Part shown: positions 1-64,000 of the stretch, one piece after another
Layout: each line of letters begins with the position of its first letter
How positions within the stretch are numbered: position 1 is the first letter of the stretch
NCBI RefSeq assembly: GCF_000011345.1
Contig: NC_004113.1
Span: 1,984,001-2,048,000, forward strand
Origin: Thermosynechococcus vestitus BP-1
GTDB taxonomy: Bacteria; Cyanobacteriota; Cyanobacteriia; Thermosynechococcales; Thermosynechococcaceae
Direction: 5' to 3'
Length of the DNA stretch: 64,000 bases
Notes under the pieces: generated by a model
Told to the model about the DNA's origin: nothing
Databases searched by the model: none
What the model saw: only the letters and a program-made list of their open reading frames with translations
Program-made: the position numbers and the translations under genes

Positions 1-504
1 ACTGGTATACCCCTGAGCCATCCGCGCCTCAATGGCATGGTTTAAACTTCCCGTTTGCGTCAGCAGGGCTGGACGCACACCACAGGTCTGACACAGTTCC
101 TCAAACCAAGGGAGGACTTCAGGCCGACGGCTGCCATGGCCCAGGAGAATATGGGCACCTTCATCGGCGATCGCCCGTTTTAACCATGCTTGAAAGAGCG
201 GCTGTCCGCCCAAGAAGGGGAGTAATTGAATGGGAAGCACCGACTCGGCGGCGGCGATCGCCAGCGGTAGATCCACGACCACATGGTTGCCTGGCAATAA
301 AAAGAGGGGTAGGATCACCATCCCCTCAGCCCCCTGAGAGTGTGCCTCCTGACTAAATTGGCAAATCTGCTTAGGCAGTGGTGCCCCTTCAAGGGTTCCC
401 CAGCTGAGGATGCCAAGAGGGGTGAGTTGCTGGCACAGGAATGCCATCGCTTGCTGCGGTTCCGGGGCAGGGCTGCCGTGGCTAATGAGAAAGTAAGCCA
501 TCAT
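1..504 (-). CDS. CbiX/SirB-like sirohydrochlorin chelatase, 3' end cut by window edge
   Basis: The reading frame starts at 504 (two ATG codons in tandem, 504 and 501) and stays open to the left edge, giving 168 residues. The N-terminus MMAYFLISHGSPAPEPQQAM carries the His of the short class II chelatase family (CbiX, SirB), and a second SHG-like motif, LLGHGSRRPEV, lies near residue 130. Such enzymes insert Co or Fe into sirohydrochlorin in the cytoplasm, for cobalamin or siroheme synthesis. Which metal is used cannot be told from sequence. The start lies inside the end of hisS (23-base overlap), which suggests translational coupling downstream of hisS. Two related domains may be present in tandem, but the C-terminus is missing. 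Confidence 0.8.
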   Translation of the reverse strand, partial: MMAYFLISHGSPAPEPQQAMAFLCQQLTPLGILSWGTLEGAPLPKQICQFSQEAHSQGAEGMVILPLFLLPGNHVVVDLPLAIAAAESVLPIQLLPFLGGQPLFQAWLKRAIADEGAHILLGHGSRRPEVLPWFEELCQTCGVRPALLTQTGSLNHAIEARMAQGYTS

Positions 505-1768
505 GGGGGGTAAGGAAGCGCGATCGCCAGTTTTCACTCAAGAGTTCCTGTTGCGGTACCAAAACCTGCTCTCCGGAAGCTAACCACTTCACTTGGACGG
601 TACCATCCGTCGCTTCACTCTCGCCAATGACCAGACACACGGTGGCACCAACGCGATCGGCGCGTTTCACCTGCTTGCCAAAGGCACTACCGCTGAGATC
701 CACGTCTACGGTATACCCTTGATGCCGCAGTTGCTGTGCCAAGATCAGGCCTTGACGTTCAGCAGCTGCGCCGCGGGTCACCATATAGAGGTAGGGCTGA
801 TTGCGCGCTGGGAGGGGGCGATCGCGCAAAAGTAAAATCAGCCGCTCCAGTCCCATCGCCCAACCAATTGCCGGGGTTGGTGGGCCACCCAGTTCCTCCA
901 CAAGGTGATCGTAGCGACCACCGCCACAGACAGTTCCCTCATTCCCTAAACTCATATCCTGAAATTCAAAGGCGGTGTGGGTGTAGTAATCGAGACCCCG
1001 CACAAGGGCAGGGTTAATTTGGTAGGCAATGCCCAGAGCCTGCAGGAGGGATTGGACTTGCTCAAAATGGGCGCGCGATCGCGCACTCAAATAATCCAAA
1101 AGCCGCGGCGCTTCCTTGACAATGGCTTGGGTGCGGGGATCTTTGCTATCCAGAATTCTGAGGGGATTGCGGTGGAGGCGTTCTTGGGAATCGGGGTCTA
1201 AGTCTGCTTTGTAGGGGGTGAGGTAATCCACCAAGGCTTGGCGATAGGCACTGCGATCCTCGCGATCGCCCACGGAGTTGAGCATCAGGGTTAACTGCTT
1301 TAGTCCCAGAGCCTGCAAAATATCTAAGGCCACGGCAATGACTTCAGCATCGGCACGGGGATCAGCACTCCCTAAAACTTCCACCCCCAACTGGTGAAAC
1401 TGGCGGTAGCGACCGGATTGCGGCCGCTCATAGCGAAACATTGGCCCTAGGTACCACAGACGTTGCACGCCCCCTTGGCTGTGGAGGCCATGCTCAATAT
1501 AGGCGCGAACCACCCCCGCGGTGCCCTCTGGCCGCAGTGTCAGCGACCGTTGAGCGCGATCGCGAAAGGTGTACATCTCCTTACTGACAATATCAGTGGC
1601 TTCACCAATGCCCCGCTCAAACAGAGGGGTTTGCTCAAAAATGGGAGTGCAAATTTCACGGTAGGCAGCGCGATCTAAAATCTGACGGGCAATGGTTTCT
1701 AAATACTGCCAATAGACCCGCTCAGCGGGCAAAATATCGCGAGTTCCCCGTGGTGCTTGCAAACCCAT
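482..1768 (-). CDS. hisS: Histidyl-tRNA synthetase
   Basis: A class II aminoacyl-tRNA synthetase of 428 residues, normal length for bacterial HisS, that charges tRNA-His. Visible motifs in order: GTRDILPAE near the N-terminus, motif 2 region TLRPEGTAGVVRAYIEHG, then RYERPQSGRYRQFHQLGVE, the histidine-binding signature LVRGLDYYTHTAFEF, and motif 3 AIGWAMGLERLILLL. A C-terminal anticodon-binding domain follows (about residues 325-420). The ATG at 1768 begins MGLQAPRGTRDI, which matches family N-termini. The chelatase gene follows with a 23-base overlap. Confidence 0.97.
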   Translation of the reverse strand: MGLQAPRGTRDILPAERVYWQYLETIARQILDRAAYREICTPIFEQTPLFERGIGEATDIVSKEMYTFRDRAQRSLTLRPEGTAGVVRAYIEHGLHSQGGVQRLWYLGPMFRYERPQSGRYRQFHQLGVEVLGSADPRADAEVIAVALDILQALGLKQLTLMLNSVGDREDRSAYRQALVDYLTPYKADLDPDSQERLHRNPLRILDSKDPRTQAIVKEAPRLLDYLSARSRAHFEQVQSLLQALGIAYQINPALVRGLDYYTHTAFEFQDMSLGNEGTVCGGGRYDHLVEELGGPPTPAIGWAMGLERLILLLRDRPLPARNQPYLYMVTRGAAAERQGLILAQQLRHQGYTVDVDLSGSAFGKQVKRADRVGATVCLVIGESEATDGTVQVKWLASGEQVLVPQQELLSENWRSRFLTPHDGLLSH

Positions 1769-1811
1769 GTGTGGTCAATGCGCAAATGAAACAGACGTAT
1801 TATACCTGCTT

Positions 1812-2491
1812 ATACCTGACTCGCTTCCCCTTCCCAGTCACTTCTCCACCCGCTCTAAAACCTCGCGAATGTGCTTGAGTTCCCCAAGAATGTCCTTGAG
1901 GAGATCGTCGGTGGGATTGGGGGGGATTGTTTTTAATTCCCCTTGGAGGGTAGTCATCCCCATCACATCACGGGCAAAGCGAGCCACTTCATTTCACCGC
2001 CAGAGGCAGTCTCCCCCAGGGGTTGCAGGGGTTGGCCGGGGTTGGCACTCCAAAGAAAGGTAATCTCGTCACTGCCGCTACTACTGGCTTCTGTGGTTGT
2101 CAACTGCACTGTAAAGCGGGCTTGGGGAAGTCCAAGGGGACCAAGGTGGGCCAGGAGGTCTTGCTGGAGGCGTTCTGCTGCCCCTTGCCGCAATTGATGG
2201 AGTTGCTCACTTGCTTGCTCAAAAACTTGCCGCCGTTGGGCAACTTCTGCCTCTAGGCACTCTTGGCTAGTAGTAGCATCCTTGAGGGCAGCTAATTCTG
2301 CTTGGATGCGATCGCGATAGGCAATGACGCTGGCCAAATCGGGGCCATACTTGCGACAGAGGCGTTGTAATTGGTGAATACGGTGACTTTCCTGCCCCTG
2401 TTTCCCCAGTGAGGACATTGAACCCCCCCTGAAAGGTCACCTCTAGCTCCGCAATGAGGGCAAAGTTCTGAATCCGCAGTGTTTGTAGCAT
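1812..2491 (-). pseudogene. recN: recN remnant with internal deletion and lost C-terminus
   Basis: RecN is an SMC-like ATPase for double-strand break repair, normally about 550-580 residues. Here an authentic N-terminus starts at 2491 ([18 protein letters not shown], then Walker [10 protein letters not shown]) but breaks directly after the Lys-Ser. In another frame the sequence resumes with a stretch typical of the middle of RecN ([19 protein letters not shown], about 2375) and runs to the ABC signature ETASGGEM near 2000. It then ends at a stop (1963). Walker B and the rest are gone. The DNA beyond (about 1990-1812) is open in another frame and encodes an unrelated-looking tail, VARFARDVMGMTTLQGELK onwards, whose origin I do not recognise. 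I infer at least two deletions. Confidence 0.8.
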
Positions 2492-2567
2492 TGTGGCTCT
2501 ACGAGAGCAACAGTTCTAGGGCAATCCTTGAGAAAAGGGCAGTGACCCACTTTGGGGATCGTGCGAC

Positions 2568-2597
2568 TTGATTTTGTACCGCCGATTAGCCTACATA
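2568..2597 (+). promoter_or_regulatory. Candidate sigma-70-type promoter of crtR
   Basis: TTGATT at 2568-2573 and TACATA at 2592-2597 are separated by 18 bases, a fair fit to -35/-10 boxes. They lie about 45 bases before the crtR start. AGGAG at 2626-2630 is the likely ribosome binding site. This is only pattern matching. Confidence 0.35.
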
Positions 2598-2641
2598 GTA
2601 GAAGGTAATATTTTGCAACAATGTGAGGAGCGACCGCGCGG

Positions 2642-3529
2642 ATGATCACGGAGGCAGCGATTCCGGCCACGGTTCCTAAGGAATTTTTAGGTCCCCCGGT
2701 GGGCTTTAATCCCACCTTAGTGATGTTTTTTGCCGCATTTGCGATCGCCATTCTATCCACTTGGGGCTACGTTCAAGGTCACTGGCCGGGCGGGCTCTCA
2801 TTTGTGGCCAATATGTTAGCCTTGCACCTCATGGGCACAGTAATTCACGATGCCTCCCACAATGTTGCCCACCGTCATCCCATCATGAATGCCATCATGG
2901 GTCATGGCAGTGCCCTGATGTTGGGCTTCGTTTTCCCTGTCTTTACCCGGGTGCACATGCAGCACCATGCCCATGTCAATGATCCCGAAAACGATCCCGA
3001 CCATTACGTTTCCAAGGGGGGGCCGCTGTGGTTAATCGCCCCCCGCTTTTTCTACCACGAGATTTTCTTTTTTAAGCGGCGGCTTTGGCGCAAGTACGAA
3101 CTCCTAGAGTGGTTTCTCAGTCGCCTGACGCTGGTGGGGATTGTGACCTTTGCGGCGCTCAATGGCTATTTAGACTACATTTTGAACTATTGGTTTTTAC
3201 CGGCTGGGGTTGTGGGTTTGATGCTGGGGCTGTTTTTTGACTATTTTCCCCATCGTCCCCACACCGAGCGCGATCGCTGGCACAATGCGCGGGTCTATCC
3301 CAGTCGTCTCCTCAACATCCTTATTTTTGGCCAAAACTACCACCTGATCCATCACCTCTGGCCGAATATCCCTTGGTACAAGGTGCAGCCCGCCTACTAC
3401 GCCGTCAAACCTCTCCTCGATGCTCACGGCTGCAAACAAACCCTTGGTATATTGGAACCAGGGAATTTCCTGCCCTTTCTCTACGATGCGTTAGTGGGTT
3501 TGCATTTTCACCGTCCCCGTTCCTCCTGA
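2642..3529 (+). CDS. crtR: Beta-carotene hydroxylase (CrtR type)
   Basis: Membrane di-iron hydroxylase of the fatty-acid-desaturase superfamily, 295 residues, which in cyanobacteria adds 3-OH groups to beta-ionone rings (zeaxanthin, and related xanthophylls). The histidine clusters expected of CrtR are visible: HDASHNVAHRHP, HMQHHAHVNDPENDPDHY, and HRPH followed by HLIHHLWPNIPWYKVQPAYY. Several hydrophobic segments separate them. The ATG at 2642 has AGGAG 11 bases upstream. The ABC ATPase follows after 14 bases, so the two are probably cotranscribed. An acyl-lipid desaturase is the alternative, but motif spacing and the C-terminus favour CrtR. Confidence 0.88.
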   Translation: MITEAAIPATVPKEFLGPPVGFNPTLVMFFAAFAIAILSTWGYVQGHWPGGLSFVANMLALHLMGTVIHDASHNVAHRHPIMNAIMGHGSALMLGFVFPVFTRVHMQHHAHVNDPENDPDHYVSKGGPLWLIAPRFFYHEIFFFKRRLWRKYELLEWFLSRLTLVGIVTFAALNGYLDYILNYWFLPAGVVGLMLGLFFDYFPHRPHTERDRWHNARVYPSRLLNILIFGQNYHLIHHLWPNIPWYKVQPAYYAVKPLLDAHGCKQTLGILEPGNFLPFLYDALVGLHFHRPRSS

Positions 3530-3543
3530 GGTGCCTTCCCGCC

Positions 3544-4503
3544 ATGGTGATTAGCGCTGACGGCGATCGCCCCCCTGTGGTGGCGGTTGAGAACCTCCAA
3601 AAATCCTACCGCACTGGTTTCTGGCTGCAGACGGTCCTCACCCCCCTCAAGTCCATCTCGCTGCAAGTCCAGCCAGGGGAAACCTTTGGCCTGTTGGGGC
3701 CCAATGGAGCGGGCAAGACCACCCTTTTAAAAATTCTCTTGGGGCTGGTGCGACCCAGTGCTGGCTCCGGTACCCTTTTGGGATACCCGTTGGGCGATCG
3801 CGCTGTGCGGCAGCGGATTGGCTACCTACCGGAAAATCCCTACTTCTACGACTATTTGACCGCTTGGGAGTTCCTAGAGTTTACGGCAGGACTCTTTGGC
3901 CTCAGTGCCGCCACCTGCAAAGAACGCATTCCCCTGCTATTGGAAATGGTCGGCCTCAATCTCAAGGATGCCCGCAAAAAGCAAATGCGCCGCTATTCAA
4001 AGGGCATGGTGCAGCGGGTGGGATTGGCACAAGCCCTAATTAACGATCCCGAAGTGGTCTTTTTGGACGAACCCATGTCGGGCCTCGACCCCCTTGGCCG
4101 CTACCAAATTCGCGAGATCATTCTTTCCTTAAAACAGCAGGGCAAAACAATTTTCTTCAATAGCCATGTGCTGGCGGATGTGGAAGCCATTTGCGATCGC
4201 GTTGGCATTTTGGCACAGGGGGAACTGATTTGTGCAGGTACCGTTGATGAACTCCTCGGCAGCAGTCAAGCCTACCATGTGGTGGGCAAAGGGGGTCATG
4301 TGGACGGCCTTCAGGAATGGCTCTATTCCCTAGAAATTCAGGGCGATCGCTGGCAAGGTGTGATCAAAATTCCCCTACAACGCTTCCTCGCTCTCGTTGA
4401 AGAAATGGGGGGCAAAATCCTGCAACTGCGCCTGGCTCGCCCCACCCTAGAGGAGTTTTTTGTGGAACAACTGCGCCAAAAAGGAATTCAAGTCACCCAT
4501 TAA
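3544..4503 (+). CDS. ABC transporter ATP-binding protein (ABC-2 type)
   Basis: Cytoplasmic ATPase subunit of 319 residues. Walker A LGPNGAGKTTLLKIL (about residue 53), signature YSKGMVQRVGLAQAL, Walker B VVFLDEPMSGLDP and the switch His in FFNSHVLADVEAI are intact. The C-terminal approximately 90 residues resemble the regulatory tail of ABC-2 exporters and Gld/Nos-type ATPases. I place the start at ATG 3544 (MVISADGDRPPVVAVENL), because upstream codons overlap crtR. No permease is adjacent. The ABC-2 permease at 26838 is a possible partner. Substrate unknown. Confidence 0.88.
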   Translation: MVISADGDRPPVVAVENLQKSYRTGFWLQTVLTPLKSISLQVQPGETFGLLGPNGAGKTTLLKILLGLVRPSAGSGTLLGYPLGDRAVRQRIGYLPENPYFYDYLTAWEFLEFTAGLFGLSAATCKERIPLLLEMVGLNLKDARKKQMRRYSKGMVQRVGLAQALINDPEVVFLDEPMSGLDPLGRYQIREIILSLKQQGKTIFFNSHVLADVEAICDRVGILAQGELICAGTVDELLGSSQAYHVVGKGGHVDGLQEWLYSLEIQGDRWQGVIKIPLQRFLALVEEMGGKILQLRLARPTLEEFFVEQLRQKGIQVTH

Positions 4504-4547
4504 GGAAGTCATCCGTCTAAAGTTCTGGTTGCAAAAGGTGATCATCC

Positions 4548-5786
4548 ATGCTGAACTGGCGCCGCTTTCTCTGGTTGAGCTGCCTAGCCGCTCTTTTAGT
4601 GGTTGCCTGTGGTACCTCTTCCTCTTCTGTGGCCACCGATGCCCTCAGCCAGAAAATTGAGCAGTTGCGACAGGCGCCCCTTACCGTTGTCGTTGAGAAT
4701 GCCCAAGGCCGTCCGATTCCCAATGCCCGCCTCCAACTGGCGCAGCAAAGCCACGCCTTCCCCTTTGGCGTTGCCCTCGATACAGAGATGTTTCGTCCCA
4801 GCCCCCCTGCGGCTGCTCCTTGGTACAAGCAGACGGCCCAGGAAAACTTCAACGCTGCGGTCCATGAAAATGCCCTCAAGTGGTACCAGTTGGAGCCAGA
4901 ACAGGGGCAGCTGGACTTTACCATGGCTGATACGATTCTTAACTGGGTGCAGGCTCAAGGCTGGCCAATGCGGGGGCATACCCTCTTTTGGGAAGTGGAG
5001 GAGTTTAATCCCCCTTGGCTAAAAACACTGCCGCCCGCCCAACTGCGAGCAGCGGTTAAAAACCATGCCATGACTGTCTGTCACCACTATCGCGGCCGCA
5101 TTAACGAGTTTGATGTCAATAATGAAATGCTCCATGGCAACTTTTTCCGCAGTCGCCTTGGTGAGGACATTGTCAAGGAGATGTTTGAATGGTGCCGTGA
5201 GGGCAATCCCGAGGCCGTTCTCTATGTCAACGACTACGGCATTATTGAGGGCGATCGCCTAAAGGACTATGTTGAGCAGATTCGCGATCTCTTGGCGCAA
5301 GGGGTGCCCATTGGCGGTATTGGTATTCAAGCCCATCTGGAATCTCCCTTGGATGAGGCCAAAATGCAGCGGGCCCTCGATACCCTCGCTCAGTTCAATC
5401 TGCCCTTAAAAATTACCGAAGTGAGTGTGAGTTTGGCGGACGAGCAACAGCAGGCCCAGACCCTGCGCCAGATTTACCGCATTGGTTTTGCCCACCCCGC
5501 AGTCAAGGAAATTTTGCTTTGGGGCTTTTGGGCGGGGAACCATTGGCGTCCCCAAGCGGGACTCTATCGCCAAGACTTTGCTCCTAAGCCAGCGGCGATC
5601 GCCTACCGCAAGCTACTCTTTGAGGACTGGTGGACTAGGGTGAGTGGTCGAACCAATGCCCAAGGCCAATGGCAGGGCCGCGGCTACCTCGGTCGCTATC
5701 GCTTAACCGTTGCTGCCCAAGGCCAAACCCAGACCCGCGAGTTTGAACTCTCCCAAGGGGGGACCACTGTAACCGTGCGGCTATGA
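4548..5786 (+). CDS. GH10 endo-1,4-beta-xylanase-like lipoprotein
   Basis: 412 residues. The N-terminus (RRFLWLSCLAALLVVACG) is a lipoprotein signal with Cys at the lipobox, so the protein is exported and membrane anchored. The body is a glycoside hydrolase family 10 barrel: HENALKWYQLEPEQGQLDF, RGHTLFW, the acid/base Glu193 in FDVNNEMLHGNFF and the nucleophile Glu291 in ITEVSVSL. Both catalytic Glu are present, so activity on a beta-1,4-xylan or related glycan is plausible. The C-terminal approximately 60 residues look like a small beta domain. It lies 44 bases after the ABC ATPase on the same strand and ends 2 bases from the convergent aldehyde dehydrogenase. The real substrate in a phototroph is unknown. 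Confidence 0.85.
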   Translation: MLNWRRFLWLSCLAALLVVACGTSSSSVATDALSQKIEQLRQAPLTVVVENAQGRPIPNARLQLAQQSHAFPFGVALDTEMFRPSPPAAAPWYKQTAQENFNAAVHENALKWYQLEPEQGQLDFTMADTILNWVQAQGWPMRGHTLFWEVEEFNPPWLKTLPPAQLRAAVKNHAMTVCHHYRGRINEFDVNNEMLHGNFFRSRLGEDIVKEMFEWCREGNPEAVLYVNDYGIIEGDRLKDYVEQIRDLLAQGVPIGGIGIQAHLESPLDEAKMQRALDTLAQFNLPLKITEVSVSLADEQQQAQTLRQIYRIGFAHPAVKEILLWGFWAGNHWRPQAGLYRQDFAPKPAAIAYRKLLFEDWWTRVSGRTNAQGQWQGRGYLGRYRLTVAAQGQTQTREFELSQGGTTVTVRL

Positions 5787-5788
5787 GC

Positions 5789-7441
5789 CTAGCCCCGCAG
5801 AGCCGCCGTCAAAAGGGAGAGCCAAGCCAAGGGATTGCCGCCAGCGTAAATGTCTATGACCGCCTGAGCCAGTTGAGGGAGGGTGCGATGGCCATAGAAC
5901 CAAGGGGGTGTCACCGGTAACTGGAAGGGAACACGAACCACGGCTTTTTCGGGATAGTCGAAAAGGAAGCTATTGTGAACAACGCCTACCCCAGAACCAA
6001 TGGCCGCTGGCCTATGGCCAGGAAAGGCGCCCCAGGGGGTACACCCCAGCCCATAGGCTAAGGAGACCCACGCATTAATGGCAATGGCACCGTAGCGCAG
6101 TTGGGCGATCGCCCGCTCCAGCGCCTCTGCATGACTGGCCTCAGTCCGTGGATCAATGATGAGACTACAGCCAAGGGTGCCCCAGAGCCGCTCATTAACA
6201 AAGGTCACCGCAGTGGCGAGGTAGGCAGGGACATCATTGACGGGCAGTTGCACCTCTGCCAACAGACCACAAAAAACCTCTTCTTGGAAAATACGAGGAT
6301 TCGCCGTCGGGGTGAGGCCTTCAATCAGGGTCCAAGGAATTGTCCCTTCCCCAGAGGGACTCAGAACCGTGGCTTGGGGATAGTCCGCCAAAAACGATTC
6401 ATAGCGGGCGATCGCCCCCGGATAGTAGGCAGGACGCGACGGAATCCCTTGCAGTTGTGCCTTGAGGGCGTTGAGGAATGCCTCTCGCTGGGGCCACCCC
6501 GCAGCCGTGACGAGGATTTGCGCCCCAATGCAGTTGAAGCTGGCATTATGGACAAGGGCACTGGCCACTTGGCGGGCTTGATAGGCCAGCTCAGACTCTG
6601 TCCACTCCCCAGGAACCATCAGCAAGGGCGTGACATTTCCCAATTCCGCCGTCACCGGTTTGGTTAACTTCGGTTGTTGGCGGGCTTTGCGAAGGGCCTG
6701 CTCCGCCGCCGTTTCTCCCCAAACAAGACGATTGTAGGTGTGGTGGGATCCCGTAATGTGAATGTGCTGCGTCAAGGGATGGTGGCAGAGGACTTCCCCC
6801 AGGGCAGCATCTCCTTCAACAATCTCCAGGAAACCCGCCTCAATCAGAGGGGCACAAACCTTACGAAAACAATCCGTCAAGGGGGCCAAGAGGGGATTCA
6901 TCTTCAGGAGTGCTACTCGATTGGCCACCACGAGTTGATAGAGGGCATCCGCCAAGCACAAGGACGTGATATTGCCCGCCCCCAGGACCACAGCGACCCC
7001 CGGCGGGGGTGGGTTACGGTAGGCACTGCCTTGAGTTGGGGGGTGATTGGGTTGGAGCCAAACTTCCGCTTTCACCCCAAACCAGAGTAAGCGCTCTTGC
7101 CAATTGCGAGGCACAATCTCAGCGATCGCCTGACCGGTGGGGGCGGTTCGCCAGCGGCGTACAGGGGGAGTTGCCTCATGACGCAGGGCGTAGAGATAGT
7201 GATCCAGCTTGAGAATCAGTCCCAGGGGGCCGGTTGTCCACTCTTCCCCTGCCCAGAGGCCTTGGGGATCAATCCCCTTAATTTCACAGGCCAGGGTAAC
7301 CCACTCTGTGGCATGGCGGCGAGCCAGAACCTTAACCGCTTGCAGATAGGGAATCCGCTGCCGCGGCGAGAGTCGCTGCCACTGACTAGCCTGTTGCTGG
7401 AGGCGTTCCAGCTCGGGAAGCGGGACGGTTGCAACTGTCAT
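5789..7441 (-). CDS. Aldehyde dehydrogenase superfamily protein, atypical
   Basis: About 550 residues of ALDH fold. The N-terminal approximately 130 residues are unusual for classical ALDHs. Recognisable parts are the nucleotide-binding stretch PPPGVAVVLGAGNITSLCLAD, HIHITGSHHTYNRLVWG, TAELGNVTPLLMVPG and the presumptive nucleophile Cys in HNASFNCIGAQILV, followed by RIFQEEVFCGLLAE. An NAD(P)-dependent oxidation or an acyl-reductase type reaction is possible. The substrate is not readable. ATG 7441 (MTVATVPLPELERL) is chosen; an in-frame GTG at 7459 with AGGAG overlapping it is the alternative. The gene stands alone and converges with the xylanase. Confidence 0.8.
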   Translation of the reverse strand: MTVATVPLPELERLQQQASQWQRLSPRQRIPYLQAVKVLARRHATEWVTLACEIKGIDPQGLWAGEEWTTGPLGLILKLDHYLYALRHEATPPVRRWRTAPTGQAIAEIVPRNWQERLLWFGVKAEVWLQPNHPPTQGSAYRNPPPPGVAVVLGAGNITSLCLADALYQLVVANRVALLKMNPLLAPLTDCFRKVCAPLIEAGFLEIVEGDAALGEVLCHHPLTQHIHITGSHHTYNRLVWGETAAEQALRKARQQPKLTKPVTAELGNVTPLLMVPGEWTESELAYQARQVASALVHNASFNCIGAQILVTAAGWPQREAFLNALKAQLQGIPSRPAYYPGAIARYESFLADYPQATVLSPSGEGTIPWTLIEGLTPTANPRIFQEEVFCGLLAEVQLPVNDVPAYLATAVTFVNERLWGTLGCSLIIDPRTEASHAEALERAIAQLRYGAIAINAWVSLAYGLGCTPWGAFPGHRPAAIGSGVGVVHNSFLFDYPEKAVVRVPFQLPVTPPWFYGHRTLPQLAQAVIDIYAGGNPLAWLSLLTAALRG

Positions 7442-7590
7442 AGAAGTCCGGATCTTCACTCCTAGGGGAACGGTTCTCAGCAGTGCGGGGTGCTGTTTTT
7501 CTCAATCCTTCTGTACCAAGAAACTCAATCGCGATCGCCCGCCCGCTGCGCTACATTAAAAAATTATGAACGATGCAGGGGAGGTAAGGT

Positions 7591-8373
7591 GTGATTCGTC
7601 CCGACAGCGAAGTCATTTTAGAAGTTAGAGAGTTAACAGCCAGTGTGGAGGACACCCCCATTCTCAAAGGCCTGAACTTGACCATTCGCGCGGGAGAAAT
7701 TCATGCCATCATGGGACCCAATGGCTCCGGCAAAAGCACCTTCTCCAAAATTCTCGCGGGTCATCCAGACTACACTGTAACGGGTGGTGAAGTACTCTAC
7801 AAAGGCAAAAATCTCCTGGACTTGCCCCCTGAAGAGCGTGCCCGCGAAGGCGTCTTTTTGGCCTTTCAATACCCCCTGGAAATTCCGGGGGTGAGCAACC
7901 TCGACTTTTTGCGGGTAGCCTACAATGCCAAGCGTAAGCACCAAGGCCTCGAGGAACTGGATGCCTTTGATTTTGATGATTTGGTGCGGCAGAAAATTGA
8001 ACTGGTGAAGCTAGAGGAAGGCTTCCTGCAGCGGGGGGTGAATGAGGGCTTCTCTGGCGGTGAGAAAAAGCGCAATGAAATTTTGCAAATGGCCCTGCTG
8101 GAACCCACCCTTGCCATCCTTGATGAAACGGACTCCGGGCTTGATATTGATGCCCTGCGCATTGTTGCCAACGGTGTCAACCAACTCACTCGCCCCGATA
8201 ACTGCATTCTGCTCATTACCCACTATCAGCGGCTGCTGGACTACATCGTGCCTGACTACGTCCATGTCATGGAGGGAGGGCGCATTGTCCTCACGGGGCC
8301 GAAGGAACTGGCACTAGAACTGGAGGCACGGGGCTATGACTGGGTTCGCGAAGAGGAGGTGGCTGCGTCATGA
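7591..8373 (+). CDS. sufC: Fe-S cluster assembly ATPase SufC
   Basis: Cytosolic ABC-type ATPase of the SUF iron-sulfur assembly scaffold, 260 residues. Walker [17 protein letters not shown], signature [20 protein letters not shown] and Walker [17 protein letters not shown] are exactly of SufC type. The start is GTG at 7591 behind GAGGTAAG. The stop overlaps the sufD start by four bases (ATGA). sufB and sufS are not adjacent, so the usual cyanobacterial sufBCDS run is split or continues elsewhere. Confidence 0.96.
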
Positions 8374-9668
8374 CAATTACAGTCAAGGCCAATTCCGATC
8401 AAGCGGATCTGCCCCAGGCCAGTGGTGCCAATGAGCTCAATGACCTATTGAACTTCGCCCCGCCCCTGCACCACCCTGAGCTGGCAGTGCTACGGCAGAC
8501 GGCCCGCGATCGCCTCCACGAGCAAACCTTGCCGACCCCCCGTGATGAGGATTGGCGCTTTACGGATTTATCGGTTTTACGGACGCGCACCTTTCAGCCG
8601 CCCATTGCCCCCCTTAACCCTGAAATTGTTGCTGAGGTGCAACATTTACTGTGCGAACGCAGTTTTCCAACCGTTGCCCAGATTGTCCTGATTGATGGCT
8701 ATTTTTGCGGGGAACTCTCCCGTGTGGATGCCGCGGGGGTTGAGTTATTGCCCCCCTCCCTGCCGGCGATCGCCCCCCCGGAGGTCTTCAGTGACCTCAA
8801 TGCCGCAATGCTGGCAGAGCGGTTGTGTCTGCGCCTGTCGGGACATTTCAGGGAGCCAGTGGAGGTTTTCTTTGTCAGTAGCCGGCAGCAGCAGAGCGTG
8901 GTCTCACCCCGCCTTACCGTTGAAGTAGCTGCCCACGGTCAAGTTACCCTGATTGAACGTTTTTTGTCCCTCACCGGTGACCAACAGTTCACCAACACTG
9001 TGACGGAAATTTCCCTAGGGGCTGCCGCTGGCTTGCACCATGTGCGCATTCAACACCAATCGCCGACAGCAATTCACATTGGCTCTACAGCAGTGTGCCA
9101 AGCTCAAGACAGTGCCTACGAGGGGCACGCCATTGATTTGGGGGGATGTTTGAGTCGCCACCATTGGCAGGTGCAGATCCAAGGCAGTGGTAGCCAGACA
9201 ATCCTGAAGGGACTCGCGATCGCTATGGATGAGCAGATCGTAGACACCCACTCGGCAGTGCTCTTCCATGCTCCCCACAGCAGGAGTGAACAGATTCACA
9301 AGTGCATTCTTGGCGATCGCGCCCATGGCATCTTCAATGGCCGAGTGGTCGTGCCCCAGGTGGCGCAACTCACCGATGCAAGCCAGCTCAATCGCACACT
9401 ACTGCTTTCCGACAAAGCCCGTGTGGATACCAAGCCGCAACTGGAAATTGTTGCTGATAACGTCAAGTGCTCCCACGGTGCCACCGTCAGTCAACTGGCT
9501 GCGGAGGACATCTTTTACCTGCGTAGTCGGGGCCTTGATCAGCACCAAGCACGGGATTTATTGGTGAAGGCCTTTGCCCTTGAGCAGCTCAGCGACATTA
9601 CGCCCGAGCCACTACGGGAGGAAATTGAGGAAGCACTGCTTGCCAAATTAGGCGGATCGCTGCCGTAA
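8370..9668 (+). CDS. sufD: Fe-S cluster assembly protein SufD
   Basis: 432 residues, family-typical. SufD is the beta-helical partner of SufB in the SufBC2D scaffold. Seen: [11 protein letters not shown] near residue 55, and the C-terminal core with [19 protein letters not shown], then [40 protein letters not shown]. The latter carries the conserved CSHGAT motif containing the cluster-site His. It starts in the 4-base overlap with sufC. Its 3' end overlaps the convergent PepSY-type gene by 21 bases, so no terminator fits between them. Confidence 0.95.
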
Positions 9669-10220
9669 CATCCGCCAGCCACTCAAAAACATCAGGAGCA
9701 GAGCAGCACTGAGTAGCAAAATATAGAAGGGTTTTAGGGCTGCACCTAGATAAGCCCCCTCGTGGATCTGCAACAAAATAGCCACCTTTTCTTTGGGCAA
9801 CCGCAGCCAATAGCGACTTAAATGATAACTCACTCCTGTAGTGGCACTGACCAGCAGTGGTAGGAAGAGCAACAAGGCACCATATTGATGGATGAGCCTC
9901 ACCTTCACATTTGCCTTTACAGAGGAGAAGCGACGCTTTAAAAGCCAGGGATTAATTAACCTAAAGCCGCTAGCAACCAATAGAACCACAGTCAGACTCA
10001 GCAAGAACATGTAGAGCACACTAAACCATTCCCCCAAAAAGGCACCCGTGTGGATTGCCATCATGGCTTTACCAAAGTCCTTTGATAGATTTAGCCAACT
10101 ACGACCTAGGCGATAAGCCAACCCCGTACAATTTGTTAACCCTAAAGGTAAAAACAGAGCGATCGCTAGCTGACGATGTAGGCGACGGACATTCATCTTA
10201 AAAGTCTCCCTATGGTTCAC
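9648..10220 (-). CDS. PepSY-associated transmembrane protein with internal duplication
   Basis: 190-residue integral membrane protein with four hydrophobic segments arranged as two similar halves. In each, a helix beginning with a His (RRLHRQLAIALFLPLG; RLIHQYGALLLFLPLL) is followed by an amphipathic stretch (HTGAFLGEW; HEGAYLGAA) and another helix. The repeated His suggests heme or metal binding, as known for some PepSY-TM proteins linked to iron uptake. It lies 18 bases after the PiuC-like gene, on the same strand and surely cotranscribed. I infer a role in iron or siderophore metabolism. It overlaps sufD at the 3' ends. Confidence 0.75.
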   Translation of the reverse strand: MNHRETFKMNVRRLHRQLAIALFLPLGLTNCTGLAYRLGRSWLNLSKDFGKAMMAIHTGAFLGEWFSVLYMFLLSLTVVLLVASGFRLINPWLLKRRFSSVKANVKVRLIHQYGALLLFLPLLVSATTGVSYHLSRYWLRLPKEKVAILLQIHEGAYLGAALKPFYILLLSAALLLMFLSGWRMLRQRSA

Positions 10221-10238
10221 TCAAAGCAACGCACTGAA

Positions 10239-10913
10239 TTAAATTTCAGCCCATTTCCGCAGCAAGTTAGAGTACACCTTGCACAAGAGATCAAAATCTA
10301 CCGTCTTTCCCTGCTTTTCAAAAAGGCTGCGGCGAACAGTATCTAACTCAAAAAGAAGTTCCCGCTCTAGGGGATCACGGATTAAACTTTGCACCCAAGC
10401 CACTGCAACAAGACGCACACCCTTGCTCACTGTCTCCACCCGATGAAGAAAGATGGAAGGATAAACAATCATTGATCCCGCAGGCAGCTTAAAATACTGC
10501 TCTCCTAGGCTAGTATCGAGCACTAAGGCACCCCCTTCATAGGCGAAAGGATCATTTAGAAAAATTGTCAAGGACACATCAGAGCGTCTTAGTTGATCGC
10601 CACTTCCCATAAGGGCATTATCTGTATGGGTACCGTAGGCCATCCCTACTTCATAGCGGCTAAACAGAAGTGGGCCAATGATCTTGGGTTGGACATAGGC
10701 TTGAAAGAGCTGATTTCTGCTTAAGGCAGAGAGTACAATTTCTGAGGCAACTCGGTACTCCTCCCCCTCCTGCACCAGTTGTTGATTGTCCTTAACCGTT
10801 TTGGCATAGATGCCGGCAGTCCATTTGCCGTCCTCAAAGACCCCTGCTTGCAGGAGGGTATTGAGCTGGTTCAGTTCCTCAGTGGTCAGTACTCGATCAA
10901 TTTGCAGCAGCAT
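10239..10913 (-). CDS. piuC: PiuC/YbiX-like Fe(II)/2-oxoglutarate dioxygenase (PKHD type)
   Basis: 224 residues. The double-stranded beta-helix motifs are present: HxD in YGTHTDNALM (His96, Asp98), distal His157 in FLHRVETV and the 2-oxoglutarate-binding Arg167 in KGVRLVAVAW. The Fe2+-dependent dioxygenase family YbiX/PiuC is usually next to TonB siderophore receptors and under iron control. No receptor is seen here. The start MLLQIDRVLTTEELNQL at 10913 matches the family; an ATG 36 bases earlier would add a Lys-rich tail. It is followed closely by the PepSY-type gene. Its substrate is unknown for the family. Confidence 0.88.
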   Translation of the reverse strand: MLLQIDRVLTTEELNQLNTLLQAGVFEDGKWTAGIYAKTVKDNQQLVQEGEEYRVASEIVLSALSRNQLFQAYVQPKIIGPLLFSRYEVGMAYGTHTDNALMGSGDQLRRSDVSLTIFLNDPFAYEGGALVLDTSLGEQYFKLPAGSMIVYPSIFLHRVETVSKGVRLVAVAWVQSLIRDPLERELLFELDTVRRSLFEKQGKTVDFDLLCKVYSNLLRKWAEI

Positions 10914-11051
10914 AACATGCTTTTCTTTCTTTTCTTTATAGGTGTGCACAGGATAGCAATAGGCGTCTTGAAGGGCAGAGTAACTACCCTGCCCTGCTGT
11001 GGCTGTACCTCAACTCAAGTGATGGAGCTTGAGTCACAAAAACAAGGCACC

Positions 11052-11327
11052 CTATGACTGCCAATATCGATAACGACCCCGTTCACCGCGTTCACCGTAT
11101 TCACCCCGCTCACCGTATTCACCCCGTTCACCGCGCTCAGCCATCAGGTAAATACTAGAGCCTCTGGTTGAACTGCTGGTAACGGCAGTGGCAGAGGTAC
11201 CCGGTAGAGATGAAGGCCGATAGGAGGTTCCTCCCTCCTCGCCGCCAGCATTGGAACCTTGGCAACTGGCTAAGGTTGTCACTAGCCCTAGGGAAAGAAA
11301 CAGACGGACAGCCTGTGAAGAATTCAT
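11052..11327 (-). CDS. Small lipoprotein with GERGEY-repeat C-terminus
   Basis: 91 residues from ATG 11327, which has AAGGAG nine bases upstream. The N-terminus (VRLFLSLGLVTTLASCQG) is a lipoprotein signal with Cys22. A Ser/Thr/Gly-rich linker follows, and the last approximately 30 residues are short tandem repeats of GERGEY and variants, ending in RYRYWQS. The composition is Gly, Glu, Arg, Tyr, with alternating charge. I do not recognise a family. It lies 86 bases after the sensor kinase gene and before piuC on the same strand, so it may be an envelope component of the same regulon. The codon-level repeats (TTCACCG units on the + strand) suggest recent expansion. Confidence 0.65.
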   Translation of the reverse strand: MNSSQAVRLFLSLGLVTTLASCQGSNAGGEEGGTSYRPSSLPGTSATAVTSSSTRGSSIYLMAERGERGEYGERGEYGERGERGRYRYWQS

Positions 11328-11412
11328 CGAAGACCACTCCTTAAAAAGTGCAATTCTGTTTTTCTCCCCAACCTTACCAAGAGAAAGTAAAAATCTCGGA
11401 AAAGCTTCCCTC

Positions 11413-12813
11413 CTATACCGCAGGGAGCTTGACGACAAATGTTGTTCCCCTATGCTGCTGACTGTAGACGTTCACAGTCCCCCCATAGTGATTGACCAGT
11501 GTCTTAACCACTGCCAAACCCAGTCCTGAGCCTTCGGCGTAATGCAGTCTTGCTTCACTAGATCGCCAAAATCGATCAAAAATACGGGGGAGGTCTTGAG
11601 ACGCAATTCCAATGCCAGTATCCTGAATTTCAACGACGGCAAAAGCTCCCTGTTTTCTAAGGCAAACAGTTATCGCTCCACGATCGGGGGTGTACTGAAG
11701 CGCGTTATCTAAAAGATTGCTAAAAATTTCATAAATTTGTTGAGAATTGCCGCGGATATGGGTAATATTTTGGCATTGATAGCTCAGATCAATCTCTTTT
11801 TTTTCAGCGCGATCGCGATGTAGTTCAATCAGTGAATCTAATAACTCATCTAGGTCAAACTCGACCCATTGACTCTGATCAAGTTTTTCATTATCTATGC
11901 GGGCTAAGATCAAGAGCTTATTAATCAAAGTACTCATCTGCTGACAAGCCGATGAGATAATTTTAATCTTATTTAAACAGGAAGGATCAAAGTTATTCAA
12001 GTAAACTTCTAAGAGTGAAACAGAGGCCTGGATTGCGGTTAGGGGATGGCGCAACTGATGGGAAGCATCGGCAGTAAACTGCTTAATTTGATTCAGTGAA
12101 AGAACGACTGGCCTCAGGTTTTGATGAGTTAACCAAGATGCTGCAAAAAGTGTCAGGGTGCTATTAAACAAAATATTTAATAGAAAAATATATTTCAAGT
12201 AATTAATCTCTTTTTCTAATTCAGCAGTAGATTCTACTACACAGACATAGCCAATAATTTTACCCTGCTGTCCTGATTGAATCGGAGTTGCATGTACTGG
12301 TAAAAGAAAACGGTGATACTGATCTGCCTCGATAATTATTCCAGAGGTAGGAAGATCATTCGGAAAGCTGACTTTATGGAACCTTTTCCCTTCGTATATG
12401 ATTAAGTTTCTATCTTTATCGTACCACTGAATTCCTTGGGAGAGGTTAATAAGAGGGCTCTCTATAACTTCATAGACAGAACTAAAGTAATACTTTCCCA
12501 TCAATTGAGAAACAGTTATTGGCTGTAAAACTCCCGATTCATCCATAGGAACATATTTTTTATATTCTGGTTGCTTCTTTAACTCTTGATACTCATGCTC
12601 AAGAATAGAAAAAACATTAGCAGACCAAGTTCCTACTTCCCTCAAGTTAGTATTTAGTTGATCATAGCGCTGAGCAACAATTAGGGAGTAAATAGCCAAT
12701 GAAGAAATGGATAAGATGCCGTTAATCAGTAGAAAGTATATGAGAAATAGGCGATTTCGCAGATGACTAAGTTGCCGATTGAAAGTTTGGATTAAGCCGA
12801 TAGCCAAAACCAT
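11413..12813 (-). CDS. Membrane sensor histidine kinase
   Basis: About 466 residues. TM1 (LFLIYFLLINGILSISSLAIYS) and TM2 (YIFLLNILFNSTLTLFAASW) bracket an extracytoplasmic sensor region of about 160 residues. The H-box is DASHQLRHPLTAIQ (Arg-His-Pro rather than the common Arg-Thr-Pro), with N-box NLLDNALQYTP and G-boxes DTGIGI and GSGLGLAVV. The start overlaps the response-regulator stop; ATG 12813 is the first ATG, with a TTG at 12825. The gene is clearly AT-richer than its neighbours, hinting at transfer or weak selection. The ligand is unknown. The downstream piuC and PepSY genes suggest metals. Confidence 0.88.
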   Translation of the reverse strand: MVLAIGLIQTFNRQLSHLRNRLFLIYFLLINGILSISSLAIYSLIVAQRYDQLNTNLREVGTWSANVFSILEHEYQELKKQPEYKKYVPMDESGVLQPITVSQLMGKYYFSSVYEVIESPLINLSQGIQWYDKDRNLIIYEGKRFHKVSFPNDLPTSGIIIEADQYHRFLLPVHATPIQSGQQGKIIGYVCVVESTAELEKEINYLKYIFLLNILFNSTLTLFAASWLTHQNLRPVVLSLNQIKQFTADASHQLRHPLTAIQASVSLLEVYLNNFDPSCLNKIKIISSACQQMSTLINKLLILARIDNEKLDQSQWVEFDLDELLDSLIELHRDRAEKKEIDLSYQCQNITHIRGNSQQIYEIFSNLLDNALQYTPDRGAITVCLRKQGAFAVVEIQDTGIGIASQDLPRIFDRFWRSSEARLHYAEGSGLGLAVVKTLVNHYGGTVNVYSQQHRGTTFVVKLPAV

Positions 12814-13456
12814 AGACAGTCTCAATCAAATTGGCGGGAGCGCCTACTGCTTTCAACTTATGACGCAGGCTTCTTAAGTGTACTTTAACCGTTTCCTCGC
12901 CTGGCATCTCATCCAGTGGCCAAGCATAATCCATAATGGCTGAGCGGCTCAGAATACGGCTGCCATGGCGCAAGAGCACCTCTAAGATGGCATACTCTTT
13001 GGGTGTAAGATGCAGCTCTTGATGGTTATAGGTCACTTTAGCCCTATCGGGATCAAGAATGAGGGCACCCCAGTGGAGAATAGGGGCAAAGGGCAGTGGC
13101 TTGCGCCTCAATAGGGCACGAACTCGGGCCAATAGCTCAGGGAGATCAAAGGGCTTGACCATGTAATCATCGGCCCCAGCATCAAGGCCCATCACTTTGT
13201 CGCTGCTAGTGTCTCGAGCAGTCAGAATCAGAATAGGAAGCGAGTGACCTCTTTGGCGAATTGTTTGGCAAAAGCTGAGACCGTCCATGCCAGGTAAGCC
13301 GAGGTCTAAGATAAGGAGGTCAAAAGCGGTGGCTTCTAAATAGTCCAGTCCTGTCTCGGCATCATAGGCAATTTCAACAATATACTGCTGATGTGCTAGA
13401 GATTCAGCAACTAAGCCCGCAATTGTCCTATCATCTTCGATAACTAAAACTTTCAC
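12767..13456 (-). CDS. OmpR-family response regulator
   Basis: 229 residues with an N-terminal receiver: acidic pair EDD, phospho-acceptor Asp in LLILDLGLPGMDG, LILTARD, and Lys in DYMVKPFDLPEL. It is followed by a winged-helix DNA-binding domain (LTPKEYAILEVLLRHG to VYGFGYRLNP). The start is best at GTG 13456 (VKVLVIEDDRTIAGL), which gives the usual length; an upstream TTG at 13528 would add a 24-residue tail. Its 3' end overlaps the kinase gene, so the pair is translationally coupled. Similar to cyanobacterial RppA/NrsR-type regulators, but I cannot assign an orthologue. Confidence 0.9.
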   Translation of the reverse strand: MKVLVIEDDRTIAGLVAESLAHQQYIVEIAYDAETGLDYLEATAFDLLILDLGLPGMDGLSFCQTIRQRGHSLPILILTARDTSSDKVMGLDAGADDYMVKPFDLPELLARVRALLRRKPLPFAPILHWGALILDPDRAKVTYNHQELHLTPKEYAILEVLLRHGSRILSRSAIMDYAWPLDEMPGEETVKVHLRSLRHKLKAVGAPANLIETVYGFGYRLNPNFQSAT

Positions 13457-13559
13457 TGGTGCCGACTCAATAGCTTTAGCGAGTCTTTTGGGGGGCGATG
13501 GATGGCGATCGCCGACGGCAGGTTGCAAGCGATCGCCAGCTCTTGCTAAGGAGAGACAG

Positions 13560-14819
13560 CTAAGTGGTGTATTCAGCGTTAATTTTCACGTAATCATAGC
13601 TGAGATCGCAGCCCCAAGCCACACCCCGACCACTGCCAGAGCCAATACTCACCTCAATCACCACAGGATGGTCAATGGATTGCTGACCACTGGCATCCGT
13701 ACTGGCAGCGGCTTGCTGAACCAAATAGGCATGGGCAGCAGCGGGATCAAAGGGTAGGGGCTGACCGTGGCGCATCATGGGGATACCCCCCAGGGCAATG
13801 GCCAGGTTACTAGCATCAAAGGGTACCCCCGCACGACCTGCCGCCGCAGCAATGCGTCCCCAGTTGGGATCCCGTCCGTAAATTGCCGACTTCACCAGCA
13901 TTGAACTTGCAATGGTTCTGGCCACTTGACGGGCAGCGGTATCATCGCTGGCACCGCTCACTTGGACTTCAATGAGGCAAGTTGCCCCCTCCCCATCGCG
14001 GGCGATCGCCTTCGCTAAATGTACACAAACAGCCGTCAGCATTTCTTCAAGGCGGGTGGCGGCTGCGCCCGGCTCCGCGATCGCAGGAGTACGTGATTGT
14101 CCATTAGCCAAAGCAATGACACTGTCATTGGTGCTGGTGTCGCCATCCACAGTAATTTGATTGAAGGAGCGATCGCAGGCGCGCTGTAGCATTTCCTGCC
14201 ACAGATGGGGGGAGACAGCGGCATCACAAGTAATAAAGGCCAGCATCGTTGCCATCTTCGGGTGAATCATTCCCGACCCCTTGGCCATACCACCAATGCG
14301 AATGGTTTGCCCCTCCCACTCGGCTTCAAGAGCAATTTGCTTAGGCACTAAATCTGTTGTCATAATTGCCCGAGCAGCAGCCTCTCCACCACCATCACTC
14401 AAGTTTGCCGTTAGCGTTGGCAGCGCTTGGCGCATTTTTTCAAGGGGAATGGGTTGACCAATGACCCCAGTGGAGGCCACCAGCACCATCTCTGGACTGA
14501 ACCCCAAGGCCGTTGCCACCATATCCGCTTGGGCCAAAACCGCCTGCCAGCCCTGTTCTCCCGTGGCAGCATTGGCCTGACCCGAATTACACAAAATGGC
14601 TTGCGCCGTTCCCTTGGTTTGTAATCGCTGCCGACAGTAGCGGACGGGTGCGGCACACATATGGTTCGTCGTAAATACCCCAGCGGCGATCGCGGGCACA
14701 TCGGAAACAATCAATGCCAAATCCGGTGCGCCTGAAGCTTTGAGTCCTGCCGTTATTCCCGCAGCCCGATACCCCTTGGCCGCAGTCACACCACCTGTAA
14801 TTTGTTGCCAGTGGCTCAT
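13560..14819 (-). CDS. argJ: Bifunctional ornithine acetyltransferase / N-acetylglutamate synthase
   Basis: 419 residues, normal length. ArgJ recycles the acetyl group in arginine synthesis. It is made as a precursor that cleaves itself before a Thr; the site is visible in HPKMATMLAFITCDAAV, where the Thr of ATML is the nucleophile. Other conserved stretches are GVFTTNHMCAAPV, ILCNSGQANAATG, QITVDGDTSTNDSV and SAIYGRDPNWGRI. The ATG at 14819 begins MSHWQQITGGVTAAKGYRAA. Monocistronic by spacing. Confidence 0.97.
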   Translation of the reverse strand: MSHWQQITGGVTAAKGYRAAGITAGLKASGAPDLALIVSDVPAIAAGVFTTNHMCAAPVRYCRQRLQTKGTAQAILCNSGQANAATGEQGWQAVLAQADMVATALGFSPEMVLVASTGVIGQPIPLEKMRQALPTLTANLSDGGGEAAARAIMTTDLVPKQIALEAEWEGQTIRIGGMAKGSGMIHPKMATMLAFITCDAAVSPHLWQEMLQRACDRSFNQITVDGDTSTNDSVIALANGQSRTPAIAEPGAAATRLEEMLTAVCVHLAKAIARDGEGATCLIEVQVSGASDDTAARQVARTIASSMLVKSAIYGRDPNWGRIAAAAGRAGVPFDASNLAIALGGIPMMRHGQPLPFDPAAAHAYLVQQAAASTDASGQQSIDHPVVIEVSIGSGSGRGVAWGCDLSYDYVKINAEYTT

Positions 14820-14918
14820 AGTGTCGTCAACAAGAGAATCGTTGCGATTATATCAAGGGTCTTTCCCAAAAGAGCAACTGTTAAGGTTTCTGCAGAAGTT
14901 TAGGGAAAGATGACGACT

Positions 14919-14936
14919 CAAGGAGCGAAGTCCTTG
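14919..14936. repeat. Short perfect hairpin downstream of the decayed gene
   Basis: CAAGGA at 14919-14924 and TCCTTG at 14931-14936 form a 6-base stem with a 6-base loop. No T-run follows on either strand, so it is not a good intrinsic terminator. It may mark the end of the ppc transcript. Confidence 0.3.
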
Positions 14937-14990
14937 GGTAATCGGCAGGGTCATCGCTGCGGTTGCCAGCACAATGGGGCAATTCGCTAA

Positions 14991-15413
14991 TTAAACGTTG
15001 TCGTTGTAATTTGTTGTTGTTATTTGCTCAGGTTCACTGTAGGCTTTAAGGGTTCGATCCACCAATTGAATAAAGCCAATAGGGGGGCATTGATGCCGCG
15101 GCACCGAGCAGCAATTTCAAGGTGCGATCGTAAGATTGTCAACAAGGTTAATATCTAGCTCAAGTTCACTGTAACTGAAATGACAACCAGTGGTTAACAG
15201 TGCAGGGTTGCCCTCTCACCAAACATTGGCATTCAGTCCAGCAGCAGTTGGGTGATACAGGTTTCGTGGGCTGTCCCCTAGCAGCCATCTTGATCAGGGC
15301 CCCGGCACAAGTTCAATAGGGTCATCTTTCGCCCAAAAGCCTAGCTCAAAGTCCTCAACGCTAACTTGCAGCAACTGCCGCGATAGGGTTAATGTGCGGG
15401 TCGTCGGGTCCAT
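14991..15413 (-). pseudogene. Decayed gene downstream of ppc
   Basis: A credible gene start (ATG 15413, GAGG before it) opens MDPTTRTLTLSRQLLQVSV and continues to FWAKDDPIELVPGP, then hits a stop at 15294. Further down, an open stretch containing PIGFIQLVDRTLKAYSEPEQ ends at a stop at 14991, but it is separated from the start by stops and frame changes. A run of six G (+ strand) near 15080 is a plausible slip site. The pieces together would be about 140 residues. I do not recognise the family. It begins 20 bases after ppc on the same strand. The rest of the 600-base gap (14820-14990) holds only the small hairpin. Confidence 0.4.
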
Positions 15414-15432
15414 GATTCACCCTCGCCGTTGC

Positions 15433-18400
15433 TTAGCCTGTATTGCGCATCCCCGCTGCTATGCCATTGATGGTCAAGAGTGCCCCCCGCAGCAATTCAC
15501 CCCGACCATAGCGGGAGCGCAAAATTGCCCCAGAGGTGGTTTGGCTATTGTGCTGGCGCAGCCGTTTCAAAAGAGATACTTGCAGGAAGCCCAAAGGAAC
15601 AATGGTGCGATTGCGCAGTTGCACCGATCGCTGAAGCGCCGGATCCCCATCGAGTAGCCGCTCATGGCCAGTAATCGTGAGGACTAATTCCGTGGTCAGG
15701 CGATATTCCTGAGCAATCTGATCGTAGAGGCGGCAGAAGGCTTCACGGTTTTGGGGTTGGCTGAGTTCTTGGACATAGTAGCGGGCAATCTCTAGATCAA
15801 CCTTGGCAAGGGTCATCTCAACCTTAGAGATCACCATGCGGAAGAAAGGCCACTTATAGTAGAAGTAGCGCAAGAGGGAGAGATGCTCAGCGGGTTTTTC
15901 CTCAAGGAATTCCTTCAGGGCAGTACCCACGCCATACCAAGCCGGCAGCAGGAAACGGGTTTGCGTCCAACTAAAGACCCAAGGAATTGCCCGCAGGCTC
16001 TCAAGGGTTTTCTTGCCCCCCCGCCGTGTTGGCCGTGAGCTAATTTGCAGTTGGCTAATCTCTTGGATTGGGGTGACTTCGTTAAAGAATTCAATGAATT
16101 CTGGCTGCTCATAGATGAGATGGCGATAGCACTGGCGCGATCGCGTAGCCAACTCCTCCATAATCTCGTGCCAAGGCTCAATCTCATCAATACTACTGCG
16201 GAGCAAACTAGCTTGGATGACCGCTGTGGCCACTGTTTCGAGGTTAAAGAGCGCGAGTTCCGGCAACGAGTATTTGGAAGCCAGCACCTCCCCCTGCTCA
16301 GTAATCTTGATTCGTCCCTTAATCGTTTGTGCTGGCTGTGCCAAAATCGCCGCATAGGCAGGTCCACCACCCCGACCCACTGAACCACCCCGACCGTGGA
16401 AAATGCGCAGTTGGAAGCCAAAACTCTCAGCAATTTTCTGCAGCTGTTGTTGTGCCTTATAAATTTCCCAGTTGCTACTGAGGAAGCCCGAATCCTTATT
16501 GCTGTCGGAATAGCCCAGCATGACCTCCTGCAGAAAGGGGGTACTGTTGCTTCCAAGATAGCTCCGGCAAAAGGGGAGAGAGAATAGTTGGGTCAGCACC
16601 GCTGGGGCGTGCTTGAGATCCTCCACCGTTTCAAACAGGGGAATGGCTTGCAGGGTACTAGCGCCAGTGGCTGGATCAAAAAGGCCTGCCTCCTTAGCAA
16701 AGAGGAGTACCTCCAACAGATCGCTGACCTCATGGCTCATGCTGATGATGTAGGTATTGCACAAATCGGTGCCAAATTCCTGCTGGAGTTGCCGCACCAT
16801 GCGGAATGTTTCAATGATTTCATTGGTGCGATCGCTAAAGGGGAGTTCCCCTGGAATCAAGGGGCGACGGGTCGAGAGTTCACTGAGGAGCCAGCGGGTG
16901 CGTTCGGCTTCTGAGAGTTCTGTATAGGGACAGGGGAGAATACCCAAATAGGCGGTAATTTCATTGAGGGCCTCAGCGTGACAGGTACTTTCTTGGCGAA
17001 TATCCAAGGCTGCTAGATTAAAGCCAAAGACCTCCACCTGGCAAATCAAATCATCCAATTCGCGGCAGGCCAATCCCGTTTCCTTGAGGTTACGCTGAAT
17101 GAGCAGCAGTTCTGCCAAGAATTCTTCACCGTGGCGGTAAAACTGTCCATTATTTAACTCTTCCGCCTCATTGCGGCGAATGCAATAGGTTTGCAGCGCC
17201 CGGTTGCGATCGCGGGTATTTTGCAGCCGTTTGAGCACATAGGCCAGTTTCAGGCGGTAGGGTTCCTGCCGATAGCGCACCGCATACTGCTCATAGATAC
17301 TCGGGAGTTGCCGTTGATCCTGCTCAAGGGAATCTAGCAAATCCGGCAGCACATCGCACCAGTGCAGGGACAGGCTGAGCAAATTGATTAAGCGCTCAAC
17401 GGACTTAATATACTCCTCAAGAACTAAGTTGCGTTGATAGCAGGCCGTTTGCCACGTTACTTCTGGTTTGACATAGGGATTGCCATCGCGATCGCCCCCC
17501 ACCCAAGAGCCAAAGCGGCAGAAACGGTGACGGGGGGGCTGAAGCGCGGGAAAGGTTTCATGTAATGACTGCTCCAGACGGCGATAGAGCTTGGGAATGA
17601 CAGCAAAAATTACCTCCTTGAAGTAGTGGAGGGTGTATTCCACCTCATCGAGCACCTCCGGCTTAAATTGGTGCAACTCATCGGTGCGCCACCAGAGGCG
17701 AATTTCCTCCATCAGTTGTGCCCGTAAAGTTTGGGCGTTCCAATCCGTGAGGTGTGGAGAAGCCCCCTCCAGCACATCCAGTTGCTCGAGTAATCGGGCA
17801 ACCCGCCGCTGCTTATCACGAATCGTTTGCCGCACAATCTCCGTCGGGTGGGCAGTGAACACCAACTTAATGTCCAGTTGATCCAAAAGCTTTTGAATAT
17901 GGCGCGGCGGCACATTCAACATCTGCAGCCGAGGAAAGAGCCAAGCAAAGGAACCATACTGCTGAGTAGCGGGAATGGCTTCGTAGAGACTATGCTCTAG
18001 GCGTTCACTCGGCCCACTGCGCACATCCGTTGCGTTGGCAGCAGTATGAGGCAGCGGAAAGCCTTCACCACTGACACCGGAAATTGGTTCACTCATGACA
18101 CTGCGGCGGCGCAATCCCTCTTGGGCAGCGCGTTCACGGTTGTATTGTTGTTCATAGTGCTGCTCAACGATGTTGATAATTTGAAAGTAGAGGTTAAAAG
18201 CCCGGGCCGCTCTAATGGCCTCATTGAGTTCGAGGGATTCAATAACCTTCAGCAATTCCCCTTCTGGGGCATGGAGCACATGACCTTCCGGCGAAGAGAG
18301 AGCCCCCAAGCGCCGCAATAGATCAACCAATTCTTGACCCGATTCTGCCGCCAAGACATCGACCAAGACCTCTTCCACCAGTCGCAACCGTTCCTGTAGG

Positions 18401-18468
18401 GTACGGGCTGCCAAACTTTCACTTTCAATTAAGCGATCGCGATTGGTCACATCGAGGACTGATGTCAT
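15433..18468 (-). CDS. ppc: Phosphoenolpyruvate carboxylase
   Basis: 1011 residues from ATG 18468 ([18 protein letters not shown]), the length I recall for Thermosynechococcus PEPC; an in-frame upstream start at 18486 would add six. It carboxylates PEP to oxaloacetate with bicarbonate. Catalytic elements are visible: [69 protein letters not shown] and the invariant C-terminus RNTG. An N-terminal extension relative to the E. coli enzyme is typical of cyanobacteria. The plant-type N-terminal phosphorylation motif is not seen. Confidence 0.98.
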
Positions 18469-18570
18469 ATTTACCCCAGCCTGCAAAGATAATACTCCTT
18501 ACTTTACCCAATCCTGAACCAGGGCGGTACAACAATTGATAACAGGCGTATTAAGGATTTGTTAACAGTT

Positions 18571-20082
18571 CTAAGCTGTTTTGCTGCTCAGAATCAGTTC
18601 CAGGTGTTGCAGGCGATCGCGAACGCCATAATTCACCAAAGTAATGCTTTGCAGACGTTCCAACCAGCCGGCAGTGATGCCATTGAGGTATTGAAGTAAG
18701 GGCCAACGCTGGCTCAAGGGGGCAAATAGCTGCGGCCAACGGGCATAAACCAGCCCCTGAATCCCTTGTCGCTGTCGCAGCAGGCTCTCTGGCAACCAAG
18801 AGACTTTTTTGTTCTGATTCTGGGAAAATACCGATAGGGAAGATGCCAGTATCAGGCGATCGCCCCGCTGCTCGTAGGCGGCGGCCACATCAGAGACCAA
18901 GCCTTCACTCGTCTGCGGGTCAAGCATCAATTTCACCCAAGCGGTTACGGGTTCTTTGTTCAAGACCAAGCGATTGACCTCATAGCCATTGGCACGGGCA
19001 AGATCATCCAGTTGTTGCAGCACAGTTGCCACCTCTGGGGTATTGGGGCTCTGCCACCACCATTGCCACTGTCCATCGGCTGCGGTCCAAAGGGCCAGGC
19101 TAAAGCGATCGCTGGCCAAGGGAAAAATCTGGCTACTCAAGTCCACCGGTATATCCGCCGTTAAGTCCTGCAGCAGTTGGCTGACAATATCATCCCCTTG
19201 GGGAGTTTTGCCAAAGCGGTAATCGGCCAAAGCGGCGGTGAGTTGGCCATAGCCCTCTGGCAAGTGGGAACCTGCAACCACCAGTGCCGGCGGCGGTTCT
19301 TGGGAACGGAGAAACGCCAGGTCAAGGGGATCAGAGGTTAGTGGGGCATCACTGGTGCGGTGCAGCAGCATTTGCAGCTGGAGCTGGTTGTTTTGTGCCT
19401 TCACCGCTAAGAGCAGGCGATCGTAGGTGGGTGCCAGTGCACGACCCTCAGAACTCAGGGATTGGAGGTTAGCATAGTAGAGGGCCGTAGGTTGAGCGTC
19501 TAATTGAGGCCGCGCCACTTGATAAAAGGTCAAACCCGCAAGATTGCCATCCCCGGTCACCGCTGCCCCCAAGCTAGCAATCATGGTCTCCACATCCGAA
19601 GCAAGGAGCAGCCGATTGCCCAGCCGTGCTGTGACCAAGTCCTTGCCCACCTGAAGGGGGATATTTTGATAGACTTGCGACTCAAAGGGATGCCTCTGCC
19701 AGTAGGTCTCCAAAAAAGTCGTTGCTGCTTCTAGGCGCTTCAGGGGCAAAATCCACAACTGACGTGGGGATGAACACGCCTCCGGGCAGGGGAATTGGGC
19801 AAACGTCACCCCCTCTCCCACCCAACCATTGATGTCAGACCACGACCAGCCCCAATGAGCAAGTTGGGATGTCCAAAAATGCTCCGCTAAAAAATGTAGG
19901 GGATCGCTACTGGGAAGTTGATTGAGCTTGAGGACACTCTGGGCCTGGCGGGGGACAAAGATCAGGTCATCGCTATCGGCAGCAAAAGCCGGCTGGCCAC
20001 ACATTAGAAACAACCAGCAGAGGATAAAGACCAAAAGGGATGACCATAGCGATCGATGGTGCGGTTGCATGAGTGCCCTCAA
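18571..20082 (-). CDS. DUF3352-type secreted protein
   Basis: 503 residues with an N-terminal signal (SLLVFILCWLFLMCGQPAFAADS) and likely cleavage after AFA. The remainder is a soluble, Leu- and Gln-rich protein resembling the cyanobacterial DUF3352 family: FVPRQAQSVLKLNQLPSSD near the mature N-terminus, then repeated beta-strand stretches. The function of the family is not known to me. It begins 14 bases after the prk stop on the same strand, so it is likely read from the prk transcript. Confidence 0.75.
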   Translation of the reverse strand: MRALMQPHHRSLWSSLLVFILCWLFLMCGQPAFAADSDDLIFVPRQAQSVLKLNQLPSSDPLHFLAEHFWTSQLAHWGWSWSDINGWVGEGVTFAQFPCPEACSSPRQLWILPLKRLEAATTFLETYWQRHPFESQVYQNIPLQVGKDLVTARLGNRLLLASDVETMIASLGAAVTGDGNLAGLTFYQVARPQLDAQPTALYYANLQSLSSEGRALAPTYDRLLLAVKAQNNQLQLQMLLHRTSDAPLTSDPLDLAFLRSQEPPPALVVAGSHLPEGYGQLTAALADYRFGKTPQGDDIVSQLLQDLTADIPVDLSSQIFPLASDRFSLALWTAADGQWQWWWQSPNTPEVATVLQQLDDLARANGYEVNRLVLNKEPVTAWVKLMLDPQTSEGLVSDVAAAYEQRGDRLILASSLSVFSQNQNKKVSWLPESLLRQRQGIQGLVYARWPQLFAPLSQRWPLLQYLNGITAGWLERLQSITLVNYGVRDRLQHLELILSSKTA

Positions 20083-20096
20083 TGTGGCAAGCCCAA

Positions 20097-21101
20097 TTAG
20101 CGGTTGGTGACAGTGGCCGCGTCCCGCGAGGTCAAGCGCTCATAGGTAGCCCGCATTTTCAGCCCCGTTAGCACTTGGAATAGACCCGATCCATTATCGG
20201 AACCCGGATAGTCACGGTGCTTCAGCAGGAGTTCCGTCACTTCGCCGTAGTGCTTGGTGGAGGTATTACTCAGGTGGCTTTCAATGTAGATGAGTTCATC
20301 GAGTTTTTCAAAGCGACCGTCCACTTCTAAGACCGAAACGGGGTGACCATAGTATTCATCAGGTCCGTAGCTGAGGCGGATGCCCGGATAGGAGCAGGTG
20401 AGCTTACGACCGCAGGGAATCCAAGTAATCGTTGAGCCTTCATCAAAGAGATAGACTGGCTCAAAGCCGGGGATGCCTTCCCGTTGCAGCATCCGTACCC
20501 GCAGGATATTGCCGACTTTTTCCTCTTTGGCCAACTGGCTTGGCAGAATTTGCAAAACCACGTCAGCGTACTGCTTTTGGGGATCGATATAGGCCATAAA
20601 GTCAGGGCGACGGGCGTTGATGGAGGCAATGACGTCTTCATAGCTATGGCCCCGCTCAGCCATGTCGCGCTTGATCTTCCAAGCAATTTTTACATCGTCA
20701 CTGATGTCGAGATAAACACTGAAATCAATGAGCGATCGCACCCGTTCATCATAGAGGGGATGCAGGCCTTCAATCACAATCACGTGGTTGGGATCCACCT
20801 TCTCCGGCGGATCAATCGTCCCCGTTTCGTGGTTGTAGATGGGTTTCATGATTGATTCGCCATTTTTGAGAGCCTTGATCTGCTCGTACATCAGATCAAA
20901 GTTGTTGGCGCGGGGATCAAGCGCTGTAATCCCCATTTCTTTCCGCTGCTTGCGATCCAGACTGTGATAGTCATCCAAACAAATCACAGTCATAAAGTCT
21001 TCGCCAAACAGATCGGCCAGTCGGCGCAAAAACGTTGATTTACCACAGCCGGAGTCTCCAGCAACGCCGATGAGAACCACACGGTCTGGCTTACTGCTCA
21101 T
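20097..21101 (-). CDS. prk: Phosphoribulokinase
   Basis: 334 residues. It makes RuBP from ribulose 5-phosphate and ATP in the Calvin cycle. The P-loop GVAGDSGCGKST contains Cys19, and Cys41 sits in VICLDDYH. These are the pair whose disulfide switches off the enzyme in the dark, with GAPDH/CP12 complex formation. Also seen are DPRANNFDLMYEQI and VIEGLHPLYDERVR. ATG 21101 fits the known N-terminus MSSKPDRVVLIGVAG. The DUF3352 gene follows. Divergent from rpmF across a 210-base gap. Confidence 0.98.
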   Translation of the reverse strand: MSSKPDRVVLIGVAGDSGCGKSTFLRRLADLFGEDFMTVICLDDYHSLDRKQRKEMGITALDPRANNFDLMYEQIKALKNGESIMKPIYNHETGTIDPPEKVDPNHVIVIEGLHPLYDERVRSLIDFSVYLDISDDVKIAWKIKRDMAERGHSYEDVIASINARRPDFMAYIDPQKQYADVVLQILPSQLAKEEKVGNILRVRMLQREGIPGFEPVYLFDEGSTITWIPCGRKLTCSYPGIRLSYGPDEYYGHPVSVLEVDGRFEKLDELIYIESHLSNTSTKHYGEVTELLLKHRDYPGSDNGSGLFQVLTGLKMRATYERLTSRDAATVTNR

Positions 21102-21311
21102 AGCTGACGATTCCCTTTGCTCGTAGAAGTGGACATCCCCTGATGGGGTGGTTCAGTATTCCCTTACTGATATTACAAGGGTGGTGTCCCTCTAGGATAG
21201 TTTTTTGGGCAAAAAGAGGAACCTTGCCATCCCCAGGGGGGGTGGGTGGTTGTTCTAGGGAAGAGTTTGGGATACATTAATAGATTGCGAAAGTTCATCC
21301 TAGGGATCATC

Positions 21312-21494
21312 ATGGCCTGCCCCAAAAAGAAAACCTCAAAGTCCAAGCGCAGTATGCGCCGTGCTGCCTGGAAGCGCCAAGCTGCCCTTCAAGCACAACG
21401 CGCCCTTTCGATCGGCAAGTCTATTTTGACTGAACGTGCCCAAGGGTTCTACTTCCCTGAAGCCGAAGAAGAGAACGAAGACGAGCAGGAGTAA
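21312..21494 (+). CDS. rpmF: 50S ribosomal protein L32
   Basis: 60 residues, starting [20 protein letters not shown], the basic signature of cyanobacterial/plastid L32, with an acidic tail [11 protein letters not shown]. The start at ATG 21312 is fixed by that N-terminus; an upstream in-frame codon at 21246 is not used. The hliP gene starts two bases after its stop. Confidence 0.95.
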
Positions 21495-21496
21495 TC

Positions 21497-21670
21497 ATGG
21501 CCACCCCTACAGAGCCGAGCCGCACCCCTAAATTGGAAACCCCCAAGTACGGCTTTAATACCTTTGCTGAGCGGATCAATGGCCGTGCTGCCATGGTGGG
21601 TCTGGTGGCTCTTTTGCTATGGGAATATTGGACAGGAGAGGGCCTGCTCCACTGGTTGGGTTGGCTCTAG
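21497..21670 (+). CDS. High-light-inducible protein (Hlip/SCP), single-helix LHC-like
   Basis: 57 residues: MATPTEPSRTPKLETPK, then the chlorophyll-binding helix FAERINGRAAMVGLVALLLW with the ERINGRAAM motif (Glu, Asn and Arg ligands), and a hydrophobic Trp-rich tail. Hlips bind chlorophyll and carotenoid in the thylakoid and protect during PSII assembly and repair or chlorophyll synthesis. It starts two bases after rpmF, so the two are one transcript. Which Hlip (HliA-D) it is cannot be told from this length alone. Confidence 0.93.
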   Translation: MATPTEPSRTPKLETPKYGFNTFAERINGRAAMVGLVALLLWEYWTGEGLLHWLGWL

Positions 21671-21694
21671 GGGACGCCTTTAGCACTGTGTTGC

Positions 21695-22477
21695 ATGATT
21701 CCCTACAACCTCAGTGACCCCCGCCTCTTTGGCATTATGGTTGGGGTGATGTTTTTGATGGTCGTCAGCCGCCTATTGCTAGTGGCTGGCTTTTTTTCGC
21801 TGGTGTATGTCGTGGCTTCCTGGACGCCCCTGAGGAAACGACGGGTAAATTTGCGGCCTTACCAGCGAGGACAGTTTTGGCAGGAGTTTGGCTGGTCATT
21901 GGTGACAGCGGCTATTTTTGCGCTGGCGGGGGCGATCGCCGCCGTGATGTGGCAGCGGGGCTGGACAGCGGTTTATCTGGAGTTAAATTCCCCTTGGGAC
22001 TATATGTACTTTCCCGTGAGCATTGGCCTTGTGCTGCTGCTCCACGAAACCTATTACTATTGGCTCCATCGCTGGATGCACCAACCAAAAATTTATCGCC
22101 GTGTCCATCGGGTACATCACCATAGCATTGTTGCCTCCCCCTGGACTGCCTTTTCGTTTCATCCCTGGGAGGCCTGCTTACAGGCGATTTTTCTGCCGCT
22201 GATTATTGTGCTTGTGCCGCTGCACCCCTACGCCATCGTCATCCAGCTCAGCCTCATGACGCTCTCCAGTGTGATTAACCATCTGAATTTAGAGATTTAC
22301 CCCCGTGGCTTTGCGGAACATTGGCTGGGGCAGTGGTTGATTGGGGCCACCCACCACAGTTTGCACCACAGTCAATTTCGTTGTAACTATGGCCTCTATT
22401 TCACCTTTTGGGATCGCTGGTTGGGAACAGAAAGTCGTGATTACCTGCCTCTGTTTCGCGATCGCACCCAAGGCTGA
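21695..22477 (+). CDS. Sterol desaturase / fatty acid hydroxylase family membrane protein
   Basis: 260 residues with several transmembrane helices and the histidine clusters of the di-iron family: HETYYYWLHRWMHQ, RRVHRVHHHSIVAS and THHSLHHSQFRCNYG. It probably hydroxylates or desaturates a lipid at the membrane. The substrate is unknown; sterols are not expected in this organism. The gene begins 24 bases after the Hlip stop and may be in the same transcript. ATG 21695 (MIPYNLSDPRLFGIMVG) is the only sensible start. Confidence 0.85.
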   Translation: MIPYNLSDPRLFGIMVGVMFLMVVSRLLLVAGFFSLVYVVASWTPLRKRRVNLRPYQRGQFWQEFGWSLVTAAIFALAGAIAAVMWQRGWTAVYLELNSPWDYMYFPVSIGLVLLLHETYYYWLHRWMHQPKIYRRVHRVHHHSIVASPWTAFSFHPWEACLQAIFLPLIIVLVPLHPYAIVIQLSLMTLSSVINHLNLEIYPRGFAEHWLGQWLIGATHHSLHHSQFRCNYGLYFTFWDRWLGTESRDYLPLFRDRTQG

Positions 22478-22548
22478 ACTCAGGATGAATTCTGCATAGG
22501 CCCATTGGCAAAGGCGTAGGACAGTCTGTCTGGTTCAGTGGCAGTGAG

Positions 22549-23361
22549 ATGGTCAAGGCACTTTCCTTTCCGATGATGGCGGAGCGACAACATCCGCTGA
22601 TCCAACCGTTACTTACCCTTTCCGATGCAGAATTGATCCAGGCCTTTCAGAATCAGCGCGATCGCGGCTGCTACTTCGTGGCTCTCTATTGCCGCTACGG
22701 CCCCCTGGTGTACAGTGTTCTGCAACACCACGGGCGATCGCCCGTACAGGTGGACTATCTTTTTGCCAAGGTGTGGCATGGGCTATTTTTCAGCTTTGAC
22801 CTTGTGGAATTTACCCCTGAGGGTGTGAAAGTGGGTGACGAGGAAGCGCGTTCCCTGCGCAATTGGATTGTCAACCGCACCGCCACCCTCATTCAAGAAG
22901 ATCTGCCCGGCATTGAGCACATTACCTATGTCCTTCAGGATGCACCACCGCCCCTTTGGTGCTACTTGGAAGCGAGCCTTGCCTACCTGAGTCCCCTGAG
23001 CCGTCTCGTGCTGGTAACAACCCAAACCTTTCACTGGAGCCTTGAGCGCCTGCGCGCTTATCTAGACCTTCAAGGGGAAACCTACAGCCTTGAGGAACTC
23101 CACCAGCATTTAGAGGAAGGCCTAGCACGCATCGTGGAGTATCTGCCACCGGATATTCGCCAAATTTACTTAATGCCCAATCGGATGTCGGAGGACTCCC
23201 CCGCTGTTCAACCAACCCTTGAAGAACTCTTTCCCAATAGGGTTGAGGAGGTGGGTGCCCATCTTGATAGCCCGCCGGGAGCAAGCGTCGGCGAGGCGAC
23301 TGAGACGACGGACAGTATTGATAACCTACTGGCAGAGTGGGAGCGGATTCTCTCCGGTTGA
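22549..23361 (+). CDS. Sigma-70 region-2-like protein of unknown role
   Basis: 270 residues from ATG 22549; tandem ATGs at 22573/22576 are alternatives. The first approximately 170 residues (LSDAELIQAFQNQRDRGCYFVALYCRYGPLVYSVLQ) look like region 2 of an ECF-like sigma factor, and the middle (LAYLSPLSRLVLVTTQTFHWSLERLRAYL) could be a degenerate region 4. The C-terminal 80 residues are acidic and low complexity. I cannot say that it binds core polymerase. Cyanobacteria have such sigma-like proteins of unsettled function. It stands alone between two rightward genes. Confidence 0.6.
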   Translation: MVKALSFPMMAERQHPLIQPLLTLSDAELIQAFQNQRDRGCYFVALYCRYGPLVYSVLQHHGRSPVQVDYLFAKVWHGLFFSFDLVEFTPEGVKVGDEEARSLRNWIVNRTATLIQEDLPGIEHITYVLQDAPPPLWCYLEASLAYLSPLSRLVLVTTQTFHWSLERLRAYLDLQGETYSLEELHQHLEEGLARIVEYLPPDIRQIYLMPNRMSEDSPAVQPTLEELFPNRVEEVGAHLDSPPGASVGEATETTDSIDNLLAEWERILSG

Positions 23362-23472
23362 GATGATGATTTTCTTAAAGGAATCCCAGAGGGCTTTGGG
23401 CTAACCCCAAGACCGTGCCTTGTATGCTAGACTCAATTTATTGAGAAAAATTTCTAACAAAATCTTACTTCT

Positions 23473-23991
23473 ATGGGTCTAGGTGTGGTTAATTTGCCGA
23501 CATTTTGCCTTGAGGGCACGGTTGAAGAGATCTTTTACAAGAAAGGACGGCCCAAGGTCGTGATTTTGAAAACCCCCACGGGAAGAGTCTGGATCAAGCT
23601 GGAAAAGTCGCTACGGCGCGAATTAGCACAAGTTCCCAAGGTGGGCGATCGCCTGCGGCTAGAAGGTACTGTCAAGGAGAAGTACGATGGCTGGGTCAAG
23701 CAATACCAGGCAAGCCATTTAGAATTTTTAGCAACGGCTCAAGCCACAGCAGCAAGGGGTTCTCAGCCCTGTAGGGTGCTCATTTGTCAAAAATCCTCTT
23801 GCTGTCGCCGGGGCGCTAAGGAACTCTGGCAAGAACTAGAAGCCCAACAGCTCCCCATTACCCTGAAAGCGACAGGCTGTATGGGGGAATGCAAACGGGG
23901 ACCAGCGGTGGTTATCCTGCCCCAGAAAAAGCGGCTCACCCGTGCCAATGCCCAACAGATTCGCGAGCTAGTTTGCTCGACTGAGGCTTAG
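23473..23991 (+). CDS. OB-fold domain joined to a thioredoxin-like [2Fe-2S] domain
   Basis: 172 residues. Residues 10-90 look like a small beta-barrel (LEGTVEEIFYKKGRPKVVIL; GDRLRLEGTVKEKYDGWVK), as in OB-type domains. Residues 98-170 carry the thioredoxin-like ferredoxin cysteine pattern: Cys105 and Cys110 in LICQKSSCCRRGA, Cys136 and Cys140 in TGCMGECKRGPAVVI. The second part should hold a [2Fe-2S] cluster. The role is unknown; electron transfer coupled to ligand or nucleic acid binding is only a guess. Its 3' end overlaps the convergent P-type ATPase gene by 24 bases. Confidence 0.75.
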   Translation: MGLGVVNLPTFCLEGTVEEIFYKKGRPKVVILKTPTGRVWIKLEKSLRRELAQVPKVGDRLRLEGTVKEKYDGWVKQYQASHLEFLATAQATAARGSQPCRVLICQKSSCCRRGAKELWQELEAQQLPITLKATGCMGECKRGPAVVILPQKKRLTRANAQQIRELVCSTEA

Positions 23992-26205
23992 GGAATTTAG
24001 AACAACGATAATGGAACTGAAGGCCATGCCAGCGGCCGCAAGCCCGGGCGTGAGACTGAGTCCCCACAGGGGTAATCCGACACCGGCTGCAATAGGTAAA
24101 GCGACGATATTGTAGGCCACGGCCCACAGAAGATTCTGCTGAATTTTGCGGAAGGTGGCACGGCTGAGGGCTAGGACGGCGAGCACATCCTCCAGATGAT
24201 TGCGGGTGAGGATAATATCTGCTGCTTCAATGGCCACCTCTGTACCACTGCCAAGACTAATCCCCACCTGAGCTGCTGTCAGAGCGGGGGCATCATTCAT
24301 GCCATCCCCAACCATTGCCACTGTTTTGCCCTTAGTTTGCCACTCCTCAATGAGGGCCAGCTTTTGCTGTGGTTGCAGATCTGGGTGGATATTGACTGGG
24401 AGGAGGCCGAGGGGTTCTAGGAGTTGTTGTGCCGCTTTGGCGGTGTCGCCCGTGAGGACATGAATCTCATAGCCTTGGGCTTGCAGGGCTTGAATGGTGC
24501 TCACTGCCTCTGGGCGCAGGCGATCGCGAAAGGTGACCACCGCCATCAACTGGCGATCGCGGGCCAAGGCCACATGGGTTTCTACCGCTAGGGGAGGGGA
24601 GTCAATGCCCTGATCACGCAGCCAACTGAGACGTCCCGCTTGATAGTAATGCCCCTCAATCCAACCGCTGATCCCCAGTCCAAGGACAGTTTCCAGCTCA
24701 GTCACCGTTGCTAGTTCTGTTGTCTGGTTGGTCGCAGCCCATGCCTTCTGAATCGCTACCGCAAGGGGATGGCGACTCTTGTGCTCTAGGCTGGCCAGTA
24801 GGTACAGGACGGTTTCTAAGGAGAGGTCCCCGTACAGGTGAATCTCTGCTACTTCGAGTTCACCCGTCGTCAGTGTGCCCGTCTTGTCAAAGACAATCGT
24901 GTCCAACTGTTGACTGTGCTGGAGAACATCGCCGCCGCGAATAATTAAGCCTTTGGCAGCGGCACGACTGATGCCCACAAGAAGGGCGATCGGGGTGGCA
25001 AGGCCAAGGGCACAGGGACAGGCAATCACCAACACACTTAAGGCCAGCTTTAGGGGCAATAGGGGCGTGTTATTGGTGATTTCTGGGAAAAAATGGGGGG
25101 CGATCGCCCCCCAAAAAAGCGCCGTGCCTGCTGCTAAGAGCAACACGCCATAGCCAAAATAGCCCGCCACCACATCTGCCATTTGCTGCACCGGTGCTTT
25201 GCGATTTTGTGCCTGCACCACAAGGTCTAAAATCTGCCCGAGAAAGGAGGCTCGACCACAGCGTTCTACCCGTAGGGTGACCGCCGCACCCACATTGCGA
25301 CTGCCCGCTAGAACAAATGCCCCTACCCCTTTGGCCACCGGTAGAGACTCCCCCGTGAGCATGGATTCATCCACCAAGGTCTCCCCGGTTACAATCGTGC
25401 CATCGGCGGGAAAGGGTTCCCCAGCATCCACCCACAGCCAGTCTCCCACCTGGATACGACTGACGGGAATGGGCCAGCGATCGCTAGCGGTCAAACTCGG
25501 TTGCCATAGTGCCTGTTTTGGCTGCAGGGCGAGGAGCGATCGCAAGTCCCGTTGTGCCTGTTGGCGGACTCGTTGCTCCAGCGATCGCCCCAGCAAAATA
25601 AACCCAAGGATCATCACTGGTTCATCAAAGAAACACTGCCACCCCAAGGCCGGCCACAGCCACGCCACCGTACTGGTGAGGTAAGCCCCCAAGGCGCCAA
25701 GAGCCACCAGCGTATTCATATTTGGGCGCCCTTGGCTCAAGCCAGCTATTCCCTCCCGCAAAATCTCCCACCCCGGTAGGACAAGGGCAATCGTCGCTAG
25801 CCCCCAGTGCCAGATCATCGCTTCTAACATGGGCCAGTGTCCCGGCAGCAGATTAATCCCGTGGCCGACACTGGAGAGAATCAGGAGCACAAGGGCGATC
25901 GCCAACCTTGGCAAAGAGGTTTCCTCGGCGGTCGTGGGCAGTTCCAAAAGGACATTGGCTTCTGCAAGGGTGGCCTGAAAGCGGCCTTGGTTGAGGCTCT
26001 CGACAATGGCGGTGGGGGTTGTTTCATTGGGGGAATAGGTGACGACGGCGGTTCCCGTCACCAGATTCACGGCCGCAGCATTGACGCCCGGCTGCTCTTT
26101 TAACTGATTTTCCAGCGATCGCACACAGCCAGCACAACGCAGGCCGCTCACCCGCAGAATTGCTACCTCAGGGGCCTGGGAATCAAGACTTGAACTTAGG
26201 GACAC
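23968..26205 (-). CDS. Copper-type P1B ATPase (CtaA/PacS family)
   Basis: 745 residues. An N-terminal heavy-metal domain with GLRCAGCV (Cys24, Cys27) is followed by eight hydrophobic segments. The actuator has TGESLP, the membrane site is CPC in VIACPCALGLATPIA, and the phosphorylated Asp is in VFDKTGTLTTGE. HP in SRHPLAVAIQ and MVGDGMNDAPAL complete the set. The CPC site and CxxC domain indicate Cu+ transport. Cyanobacteria have an importer-side CtaA and a thylakoid PacS; the RCAGCV motif is closer to what I recall of CtaA, but this is weak. Confidence 0.92.
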   Translation of the reverse strand: MSLSSSLDSQAPEVAILRVSGLRCAGCVRSLENQLKEQPGVNAAAVNLVTGTAVVTYSPNETTPTAIVESLNQGRFQATLAEANVLLELPTTAEETSLPRLAIALVLLILSSVGHGINLLPGHWPMLEAMIWHWGLATIALVLPGWEILREGIAGLSQGRPNMNTLVALGALGAYLTSTVAWLWPALGWQCFFDEPVMILGFILLGRSLEQRVRQQAQRDLRSLLALQPKQALWQPSLTASDRWPIPVSRIQVGDWLWVDAGEPFPADGTIVTGETLVDESMLTGESLPVAKGVGAFVLAGSRNVGAAVTLRVERCGRASFLGQILDLVVQAQNRKAPVQQMADVVAGYFGYGVLLLAAGTALFWGAIAPHFFPEITNNTPLLPLKLALSVLVIACPCALGLATPIALLVGISRAAAKGLIIRGGDVLQHSQQLDTIVFDKTGTLTTGELEVAEIHLYGDLSLETVLYLLASLEHKSRHPLAVAIQKAWAATNQTTELATVTELETVLGLGISGWIEGHYYQAGRLSWLRDQGIDSPPLAVETHVALARDRQLMAVVTFRDRLRPEAVSTIQALQAQGYEIHVLTGDTAKAAQQLLEPLGLLPVNIHPDLQPQQKLALIEEWQTKGKTVAMVGDGMNDAPALTAAQVGISLGSGTEVAIEAADIILTRNHLEDVLAVLALSRATFRKIQQNLLWAVAYNIVALPIAAGVGLPLWGLSLTPGLAAAGMAFSSIIVVLNSLSLSRAN

Positions 26206-26837
26206 GTCGCACCTTCTCCAAAAAGAACGACCTCCAATCTCCTAACTGCGTCCCCACCACCTATTGTGGCACGTTGGTTCTGAGAGTCAGGGAACGGGAG
26301 GAGTAAGGTTTTCACTCGCAATGCCAACAATAGTAGGTGCCAAGGAGACCGGCGATCGCTATTTCATGCCAGAAGAATATTTTGCGCGGGCAAAGCAGCA
26401 GTTGCAAAGGCATGAGTTGATTGATGGCCGTATCTATACCCATTGTCGCAGACCCATTGTCGCAGGACTCTCGAGCGCAACCGAAGCCACCGATCGTCGC
26501 AAATCGCGATAAAAAATTAGCTCTTACCATCGCACCTCAACCCTGTGGATGATGGGCTGGCTAGCTTAGGGGAAATGGTGGTCGACATCTACAAAGAATC
26601 TATAAAGATAAAGAAATAACCTGGGGGATTGGCTGCGGCACTGCTACTGCGGGGGGCGATCGCGTCGAATTGAGAAGTCCCATTGAGAAGCATTGATTCA
26701 GGGTGCCCATTGAGCAGTTTTACGACCATGCTGACCTATCGGCCGATATGAGCCGCTTTTCCTGCGGACCCTGAGGCTATGGAAAAAGCAAAATTGGGTA
26801 TTCTTTGAGAGGAGAGTAAATTCAAGGGGTACCAGAG
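26206..26837. other. 632-base interval between the P-type ATPase and ABC permease
   Basis: Apart from the Uma2 fragment listed separately, no gene is seen. A 13-base direct repeat, CCCATTGTCGCAG, occurs twice around 26440-26470 within the fragment. One HIP1 site lies near 26658. GAGAGGAGAG near 26808 may be the upstream part of the permease ribosome binding region. Confidence 0.4.
26321..26512 (+). pseudogene. Truncated Uma2-family endonuclease-like gene
   Basis: A 63-residue frame with a good start (GGGAGGAG upstream of ATG 26321) begins like Uma2 proteins: DRYFMPEEYFARAKQQL, then RHELIDGRIY. Uma2 members are PD-(D/E)XK-fold proteins of about 190 residues, abundant in cyanobacteria. Here homology ends after about 43 residues and a short unrelated tail leads to a stop, so the nuclease core is missing. 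I call it a 5' fragment. Confidence 0.6.
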
Positions 26838-27620
26838 ATGTTACCGTTAACGCTGAGTCGCCTCTGGACAATTAGCCGGAATGTTTTCAATGAAACACTG
26901 CGGGAGCGGGTTCTTTACGTCACTGCTGTTTTTGCCATTGGCCTAGCCTTAGCGATTGTGATTTTGGGACAGGTGTCAGCAGGAACCCAAGACAAAATTA
27001 GCCTTGATGTGGGGATGGCAGGAATTTCCCTCTTTGGCTTGCTGATTGCCGCCTTTGTCGGGGGGGGGTTGCTCAATAAAGAGATAGAAAAACGCACGAT
27101 TTTGGTGATGTTGGCGAAACCCATCAGCCGTGCCGAATTTATTGTTGGCAAACATTTGGGCTTATCGGCGGTTCTGCTGGTACTGGTGGCACTGATGACG
27201 CTGATTCTGTTTATTCTCATGAGCCTGAATCAGTTTGCCTATCCCGCTGGTCCTTTGATGGTGACCTCTTTCTACATTGCGCTGCAACTAGCCCTCTTAA
27301 CGGCAGCCGCTTTGCTTTTTGGTAGTTTCACCAGTTCATTGATTGCGACGCTCCTAACGGTGGCACTGTACTTTATGGGGCACTTTAGCCAAAACTTGGT
27401 TATTCTCAGCCAAAAGATGGAGAGTGACACCGTACGGCAACTGATGCAGTTTCTCTATCTGATTTTTCCCGATTTATCCCGCTTGGATTTTAAGAATACG
27501 GCGGTCTATGGAATGTTGCCGTCTGTACCGGAACTGGTGGCCAATGCCTTTTATGGCGTGGTTTATACGGTGGCCCTGCTGGCGATCGCTACCTGGATTT
27601 TCTCTCGTCGCAACTTTTAG
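26838..27620 (+). CDS. ABC-2 type transporter permease
   Basis: 260 residues with six hydrophobic segments and the typical layout: N-terminal RNVFNETLRERVLYVTAVFA, GGGLLNKEIEKRTILVMLAKP after TM2, and a long cytoplasmic loop around QKMESDTVRQLMQFLY. This is an ABC-2 permease (GldF/NosY-like). No ATPase is adjacent; the orphan ATPase at 3544 in this window is a candidate partner, but others in the genome are as likely. tRNA-Thr follows 67 bases downstream. Confidence 0.85.
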   Translation: MLPLTLSRLWTISRNVFNETLRERVLYVTAVFAIGLALAIVILGQVSAGTQDKISLDVGMAGISLFGLLIAAFVGGGLLNKEIEKRTILVMLAKPISRAEFIVGKHLGLSAVLLVLVALMTLILFILMSLNQFAYPAGPLMVTSFYIALQLALLTAAALLFGSFTSSLIATLLTVALYFMGHFSQNLVILSQKMESDTVRQLMQFLYLIFPDLSRLDFKNTAVYGMLPSVPELVANAFYGVVYTVALLAIATWIFSRRNF

Positions 27621-27687
27621 CAAAAACTCGTAGCCAATTTGTTCAATTGTTCCCTCAATGGGCTATGATAAAGCTCTGGGAACCTTT

Positions 27688-27759
27688 GCCCGTGTAGCTC
27701 AGTGGTAGAGCACACCCTTGGTAAGGGTGAGGTCACGAGTTCAATCCTCGTCACGGGCT
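27688..27759 (+). tRNA. trnT-GGU: tRNA-Thr (anticodon GGT)
   Basis: A 72-base cloverleaf: acceptor GCCCGTG (27688) pairs with CACGGGC (ending 27758), discriminator T at 27759. D-arm is GCTCAGTGGTAGAGC. The anticodon stem ACCCT/AGGGT holds loop TGGTA with GGT. The T-arm is ACGAG-TTCAATC-CTCGT. CCA is not encoded. The G-G-T anticodon reads ACC/ACU Thr codons. Confidence 0.96.
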
Positions 27760-27763
27760 TGAT

Positions 27764-28519
27764 TTAAAGCTGTTGCAGCCAATAGCTGATCGCCAACAGG
27801 ACAGCCAAAAGCACGACCGTCCAGCGCAACAGCCTGGGGTCGACTGCACCGGCAAATTTACCGCCTAGAAGTCCGCCAACAAGGGTGGCGATCGCCATCC
27901 CCCAAGCCACCGGCCATACCACCTCCCCAGACAGGGCGAAAAATGCAGCAGCAGCCAGATTAATCCCAAAGGCTAAAATTTGCTTCAAGCCATTGAGGCG
28001 CCTCAAGCTTTCCTGGAGAACAAGGCCCAGCACGGCTAGCAAAATCACACTCAAGCCCGCACCAAAATAGCCACCATAGACCGCCGCGATAAATACCAGG
28101 GGAATAGCTCCCACTTCAGACCTATCTGGCGCACTGATCCGCCCCAGTAACCAGGCCCGCACCTGCTCCTGAACCCCCAAGAGAACAGCGGCCAAAAGCA
28201 GCAAATAGGGAATTAAGGCATTGAACAGTGCCTCGTTGGTGTGCAGCAGTAAGATTGCTCCTGTGATCCCCCCCGCCACTGCAGTGGGAAAGAGCCAACC
28301 AAGGCGCCGTTGCTGACCCTTGAGCTCTTGGTATTGGGCCACTGTCGCTCCCAAGTAACCGGGAACCAAGGCAACTGTGCTGGTGAGATTGGCAACCACT
28401 GGCGGCAAGCCGATCGCCACCAAAGCTGGAAAACTAATCAGTGTTCCCCCACCGGCAATGGCATTGACAAAGCCCGCCGCCAGACCTGCAACGGTCAGGA
28501 CTCCGATCTCAGTAATCAT
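27764..28519 (-). CDS. TauE/SafE-family membrane transporter
   Basis: 251 residues, about eight transmembrane helices. Typical family stretches are AGFVNAIAGGGTLISFPALVAIG at the N-terminus (two pieces split here: AGFVNAIAGGGTLI and FPALVAIGLPP) and AVYGGYFGAGLSVILLAVLG in the second half, showing the internal two-fold repeat. The family exports sulfite, sulfonates or related anions; the substrate here is not known. It lies 19 bases downstream of the NTRC gene on the same strand, which may link it to redox or sulfur metabolism. Confidence 0.85.
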   Translation of the reverse strand: MITEIGVLTVAGLAAGFVNAIAGGGTLISFPALVAIGLPPVVANLTSTVALVPGYLGATVAQYQELKGQQRRLGWLFPTAVAGGITGAILLLHTNEALFNALIPYLLLLAAVLLGVQEQVRAWLLGRISAPDRSEVGAIPLVFIAAVYGGYFGAGLSVILLAVLGLVLQESLRRLNGLKQILAFGINLAAAAFFALSGEVVWPVAWGMAIATLVGGLLGGKFAGAVDPRLLRWTVVLLAVLLAISYWLQQL

Positions 28520-28538
28520 ACCCCTGGCTGGCTCAAGC

Positions 28539-29900
28539 CTAGGAAAGGTAGCGTTGGAGGGTCTCGCGGTACTGACTCTTGGGTTTCATACCGACAATCA
28601 CCTCTAGGAGTTCCTTATTTTTGAAAAGTTGAATGGTAGGGGTACTGGTAACCCCCGCTTGCTCGGCGATCGCGCTATCCTCAGTGATGTCAATTTCAAT
28701 GAGCTGCACTTTGCCGTCGAATTCCTCCACCAGTCGATCCAAAATGGGCTTGAGCGTATGGCAGGGACCACAGGTGGGGGAGACATATTTCACCAGCAGA
28801 AGGCGATCGCTTTCGTGGAAGAGTTTGCGCAAGGCATAGCTGCCCCGATGTTTAATGGCATTGGGATCAAACTCCTGTTGTGGAGAGGCGGTGGGTTTCG
28901 CCGTTGCTGCGGGCTGGGTCTCCGTTGCCCTTTGGTGAAACTCCTGAATGAGCCCCCGCGCTGAAAGCCAACGTTCTGCATCAAGGGCTGCCATACAACC
29001 ACTGCCTGCTGCGGTTACAGCTTGGCGGTATTCATGGTCTTGAACATCCCCAGCAGCAAAGACTCCCTCTACATTTGTTTGTGTCCCATGGCGAGTGACA
29101 ATATAACCAACGCTATCCAATTCCAGAAAATCCTTGAAGAGTTGGGTATTGGGCGTGTGGCCAATGGCATAGAATAAACCCCGCACCGGCAAGAGGGATT
29201 CTTCCCCTGTGGCTTTATTGATAATCCGCAGACCCGTCATTAAGTTGCCATCGCCAAGAATTTCCCGTGCTTCGGTTTGCCAGTGAACTGTAATTTTAGG
29301 ATTGGCAAACACACGATCCTGCATGGCCTTACTGGCTCGCATTTTGTCACTACGCACCAGGAGATGCACGTGGGAGCCATACTTGGTGAGATAAACAGCT
29401 TCCTCTGCCGCACTATCGCCGCCGCCAATCACCGCTAACTCCACATCCTTGAAAATGGGTGTTGCGCCATCACAAATGGCACAGGCGGACACGCCCTTGG
29501 TCCAATACTGCTCTTCACCGGGCAAATGGAGTCGTTTGGCTGTGGCACCCGTACAGATAATCACGCTGTGGGCATAGACTTGCCGCTCCGCTGAGCTGAT
29601 GAGAAAGGGGCGTTGGCTAAAATCCACCTGAATCACATCTTCAGTCACCATTTCCGTGCCCCAGCGCTCCGCTTGCGCCTTCATCCGTGCCATCAGTTGT
29701 GGCCCTTGAATGCCTTCGGGAAAGCCGGGAAAGTTTTCCACTTCCGTCGTGGTCATGAGTTGGCCCCCGGGCAGCCCCCCAATTTGATAGCCCTCAAACA
29801 TCAACGGTTTCAGGTTGGCACGGGCGGCATAGATAGCTGCTGTGTAGCCCGCAGGGCCAGACCCAATAATGACAACGTTTTCAATCCGTGGCGGTGTCAT
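28539..29900 (-). CDS. trxB: NADPH thioredoxin reductase with C-terminal thioredoxin (NTRC)
   Basis: 453 residues. Residues 1-315 are a thioredoxin reductase with FAD motif [18 protein letters not shown], active site CAICDG and NADPH motif [12 protein letters not shown]. After a linker rich in Ala, Thr and Gln (about 320-345), a thioredoxin domain carries [14 protein letters not shown] and a cis-Pro region [14 protein letters not shown]. The fusion is the cyanobacterial/plastid NTRC, which reduces 2-Cys peroxiredoxin with NADPH. ATG 29900 starts [15 protein letters not shown]. Upstream, about 100 bases separate it from the divergent smc. Confidence 0.95.
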
Positions 29901-30007
29901 GGCTAAAATAAACTCGAAACGACTATGAGTTATTTGATTTTAGCTTGATTTTCCGTGGCAAACAAGGGGAGCATCTTTGGGGATAATGAAACGGTTAGGC
30001 ACGCTCC

Positions 30008-33000
30008 TTGGCTGTGTACATCAAGCGGTTAGAGCTCACGAATTTTAAGTCCTTTGGCGGCACCACTGTGATTCCGCTGCTGCCGGGGTTTACGGTCATT
30101 TCAGGTCCCAATGGCTCAGGGAAGTCGAACCTCCTGGATGCGTTGCTCTTTGCCCTCGGCCTTGCCGGGTCCAAAGGGATGCGGGCAGAACGATTGCCAG
30201 ATTTGGTGAACCATAGCCAAACGCGGCGCGGCCATAGTGTTGTGGAAACGCGAGTCACGGTGACATTTGCACTGGATGCCGAAACGGAATGGCGGGTAAC
30301 GCGGCGACTGCGGGTCACTAAGCAGGGCAGCTATACCTCAACCTACGCGGTCAATGATCAGCCCTGCACACTGAATGAACTGCACGATCAGTTACAGGCG
30401 TTTTGTATCTATCCCCAGGGCTATAACGTGGTCTTGCAAGGGGACGTCACTAGTATGATCTCGATGAATGCCAAAGCACGGCGGGAAATCATTGACGAAC
30501 TGGCGGGAGTGGCGGATTTTGACCGCAAGATTGCCCAAGCTCGCGAAAAATTAGATACGGTCAAGGAACGCGAAGAACGCTTTCGCATTGTTGAGCGGGA
30601 ATTGATTCAACAGCGCGATCGCCTGCAACGGGAGCGGCTGCACGCCGAAAAATATCAAGCCCTGCGATTGGAACTGCAGGAGCGAGAGCAATGGCTACTC
30701 GTGCGCCAATGGCAGGCCCACGAAGAGCAAAAGGTGCAACTACAAGCACAGATTCAGACCCTACAACAGGAGCAAACCCAGCGCCAAGAGCAACTGCAAC
30801 AAAAGGCACAGGAGATGGCAGCGGCAGCCGTTACCCTAGAACAGCTCAATCGACAGGTGAAAGCCCTCGGCGAAGAAGAGTATCTCCGTCTCCAAGCAAC
30901 GTTAGCGGATCTCCATGCCCAGCAGCGTCAATGTCAACGGCAGCAAGCCGCCAACCAACAGCAACAGGAACAGTTGGCAGAACAACTCCAGCAAGGGCAA
31001 GCCCAGTACCACCGTCAACAGGCGCAGCACCGGCAACTTGCTGAAGAGTTAGCACAGCAACGGGGCGATCGCACCCCCTTAATGACAGCGGTTGCTAACA
31101 GCCAAGCGACCCTCGAGGCCCTACGGCAGCAAGTTCAGGAGTTGAGTACAGCCGCCCAAACTTGGTTTCAGGAACACAGTCAGCGGCGGCAGCGGATTGA
31201 TGCTTTGATCCACGAACTGGAACCCAGTCGCACTGAATTGTCTCGCCTTCAGGAGCGATCGCAACAATTGCGGCAGCGGCAGGGGGAATTGCACCAAGCG
31301 GCCACCGCCTTAGAAGGACAACAATTGGAATTGCAAGACGCGCTAACAACAGCTGCAGCAGCCATCAAACAACAGGAGCAGCAACTGCAAACCTTAGCCC
31401 AACAACTGGCGACAGCACAGCAACAATTGAGCCGAACAGAAGAAACCTATCAACGCCTTGAGCGAGAACAGCGCCAAAAGCAGCGGGAGCTCGATCAGTT
31501 GGAAGCACGGCAACAGGCGGTTCAGGAAACCCAAGGGGGTTTTGCAGCGCGGCTCATTTTAAGTGCTGATCTCCCCGGCGTATTGGGGCTGGTGGCACAG
31601 CTTGGCCAAGTGGAACCCCGCTATCAACTGGCCTTGGAAATTGCGGCTGGCGCACGCTTAGGCAATATTGTTGTGGCGGATGACAGTGTAGCAGCGGCAG
31701 CGATCGCCCTCCTCAAGCGAGAACAGGCCGGTAGAGCCACATTTTTGCCCCTGAATAAGATGGCGCGTCCCAAGCCCCTTTCTCCCATTGCCTTGGCGGG
31801 TTGTATTGACTATGCGTTAAATCTTGTGACCTTTGAGCCGCAGTATGCCCCCATTTTTGCCTATGTGTTTGGCAGTACGCTGGTGTTTGAGAGCCTTGAG
31901 GCGGCGCGAGAATACCTAGGGCAATATCGGATGGTCACGCTCGAGGGAGAGTTGCTGGAACCCTCAGGGGCAATGACTGGGGGCAGCCAGCGTCGCCCCA
32001 ATACCCTCCGTTTTGCTCAGGGCGTTCCCCCCCAAGAGTCGGCAGAAGTCCAACAGGTGCGCGATCGCCTGGGGGAATTGGAACGCCTGTTAGATCGCCT
32101 CCTGCAGGAACGCACTCACCAACAAGGGAGAGTGAATGCGCTGAGCCAAGCCCTGAGTGAAGCCCACCAAAGCCATCGCGATCGCCAGCGGCAATGGGAG
32201 CAACTGCAGCAACAACAGCAGCAGCTCAACCGCCAGCAAGCAGAGTTAGAGCGCCAGCAGCAGTACCTCAGCCAAGAGTTAACCGCAGCCGAAACTGAAC
32301 TCACTCACCTGGAGGCTCGCCTGCCTGAACTAGAAGCAGAACTTGCCGCAGAGCGCCTTGCCCTCAATGCCCTTGAAGCGAGTCCCAGCCATCAGCAGTG
32401 GCAGCAGGTTCAGGCACAGCTTCAGGCACAGGAAAAGATCCATGCAAGCCAGGTGGCTGCCCTGCAAGCCGTGGATCAGGCCTTGGGCGATCGCCACCGT
32501 CAACTGGAGCAACTGGAACGAGACCTCAAACAAACAGAGCAGGAGATTCAGCGACTGTGCCAAGCCCAACGGGAGATGCGCTGTCAGCAGCAAGCCCTCG
32601 ATCAAACCCTTGGGGACTTAGCAACGCAAATTGAAAGGACGCAAGCTGCCCTAAGGGAGTTGGACAGCCGCCTTGGCCACCTCAAAGGCGATCGCGATCG
32701 CCACGAGTACCAACTGCGGCAGCAGCAAAAGAACTATCAGCAACTGGAATGGCAATACCAAAAAGCCAGCGAAACCCTGACCACTCTGCAAGCACAACTG
32801 CAGGAATTGAGTACCATCGAGCCACCTCCCTTGCCGCAGCCATTGCCGGAAGTACCCGCTGAGCTCTCCCTTAGGGACATTCAACAGCAGTGCCAAGCCC
32901 TAGAACAACGGCTCCGCGCCATGGAACCAGTCAATATGCTGGCAATTCAGGAGTTTGAGGAGACACAAGCACGGCTCAAGGAGCTACAGGAGAAACTCGC

Positions 33001-33520
33001 CGTTCTGGCAGCGGAGCGCACGGAGATTTTGCTGCGGATTGAGAACTTCACCACACTGCGTCACCAGTCCTTCCGTGAAGCCTTTGATGCTATCAATGCC
33101 AACTTCCAAACGATTTTTGCCACCCTCTCCGATGGCGATGGCTATCTGCAACTCGAAAGTCCTGAAGATCCCTTTGCTGGTGGACTGAATCTGGTGGCGC
33201 ATCCCAAGGGTAAACCCGTCCAACGCTTGGCCTCAATGTCCGGAGGTGAAAAATCCCTAACGGCTCTCAGTTTTATCTTTGCCCTCCAACGCTATCGCCC
33301 TTCCCCGTTTTATGCCTTCGATGAAGTGGATATGTTTCTCGATGGTGCCAATGTCGAGCGCCTGGCCAAAATGATTCAGCAGCAGAGCCAACAGGCGCAG
33401 TTTATTGTTGTCAGTCTGCGGCGACCCATGATTGAAGCCGCTCAGCGCACCATTGGTGTCACCCAAGCGCGGGGTCAACATACCCAAGTGATTGGCCTTG
33501 ATTTAACGGCTTACCCTTGA
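30008..33520 (+). CDS. smc: Chromosome segregation ATPase SMC
   Basis: 1170 residues. The N-terminal head has [12 protein letters not shown] and Walker [21 protein letters not shown]. Two very Gln-rich coiled-coil arms (about 165-510 and 680-1010) flank a hinge (about 515-660) ending in [14 protein letters not shown]. The C-terminal head has signature [14 protein letters not shown] and Walker [14 protein letters not shown]. It forms the ring that compacts and separates chromosomes. The start is TTG at 30008 (giving [15 protein letters not shown]); GTG at 30014 is an alternative. scpA and scpB are not nearby. Confidence 0.96.
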
Positions 33521-33631
33521 TGCCCGAAAAATAATGCCTAGAATTTTGATAGTTCATCGGCGTGGATCGTAGTGGAACAGTAGGCTCGATTGAGTTGTCA
33601 AAATCTCCAAGTGTTGCTGAGGAGTGTCCCT

Positions 33632-34258
33632 ATGAAATACTGGCAAAAACTTGGCCTGAGCTTATTGACAGTGGCCTGTTTGGGAACAATTGCCCCCCGG
33701 CCAGCCCAAGCCAATATGTTTACGCAAACGGAAGTGGATCAAAGCCGCTATGTGGTGATGGCTGTGCCCCTGGCCCGCGGTGGCTATCGCCTACTGGTGG
33801 TGGAGCAAATCAAGGATACTCGCCCCTGCTGGAGCGAATCGGGCAGTAACCCTGTGGTGATCGATCCGCTGTTGACGACGTTTGACTTTACGGGCATTTG
33901 TGGTCGGGCTACGGATAGCAATGGCTACTCGATTCGGGTGGCGCAACAGGATTTAGGGTTGCAGTATAGTCTGCGCATTGAACGGAGGGATGGGGAATTG
34001 CTCCTTGTTGGCCGTAGCAATCGCGGTGGTCCGCGGATGGTGATTGGCCGCACCCACGGTATGCAGGAAGGGCAATTTCTCAAATTTCATCTGGAACCCA
34101 CCTGGCGGCTCACGCGGCGCACCTACGAAGGCCAAGTGCTGGGGCATGTTTATTTCACGAATGACACTTGGGAAACAGCCACAGGCAGCGCTCCTACCCC
34201 TGTCAGTCCCGTCGGCACTGAAACCAACCTCCCCCCTGCAACCCCACCGCAAAGCTAG
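33632..34258 (+). CDS. DUF3747-type secreted protein
   Basis: 208 residues from ATG 33632, which has TGAGGAG 10 bases upstream. The N-terminus (LGLSLLTVACLGTIAPRPAQA) is a Sec signal with an AQA cleavage site. The mature part contains QTEVDQSRYVVMAVPLA and LLVVEQIKDTRPCWSE, which I associate with cyanobacterial DUF3747 proteins, and ends in a Pro/Thr-rich tail. Two Cys (in RPCW and FTGICGRA) may form a disulfide. Function unknown; probably periplasmic or extracellular. Confidence 0.72.
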   Translation: MKYWQKLGLSLLTVACLGTIAPRPAQANMFTQTEVDQSRYVVMAVPLARGGYRLLVVEQIKDTRPCWSESGSNPVVIDPLLTTFDFTGICGRATDSNGYSIRVAQQDLGLQYSLRIERRDGELLLVGRSNRGGPRMVIGRTHGMQEGQFLKFHLEPTWRLTRRTYEGQVLGHVYFTNDTWETATGSAPTPVSPVGTETNLPPATPPQS

Positions 34259-34260
34259 GC

Positions 34261-34719
34261 TTAGCGCTGCTTCATTGCCCGCTCCATTTCCCGCTTGTCC
34301 TGCCGCTGCTTGAGGTCTTGGCGCTTGTCGTGGAGTTTCTTACCACGGGCAAGGCCGAGGGAGACCTTGACCCGACCATTTTTTAGGTAGAGCTTTAGGG
34401 GCACAAGGGTCAGCCCCTTTTGTTCAACTTTGCCCACCAGCTTACGGATCTCCTGCTTGTGGAGAAGGAGCTTGCGATCGCGCAAGGGGTCATGGTTATA
34501 GGATGGGTTGGTACTTTCGTGGGGCGAAATGTGGACATTCATCAACCACGCTTCACCATTGCGGATGCGGGCAAAACCATCCCGTAAATTGACCTTGCCA
34601 GCGCGAATAGACTTCACCTCAGTGCCCAGCAACACAAGACCACATTCATAGGTTTCCAGAATTTCATATTGGAAGCGCGCTTGGCGATTCTCACTCAGGA
34701 CTTTGATGCTATCACCCAT
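34261..34719 (-). CDS. smpB: SsrA-binding protein SmpB
   Basis: 152 residues from ATG 34719, which has GGAG seven bases upstream; an ATG at 34779 in frame would add 20 residues without a good ribosome site. Typical SmpB stretches: [24 protein letters not shown] (two parts), [30 protein letters not shown] and a basic C-terminal tail ([19 protein letters not shown]). It brings tmRNA to stalled ribosomes. The tmRNA gene is not in this window. Confidence 0.93.
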
Positions 34720-34823
34720 CAAAAACTCCGCAAGGGCATTGCCAATATATCGTAGTTTAGGGGTAGGGGGAGTTTTCATCTTATCACTGCCTTCCCACCC
34801 CTTTGCTCCATGGTTGAGAGGCC

Positions 34824-35450
34824 ATGCCCAAGCTGCAGCAGTTAGAGTTTTTGCAAGGCCTACCCTTGATTGCAGTGGTGCGTGCTGCTACTCCTACTGC
34901 CGCGATCGCCCGTGCTCAGGTCTATCTGCAAGCCGGTTTTACCTCTTTGGAGGTCACTTGGACCATTCCAGATGCCCCCTCAGTGTTGCAACAACTGCGT
35001 CAGGACTATCCCCACTGCACCATCGGCGCAGCTAGCCTGCAAAACCCCCAGATGCTCAAGGAGGCGATCGCGGCGGGGGCCCAATTTTTAGTGACTCCCC
35101 ATACAGCCATCGAGGTGGTGTCCGTTGCAAAGGATGCCAACTGTCCTCTGATTTTGGGGGCGTTGACACCCACGGAAGTGCTCCATGCTTGGCAATCTGG
35201 GGCAACGGCAGTGAAGGTTTTTCCAATCATGGCAGTGGGGGGTGCAAGCTATCTACAGGCCTTGCGACCCTTGTTTGCTGAGATTCCCTTAATCCCCTGT
35301 GGGGGCATTGGTTGGGAAGATCTGGTGCCCCTCTGGCGTGCCGGAGCGATCGCCATCGCTATGGGCAGCCAACTGGGTACCGATCTGACGAAACTCAAGC
35401 AGCAGGTGGCTCAGGCTCATCAGGCCTATCAGGCGCTGGGGCAGGAGTAA
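34824..35450 (+). CDS. eda: KDPG/KHG aldolase
   Basis: 208 residues of class I aldolase fold. Elements: [32 protein letters not shown], then [12 protein letters not shown], the Schiff-base Lys in [13 protein letters not shown] and [14 protein letters not shown]. It splits 2-keto-3-deoxy-6-phosphogluconate to pyruvate and G3P (Entner-Doudoroff) or acts on keto-hydroxyglutarate. The usual GAGTV strand reads GAASL here, which may alter specificity. No edd is nearby. The 3' end overlaps the convergent DUF1997 part by 56 bases. Confidence 0.85.
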
Positions 35451-37008
35451 GGGTGCGCACCCGCTCAGCATGGAAGCGTTTGCGTCGCCAGCGTTTGCCC
35501 AGGTCCAGACCAATGGTTTTGTGGAAGTCGTCTTGGACTTTTGCCGTTAGGCGGTAGGAGACTTGGCGGACAATTTGAGCTAAGACGCGGTTACCTGTCC
35601 CCTGAATCAGACCATGGGGCAGACGGTAGATAAACCGCGGAAAGTACATTTCCACCCGCAAATCCAATTCCCAATTCACCCGAGTGTACTCAAGGATATT
35701 CAATGCTAACAGGTCCCTATCGGTTTCAGGCGTCGCTCGCATCGGTACCAAGGCCATTGCCGCTTGAAAATCCACCTTGTAGTTCAAAAACGGCTGCTCG
35801 GGCACAGGAATTGTTTCAATGCGATAGACCCCCTGCTCTTGGGGCAGCAGGTGCAGTCCAATTTTAGGTTCCACTTCATAGCCATAGGAACCGTAGCGAC
35901 CAATGGTGAGAATGTAGCCATGCTTGCCCACAGGCTCTGCTTTCATGGGGTGGGCACAACGATGAAACCAGTCTTGATGGTTGTTGAGGTAGGTTTCATA
36001 GCGTAACACTGGTGCATAGATGTCAAGACCCGTGACATTATCTACCCTTGAAACGAAGAGGTCTGGTCGCTCAGTTTGCCACCATCGCAGTTTCTCAATG
36101 GGAGTCATGTGGCCCAAAACGCGTTGGGGAATGCGGTGATTGTACGCCCAAAGGTATCGCGTGAGCGTCTCTTGCAAGTCGGCTGCCGAGACAAAGCGTT
36201 CAGCGCGCAGAATCTCCGCAATGCGGCCGTTGAAGCGTTCCACCATCCCGTTGGTTTGCGGATGGCGGGGTTGGATGAGCCGATGGGTGATGCGCTTTTC
36301 ACGACAGAGCTGATCAAACGGATGGTGTCCCGTGGGTTGGCGTTCGCCTGCGGAGGAGAAACGGTCGGTAAACTCCTTGCCGTTATCAGTCAGCACCGTA
36401 CGCACCACGAAAGGAGCGTTGGCAAGGACATTTGCAAGAAAGCGCGTTGCCGATTCTGCGCTCTTCTCCTCGTGGATTGCCAAATAGACCCAGCGCGTTG
36501 CCCGATCAATCGCGACAAAGAGGTAGCGGCGCTGCTCCTCATCCGGCATTTGTGGCAGGTATTTGACGTCGATGTGGATGAACCCAGGTGCGTACGCTTT
36601 GAACTGCCGCGTGGTGCTTTTGGGACTGCCTTCGAGGCTTTCGCGTTCCTTTTGCAGTATCCTGAGGTTCGAGACTCCGTGGCGACGCAGGCAGCGATCC
36701 AGCGCTGAGCGGCTCAGATTGGGGTTGAGGAACGTCCGGGCAAGAACGAGAAGGTCATCAAGAGGCAGCAAAAGGAGCTTACGCACCTCAACGATCACAA
36801 GCTCTTGCGCTTCCGTAAGCGTCGTTTGCAGGCGGTGCGGGCGGGTGCTTTTGTCTTCAACGGTTGCGCGCTTACGCCATTTCGCTACCGTGTGCCGGTG
36901 GATCCCGTAACGTCTGGCAAGCTCGCGATGACTGATCGAAGCCGGTGCTTGTTGGATTTCACGGCGAATTCGGGGTGTCGTTCGGGCGTTGGCATGAATA
37001 CGTGGCAT
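35395..37008 (-). CDS. IS481-family transposase read through in frame into DUF1997
   Basis: A 537-residue chimera. Residues 1 to about 330 are an IS481 transposase: helix-turn-helix SHRELARRYGIHRHTVAKWR and a DDE core with Asp in FIHIDVKYLP, Asp in VLTDNGKEF and Glu in NGMVERFNGRI. It ends RVDNVTGLD at the IS border (36021) without a stop. The frame continues into host sequence IYAPVLRYETYLNNHQDWFH, a DUF1997 protein of about 208 residues, up to 35395. ATG 37008 has GGAG eight bases upstream. Whether the chimera is made, cleaved, or the DUF1997 part is started internally cannot be seen. DUF1997 is a cyanobacterial/plastid family of unknown role. Confidence 0.88.
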   Translation of the reverse strand: MPRIHANARTTPRIRREIQQAPASISHRELARRYGIHRHTVAKWRKRATVEDKSTRPHRLQTTLTEAQELVIVEVRKLLLLPLDDLLVLARTFLNPNLSRSALDRCLRRHGVSNLRILQKERESLEGSPKSTTRQFKAYAPGFIHIDVKYLPQMPDEEQRRYLFVAIDRATRWVYLAIHEEKSAESATRFLANVLANAPFVVRTVLTDNGKEFTDRFSSAGERQPTGHHPFDQLCREKRITHRLIQPRHPQTNGMVERFNGRIAEILRAERFVSAADLQETLTRYLWAYNHRIPQRVLGHMTPIEKLRWWQTERPDLFVSRVDNVTGLDIYAPVLRYETYLNNHQDWFHRCAHPMKAEPVGKHGYILTIGRYGSYGYEVEPKIGLHLLPQEQGVYRIETIPVPEQPFLNYKVDFQAAMALVPMRATPETDRDLLALNILEYTRVNWELDLRVEMYFPRFIYRLPHGLIQGTGNRVLAQIVRQVSYRLTAKVQDDFHKTIGLDLGKRWRRKRFHAERVRTLTPAPAPDRPDEPEPPAA

Positions 37009-37121
37009 GGTGATACTCCATCGTTGAACGCTTTCCGACCTTGGAACAAGCACTCAAGGAGCCGGTACGCTTCGAAGAGTTTAGCACGACTTCTGGGAAT
37101 ATAATGATGCGGGACCTGACA
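36021..37121 (-). mobile_element. IS481-family insertion sequence, 1101 bp
   Basis: The ends are imperfect inverted repeats, 36021-36041 and 37101-37121, with 16 of 21 positions matching; both begin TGTCA from the outside. The flanks carry the same six bases CATAGA (36015-36020 and 37122-37127), the expected target duplication. One transposase fills the element and lacks its own stop before the left end. I see no HIP1 octamer inside it, unlike the surroundings. Intact catalytic residues suggest recent insertion. Confidence 0.92.
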
Positions 37122-37344
37122 CATAGACTTCCATCCAGCCGTGGAATTGGTTGTGAAAAATAAAAGGGGGTAGGTTTGTCCCGTCTTGGCCGTCTGTCAT
37201 AGCATTAGATGAGCATTTGGTGATTTTGATCCTGACATACGCGGGGGGCGATCGCGACGGCGGGGAACCTTGGAACTGTCATCTCTGTCCAACGACTCGT
37301 TTACATTTCGTTACATTACTCTTCAGTTGATTGAGGCTCCACCG

Positions 37345-38098
37345 ATGCCCCCTGTCACACCTTGGCTGGCCATTGAACACCTAGACAAGCCGTGGATTTT
37401 TTGGCCCTTGTTCTTGATGGTGGTCCTCAGCAGCGTTGTTTTGCGCTGGGGAAACGTGCAGCAGCAGTGGGCACGGGCCATTGTTGTTGGCAGTCTAATG
37501 GCCTTAATGCTGCATTACCTACTGTGGCGAGCGATCGCCACCCTCAACCTGCGCACTCCCCTAGAGGCTGCCCTTAGTCTACTCCTACTGGGCATTGAAG
37601 GGTTTATGATGGCGGGCTATGGCCTGCAACTGTACCTTCTTCTCCACATCAAAAATCGTCGGCCTGAAGCCGACGCCGCTGCCCTTGCGGTCAAAAGTGG
37701 CCACTATCAGCCTTGGGTGGATATTTTTATTCCCACCTACAACGAACCGCTGCCGATCCTACGGCGCACAATTGTTGGCTGCCAAGCCCTAGACTACCCC
37801 CACAAGCGCATCTATGTCCTTGACGATACCCGTCGGCCGGCGCTGCGGGAACTGGCCTGCGAATTGGGCTGTGAATACCTAAGTCGAGCAGACAATCGCC
37901 ATGCCAAAGCGGGCAATCTCAACCATGCCCTTGCCCAAACCCAGGGAGAACTCATTGCAGTCTTTGATGCTGATTTTGTTCCCACCCGCAACTTTCTCAC
38001 CCGCACGGTGGGGTTTTTTCAGGCTCCCGATATTGGGCTGGTGCAAACCTACCAGAGCTTTTACAATCCTGACCCCATTGCCCGCAATCTTGGCCTAG
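37345..38098 (+). pseudogene. Cellulose-synthase-like glycosyltransferase, 5' part (split by IS)
   Basis: N-terminal 251 residues of a GT2 enzyme. ATG 37345 (MPPVTPWLAIEHLD) has GAGG upstream; a TTG at 37270 would extend it. Hydrophobic segments lie around residues 20-110. Catalytic parts are IFIPTYNEPLPILRRTI, YVLDDTRR (first Asp) and VFDADFVPTRNFL (second Asp, DxD), then QTYQSFYNPDPIARNLGL. It breaks at CTAG 38095-38098, where the IS5-type element begins; the frame reads 23 bases into the IS and stops at 38121. BcsA-type enzymes polymerise beta-1,4-glucan across the inner membrane. Confidence 0.88.
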
Positions 38099-38938
38099 AT
38101 AGTGCCGTCACGAGTTTATGAGATACTGAGCGTGTGTCTGGACTGTATTATAGGACCGTGCCATGAGGACACCTGACTACCGTCGCCACGATATTTCCGA
38201 CCGGGTTTGGGAGCGGTTGGAACCGCATCTACCTGGACGCCGAGGGAGCTGGGGGGGTGTGGCGAAAGACAACCGGCAGTTCATCAATGCGGTGTTCTGG
38301 ATACTGCGCACCGGCGCCCCTTGGCGGGATTTACCCCCGGAGTACGGAGATTGGAAGAACGTGCATCGAAGGTTCTGCCGCTGGCGAGACAAAGGCGTGT
38401 GGGAAAAGGTCCTTGAGCAGTTGATCGACGAGCCCGATTACGAATGGTTGATCATCGATGCTACTCATGTCAAAGTCCACCCTCATGCCACAGGGGCCAA
38501 AGGCGGCAACCAAGACATGGGCCGTACAAAAGGGGGCTCAATACCAAGATACATCTGGCCGTGGATGCGCATGGTATGCCGCTGCGAATGGTTATCACAG
38601 CAGGTACCACTGCGGATTGTCGCCAAGCTGCAACCTTGATCGAAGGAATCGATGCAAAGTACCTGTTGGCGGACAAAGGCTACGACAGTGATGCCCTCAT
38701 CGCCCAAGCCAAAGAGCATGGGATGCAGCCTGTCATCCCTTCGCGCAGACATCGCAGACAGCGACGTGAATGCGACAAGCAGTTGTATCGGCTTCGTCAT
38801 CTGGTTGAGAATGCTTTTTTGCATCTCAAGCGTTGGCGAGGTATTGCCACGCGATACGCCAAAAATACGGCTTCTTTCCTTGCTGCTGTGCACATCCGTT
38901 GTATCGCCATTTGGGCATCAATCTCGTGACGACAGTAT
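38099..38938 (+). mobile_element. IS5-family insertion sequence, 840 bp
   Basis: Terminal inverted repeats 38099-38114 and 38923-38938 match at 14 of 16 positions (inner half CGTCACGAG is perfect). CTAG flanks both sides (38095-38098 and 38939-38942), consistent with target duplication for the IS427/IS1031-like branch of IS5; a shorter TA duplication is also compatible. The element holds one transposase in two frames. No HIP1 octamer inside. Precise removal with one CTAG restores the interrupted glycosyltransferase frame. Confidence 0.92.
38163..38929 (+). CDS. IS5-family transposase, expressed through -1 frameshift
   Basis: ORF A (38163-38639) has the N-terminal part: SDRVWERLEPHLPGR, VFWILRTGAPWRDLPPEYG and the first catalytic Asp in WLIIDATHVKVHP. 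ORF B, in the -1 frame, continues RGLNTKIHLAVDAHGMPLR, second Asp in LLADKGYDSDAL, and the last Glu in YRLRHLVENAFLHLKRWRG. The frames overlap at AAAAG (38528-38532), where tRNA-Lys on AAA can slip back one base; this is a known way of making IS5-type transposases. The joined protein is about 255 residues and looks complete. Confidence 0.88.
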
Positions 38939-38942
38939 CTAG

Positions 38943-40285
38943 AGGAGCAGTTGCCCCAAGAGGTGGAAATCTTTTCGCGTCACTATCAAGTGCTGCGGGA
39001 TGGCATCGAAACGGCACTGTGCTACGGCAGTTCCTTTGTGGTGCGGCGATCGGCTCTAGAGGCCATTGGCGGCTTTGTCACTGCATCCCTGAGTGAGGAC
39101 TACTACACCGGCATCCAATTGGCAGCAAACGGTTATCGGCTGATTTACTTGAATGAAAGCCTGAGTGCGGGGCTGTGTGCGGAGGATATGGCGGCTCACA
39201 TTCGTCAACGCCAACGCTGGGCACGGGGGACGCTTCAGGGGTTTTTTATTGCTGCAAATCCGCTGCGGGTAGCCAATCTCACCTGGCTTCAGCGCCTTGC
39301 CCACCTAGAGGGTATGACCCAGTGGTTTCACAGTCCCCTGCGTTTGTTCTTGCTCCTGTTGCCCTTAATGGCTGCCTTTTGGGGGATCGTGCCCCTGGAA
39401 ACAACGCTGCGGCAGTGGCTTTACTATTTTGTGCCCTACTACTGGCTGCTACTCAGTACCTTCCGCTGGCTCAATGGTCAAAGTCGTTCGGCTGTGGTCT
39501 CAGATCTCTATGCCGTTGTCCAATGTGTGCCCCTGACATTGACCGTGATTCAGACGCTGTTGCGTCCCTTTGGTCACCGTTTTTGGGTCACACCGAAGGG
39601 GAGGGATGGCGATCGCTACCATTTTCAGTGGCATCTAGGGGCACCGCTATTCGTACTTTTTGGGCTCTCGGTTGTTGCGGCTGTATTCAATTGGCAGGCA
39701 TTACACACCAAGGGACTACTCCTGGCTTGGGTCTGGAACCTTTACAATTTGCTGATTCTTGCCCTTGCCCTCTACAGTCTCATCGAACGCCCCCGCCCCG
39801 ATCCCTACGATTGGCTCAATGTACAGCAAACCGTTGAACTCCATCTGGGTTGGGATCAAGCCACTGCCCTCTGGGGCACGACGAGTCGCCTTTCTGAAGG
39901 GGGAGCTCTCGTTCATCTGCATCAACCCCTCCCCCCCTCCGCAATCGGTGTGCCCCTCACCTGTCGGCTGTTGGAGGCCGGCATTGACCTCAGGGGCCAA
40001 ATTGTGAGCATGCCCCATCCAACGACGCTCAAGATTGGCTTCGATCCCCTGAGTCCGGCTCAATATCGGCAATTGATCACGTTCCTTTTCTGTGAACCCA
40101 ACCGCTGGCAATGGCAACAAACCCCCGGTGAATTGCAGACCCTGTGGCTGCTCCTGCGGACGCTCGTGTCTCCTCCCCTGAGGCGCCAGCGGCAGCACCT
40201 ACACCCTGCCCCTCAGGCTCAGCAACATCAGGGCATTGCACCTGTTGCTATTGCCAAACGAAACTATGGACGAAACAACCATTAG
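38943..40285 (+). pseudogene. Cellulose-synthase-like glycosyltransferase, 3' part (split by IS)
   Basis: Continues the frame of 37345-38098: EEQLPQEVEIFSRHYQVLRDG, CYGSSFVVRRSALEAIGGF, the acceptor Asp in SLSEDYYTGIQL and the product-binding QxxRW in HIRQRQRWARGTLQG. Several membrane helices follow, then a C-terminal approximately 120-residue domain (VELHLGWDQATALWGTTSRL) resembling a PilZ domain with a degenerate motif (RLSEGGA). Joined across the IS the protein is 698 residues. A TTG at 38951 with GAGGAG just upstream could start this half alone, but it would lack the first two catalytic Asp. Confidence 0.85.
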
Positions 40286-40360
40286 ATTTAATAATATAGT
40301 TAAATAGTTAAAATAGAGCATGATTCGGAGACCCATCGGCGATCGCCCGCAGAGCTAGCA

Positions 40361-40753
40361 ATGAGCACTCCCGATTCACAACTACCTCCCCTCACGGAAA
40401 CCACCCTGTGGCAAATTCTCAATGAGGAACTGGATGATGCCACGGTCAATCGGCTGCTGTGGCAGTGCTTGGGCTATCGGTATGACGCCCAAAGCCAAAC
40501 TTGGCGCAGCGATCGCGTACCTCTAGAATGGCAGCAAGAGTATCCTCAACCCCCAGACTTCATTGGCAGCCGCCCCGCCATTGTCAAGCTCACCCGCTCT
40601 ATCCCCCCTGCCCACAAACAACTTCTCAAGGAACAGTTGGGCTTTGCGGGTTATGAAATTAAGGAACTCAACCCCCGCCGTACCCGCCGTGCCACGGCTG
40701 TCAACTGGCTCCTCAGCTACATGGCCACTCAAGAGGAAGCTCAGGCAAAGTAA
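40361..40753 (+). CDS. DUF1823 family protein
   Basis: 130 residues, no signal or membrane segment. LTETTLWQILNEELDDATVNRLLW, split here as TETTLWQILNEELDD and ATVNRLLWQCLGYRYD, and the C-terminal LLKEQLGFAGYEIKEL and RRATAVNWLLSYM are what I recall of the cyanobacterial/plastid DUF1823 family. Function unknown. Its 3' end overlaps the convergent bioA by 13 bases. ATG 40361 follows a strongly AT-rich stretch (40286-40320) that may hold its promoter. Confidence 0.75.
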   Translation: MSTPDSQLPPLTETTLWQILNEELDDATVNRLLWQCLGYRYDAQSQTWRSDRVPLEWQQEYPQPPDFIGSRPAIVKLTRSIPPAHKQLLKEQLGFAGYEIKELNPRRTRRATAVNWLLSYMATQEEAQAK

Positions 40754-42039
40754 CCCTCGGCCACCTCGATCGCCACTTGGCGGATAGCACGATAGACGGT
40801 GGCTAGTTCCGCATCACTAATGCAGTAGGGGGGCAAGATATATAGGGTATTGCCCAAGGGTCGCAAAAGCACCCCCAGCTCAATAAAGCGGCGGCGCAGT
40901 TGGGGCACAAGGTCGCTAAAGTAGGAGGCTTCTGTTTCTAATTCCATGGCCGCGATCGTGCCACAGGTGCGAAATTGTTTGAGATGACTAACATCCGCAA
41001 GATACCGTTGTTGACACTGCCAATGGCGCGCCTCTAGGCCTTGGTAAGCTTCAGGGTGCGCAAGCAGCAATTGGAATGAAGCGACACTCACGGCACAGGC
41101 CAAGGGATTCCCCGTATAGGAATGACTGTGGAAGAAGGCACGGGCGGGGTCATCGGCATAAAAGGCTTGGTAAATTTCCTCCGTGGTCAATGTAACGGCA
41201 ATGGGCAAACACCCTCCCGATAGCCCTTTGGACAAACAGAGTAGATCCGGTTGTGTCCCTGCTTTTTCACAGGCAAAGAGGGCGCCGGTGCGGCCAAACC
41301 CGGTCATCACCTCGTCATAGACGACTAAAACACCATAGGCTTTGGCCACCTCAGAAACTGCTCGCAAAAACTGGGGACGACACATGCGCATGCCGCCAGC
41401 CCCCTGCACCAGGGGCTCAATAAAGAGCGCTGCATAGGCATCGGGATCTGTTTTGAGGGTCGTCTCTAGTTGAGCGATCGCCTGCGCTTCCTTGGTGTCC
41501 ACCTCTGGGTCCTCTGGATAGGTGGCGGGGTAGGGCAGAATTGTCAAAGGGGGCAGCAGCGGCTGAAAGGGCTGCCACCAAGGGGAACTTTGGCCGACAG
41601 TCATTGCCCCAAGGGTATCGCCATGGTACCCCCCGGCAAAGCCAATGAAGCGCGATCGCTGGGGTTGATCGCGCCGCTGCCAATACTGGTAGGCCATCTT
41701 CAGGGCAACTTCTACAGCCGTTGAGCCATTGTCAGAAAAAAAGACCCGTTGTAACCCCCCTGGGGTGTGGGCACACAGGAGCTGAGCAAGCTGCTCTGCT
41801 GGCTCGTGGGTAAAGCCCGCAAAAATCACGTGCTCAAGGGTTTGTGCCTGACCATAGAGCGCCTTAGCCAGCACCGGATGGCTATGGCCATGGAGCGTCA
41901 CCCACCAACTGGAAATGGCATCAATGATCTGGCGGCCGTCGCTGAGTTCAAGGCAAGCCCCCTGGGCACGCACCACCTTAAGGGGTGGATCTGCGGTTTT
42001 CATTTGTGTAAAGGGTTGCCAAATGGGGGAGTCAGTCAT
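40741..42039 (-). CDS. bioA: Adenosylmethionine-8-amino-7-oxononanoate aminotransferase
   Basis: 432 residues from ATG 42039 (MTDSPIWQPFTQMKTADPPL). PLP-dependent class III aminotransferase making 7,8-diaminopelargonate for biotin. Seen: the family-specific WQPFTQMK, ISSWWVTLHGHSHP, then GGYHGDTLGAMTVG, the Asp of VVYDEVMTGFGRTG and the Schiff-base Lys in LLCLSKGLSGGCLP. Its start overlaps the end of ylxR by eight bases, so it is translated from the rimP-nusA-ylxR transcript, where infB is often found instead. Confidence 0.93.
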   Translation of the reverse strand: MTDSPIWQPFTQMKTADPPLKVVRAQGACLELSDGRQIIDAISSWWVTLHGHSHPVLAKALYGQAQTLEHVIFAGFTHEPAEQLAQLLCAHTPGGLQRVFFSDNGSTAVEVALKMAYQYWQRRDQPQRSRFIGFAGGYHGDTLGAMTVGQSSPWWQPFQPLLPPLTILPYPATYPEDPEVDTKEAQAIAQLETTLKTDPDAYAALFIEPLVQGAGGMRMCRPQFLRAVSEVAKAYGVLVVYDEVMTGFGRTGALFACEKAGTQPDLLCLSKGLSGGCLPIAVTLTTEEIYQAFYADDPARAFFHSHSYTGNPLACAVSVASFQLLLAHPEAYQGLEARHWQCQQRYLADVSHLKQFRTCGTIAAMELETEASYFSDLVPQLRRRFIELGVLLRPLGNTLYILPPYCISDAELATVYRAIRQVAIEVAEGYFA

Positions 42040-42298
42040 GGTTGCGATGGACATCTAGGCGAGCGGCAAGAGTCGTAAAAATCTCTTCTGGAATGGGACA
42101 GCGGAGCGATCGCGCCAAGCGTTTTTTCTGCTTAGCCACCCTAAGACACTCAGCCGTGGGACACAGATAGGCCGATCGCCCCATCCCCCGATCCAACTGC
42201 ACCTTTTGATCGGGCCAGCAGCGCACAATTCGCCAAAACTCCGAGCGATCGGCCACGCGGCCACAGGACACACAGCGGCGCTGGGGAACACTCATCAT
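42032..42298 (-). CDS. ylxR: YlxR (DUF448) RNA-binding protein
   Basis: 88 residues. RRCVSCGRVADRSEFWRIVR and the later MGRSAYLCPTAECLRVAKQKKRLAR (read as GRSAYLCPTAECLRVAKQ) are the family hallmarks, with a GRSAYLC-type loop. It sits three bases after nusA and overlaps bioA, a normal place in the nusA operon. YlxR is thought to bind RNA or act with RNase P; the role here is inferred from family. Confidence 0.92.
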   Translation of the reverse strand: MMSVPQRRCVSCGRVADRSEFWRIVRCWPDQKVQLDRGMGRSAYLCPTAECLRVAKQKKRLARSLRCPIPEEIFTTLAARLDVHRNHD

Positions 42299-42300
42299 CC

Positions 42301-43488
42301 CTAACTGGCAACCTGTTCTTCGAGAGCAGCCATGGCCAAGCGATCCTCCTCTTCGTAGTTGTACTGAGAACTATCGCGCACCTCAATTTTCCAGCCCGTG
42401 AGGCGGGTTGCTAAGCGCACATTTTGACCTTCTTTACCAATGGCTTGGGAGACCTTATCCGGTGCCACAAGGACATGGGCGATGCGGGCTTCGGGGTTGA
42501 TGAGCCGCACCTCCTCCACCGGTGCCGGACTCAGGGAATTGGCAATATAGGTGGCTGGATCCGGCGACCAGCGGATCACATCAATTTTTTCGCCCCGCAG
42601 TTCATTCACCACCGCTTGAATGCGGGATCCCCGTGCCCCAATACAGGCGCCCACAGGATCGACATCCCGTTCTAAGGTATCCACCGCAATTTTGGTACGC
42701 GGTCCCACTTTATGATTCGGGGGATTGGCTTCGCGGGCAATGGCAACAATCCGCACCACTTCATCCTCAATTTCTGGCACTTCATTGGCAAAGAGATAGA
42801 CCACCAAGCCAGCATCGGCACGGGAAACCTCCAATTGGGGGCCGCGTTGGGGGCCTTCTTTGACGCGCTTAAGATAGACCTTGAATGTCGAGTTGGCGCG
42901 GTAGTTGTCGTTGGGCAGTTGTTCCCATTTCGGCAGTTCGGCCTCCACTTCCGGTTGGCTAGCATCACTGCGCACAGCCATAATTACCGATTGCCGCTCA
43001 AAACGGAGGACGCGGCCCAGGAGTACGGTGCCCTCAAGCTCTTTGAATTCCTCTTGGATGAGGCGACGCTGTTGATCCCGCAATTTTTGTGCCAACACCT
43101 GCTTGGTTTGCATCGCAGCCATGCGGCCAAATTCTTGATGGTCGGGGGTGACATCCAGCAGCACCGTATCGCCGACGCGGGCATCCTGCACCACCTCAAT
43201 CACATCGGCAAGCGCAATCTCGCGATCGGGGTTCTCTACTGTTTCTTTAATGGTTTTGGTGGCCAAAATCCGAAAGCCCTCCTGCTCCGTATCTAGTTCC
43301 ACTTCAAAGTTGGCAAAGTGATCCTCCTCAAAGTGACTATGATCCGAGCGCAAACTGCGGCGATAGCGTTCGTATCCCTTAAGCAGTGCTTCCTTGAGGG
43401 CTTGATGCACTGCGTGCTTGGGCAAATTCCGCTCTTGGCTGATTTCATTGATCATGGCCCGTAGGCCGGGTAAGCGATAGATGGTCAT
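42301..43488 (-). CDS. nusA: Transcription termination/antitermination factor NusA
   Basis: 395 residues, the short form lacking the C-terminal acidic repeats of E. coli NusA. An N-terminal polymerase-binding domain (LPKHAVHQALKEALLKGYER) is followed by an S1 domain (LEGTVLLGRVLRFE) and two KH domains (VDPVGACIGARGSRIQAVVNEL split across, DVIRWSPDP, VSQAIGKEGQNVRLATRLTGW). ATG 43488 is used. The gene follows rimP by 40 bases and precedes ylxR by 2. NusA could act on the terminator-like structure in front of rimP and so control its own operon. Confidence 0.96.
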   Translation of the reverse strand: MTIYRLPGLRAMINEISQERNLPKHAVHQALKEALLKGYERYRRSLRSDHSHFEEDHFANFEVELDTEQEGFRILATKTIKETVENPDREIALADVIEVVQDARVGDTVLLDVTPDHQEFGRMAAMQTKQVLAQKLRDQQRRLIQEEFKELEGTVLLGRVLRFERQSVIMAVRSDASQPEVEAELPKWEQLPNDNYRANSTFKVYLKRVKEGPQRGPQLEVSRADAGLVVYLFANEVPEIEDEVVRIVAIAREANPPNHKVGPRTKIAVDTLERDVDPVGACIGARGSRIQAVVNELRGEKIDVIRWSPDPATYIANSLSPAPVEEVRLINPEARIAHVLVAPDKVSQAIGKEGQNVRLATRLTGWKIEVRDSSQYNYEEEDRLAMAALEEQVAS

Positions 43489-43528
43489 CGTCTGTTACAA
43501 CCTCGTTCTTGATGAAGATCAACTTCTA

Positions 43529-44002
43529 CTAAGGCTCACTGCTGGGGGTGTACAGTTGGACACTGGCAATGAGGGAGCGCGGAATCGCCAGCGATCGCCC
43601 CCGCTGATTGAGATAGACATTCACCTCGTCACGGCGAATCAAGTTGCCTTCCCAAAGGGTTTTACCCCGATGGGGTGCGGTGGTCGTGACCCGTACGGGA
43701 AAACCACGAAAGGCATCAAAGTCGCGATCGCTACTCAGGTAATCCGACAGGCCGGGACTCGACACCTCGAGAACGTAGGCAAACTCGAACTCTGGCAGCT
43801 CATCCAAAGCCATCTCCAGGGCCCGACTCAGCCGCTCGCAATCCTCTAAGCTGGTGTCGTTCTCAGGATGGCGCACCTCCACCCGCAAAATGGGTGGCGA
43901 TTGATGGGTCAGCCACTGCACACTCACCAGATCAAGGTGTTCTTGGTCGGCAACCTGCTGGGCAAGGGTTTGCACCAGAGGCAAAAGCATCTGTATCTGC
44001 AT
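43529..44002 (-). CDS. rimP: Ribosome maturation factor RimP
   Basis: 157 residues from ATG 44002 (MQIQMLLPLVQTLAQQVADQ), normal length; ATG 43990 is the alternative. Typical: VEVRHPENDTSLEDCERLSRALE, read in parts VEVRHPEND and LEDCERLSRALEMALD, then YVLEVSSPGLSDYL, the RimP signature. It acts in 30S assembly. It is the first gene of rimP-nusA-ylxR-bioA. No Shine-Dalgarno precedes the ATG; instead a terminator-like hairpin with T-run abuts it. Confidence 0.92.
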   Translation of the reverse strand: MQIQMLLPLVQTLAQQVADQEHLDLVSVQWLTHQSPPILRVEVRHPENDTSLEDCERLSRALEMALDELPEFEFAYVLEVSSPGLSDYLSSDRDFDAFRGFPVRVTTTAPHRGKTLWEGNLIRRDEVNVYLNQRGRSLAIPRSLIASVQLYTPSSEP

Positions 44003-44005
44003 AGG

Positions 44006-44033
44006 AAATAAAAAAGGCGGGACATTGCCCACC
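44006..44033 (-). terminator. Intrinsic terminator in the rimP leader (candidate attenuator)
   Basis: On the minus strand GGTGGG (44033-44028) pairs with CCCGCC (44021-44016), one G-U, around loop CAATGT, followed by TTTTTTATTT (44015-44006). The T-run ends only three bases before the rimP ATG at 44002. Any rimP mRNA with a leader must pass through it. Confidence 0.7.
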
Positions 44034-44064
44034 ACACCCAAACAATCTCAAAAAGCGGAGAACC

Positions 44065-44110
44065 CCTTTCCCTATGGGAAGGAGGCTTAGGAATCGTTCA
44101 CAATAGAACG
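44065..44110 (-). promoter_or_regulatory. Two hairpins in the rimP-nusA leader
   Basis: Upstream of the terminator, the minus strand holds CGTTC-TATTGT-GAACG (44110-44095) and CCTTCCC-ATA-GGGAAAGG (44082-44065, one bulge). They could form part of an attenuation or protein-binding leader. Seen as sequence only. Confidence 0.4.
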
Positions 44111-44149
44111 TTTCTGGGTGCTGCCAATACACCACTGTTCATAGCAGAT

Positions 44150-44158
44150 AGTATAGCA
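44150..44158 (-). promoter_or_regulatory. Extended -10 promoter candidate for rimP-nusA
   Basis: TGCTATACT on the minus strand is an extended -10 box. A TTGACC exists further upstream but at 28 bases spacing, too far for a -35. Transcription from here would give a leader of roughly 140 bases before rimP. Confidence 0.4.
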
Positions 44159-44205
44159 CCTAACAGTGGGCGATCGCCACCCTGGTCAATAGCCCCTCGG
44201 TGCGC

Positions 44206-44505
44206 CTAGCGATCGCTAAAATCGCCATTCGTCAGCTCATCACCGTCGTAGTGCTCTTCCTCTGGCTCCAAATCCTCCAGGACGGGATTCAAGAGCACTG
44301 CCATCTCAGCCTCATGGTGGGTGAGCCACTGGCCTTGGGTACGGAACCAGCGGGGCGGGTTAATGTAGCGAGCATAGTACCACGGCGGGGCAGTGGGCTG
44401 GGTAATTTCCGCCTGTACTCGAATTTTCTCACCCGGATAGTAGGCATCTTCGGGTTCCACTTCTAACCACACTTTTTGGCCGATGATTTCTTGGGGGAGC
44501 ATCAT
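44206..44505 (-). CDS. Conserved small acidic protein of unknown function
   Basis: 99 residues from tandem ATGs (44505/44502). Soluble, acidic at the C-terminus (EDLEPEEEHYDGDE). The N-terminal IIGQKVWLEVEPEDAYYPGEK with IRVQAEITQP suggests a small beta-barrel. I do not recognise a named family, though the regular codon use and HIP1 nearby suggest a real gene. Its stop lies 173 bases upstream of the rimP terminator structure on the same strand. Confidence 0.6.
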   Translation of the reverse strand: MMLPQEIIGQKVWLEVEPEDAYYPGEKIRVQAEITQPTAPPWYYARYINPPRWFRTQGQWLTHHEAEMAVLLNPVLEDLEPEEEHYDGDELTNGDFSDR

Positions 44506-44661
44506 AATGGCAATTCCTCGGGGAACCTCTCCTACAGCCCTTTTCTGACAGTAGGACCCTGTCTCTCACAGGCTTTTACCGCGTTGAGGATACCTCATCC
44601 TTGCGAAAAGAACTGTACCTTAATTCTATTCAGTTGTAGCCGATCTGGGGAACTGTTGCCC

Positions 44662-45307
44662 CTATTCGCCATCGCCCACCGCCAAGGAGGGGTAGGGCTG
44701 CTGCCGTTTCGGATCCTCGAGCTTCAGGGAAATGAGTCCAGCACAGAGGACAAACACCATTGAAACCCACAGACAGCCGACAATGCCCCAAATTTGATAA
44801 ATAAAGCCGGAGAGGACAGTTCCTGCTAGTCGTCCCCCAGAGTTGGCCATGTAGTAAAAGCCAACATTCAAGGCCACTTTTTCATCGTCAGTGTAGGCCA
44901 GCACCAAGTAGGAGTGGACTGCCGAATTGATGGCAAAAATCAAACCAAAGAGGAGCAACCCACCAATAATGACGGCATTGGCATCCCAGTTGCTCAGCGG
45001 TACGGAATTTCCCGGAGCATTCGAGAACAATCTCGACTCCCCGTTGTTGCCAAGGTGCCTCTGCCGGGGTTTTCGCTTCCGAAAAGCTAATGATCTGATC
45101 GTTGATGGCGATCGCCCCCTCCTTGGCTTGGATGGTCTGGGGCCAACGGCCATGAACCGAATCAAACTCCAGTAAATGGGCAGCCGCGCTCGTGCCTCCC
45201 TTAATCTCGTTGATGTGGCGAAAATCCAGTTCAGGCCAACCCCACGCCGCACGCAAGACCAAGCGCCCAATGCGGCCAAAGCCATTAATGCCGATGCCAA
45301 CGCCCAT
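44662..45307 (-). pseudogene. Relic of a GAPDH-arsJ arsenic-efflux operon, fused by deletion
   Basis: From ATG 45307 the sequence is the N-terminus of a GAPDH of the ArsJ-associated type: [56 protein letters not shown]. Near 45000 it breaks and, in another frame, continues as the C-terminal approximately 105 residues of an ArsJ-like MFS carrier: [58 protein letters not shown], stop at 44662. GAPDH makes 1-arseno-3-phosphoglycerate and ArsJ exports it. The catalytic Cys domain of GAPDH and most of ArsJ are gone, so neither works. Confidence 0.78.
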
Positions 45308-45394
45308 CGTTGCTGCTTTAGCGGCACACCCCCACGTTATTTCAAGTCATCTTGGATTGTCAATCGGCAAAAGTGCTTCCCTAAGCGAATGGAC

Positions 45395-46006
45395 CTAAAC
45401 GTAAGGGCAGGGGGTTTGACTCGGATCCTGCCAACAGGGGAGCAGCGGCGGCTGAGGAATCGGCTGGGCAGGGGTACCAAAGACCATTTCGCAACTGTAG
45501 TCCTTAAAGTTCGGCGTCATCGTCAAAGGAATGCCGAGTCGCTGTCGAAAAAATTGCTCGGTGGGTTTTTTGCACAGGTTCATACACAACGCCATACATT
45601 GGGATTCAGCCAAGTAGCGGCATTTTTGGATGCGCACACCACTGTGTTGCCATTGGGGGAGTTGATTTGGGGGAATAACCTCGACCCAGTAGCGATCGCT
45701 GGCACCCACTAACCAGCCTGTGAGGCGGGTAGCAAACCAGGCATTCCACTCACAGACCCAGCGGCTGGGCCGAAAGAGTTTGCGTATCAATGTACTCATC
45801 ATTGGTGGGATGAGGCGATCAAAGACCGTGGCCACAATGGCCTGTTGCTGCGCGGGCGATCGCCCCCGTTGCAGTTGTCGGGTGATCTCAATAAAGCCAA
45901 CATAGTCCCACCGCTGTGGTGCAACCCCAATGGCACTGGCGATCGCTCGGATCAGCCGCGCCAAGCACCACCGCTCTAGCCAGCTCAGGGACTCAGGAGG
46001 CATCAT
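45395..46006 (-). CDS. DUF4033 / D27-like carotenoid isomerase family protein
   Basis: 203 residues. The C-terminal half has the DUF4033 signature: CRYLAESQCMALCMNLCKKP, then TEQFFRQRLGIPLTMTPNFK, with clustered cysteines. In plants the D27 member isomerises all-trans to 9-cis beta-carotene for strigolactone synthesis; what cyanobacterial members do is not settled to my knowledge. The start is ATG 46006 (or 46003), lying inside the last codons of the HEAT membrane protein gene, which implies coupled translation. Confidence 0.78.
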   Translation of the reverse strand: MMPPESLSWLERWCLARLIRAIASAIGVAPQRWDYVGFIEITRQLQRGRSPAQQQAIVATVFDRLIPPMMSTLIRKLFRPSRWVCEWNAWFATRLTGWLVGASDRYWVEVIPPNQLPQWQHSGVRIQKCRYLAESQCMALCMNLCKKPTEQFFRQRLGIPLTMTPNFKDYSCEMVFGTPAQPIPQPPLLPCWQDPSQTPCPYV

Positions 46007-46685
46007 CAAGGTGATCAAGCACCTCAAGGGCAGCACGACGAACCACTGCATCCCTTTCCTGTCCCAGTAGCAGATATAGCGCTTCCTGCACCTGGCGACG
46101 CTCTGCCCCCTCAGGGAGGCGAGCTAATTGGCGAATGGCCACTAGCCGATGCAGGGGCTGCGGATGGGTCAGATCAGTCAACCACTGGGACACCTGTTGG
46201 GTCTGCTGCTGCTGTTGCAGTTGACCGCTGATTGTGCCGAGAAGGGCAATGACACCCATCAGGAGGATGCCAAGGAGGACAAGGGCGACCACCAACCAGG
46301 GATCTGCTGTCTGCTGACCGATATGCAACAGGGTATAGGTACCTAAACAGGCCAGCAGACCCGCCACCACCGTAGACGCCAAGGGATGATGTAGCCATTG
46401 GTACATCCGTTGGCGAAGGTTTTGCCATAGGGTCAAAAGTCGGCGTTGCCAGCGACTGAGGAGAAAAATCGTACCCACACCACTCAGGGTTGCCAGCAGT
46501 AGGGGGCCGTCCGTTTGCCACAGGAGCTGGCCTGCCCCCAGGGCACCAATGAGTAGCAAAAGACGCTCCGACAGTAGATTAAAAACAAAAGATTTCCAGC
46601 GCAGCCGTTGCGATCGCCTTTGGCGCAGCGGAGTTGAGCGCCGGTGAGGTCGCGGCAAGGACCATTTCGCCCAAGAGGTAACCAT
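45993..46685 (-). CDS. Membrane protein with C-terminal HEAT-like repeats
   Basis: 230 residues. A basic N-terminus (RPHRRSTPLRQRRSQRLRW) precedes four hydrophobic segments in two pairs (about 40-75 and 100-155). The C-terminal approximately 70 residues (HRLVAIRQLARLPEGAERRQ; VVRRAALEVLDHLDDAS) are two HEAT-like helical repeats, a protein-binding scaffold. The stop overlaps the start of the D27-like gene. I infer that the two proteins act together at a membrane, but no function is known. Confidence 0.65.
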   Translation of the reverse strand: MVTSWAKWSLPRPHRRSTPLRQRRSQRLRWKSFVFNLLSERLLLLIGALGAGQLLWQTDGPLLLATLSGVGTIFLLSRWQRRLLTLWQNLRQRMYQWLHHPLASTVVAGLLACLGTYTLLHIGQQTADPWLVVALVLLGILLMGVIALLGTISGQLQQQQQTQQVSQWLTDLTHPQPLHRLVAIRQLARLPEGAERRQVQEALYLLLGQERDAVVRRAALEVLDHLDDAS

Positions 46686-46729
46686 AGGGTGGGTGTACTG
46701 CCAATTTGATGCCTTATTCTACCGTAATT

Positions 46730-48079
46730 CTACCGCCCCTCAGTTGGTCTGAATTGGCTGCTTGAGCCTTTCCAGCGTAGGATCACGACTTCTTCTCGCA
46801 GTTGCTCCTTAGTGGCACTGGCAAACCGTGTTCGGAAGAGATCCGTGCGCACAAACTCATAGCCCAGCGCCTGAGCAATGTCAGCCAATAACTGACCCGT
46901 AGGAATCATCACCCGCAAGTAGGAGGCTTGATCACCAACCACATAGGCGAGTTGCGCATTGGGGCGCAGCAGCGATCGCAGGGCAGCCAAGTGACGGGCC
47001 ATGCCACCAAAATAGAGTTTGGTGACTCTGCTGTAGAGTTTCTCAAAGCCAGAGGTCTTACCCAGTTGAATTCTGCGGCGCTCAATTGCATCCGCAATTG
47101 CCTGAATTTTAGGGTGATCTTGAATCCAGCGATCGTCATCATCCCCTTTATACACATTGCGAGTGTTAGAACGGATGAGACCCTTCTTAAGGGTTTGTAA
47201 ATCAGCCTTGGTTTTAATGAAGCCTAAGATCACCGACTCAAGGCGGGTTGTTCTGGTGTAGTCCTTTTCGTTGGGGTAAGGGGGTGAGGTGATCACCGCA
47301 TCAATCGACTGCGGGGGCAAGACCCTGTCAGGACCTCTTGCATCAGCCAGATAGACCTGGGCAGGGGTATCCTCTTGATCTTGCACCCGCCGCAAGTCCT
47401 CCACCATTTCACCAATCTTGGCCAGCCAAGCCCGAATCACTGGCGCATCAACCTTGGCTTTCGCAACACCCACTTCAGGCCCAAAACGTAAATTACTGAC
47501 GGCAAAAACAAGGGTGTGGGCGATCGCCAGCAACTGATGTCGATAGACCTTTTCTATTCTGTATTTCTCTAAGCAGTCAAGGAGTAACAATACCTTATGT
47601 AAGGGCACTGGGCTGATCGACCCCGCAAGGATGAGCTGATTTTGCTCTGGAGATAGTTGGCGTAGCGGTAGGTCAGCAATATCCGCTGCAAAAGGCACTG
47701 AGTCCTCTATTCCTTGCTGCCGCAGGATGTCAAGGGCAAGTTCTGCCACCTCCCAGGAGTGACTGTACAGTAAATCAGGATCAACCCTCCAATCGGTCTT
47801 TACGGATGTTGCAAAATGGGCGAAGGGATTGGCTTCCATACCCAACGATGGAATGCCTTGGCGCTTCGACTCAACCAACGTTGTCCCTGTGCCACAAAAG
47901 GGGTCTAGGATGACACTCCCTTCATTCAAGCCAAAGTCTTCTATGTAACCCCTCACAAGATGGGGTGGATAGGACAGCACAAACCGATACCAGTCATGGA
48001 AGGCGCGGTCTTGCTCATCGATCTTGTTGAGATTGCTGTTGTTCCTAGGGATTTTTGTGTGCTTAGAATTTTGAGGCAA
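46730..48079 (-). CDS. DNA methyltransferase (N4-cytosine/N6-adenine type)
   Basis: 449 residues. The SAM-binding motif VILDPFCGTGTTLVESKRQG is near residue 57 and the catalytic TSPPYPNEKDYTRTT near residue 265. TSPP(Y) fits amino-methyltransferases, most often m4C. The approximately 190-residue insert between them may hold the target-recognition part. No restriction endonuclease is adjacent, so it looks like an orphan methylase. The start is not firm; an Asn/Lys-rich N-terminus (MPQNSKHTKIPRNNSNLNK) precedes the conserved RFVLSYPPHLVRGYIEDF. Recognition site unknown. Confidence 0.82.
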   Translation of the reverse strand: MPQNSKHTKIPRNNSNLNKIDEQDRAFHDWYRFVLSYPPHLVRGYIEDFGLNEGSVILDPFCGTGTTLVESKRQGIPSLGMEANPFAHFATSVKTDWRVDPDLLYSHSWEVAELALDILRQQGIEDSVPFAADIADLPLRQLSPEQNQLILAGSISPVPLHKVLLLLDCLEKYRIEKVYRHQLLAIAHTLVFAVSNLRFGPEVGVAKAKVDAPVIRAWLAKIGEMVEDLRRVQDQEDTPAQVYLADARGPDRVLPPQSIDAVITSPPYPNEKDYTRTTRLESVILGFIKTKADLQTLKKGLIRSNTRNVYKGDDDDRWIQDHPKIQAIADAIERRRIQLGKTSGFEKLYSRVTKLYFGGMARHLAALRSLLRPNAQLAYVVGDQASYLRVMIPTGQLLADIAQALGYEFVRTDLFRTRFASATKEQLREEVVILRWKGSSSQFRPTEGR

Positions 48080-48232
48080 CTCAACTCCTGTGGCAATTTG
48101 CTCATCATGCTCTCAGTATATTTCTCTAAGTCTATGAAAAAATTGACTGCTTTGGCAGGGGGTTATTTCCCTGTGCAAAAAGCGTACAATCTCTAGACCG
48201 GTTTGCGGCATTTTTGATCCGATTGAGGCCGT

Positions 48233-48799
48233 TTAGGGGAGAGGTTGAATCTCAGCGCGAAAGCCATTGACCTCCATAAAAGCCCGCATTTGGGTGGCAT
48301 TGGCCTCATTTTGGAAACTGCCTACTTGCAGGACACGGCGCTGGCCAAGGGTAATGGGGATAACTTCGGGAACAAGGGATCGCAGGCGTTCTTGATTGGC
48401 CACATCCTCCTCCCGTAAATCTAAAACAATCACCCGAAACCGCGTTCTGGGGGCTACCGGCGCTAGGGTTGCTAACTCGGCATCAGACATCTCTGGTGGG
48501 GGGGGCAATTGATTCATGGCGCGATCGCTCCCCACAAATCCCATTGGAATCGGCACACGGGGCACCGGCAATCGTTCCAGGGAGCTCTCCAGCGGCGGCG
48601 GTGGGGGGGGAATTGGCGCAGTACTCACCTCTGGGGCAGGCACGGGAATGGGGATGACGGTATTCACCTCTGGCGGTGGCACGGGGATAGGAATCGGTTC
48701 TGCCGCCCATACGGGCGTCCCCCAACCCATTAGGATCAAACATAGATGACTCAACCACGGCTGGGAGTGAATGCTGAAACGGCTCATCAAAGACTTCAT
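48233..48799 (-). CDS. Secreted proline-rich protein with SPOR-like C-terminus
   Basis: 188 residues from ATG 48799. A Sec signal (LSHLCLILMGWGTPVWAAE) is followed by a Pro-rich repeat region with IPIPVP and PPEVNT / APEVST units and a polyproline run, then a C-terminal domain, RFRVIVLDLREEDVANQERL and VLQVGSFQNEANATQMRAFM, resembling an SPOR domain that binds peptidoglycan. Probably envelope located. Divergent from thiE. Confidence 0.68.
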   Translation of the reverse strand: MKSLMSRFSIHSQPWLSHLCLILMGWGTPVWAAEPIPIPVPPPEVNTVIPIPVPAPEVSTAPIPPPPPPLESSLERLPVPRVPIPMGFVGSDRAMNQLPPPPEMSDAELATLAPVAPRTRFRVIVLDLREEDVANQERLRSLVPEVIPITLGQRRVLQVGSFQNEANATQMRAFMEVNGFRAEIQPLP

Positions 48800-48871
48800 T
48801 GCCCTATCAACAATGGCGATGAACGGTGAACAGAACTGTGTTGATTCTTTTCTGTGGGGATCGGACGTGCT

Positions 48872-49927
48872 ATGCAAAATTTAGCTCCCGCCTCTGAGGG
48901 GCAACGCCTCCGGCGGATTCTGGATGCCAATCTTGACCGTGCCCGCGAAGGTCTGCGGGTGATTGAGGAATGGTGCCGCTTTGGCCGCGAAGATGCTGCC
49001 CTCAGTGCAGAATGTAAAGATTTGCGCCAAACCCTAGGTCGCTACCATACTGAGGAGTTGCGGGCGGCACGGCAGACGGATCAGGATCCGGGGACGGCCC
49101 TGAGTCATCCCCAGGAGCGCGATCGCCCGACCCTCAACGCAGTGCTTACCGCCAACTTTGCCCGTGTCCAAGAAGCCCTACGGGTGATTGAGGAGTATGG
49201 GAAATTAACGGATACTGAGCTGAGTGAAACCGCTAAAGCCCTACGCTATCGCGTTTACATTCTGGAGCAGGCACTGACCCTCAATCCGCTGCAAGCTCGA
49301 CTGCGACAACTGCAAGGGGCGAAGCTTTATCTGGTGACCGCCCCCAGCGATCGCCTACTGGAAATTGTTGAAGCTGCCCTAAAGGGGGGATTGCCCCTGG
49401 TACAATACCGGGATAAAACCAGCGATGATCATACCCGCCTGACAACGGCTCGCCAGTTGCAAGCCCTCTGCCAACGCTACGGCGCCCTGTTCCTGGTCAA
49501 CGATCGCGTGGATATTGCCCTTGGCGCCAACGCCGATGGCGTGCACCTCGGACAGATGGATATTCCCATGGAATTGGCGCGCCAAATTCTAGGGCGCGAT
49601 CGCCTGGTGGGACGGTCTACCACCAATGCGCAAGAACTGGAGCGGGCCATTGCTGAAGGTGCCGATTATGTGGGTGTTGGACCGATTTTTGCTACCCCCA
49701 CCAAACCTGGTAAAGCGGCTGTGGGTTTTGACTATCTGCAATACGCCCGCAAACATGCCCCGATGCCCCAGTTTGCCATTGGCGGCATTGATCTGAGCAA
49801 CATTGAGGAGGTCATCAAGGCAGGGGCCACTCAGGTAGCCGTTGTCCGCGCCATTATGGCTGCGGCGGATCCCGAGGCAACCACCCGAGAATTATTACGA
49901 CGCTTATCTCAAGGGGAACCATCATGA
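48872..49927 (+). CDS. thiE: Thiamine-phosphate synthase with N-terminal extension
   Basis: 351 residues from ATG 48872. The C-terminal approximately 210 residues are the TIM barrel: LVQYRDKTSDDHTRL, LFLVNDRVDIALGANADGVHLGQ, VGRSTTNAQELERA, YVGVGPIFATPTKP and FAIGGIDLSNI. It joins HMP-PP and THZ-P. The N-terminal approximately 130 residues, with two related motifs (RAREGLRVIEEWCRFG; RVQEALRVIEEYGKL), are the extra domain found in cyanobacterial ThiE. It overlaps the next gene by ATGA. No TPP riboswitch is evident in the short upstream gap. Confidence 0.93.
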   Translation: MQNLAPASEGQRLRRILDANLDRAREGLRVIEEWCRFGREDAALSAECKDLRQTLGRYHTEELRAARQTDQDPGTALSHPQERDRPTLNAVLTANFARVQEALRVIEEYGKLTDTELSETAKALRYRVYILEQALTLNPLQARLRQLQGAKLYLVTAPSDRLLEIVEAALKGGLPLVQYRDKTSDDHTRLTTARQLQALCQRYGALFLVNDRVDIALGANADGVHLGQMDIPMELARQILGRDRLVGRSTTNAQELERAIAEGADYVGVGPIFATPTKPGKAAVGFDYLQYARKHAPMPQFAIGGIDLSNIEEVIKAGATQVAVVRAIMAAADPEATTRELLRRLSQGEPS

Positions 49928-51114
49928 CCTCAGCGGCTGAGATTACTGCTGCTGTGCGGCAACTGTACAATACCTATCCTTTTCCCCCGGAACCGCTCCT
50001 TGATGAGCCCCCACCGGGGTACAACTGGCGCTGGTCTTGGCCGGCAGCCTATAGCTTTTGCACAGGGCGTTATCCTTCCCAATTGGATGTTGCCATTCTC
50101 GATGCCGGCTGTGGCACCGGTGTGGGGACTGAATATCTCGCCCATTTGAATCCGCAGGCAAAGATTACTGCTTTGGATCTCAGTGAGGCTGCTTTGGCGA
50201 TTGCCTGCGAACGCTGCCGGCGATCGGGCGCCACCAATGTCCAATTTCACCACCTGAGCCTAGAGGAGGTGGCGCAACTGGGGCAAACGTTCCAGATGAT
50301 TAACTGTGTCGGGGTGCTGCACCACCTGCCGGAGCCGCAGCGGGGGATTCAAGCCCTTGCCGATGTCCTTGCCCCCGGCGGCATTGTTCATATCTTTGTC
50401 TATGGTGAATACGGTCGCTGGGAAATTAAGCTGATGCAGCAGGCCATTGCCCTTCTTCAGGGGAGCGATCGCCACAACTATCGCGAGGGAGTGGCCATTG
50501 GACGACAACTCTTTGCGGCATTGCCGGAGAACAATCGCCTGAAAAAGCGGGAGCAGGAGCGCTGGAGTCTTGAGAATCAGCGGGATGAATGCTTTGCCGA
50601 TATGTATGTGCATCCCCAGGAAATTGACTACACGATCGCCAGCCTATTTGAGCTCATTCGTGCCTCAGGCCTAGAATTTATCGGCTTTTCCAACCCCCAA
50701 GTTTGGCAGCTCGAGCGGCTATTGGGCAGCCAACCCGAACTGTTGCAACGGGCACAGCAGCTCGACCCCATCCAGCAATATCAACTCATTGAGTGCCTTG
50801 ACCCAGAGGCCATGACCCACTTTGAATTCTTTTTGGCTAAGCCGCCACTGCCGCGTCACGATTGGGCAGCAGATCGGGAACTCTTGGCAGCAATTCCCTG
50901 GCGCCACCCTTGCATTGACGGTTGGCCAGGGGCCTGTGTCTTTAACTGCCACTATGAGGTGATTCATCTCAACCAGGCCGAACAGGAGTTCTTGAACGCC
51001 GCTAGCGGTAAGGCAACCGTGGCTGAGTTATTGGCACAACAGCCAGACTTTAACCTTGCGGAGGTGCGCTCTCTCCTTGCGCGGCACTTACTTCTTTTGG
51101 GAGTCAAAGAATGA
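49924..51114 (+). CDS. Class I SAM-dependent methyltransferase
   Basis: 396 residues. Motif I is VAILDAGCGTGVGTEYLAHL (about residue 58), followed by ALDLSEAALAIA and NCVGVLHHLPEPQRG. The C-terminal approximately 150 residues, ending LNAASGKATVAELLAQQPDF and LLARHLLLLG, look like a helical/winged domain. The substrate is unknown. The gene overlaps thiE and ygfZ by four bases on each side, so the three are one translational unit. Confidence 0.82.
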   Translation: MTSAAEITAAVRQLYNTYPFPPEPLLDEPPPGYNWRWSWPAAYSFCTGRYPSQLDVAILDAGCGTGVGTEYLAHLNPQAKITALDLSEAALAIACERCRRSGATNVQFHHLSLEEVAQLGQTFQMINCVGVLHHLPEPQRGIQALADVLAPGGIVHIFVYGEYGRWEIKLMQQAIALLQGSDRHNYREGVAIGRQLFAALPENNRLKKREQERWSLENQRDECFADMYVHPQEIDYTIASLFELIRASGLEFIGFSNPQVWQLERLLGSQPELLQRAQQLDPIQQYQLIECLDPEAMTHFEFFLAKPPLPRHDWAADRELLAAIPWRHPCIDGWPGACVFNCHYEVIHLNQAEQEFLNAASGKATVAELLAQQPDFNLAEVRSLLARHLLLLGVKE

Positions 51115-52052
51115 CAGATCTACTGGAAACAGTCTCTACCAGTGGTGCGGTCTACGATTGCAGTCATTGGGGGCGGCTGCGCCTCACGGGGGGCGATCGC
51201 CTGCAGTTTTTGCACAATCAAAGCTCAAATAACTGCCTGGTTCTGCAAGCCGGTCAAGGGGCTGACACCGTTTTCCTGACCTCGACGGCCCGCACCCTTG
51301 ATCTTGTCACGCTCCTGGTCCATCAGGAGTGGGTGGATCTACTGGTATCACCGCAGCGCCGCGAGTTTCTCCTCAAGTGGCTTGAGAAGTACATTTTCTT
51401 TGGCGATGATGTCCAACTCAGCGATCGCACCCCTGAGAGCTACTGCTATCGAGTTTTTGGGAGCGTTGCTGCAAAGATAACTGCCCAGTTTGGCCTAGAC
51501 CCCCTGGCCAATCCCTACGATCATGTCACTATCCCCCATGCAGATGCCCCCCTAACCCTTGCTGCCACCAGTGGCTTAGCCATTCCCGGTTTAACCCTTT
51601 GGAGCGATCGCCCCCTCAGGGATCTCCTGAGCCCCTATCCCCAACTCAGTGACGCCGACTGGGAGCACCTGCGCATCCGCCAAGGCCGACCCGCTGCCGA
51701 TGCCGAACTCACCGAAGAGTACAACCCCCTAGAAGCACGGTTAGGGCATACCATTTCCTTTAATAAGGGCTGCTATATCGGCCAAGAGACAATCGCTCGT
51801 CTGAACACCTACCAAGGGGTCAAACAACACCTCTGGGGACTGGAATTAACTGCCACAGTGACACCACCCACACCCTTAATCTTAGAGGGTGAAAAAGTGG
51901 GTCTTGTTACCAGTTGCACTCCCCTAGGGAAGGGTGCCTTCGGCCTTGGGTATGTGCGCACAAAAGTGGGTGGGCCTGGCTTAACGTTGCACACCCCAGA
52001 GGGCGTCATGGCCCAAGTGGTTGAGGTACCCTTCTTAGGAACCGTTGTCTAA
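51111..52052 (+). CDS. ygfZ: Folate-binding protein YgfZ (GcvT-like)
   Basis: 313 residues. The YgfZ/CAF17 signature is clear in NKGCYIGQETIARLNTYQG, with the conserved Cys. The N-terminal GcvT-like fold has LRLTGGDRLQFLHNQSSN. The family uses tetrahydrofolate and helps assemble or repair [4Fe-4S] proteins. It follows the methyltransferase with ATGA overlap. Distinguished from GcvT by length and by the KGCYIGQE motif. Confidence 0.9.
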   Translation: MTDLLETVSTSGAVYDCSHWGRLRLTGGDRLQFLHNQSSNNCLVLQAGQGADTVFLTSTARTLDLVTLLVHQEWVDLLVSPQRREFLLKWLEKYIFFGDDVQLSDRTPESYCYRVFGSVAAKITAQFGLDPLANPYDHVTIPHADAPLTLAATSGLAIPGLTLWSDRPLRDLLSPYPQLSDADWEHLRIRQGRPAADAELTEEYNPLEARLGHTISFNKGCYIGQETIARLNTYQGVKQHLWGLELTATVTPPTPLILEGEKVGLVTSCTPLGKGAFGLGYVRTKVGGPGLTLHTPEGVMAQVVEVPFLGTVV

Positions 52053-52125
52053 AAATACTCTCATTAGAGAATGTTATAATCCAATCGGCTCGTGCAGACA
52101 TTTACTGACCGAAGGAAGGAAGCCT

Positions 52126-52536
52126 ATGGCCACGGCACAGGTATTAGCGTTCATGCAAAAGACCGCTGAAGACGCCCAACTGCGGGATGAATTAGAAAAA
52201 CTGCTGGGGGTCGGAGATGGCAACATTAGTGAGGCTGCTGAACTAGATGCCGAGGAGCTGGCGGCGCTGCGGGGGGAAATGGCGCCGAAAGTCGTGGATT
52301 TTGCCAGTCAGCATGGGTTTGAATTTTCCACCGCTGAGCTCATTCAGGTGGTTGATTCCTTTGCCCAGCACCAAGCAGGGGAAATGAGTGATGAGGAGTT
52401 TTCAGGCATTTTAGGTGTTCCAGTGAACAGGGATCACACTGACCACAAAACTAGAGTAGCCAATCCGCTCCAGCGCCTCGCCCGTTATCTGAGCAAAACC
52501 TATCTGGGTATTGGTGCGGATGAGGAGAGCGAATAA
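52126..52536 (+). CDS. Nif11-domain-like small protein
   Basis: 136 residues from ATG 52126, with GAAGGAAGGAAG just upstream. The N-terminal part ([39 protein letters not shown]) matches the Nif11-type leader fold. The acidic middle is followed by a C-terminal segment, [20 protein letters not shown], without a double-Gly cleavage site or Cys/Ser/Thr-rich core, so it is probably not a RiPP precursor. Function unknown. The stop overlaps the yvcK start. Confidence 0.7.
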
Positions 52537-53869
52537 GGCTCAACAGCTCTCAGCAAAGCTACGGCCGGCCCGTCGGAACATTCGTCTGTGGTCCCAATGG
52601 CTGCTCCCAGGGTTACTGGTAAAGCGATGGCTGCTCATTAGTGCAGTCGGGGTTCTGCTTGCGAGTCTCGGCTTTGCCATTAGCATCAATCTCACCCCTA
52701 TTTATTACTTCTTGCAATTTCTGGAGCAGTTCCTCCAGAGTGTGGCGCGTTTTGTACCCAGTTACATCAGTGGCCCTTTGCTGCTCCTTGGGGGGTTGGC
52801 ACTGATTGCTTGGGGGTATGCACGCACCCTGGGTTCCATTACAGAAGTGCTGTTGCCAGAAGACGATAAAGCCCTGGTGGAGCGACTCCTCACCTATCGG
52901 CGCCTGGGGCGAGGACCGAAGATTGTTGCCATTGGGGGTGGGACGGGGCTGTCAACCCTCCTGCGGGGACTGAAGCTCTATAGTTCCAATATCACCGCCA
53001 TTGTGACGATGGCCGATGATGGTGGCTCATCCGGGCGCCTGCGCCGGGAAATCGGGGTGCTGCCACCGGGGGATATTCGCAACTGCTTGGCGGCTTTGGC
53101 GGATGAGGAAAAAATTGTTACCGAACTGTTTCAGTACCGCTTTGAGGCGGGCGATGGCTTGGCGGGACATAGTTTTGGCAATTTGTTTCTGACGGCAATG
53201 ACCAATATCACCGGGGATCTGGAGCGGGCGATCGCCACCAGTTCAGCCGTCCTGGCCATTCGCGGTCAAGTGTTGCCAGCCACCCTAACAGATATGACCC
53301 TTTGGGCACGTCTTGCCGATGGTCGCCTGGTTCATGGAGAATCCAACATCACAGCTGCCCGAGGCAAAATTATCGAAATTGGCTGCTCGCCCCCAGCCCC
53401 CAAAGCCCTGCCCCGCGCCATTCAAGCCCTCCGTGACGCCGACTACATTATTCTTGGCCCCGGCAGTCTCTACACCAGTATCATTCCCAATCTCTTGGTG
53501 CCTGAGATTGCCCAAGCCCTCGCAGAACGCCAGTGCCCCTGTGTGTATGTCTGCAACATTATGACGCAGCCGGGGGAAACCGATGGCTACACCGTTGGTG
53601 ACCATGTGCGTGCTCTTGACGCCGTTACGGGCGATCGCCTGTTCGATGCCGTGCTGGTGCAAAAATATCCCCCCAGTGCCGCTCACCTTGAACGCTATGG
53701 GCAGCAGGGCAGTACCGTTGTGGCCATTGATCGGGAAGAACTCGCTCGCCAAAACTGCCGGCTGATCCTTGCGGATGTCATGGATGAATCCACACCCACC
53801 GTGCGCCATCATTCGCAAAAGTTAGCGGCGATTCTGATGCGCTGGTATCAGCGGGTGCGATCGCTCTAG
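52520..53869 (+). CDS. yvcK: YvcK/CofD-like protein with N-terminal membrane helices
   Basis: 449 residues from ATG 52520. Two hydrophobic helices ([38 protein letters not shown]) precede the YvcK core: [51 protein letters not shown] and [18 protein letters not shown]. YvcK proteins bind UDP-sugars and affect cell-wall growth on gluconeogenic substrates. The membrane anchor is usual in cyanobacteria. The start lies 17 bases inside the Nif11-like gene. Confidence 0.9.
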
Positions 53870-53932
53870 CCTTGTGCCCTGGGAAGGTGATCCCTAATAA
53901 TAGAACCGTTGCCCTTGGGTCTGTGGCCTGCC

Positions 53933-54523
53933 ATGTCCTTGGAACTGCTGCGATCGCTGGTGTGGATGGATTACCGCCTTGCGGTGCTCTTTACCGTGGT
54001 TATTCCCTTGATCTTGCTGCTGTGGTCAACGATTCAAAACGTGCCAGCCATTACCCAACTCCTGATTATCTACTGGCGAGTCTCTAGTCTGTTGGCAATT
54101 ACCGTGTATCTGATGATGCCACAGTGGCCAGTGGCCTACGTCACAGGATGGATGGCCTTGGTGTTGATTCCCATTAGTCTCTGGTTTTGGGTGGATCTCA
54201 ATGAAGAAATTAGCGATCGCCAAGATTTGATTGGTCAGGTCTTTAGTAGCTGGCGCTGGGGGGTAACCCTCTACTGTGTTCTTGCCGCCATTGCTCAGGC
54301 CTTTTATCTGCGCTGTGGGTTTGTTGCTGGCGCCGTTCAGACTCCCAGCTGCCAAGTCTGGCTCGAGCCCCCTCTGATGTTCAAAGAGATTTTCCATGCC
54401 CAAGCCCGCGCTGGTACCCTTGGCTTCTTTGCGGCAGTTGCCCTGATCATCTATATGCTCTATCTCAGCTACTTTGTGTTTGTGCGCTTACCTAAGCAGG
54501 GGCGATCGGCCACGGGGCTATAG
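53933..54523 (+). CDS. DUF3177 family membrane protein
   Basis: 196 residues from ATG 53933 (MSLELLRSLVWMDYRLAVLF). At least five hydrophobic segments. The sequence, with LIIYWRVSSLLAITVYLMM and SLWFWVDLNEEISDRQD, fits the cyanobacterial DUF3177 family, whose role I do not know. It precedes the next gene by three bases and probably shares its transcript. Confidence 0.75.
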   Translation: MSLELLRSLVWMDYRLAVLFTVVIPLILLLWSTIQNVPAITQLLIIYWRVSSLLAITVYLMMPQWPVAYVTGWMALVLIPISLWFWVDLNEEISDRQDLIGQVFSSWRWGVTLYCVLAAIAQAFYLRCGFVAGAVQTPSCQVWLEPPLMFKEIFHAQARAGTLGFFAAVALIIYMLYLSYFVFVRLPKQGRSATGL

Positions 54524-54526
54524 CCT

Positions 54527-55183
54527 ATGCCGCTGCCACGCATTCTTGAACCCGAGGTCATGGAGACGCCAGAAACCGCCGCTGCCTATGATGCGATGGA
54601 TTTTACTGCCGTTAATACTGCCTTCTGTGACGATTTAGCCGCAGTCTTACCCAGAGTTGACCAACCTCTCAAGGTTTTGGATGTGGGGACGGGCAACGGC
54701 CGAATTCTACAACTGCTGCACCAACGCTACCCCCATTGGCAACTGACAGGGATTGACCTCAGTCCAGCCATGCTGGCGATCGCCCGCCACCACAGTCCAC
54801 AACTGAACTTTATTGAAGGGGATGCCAAAACTTTGCCCTTTGCCGCCGCCAGCTTTGATGTGGTCATCAGCAATAGCCTTGTCCACCACCTCGCCGATCC
54901 TCAACCTGCCCTAGGGGAAATGCTGCGGGTGCTCCGTCCCCAGGGCACCCTATTTATTCGCGATCTCTGTCGTCCGCAAACGCTGGCAGAACTGCGAGCC
55001 TTGGTTGAGCAATATGCTGGCCAAGACACCCCTCAACAGCAAAAACTTTTTGCTGACTCCCTCCATGCGGCACTGACCCTAAGGGAAATGCGGCATCTCT
55101 TGAGAACATTGCCGCAGTCGCCGCAGCGGTGGCAAGCCATCCTCACCTCCGATCGCCATTGGACGGTCGTGGCGCAGCGCTAA
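54527..55183 (+). CDS. Class I SAM-dependent methyltransferase
   Basis: 218 residues. LKVLDVGTGNGRILQLLHQR is motif I, then LTGIDLSPAMLAIARHH, FIEGDAKTLPFAAASFDVVI and SLVHHLADPQPALGEMLRVL, as in UbiE/methyltransferase-11 proteins. The substrate is unknown. Its TAA stop shares one base with the ATG of the next gene (TAATG), which implies coupling. Confidence 0.85.
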   Translation: MPLPRILEPEVMETPETAAAYDAMDFTAVNTAFCDDLAAVLPRVDQPLKVLDVGTGNGRILQLLHQRYPHWQLTGIDLSPAMLAIARHHSPQLNFIEGDAKTLPFAAASFDVVISNSLVHHLADPQPALGEMLRVLRPQGTLFIRDLCRPQTLAELRALVEQYAGQDTPQQQKLFADSLHAALTLREMRHLLRTLPQSPQRWQAILTSDRHWTVVAQR

Positions 55184-55743
55184 TGAACCAACGGCAATAC
55201 TTTATGGCTTTGTTGCCCAATGCTAAAATTCAGGCTGACGTGACCTGCCTCAAGCAGTATTGTTGCGATCGCTACCAAACCCAAGCAGCACTGCGCTCTC
55301 CCCCCCATGTTACCCTCTATCCCCCCTTTTGGTGGCCGGATGCGGCAGTCGCAGATCTGGAGCAAGCCCTAGAAACCTTTTCCTGCCAAGCCGCTCCAGT
55401 GGAATTAATCTTCGATGGCTTTGCTGCCTTTGCACCGCGAGTCATTTATATTCACGTGGCACCCACCCCAGCGCTAAAAGACCTCCAAGCACAGCTCATC
55501 AAAGCAGTAGTGAAGCCCCTAAAGCTTCCCCCTACGCAACGCCATCCCTTTACCCCCCACATGACGATTGCCTTTCGCGATTTAACCAAGGAGAACTTTC
55601 GCCACGCCTGGGCGGAATTTCAGAAGAAACCCTTTGCTGCCCGTTGTTGGGTATCCCACCTCACACTGCTAGTGCACAATGGCCGACGCTGGCAGGTCTA
55701 TCGTGAATTTTTGTTAAGAAATCTTGCCTCTGATGCCCCTTGA
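55183..55743 (+). CDS. 2H phosphoesterase (2'-5' RNA ligase-like)
   Basis: 186 residues. The two HxT motifs of 2H phosphoesterases are seen in SPPHVTLYPPFWW and TPHMTIAFRDL, about 85 residues apart. Members hydrolyse cyclic or 2'-5' phosphodiester bonds in RNA or nucleotides. It starts at the TAATG junction with the methyltransferase. Function inferred from fold only. Confidence 0.85.
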   Translation: MNQRQYFMALLPNAKIQADVTCLKQYCCDRYQTQAALRSPPHVTLYPPFWWPDAAVADLEQALETFSCQAAPVELIFDGFAAFAPRVIYIHVAPTPALKDLQAQLIKAVVKPLKLPPTQRHPFTPHMTIAFRDLTKENFRHAWAEFQKKPFAARCWVSHLTLLVHNGRRWQVYREFLLRNLASDAP

Positions 55744-56163
55744 AATCAATTGGCAACAGGCCAATGACTTGATTTTTGCCAACTACAGAATTATGATGCA
55801 AGGAACACTTTTCTCTCAAACTTCCTAAAATCAGAAGTAGAGCCCTTGGCCCAAGGTTGGCCCACGCTCAAAACCGTGAAAGCCGATGGGGGAGAGGATT
55901 GTTTCTCCTACTATTTTAGAACTATTTTAGAAAAGGGTTGTAAGACAATGGCTTGTCAGACAATATTCGAACCTTGGTAGCGATAAATACTTACTTAGTT
56001 TAGTTACTTTCATGCTATGGGACCTGAGGAAAGTGCTGATATGGGGGGGATACTTGTGTTTCCTGTCCTTGGGAACAACAGAGTTGAATTCAGCCCCTTC
56101 TATGATCTGAGGAATTTTGCAAAGTCAACGCATCAGCAGTAGCCCATTGCTGAGGACAAGGTT
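55744..56163. other. 420-base intergenic region before the PadR gene
   Basis: AT-rich, without a credible gene. It contains an exact tandem repeat of 11 bases, ACTATTTTAGA, at 55910-55931 and clustered AT-rich promoter-like tracts around 55960-56010. It probably holds the promoter and operator of the PadR regulator. Confidence 0.4.
55910..55931. repeat. 11-base tandem repeat, two copies
   Basis: ACTATTTTAGA occurs twice head to tail with no mismatch. Eleven bases is one helical turn, so two protein subunits could bind the same face. About 230 bases before the PadR start. Confidence 0.5.
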
Positions 56164-56529
56164 ATGAAACTGGAAGATATCTACACCTTTTTCCGACAGC
56201 CACCGCCCGTTTACCTAAGTAAGGAAGTTGCCGTGTGTTATGTGCTCTATACCCTTGTGGAAAAAGGGGACTCCTATGGCACAGCACTGATTCAAGCCAT
56301 TGAAAATGAATATCCCCTCTACCGCCTATCCGATACCGTTCTCTACAGCGCCCTCAAATTCCTAGAAGATGAGGGGATTATTGATGGCTATTGGAAAAAG
56401 GTCGAAGGTCGCGGGCGGCCTCGGCGAATGTACCACATTGTTGGCGAAAAGGAACAACAGGCGCGGGAACTTTCGGCGCTTTGGCTGCGCTATTTGCAGG
56501 AACATCCCCACCGTCAGGAATCATCTTAG
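56164..56529 (+). CDS. PadR-family transcriptional regulator (possibly Pex-like)
   Basis: 121 residues, a winged helix: VYLSKEVAVCYVLYTLVEKG, SYGTALIQAIENEYPLYRLS, VLYSALKFLEDEGIIDGYW and the wing EGRGRPRRMYHIV. Cyanobacterial Pex, which lengthens the circadian period by repressing kaiA, is a protein of this family with a similar N-terminus, but I cannot confirm orthology. A long upstream region with a tandem repeat suggests autoregulation. It overlaps the convergent uracil-DNA glycosylase by four bases. Confidence 0.85.
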   Translation: MKLEDIYTFFRQPPPVYLSKEVAVCYVLYTLVEKGDSYGTALIQAIENEYPLYRLSDTVLYSALKFLEDEGIIDGYWKKVEGRGRPRRMYHIVGEKEQQARELSALWLRYLQEHPHRQESS

Positions 56530-57233
56530 GAGTCGAGCTGGCGCAAGCGATCGCGCACGGCTTGGATATCCTGCCACGTCAACCATTTGGGGCTGCCCGG
56601 CTCCCGCGAGTTATTGCGCAATAGATAGGCTGGATGAAAAATGGGCATACACCAGCGTCCCTGCCATTCAATCCACTGGCCACGAATTTTTGTAATTCCA
56701 CGATGATCTTTCAACAATCCAGACACAGCCGTTGCCCCCGCCAGCAGAATAATGCGGGGATTGACCAAGCGAATCTGCTCTAATAAGTAGGGTATGCAGG
56801 CCGCTGCTTCAATGGGTGTTGGGACACGGTTGCCAGGGGGACGGCACTTCACAATGTTGCAGATATAGGCATCCCGCTCGCTGTCGAGATTGACCGAAGC
56901 CAGGATTTTATCGAGGAGTTGCCCCGCTTTACCGACAAAGGGGCGGCCACTTTCATCCTCTGCTTGGCCTGGCCCTTCCCCAATAATCATCAGCTTGGCA
57001 GCAGGATTACCGCGGCTGACCACCACATGGGTACGGGTGGCCGCTAAACCACAGCGTTGACACTGCTGACAATGTACCGCAAGGGCCTCCAAGTTGCGGT
57101 AGGTGCCGGCGGGAATGGGCACCTCAGCCCGTAGCGGAATTTGATCGTAGGTGGCAGGATCCAGGGGCGTCGCTGGTGCAGGTTCAGCTTCTGTGGGGCT
57201 GTCAAATAAGCTAAATTGCAACGGCTCACTCAT
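56526..57233 (-). CDS. Uracil-DNA glycosylase, family 4 ([4Fe-4S])
   Basis: 235 residues. The N-terminal Cys pair in CQQCQRCGLAATRTHVV, a third in NIVKCRPPGNR and a fourth in PIEAAACIPYL are the [4Fe-4S] ligands of thermophile-type UDGs. The active-site motif is GEGPGQAEDESGRPFVG and the C-terminal motif is FHPAYLLRN. It removes uracil from DNA, important at high temperature where cytosine deaminates fast. An approximately 45-residue Pro/Ala-rich N-terminus (QFSLFDSPTEAEPAPATPLD) may be a clamp-binding tail. Confidence 0.92.
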   Translation of the reverse strand: MSEPLQFSLFDSPTEAEPAPATPLDPATYDQIPLRAEVPIPAGTYRNLEALAVHCQQCQRCGLAATRTHVVVSRGNPAAKLMIIGEGPGQAEDESGRPFVGKAGQLLDKILASVNLDSERDAYICNIVKCRPPGNRVPTPIEAAACIPYLLEQIRLVNPRIILLAGATAVSGLLKDHRGITKIRGQWIEWQGRWCMPIFHPAYLLRNNSREPGSPKWLTWQDIQAVRDRLRQLDS

Positions 57234-57422
57234 ACAAATCGTAACTTCCTGAGAACAATGTTAAAGAAACTTCACAAAAATTAGGAAAAACTTAGGACAA
57301 ACTAGACCAATTTTATGGCGATCGCTAGAAGCTTAATTTATCTCACAAAAGTATTTTACAAATTAATAACTACGGCGAAACAGGTTTCCCACCGCATTGT
57401 ATAAGAAATACCTGAAGGGTTT

Positions 57423-57440
57423 AACAACACGGCTGTTGTT
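57423..57440 (+). repeat. Hairpin in the cpc upstream region
   Basis: AACAACA (57423-57429), loop CGGC, TGTTGTT (57434-57440): a perfect 7-base stem with a tetraloop. If transcribed it is a stable RNA hairpin; if upstream of the start site, an operator-like palindrome. Confidence 0.5.
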
Positions 57441-57569
57441 TCCCAGGCCCCTCTGCGGAACAAGCCATCAGCAATCGTTAGGCCTTTCCGGCACGCCAAG
57501 AGCGTTGCACGTTTCTTAAAAGACACACCAAGGATCAGCTTGGTCGCTCTCGGGTTGCTTGGCACAGCC

Positions 57570-57599
57570 TTTAGGGAGTTGCTGATTAGCCTCCCTAAA
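57570..57599 (+). repeat. Long hairpin before the cpcB ribosome site
   Basis: TTTAGGGAG (57570-57578) and CTCCCTAAA (57591-57599) pair perfectly over nine bases, with a 12-base loop. No T-run follows, so it is rather a leader stabilising or regulatory stem, 77 bases before the cpcB start. Confidence 0.6.
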
Positions 57600-57675
57600 A
57601 ATCCTGCCTTATCTCTGTGGGTAGGAATGTCAAGAAGGTCTCACTTCTTTAATAACCTTTAAGGAGAATTGATCC

Positions 57676-58194
57676 ATGCTAGATGCATTTGCCAAAGTTG
57701 TTGCTCAGGCCGATGCCCGGGGTGAATTCCTCACCAACGCCCAGTTCGATGCCCTGTCCAACTTGGTGAAAGAAGGCAACAAGCGTCTGGATGCTGTCAA
57801 CCGCATCACCAGCAATGCCTCCACGATCGTTGCTAACGCTGCTCGTGCCCTCTTTGCAGAGCAACCCCAACTGATCCAACCCGGTGGGAATGCTTACACC
57901 AACCGTCGTATGGCTGCCTGCCTGCGCGACATGGAAATTATCTTGCGCTATGTGACCTACGCCATTTTGGCCGGTGACTCCAGCGTGCTCGATGATCGCT
58001 GCTTAAATGGTCTGCGGGAAACCTACCAAGCCCTGGGTACCCCCGGCTCCTCTGTGGCTGTGGCCATTCAGAAGATGAAGGATGCCGCGATCGCGATCGC
58101 CAATGATCCCAATGGCATCACCCCTGGCGATTGCAGCGCCCTGATGTCCGAAATCGCCGGCTACTTTGATCGTGCCGCTGCCGCTGTTGCCTAA
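57676..58194 (+). CDS. cpcB: C-phycocyanin beta subunit
   Basis: 172 residues. Cys82 ([12 protein letters not shown]) and Cys153 ([12 protein letters not shown]) bind the two phycocyanobilins. Asn72 in [10 protein letters not shown] is the site methylated in the family. With CpcA it builds the phycobilisome rods on the thylakoid surface. Strong AAGGAG nine bases upstream of ATG. First gene of the operon, 68 bases before cpcA. Confidence 0.99.
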
Positions 58195-58262
58195 GACACC
58201 TTAGACATTCCTTAACTTTGACCGTTCTGAACACGCACATTTTTTAGGGAGATACTTTATCC

Positions 58263-58751
58263 ATGAAAACGCCGATTACTGAAGCTATTGCCGCCGCCGA
58301 TACCCAAGGTCGTTTCCTGAGCAACACCGAACTGCAAGCGGTGGATGGTCGCTTCAAGCGCGCTGTGGCCAGCATGGAAGCTGCTCGCGCCCTGACCAAC
58401 AACGCCCAGAGCTTGATTGACGGCGCAGCCCAAGCGGTGTATCAAAAATTCCCCTACACCACGACCATGCAAGGCTCTCAGTATGCCTCGACCCCCGAAG
58501 GCAAAGCCAAGTGCGCCCGTGACATCGGCTACTACCTGCGGATGGTGACCTACTGCCTCGTGGCGGGGGGCACCGGTCCGATGGACGAGTACCTGATTGC
58601 CGGCTTGTCCGAAATCAACAGCACCTTTGATCTATCGCCAAGCTGGTATATCGAAGCTCTGAAATACATCAAAGCCAACCATGGCTTGACCGGTCAAGCT
58701 GCGGTGGAAGCCAACGCCTACATCGACTACGCCATTAACGCCCTCAGCTAA
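58263..58751 (+). CDS. cpcA: C-phycocyanin alpha subunit
   Basis: 162 residues. Cys84 in [19 protein letters not shown] is the single bilin site. The N-terminus [20 protein letters not shown] is typical. The bilin is attached by the CpcE/CpcF lyase encoded downstream in the same operon. Followed by a long-range hairpin before cpcC. Confidence 0.99.
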
Positions 58752-58769
58752 TAGGCGTTTCCCTTCGTT

Positions 58770-58830
58770 GCCCGGTGAGGTAAGCAGATGTTGTCGGCGT
58801 TGGGCTGACCCTTTGTTTACAACACCGGGC
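58770..58830 (+). terminator. Attenuator-like hairpin between cpcA and cpcC
   Basis: GCCCGGTG (58770-58777) and CACCGGGC (58823-58830) are perfect complements, followed by the T-rich TTGTTTGT. It may end or protect most cpcBA messages while letting some read into cpcC. The 45-base loop is long, so efficiency is uncertain. Confidence 0.5.
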
Positions 58831-58864
58831 TTGTTTGTACCCTCGATATTTAGGAGTTTGTACC

Positions 58865-59728
58865 GTGGCTATTACTGCTGCTGCTTCGCGCTTGGGTACC
58901 TCCGCCTTCAGTGATGCTCCGCCGGTGGAGCTGCGTGCCAACTGGAGCGAGGAAGATCTGGAGACTGTCATCCGTGCCGTTTACCGCCAGGTCTTGGGCA
59001 ATGACTATGTCATGGCATCGGAGCGTTTGGTGAGTGCGGAGTCACTGTTGCGCAATGGCAAAATTACCGTGCGGGAGTTTGTGCGCGCAGTGGCCAAGTC
59101 GGAACTATACAAAGAGAAGTTTCTCTACGGCAACTTTCAAACCCGTGTCATTGAACTGAACTATAAACATTTGTTGGGGCGGGCACCCTACGACGAGTCG
59201 GAAGTGATCTTCCACTTGGATCTCTACGAAAATGAGGGTTTTGATGCCGACATCGACTCCTACATTGATTCCCCTGAATATACTAATAGCTTTGGGGATT
59301 GGGTGGTGCCCTACTATCGCGGGTTTAATACCCAGCCGGGTCAGAAAACCGTCGGCTTTAACCGCATCTTCCGCCTCTATCGCGGCTATGCCAATAGCGA
59401 TCGCGCCCAAGCGGAAGGCAGCATGTCCCGTTTAGCGCGGGACTTGGCCACCAACCGTGCCAATACGGTGGTGCCACCTTCCAATAGTGATACGGCCTTT
59501 GCCTACTACACCCCCAGTGCCGATGTCCCGCCACGGGCTTGCTTAGGTGGTTCCTTTGGTGAAAGTGGCCGCGTCTATCGCATTGAAGTGGCGGGGATTC
59601 GCCAGCCGGGCTATCCGGGGGTGCGCCGCAGTAGTACTGCCTTCTTGGTGCCCTATGAGCAACTGTCAGCGAAAATGCAGCAGCTGCAGCGGACGGGGGC
59701 TCGCATTATCAGTGTCAATCCTGCCTAG
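58865..59728 (+). CDS. cpcC: Phycobilisome rod linker, phycocyanin-associated (33 kDa type)
   Basis: 287 residues from GTG 58865 (AGGAG upstream), giving [20 protein letters not shown]. Residues about 20-180 are the Pfam00427-type linker domain ([55 protein letters not shown]). The C-terminal approximately 60 residues are a CpcD-like domain ([20 protein letters not shown]). It joins phycocyanin hexamers within rods. Confidence 0.96.
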
Positions 59729-59767
59729 GAATACTTAGCGTCCTTTTGAGATTGGGAGTCAGGTGTC

Positions 59768-60004
59768 ATGTTTGGTCAAACTGCGTCTGGAAGTGCTGCC
59801 CTTAGCCCCTCCGGCGCGCGCGTTTTCCGCTACGAGGTTGTGGGTCTGCGTCAAAACGAAGAAACCGACAGAATGGAGTTTCCAATTCGGCGCAGCGGCA
59901 GCACCTTTATTACGGTGCCCTATAACCGCATGAATGAGGAAATGCAGCGCATTACCCGCATGGGGGGCAAAATCGTTTCTATTACTCCAGTGGTTGCCTC
60001 CTAG
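59768..60004 (+). CDS. cpcD: Phycobilisome rod-capping linker
   Basis: 78 residues. FRYEVVGLRQNEETDRMEF, TFITVPYNRMNEEMQRITR and GGKIVSITPV are the CpcD domain, also seen at the end of CpcC. It caps the distal end of rods. ATG 59768 fits the family. Confidence 0.96.
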   Translation: MFGQTASGSAALSPSGARVFRYEVVGLRQNEETDRMEFPIRRSGSTFITVPYNRMNEEMQRITRMGGKIVSITPVVAS

Positions 60005-60026
60005 GTAGTTGATGTCAGGAGAGGGA

Positions 60027-60842
60027 ATGACGGCGGTCTCTGAACCGGTACAGCTTACGGTTCCCCAAATGCTGGCGCAGCTTCAGGGGACGGATACCAG
60101 TCTCCGCTACTATGCGGCGTGGTGGCTGGGGAAGTTTGGCCTAGAAACAGCAACGGCAGCGGAGCGGCAGGCGATTGTCAGCGCTTTGATTGCGGCTTTG
60201 GCCGATGAAGCTGATCGCACAGAATTGGGGGGCTACCCCCTACGGCGAAATGCAGCCCGTGCATTGGGTAAGCTCGGCGATCGCCAAGCGGTGCCGGCGT
60301 TGATTGAGTGCTTGCGCTGTGAGGATTTTTATGTCCGGGAGGCGGCAGCCATTGCCCTTGGTCAATTGGGAGATCCGCGGGCGATCGCTCCCCTACAATC
60401 GCTCCTAGAAGGCGGTGTGGCAATGGCGCGGCTTGTCCCCGGTCGCCCGCATCTGGTGCAACCAGTGGAAGCCGTCATTGAAAGCCTAGGTCACCTTGGC
60501 GCCACCGAAGCCATTGCCCTCATTGAGCCCTTCTTAGCCCATGAAATGCCGCGAGTACAATTTGCCGCTGCGCGGGCACTCTTTCAGCTGACGGGGGACG
60601 CAGTGTATGGCGATCGCCTCCTAGCTGCCCTCAACAGCGAAGATGTGCAACTGCGGCGGACAGCACTTCTGGATTTGGGAGCGATGGGGTATCTGCCGGC
60701 AGCGGAAGCTATTTTGCAGGCGGGTGTGGAGGCCAGCTTCAAGCTCATTGCCCTCCACGGCATCCTAGGACAGCAACTGCGGCAGGCTGCCCCAGCCGAA
60801 CAGACCCTCTCCCTCTTTCAAGGATTGGATCAACTGCTGTGA
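60027..60842 (+). CDS. cpcE: Phycocyanobilin lyase subunit alpha
   Basis: 271 residues from ATG 60027 (AGGAGAGGGA directly upstream); ATG 60012 is the alternative. HEAT-like helical repeats: GGYPLRRNAARALGKLGDRQ, FYVREAAAIALGQLGDPRA, RVQFAAARALFQLTGDAVYG. With CpcF it attaches phycocyanobilin to Cys84 of CpcA. Its TGA overlaps the GTG start of cpcF (GTGA). Confidence 0.95.
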   Translation: MTAVSEPVQLTVPQMLAQLQGTDTSLRYYAAWWLGKFGLETATAAERQAIVSALIAALADEADRTELGGYPLRRNAARALGKLGDRQAVPALIECLRCEDFYVREAAAIALGQLGDPRAIAPLQSLLEGGVAMARLVPGRPHLVQPVEAVIESLGHLGATEAIALIEPFLAHEMPRVQFAAARALFQLTGDAVYGDRLLAALNSEDVQLRRTALLDLGAMGYLPAAEAILQAGVEASFKLIALHGILGQQLRQAAPAEQTLSLFQGLDQLL

Positions 60843-61480
60843 GTGATCTCGGTGCCTATATCCATGCCGTTGAGACCGCCAGCTCTGCCTCAGCGTTGCG
60901 GGAGGCTGTGATTCAACTGGCCCAGCAAAACAGCACCGCTGCCATTCCAACGCTGATTGCCGTTTTGGGCTACAACAACCCCGCCGCTGCCCAAGCTGCT
61001 GTGGAAGGCTTGATTGCTCTTGGGGATGCTGTAGTAGAGCCGCTGTTGGCCCAGTTGGATGGGTATAACTACGGTGCCCGTGCCTATGGGGTGCGGGTTT
61101 TGGGGAGTATTGGTCATCCCGCTGCCCTGCAGGTCCTATTGGCTGCTGCGCAGTCGGATTTTGCCCCCAGTGTTCGCCGCGCCGCCACAAAGGCCTTGGG
61201 AACGCTCCGCTGGCAGTTAATCCCTGAGGAGACAGTAAGAGAGGCCCAGTTAAAGGAAGCCCTGGCGGTTCTCCAGCGCAACAGTAAAGCAGCGGATTGG
61301 GCGGTTCGCTATGCCGTGGGCGTTGCCCTTGATTATCTGCATCAGCAGGCGGCGGCCCGTGGGATTCGGGAAGCTGTGCGTTCACTCCTGAATCATTTGA
61401 GCGATCGCGACCCCGATATTGTTGTGCGTTCCCGTTGTCAACTTGCCCTCCAGAGGGACTCTCTGTCCATGCACACCTAA
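60839..61480 (+). CDS. cpcF: Phycocyanobilin lyase subunit beta
   Basis: 213 residues, GTG start overlapping cpcE. HEAT-like repeats: STAAIPTLIAVLGYNNPAAA, YNYGARAYGVRVLGSIGHPA, FAPSVRRAATKALGTLRWQL. Partner of CpcE in the heterodimeric lyase. Followed by the first cpcG after 15 bases. Confidence 0.95.
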   Translation: MSDLGAYIHAVETASSASALREAVIQLAQQNSTAAIPTLIAVLGYNNPAAAQAAVEGLIALGDAVVEPLLAQLDGYNYGARAYGVRVLGSIGHPAALQVLLAAAQSDFAPSVRRAATKALGTLRWQLIPEETVREAQLKEALAVLQRNSKAADWAVRYAVGVALDYLHQQAAARGIREAVRSLLNHLSDRDPDIVVRSRCQLALQRDSLSMHT

Positions 61481-61495
61481 AAGGATTGGAAAGTT

Positions 61496-62329
61496 ATGTC
61501 GTTACCCTTGCTGGCTGTGAAGCCTAGAACCCTTGACCAGCGGGTGGTCAGTTATGAAGTCCCCGCCGAGGATGATCCCGTCATCTACCGCCTCACCGAT
61601 GCCACCGATGCCGCAGCCGTGGATGCCCTGATTTGGGCAGCCTATCGCCAGATTTTTAGCGAGCACTTAATTTTGGCCTCCTACCGTCAGCCCTTCCTAG
61701 AATCTCAACTCCGCAATCGGGCCATTTCCGTACGGGATTTTATCCGTGGCTTGGGTAAGTCGGAGGTCTATCGCGAGCAAGTGGCAGCCGTCAACTCCAA
61801 TTACCGCCTTGTGGATATTTCCTTCAAGCGATTCCTTGGCCGCCCCACCTATGGCCAGCAGGAGCAAATTGCTTGGTCGATTATCCTTGCGACCCGCGGC
61901 CTAGAAGGGTTTATTGATGCCCTAGTGGACAGTGACGAGTACCAGCAAAACTTTGGTGCCGATATTGTCCCCTACCAACGGCGGCGGCGCATGGCCCGTC
62001 CTTTTAACCTCGTTAATCCCCGCTACAGCGACTACTGGCGCAACAAGGAAATCTCCCTGAGTGGCCGTTCTTACTATCAGGCGCGCTACTACGCCTCAGG
62101 GCCCCTCGACAAGCAAATTGTCCGAGGCGCAATTCCAGCTAACTTCCTTTCTATGGCGCGCTCAATTGTGGTGCCCACCCTCGATACTCAACGCCATGTG
62201 GCACGGGCAACCTCAAGTTTGGTGAAGGTTCCCAATACTGCCCAAGAACGGGATCTGCCGCCCACCCCTGTCAAACCGGTGCCTGTTGCCTTGCCCTACC
62301 GTTATTTGCCCTCTCAACCAAAGGTGTAA
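61496..62329 (+). CDS. cpcG1: Phycobilisome rod-core linker CpcG (copy 1)
   Basis: 277 residues. SLPLLAVKPRTLDQRVVSYE and the linker domain [60 protein letters not shown]. The C-terminus is polar and ends ALPYRYLPSQPKV, without the hydrophobic helix of CpcL-type proteins, so it serves conventional phycobilisomes, joining rods to the allophycocyanin core. First of three tandem paralogues. Confidence 0.95.
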   Translation: MSLPLLAVKPRTLDQRVVSYEVPAEDDPVIYRLTDATDAAAVDALIWAAYRQIFSEHLILASYRQPFLESQLRNRAISVRDFIRGLGKSEVYREQVAAVNSNYRLVDISFKRFLGRPTYGQQEQIAWSIILATRGLEGFIDALVDSDEYQQNFGADIVPYQRRRRMARPFNLVNPRYSDYWRNKEISLSGRSYYQARYYASGPLDKQIVRGAIPANFLSMARSIVVPTLDTQRHVARATSSLVKVPNTAQERDLPPTPVKPVPVALPYRYLPSQPKV

Positions 62330-62332
62330 GCC

Positions 62333-63073
62333 ATGACGATTCCCTTGCTGAGCTATGCCCCCAGTTCCCAAAATCAGCGGGTAGCGGGCTATGAAGTGCC
62401 CAATGAAGAAACCCCTTGGCGCTACTCCCTTGAGGATGCAGTGGATCAGTCGGATATTGATGAACTGATTTGGGCGGCCTATCGCCAAGTATTTAGTGAA
62501 CACGTGGTCCTCAAGAGTACCCGCCAGCCCCATTTAGAATCACAATTGGCCAATCGCGCCATTTCGGTACGGGATTTTATTCGCGGCTTGGCCAAGTCAG
62601 AGACATTCCGCCGCTTGGTGGTGGAGACGAACTCCAACTATCGCTTGGTGGAAATTGCTCTGAAGCGGCTCCTTGGGCGCGCTCCCTACAACAAACAGGA
62701 AGAACTGGCGTGGTCTATTCGCATTGCCACCGATGGTTGGCAGAAATTTGTGGATACCCTTGTGGACAGTGATGAATACACACAAAACTTTGGCGATAAC
62801 ACCGTGCCCTATCAGCGTCGTCGCTACAAAGATCGCCCCTTTAATCTGGTTACTCCTCGCTATAGTGACTACTGGCGCGATAAGTTAGAGAACAGTCGCT
62901 ACAAGTGGGGCGACATCCGCAACTTCCTGGAGATGGCACGATCGGTCAAGGTGACGCCCGTGCAATTCAAGCCGGTCTCCACGGCCAATGTGCAAATCCC
63001 CGATACCACGCGGCGCGATCGCCCGACTGTACCGGCCTCGATCAACCCAACGGCGAGCTTTCCGCTGCGCTAG
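62333..63073 (+). CDS. cpcG2: Phycobilisome rod-core linker CpcG (copy 2)
   Basis: 246 residues, four bases after copy 1. [60 protein letters not shown]. Similar to copy 1 over the linker domain but with a shorter, divergent C-terminal tail, no hydrophobic helix. The tails probably decide which core surface is bound. Confidence 0.95.
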   Translation: MTIPLLSYAPSSQNQRVAGYEVPNEETPWRYSLEDAVDQSDIDELIWAAYRQVFSEHVVLKSTRQPHLESQLANRAISVRDFIRGLAKSETFRRLVVETNSNYRLVEIALKRLLGRAPYNKQEELAWSIRIATDGWQKFVDTLVDSDEYTQNFGDNTVPYQRRRYKDRPFNLVTPRYSDYWRDKLENSRYKWGDIRNFLEMARSVKVTPVQFKPVSTANVQIPDTTRRDRPTVPASINPTASFPLR

Positions 63074-63862
<789 letters not shown>

Positions 63863-63900
63863 AGTGCATTGATCATTTTCCAAATGTCCTCTAGCGGTCT

Positions 63901-63930
63901 AGCCGTCGGTCGTCCTACTGGCGGCTTTTT
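63901..63930 (+). terminator. Intrinsic terminator of the cpc operon
   Basis: AGCCG (63901-63905) pairs with CGGCT (63922-63926), with an inner GGT/ACT pairing past a two-base mismatch, then TTTTT. It lies 39 bases after the last cpcG stop and ends the operon transcript. Confidence 0.75.
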
Positions 63931-64000
63931 CCATGGTTTTCCTTTTGAAAGCCAATCTATGGGTGTCTAGCATGGAGGTCAGTTATCCTTAACGATGGGC

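Follow-up and report, generated by a model that had tools for sequence, protein, structure and literature searches.

Composition of the locus

The locus described here lies within a window of 64,000 nucleotides (the whole stretch of DNA that was analysed) from the 2,593,857 bp genome of Thermosynechococcus vestitus BP-1, and bare coordinates refer to this window. On the minus strand, the gene order is a HEAT-like gene, a D27-like gene, a remnant of gap3 and arsJ, a gene for an acidic protein of 99 aa, rimP and a nusA-like gene (the nusA label was given by eye). The D27-like gene (45395..46051, minus strand; Pfam D27-like_C, E 4e-34) is the upstream neighbour of the remnant, and the small acidic gene (44206..44505, minus strand), which has a match in 28 of the 29 genomes of the family set, is its downstream neighbour. 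Both are open and were used as markers of the site. The HEAT-like gene, upstream of the D27-like gene, has a weak Pfam match below cut-off. These two same-strand ORFs share 59 bp (45993-46051); an overlap is also present in relatives, and the start codons are mechanical calls.

Three parts could be identified between the markers, all on the minus strand. Firstly, the 5' remnant of gap3, the gene for the ArsJ-associated GAPDH (44997..45307; Pfam Gp_dh_N, E 1.4e-31), starts with the gap3 ATG at 45307 and covers approximately codons 1-103 (up to 107) of 336. Secondly, the 3' remnant of arsJ (44662..44985) consists of the final ~106 codons and the stop at 44662, in a frame that differs from that of the gap3 remnant. 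Thirdly, the two are joined at a deletion junction (44986..44996), which is the sole surviving copy of an 11-bp direct repeat. The first-pass annotation had described a GAPDH N-terminus fused to an ArsJ C-terminus at 44662-45307, and these limits are exact. Two mechanical ORFs cross the segment on the same strand: one of 139 aa (44888..45307), consisting of the gap3 start and an out-of-frame tail, and one of 221 aa (44662..45327), in which gap3 DNA read out of frame precedes the ArsJ C-terminus.

Among the NCBIfam profiles, the ORF at 44888-45307 matches NF033735 (ArsJ-associated GAPDH) at positions 1-102 of 323 (E 4.7e-36, 124.9 bits), with lower scores for PRK08955 GAPDH (110.7 bits), general type-I GAPDH (90.6) and, further down, PRK07403 (59.2). 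Identity of the gap half to its gap3 counterpart is 80-95% in nine of the ten other genus genomes, reaching 95% in G021 and G026; in G023 it matches a short remnant only (66% over residues 58-98). The two other GAPDH genes of BP-1, located elsewhere as open reading frames (345 and 351 aa), share 42% and 34% identity with it. By bits and identities alike, the gap half is nearer to the ArsJ-associated GAPDH than to housekeeping GAPDH, as had been proposed for the first ~100 residues, and a housekeeping origin is ruled out.

In the case of the second half, the segment 44662-45003 matches NF033734 (MFS_ArsJ) from position 305 or 306 to the last of 392 (E 3.3e-37, 127.5-128.6 bits), in agreement with the earlier assignment of the last ~105 ArsJ residues in another frame. 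Its best matches are 81-95% identical in all ten other genus genomes, and identity to the ArsJ C-termini of G020, G021, G022 and G026 is 89-95%. Both family matches are far stronger than chance would give. With BP-1 itself counted, the arsJ half is matched in all 11 genus genomes, and in the family set in 18 of 29; no second ArsJ match was found elsewhere in the BP-1 genome (E 0.001). The NF033734 match and the ArsJ identities in relatives rule out an origin from an unrelated MFS family.

Full-length cut-offs are 450 bits for NF033735 and 400 bits for NF033734, so that neither remnant scores as a full-length member of its family. The two genes are adjacent, as in a gap3-arsJ operon, yet both are truncated. 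The BP-1 remnant lacks the region around the SCTTN cysteine that intact gap3 copies contain; this cysteine is the catalytic one. The 139-aa ORF would not be expected to yield an active GAPDH, nor the 221-aa ORF, at 127.7 bits against NF033734, a working ArsJ.

The intact operon in relatives and the deletion junction

As a check, the first-pass annotation had suggested looking in related strains for an intact pair flanked by the D27-like gene and the small acidic gene, and several of them have one. In G020, G021, G022, G025 and G026 the order D27-like gene, gap3, arsJ, acidic gene, rimP and nusA is kept and the pair is whole. The closest relatives of BP-1, G021 and G026, both carry it at the site of the BP-1 remnant, and in G021 gap3 (574 bits) and ArsJ (587 bits) both exceed the cut-offs. 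The gap3-arsJ pairs of G021 and G022 share with the BP-1 remnant genes, order and neighbours, with 89-95% protein identity in both halves; unlike the intact G021 operon, BP-1 is without 1,629 bp across the gene boundary, and neither gene is complete.

In the profile search, ArsJ positions 1-392 were found in a single frame in seven of the 11 genus genomes (G019, G020, G021, G022, G025, G026 and G027), and in two frames in G024, split across two contigs in G028, and as remnants in BP-1 and G023. G024 has the usual gene order, with arsJ first in one frame (profile 1-66) and then in another (64-392; L025 ~1517-2769), which may be a third inactivation or an assembly error in this 220-contig genome. 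In G028 the gene order is consistent and a contig ends within arsJ.

Aligned by BLAST with the same region of G021 and G026, the BP-1 region splits into two collinear blocks, which share 11 bases and skip 1,629 bp of the relatives. A perfect 11-bp direct repeat lies at both breakpoints in G021 and G026 and is present as a single copy in BP-1; the junction thus holds one copy of the bounding repeat, as in a short-direct-repeat deletion. A single deletion had already been put forward to explain both ends, and this part stands, while its size, then given as roughly 1.5 kb, is 1,629 bp when measured.

The following sequence of events would account for these observations. In the ancestor, as in the sister species today, the D27-like and the small acidic gene would have flanked a complete gap3 and arsJ. 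A deletion between the 11-bp repeat copy within gap3 and that within arsJ would have removed 1,629 bp including one repeat copy, and with it most of gap3 and about three quarters of arsJ, so that working products are unlikely. The 5' end of gap3 would thereby have been joined out of frame to the 3' end of arsJ, and the out-of-frame fusion would have inactivated both genes in one event. Replication slippage or single-strand annealing would leave such a junction, and the 11-bp repeat fits either. Gene removal by short-repeat deletion is an ordinary and common kind of event. Nothing contradicts the deletion account; a weak point is that the 11-bp repeat is not unique in kind in the intact region: G021 has three separate direct repeats of at least 11 bp, and of up to 14 bp, whose copies are more than 300 bp apart. 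We consider it close to certain that the BP-1 segment is a pseudogenised gap3-arsJ operon made by one short-repeat deletion of 1,629 bp.

A collapse across the 11-bp repeat during sequencing or assembly would look identical, and a single assembly of the species was examined. However, assembly is as a rule not misled by repeats of only 11 bases, and the accessible part of a 2020 genome comparison (PMC7005997) implies that the operon is absent both from BP-1 and from NIES-2134, a relative at 99.0% ANI. Such an artefact is therefore extremely improbable.

G019 and G027 carry an intact gap3-arsJ pair at another site, common to both over ~3.8 kb, and this different position indicates at least one move or gain of the operon within the genus. 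At this other site the pair occupies L030 6947-9228 and L032 6770-9046; in L030 it lies upstream of a carboxypeptidase-like gene (label by eye). Movement of this sort would leave room for a pair that reached BP-1 already broken by gene transfer, or for a segment built from unrelated pieces. The gene trees, however, place both halves with G021 and G026 (support 0.855 and 0.976), the flanking genes group with the same two genomes (0.818 to 1.000), and the site is shared, which leaves next to no probability for an origin by transfer or from unrelated pieces and favours deletion in place.

Age of the BP-1 loss and a second loss in G023

To describe the decay of the remnants, private changes were counted, that is, positions where one genome differs while all other compared copies agree. 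Pooled over both halves, the BP-1 remnants show 4 amino-acid and 6 silent private changes, as compared with 22 and 30 summed over the five intact lineages G020, G021, G022, G025 and G026 (Fisher p 1.0; G024 left out for its frame change and G028 for its contig end). Under neutrality along the whole branch, an amino-acid excess of ~3:1 is expected, from which the BP-1 counts differ (binomial p 0.016). Read each in its own frame, neither remnant has a further stop or frameshift. This pattern of substitutions suggests that the BP-1 deletion probably occurred late on the branch and is young compared with the divergence from the sister species. The first-pass annotation had called the segment a fossil: a remnant it is, but the old age that the word implies is not what these counts suggest.

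These small counts could alternatively reflect continuing constraint on the remnants. On this alternative, selection would have kept the 139-aa or the 221-aa ORF as a functional fusion or truncated protein; both ORFs are indeed open, and the private changes lack the neutral excess. Nevertheless, the halves are in different frames, so that no one ORF holds both conserved parts, and neither ORF comes near its family cut-off. A late deletion explains these counts without selection, and indels disrupt the other remnant, that of G023. Continuing selection is not required by the substitution counts and was rejected, and a functional ORF is very unlikely. A late deletion is the simplest reading.

In G023 (L033), the neighbours are open and the pair is reduced to an N-terminal part of gap3, a middle part of gap3 and the end of arsJ. 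Like BP-1, this genome lost the operon by deletion at the shared site; unlike BP-1, it did so via three deletions, with breakpoints other than those of BP-1, and its pieces contain six frame-breaking indels of 1, 1, 2, 4, 5 and 7 bases (tallied visually from the alignment). It also shows an excess of amino-acid change: 15 of its private changes alter an amino acid and 2 are silent, as compared with 28 and 55 in the five intact lineages (Fisher p 6e-5; the same columns of a trimmed DNA alignment, with the same intact set of G020, G021, G022, G025 and G026). A single deletion shared by both genomes is ruled out, since G023 keeps gap3 sequence that is lost in BP-1 and vice versa, and neither allele can derive from the other. 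A tree built from four flanking genes joins G023 to G022 (support 0.973) and places BP-1 with G021 and G026 (1.000). The loss in G023 is independent of the one in BP-1; its remnant is far more decayed, and the substitutions and indels suggest that the loss is older.

In both losses the final ~106-120 arsJ codons are retained (44662-44985 in BP-1; L033 ~10227-10613), and their right breakpoints are ~24 bp apart in G020 coordinates. The sparing of the arsJ 3' end may be due to chance or to a putative promoter for the downstream acidic gene.

Arsenate export and other arsenic genes in the genus

The original work on GAPDH and ArsJ is reportedly that of Chen et al. 2016. According to the accessible part of PMC5930303, GAPDH of Pseudomonas aeruginosa (DK2) makes 1-arseno-3-phosphoglycerate from arsenate and ArsJ exports the product, and GAPDH and ArsJ of Halomonas GFAJ-1 are reported to act likewise. 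The two halves in BP-1 fall in the families named after these systems. The systems of DK2 and GFAJ-1 are intact and, in the same part of that source, are reported to contribute to arsenate resistance, whereas that of BP-1 is destroyed. Because characterised bacteria use GAPDH and ArsJ for export, the BP-1 lineage most likely lost, by analogy, an arsenate-export route. Past arsenic resistance in the lineage, as had also been proposed, would likewise follow from families characterised elsewhere.

The accessible part of the 2020 genome comparison (PMC7005997) reports an ArsJ-GAPDH operon in CL-1, NK55 and S. lividus; as the operon is named only for these, its absence is implied in BP-1, NIES-2134 and SCTE542. 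No description of the remnant itself was found among the titles and abstract openings listed for open-licence papers on arsJ and on Thermosynechococcus arsenate. Absence from BP-1 was already implied in that part of PMC7005997; what is added here is the exact event and the finding that the loss recurred, with remnants whose relative ages can be judged. The deletion accounts for a widely used hot-spring cyanobacterium being without an arsenate-export operon that is present in its nearest relatives, and G021 (operon present) and BP-1 (operon absent) form a natural pair for testing the role of the operon in a phototroph.

Profiles for other arsenic genes were searched in the 11 genus genomes. The arsenate reductase profiles ArsC PF03960 and TIGR02689 had no match in any of the 11, the latter being a weak test, as none of the 14 genomes of its control (0 of 14) reached the cut-off. 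For arsenite methyltransferase (NF008823), all 11 genomes gave a match and none exceeded the cut-off. PF02040 (ArsB) also matched in all 11 and exceeded its low cut-off in ten, BP-1 among them, where the match is weak and just over cut-off (E 8e-5, 400-aa frame) and could represent a general transporter that is not arsenic-specific. Apart from this weak match, the profiles used revealed no other arsenic gene in BP-1. This inventory is no proof of arsenic sensitivity, as thioredoxin-type reductases (low-molecular-weight phosphatase family) were outside the search.

The arsenite exporter Acr3 was over cut-off in two of the 11 genomes, G019 and G024. In G024 acr3 is intact (L147 4573-5685) and adjoins a carB-like gene (label by eye). 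G020 has a remnant in which codons ~1-78 are joined to ~248-339 (L143 ~4580-5085), and G023 a remnant of about 36 codons (L145 ~4904-5011) whose lesion differs from that of G020. A distant full-length match below cut-off in G027 is 21.6% identical to the G019 protein. With gap3-arsJ lost at least twice at one locus, and acr3 broken in two ways, in G020 and G023, at a site where it is whole in G024, arsenic export may be undergoing parallel loss across Thermosynechococcus, a tentative reading to which we give somewhat less than even weight. If it is true, the genus would offer a set of arsenic-export losses of differing age that could be set against arsenic chemistry in the springs of origin.

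The profile search gave no Acr3 match in BP-1, G021, G022, G025, G026 and G028, and the carB-neighbour site is without an acr3 match in the first five of these. In BP-1, this site (C1:2427000-2433500; L159 ~1729-1763) consists of ~33 bp between matched flanks.
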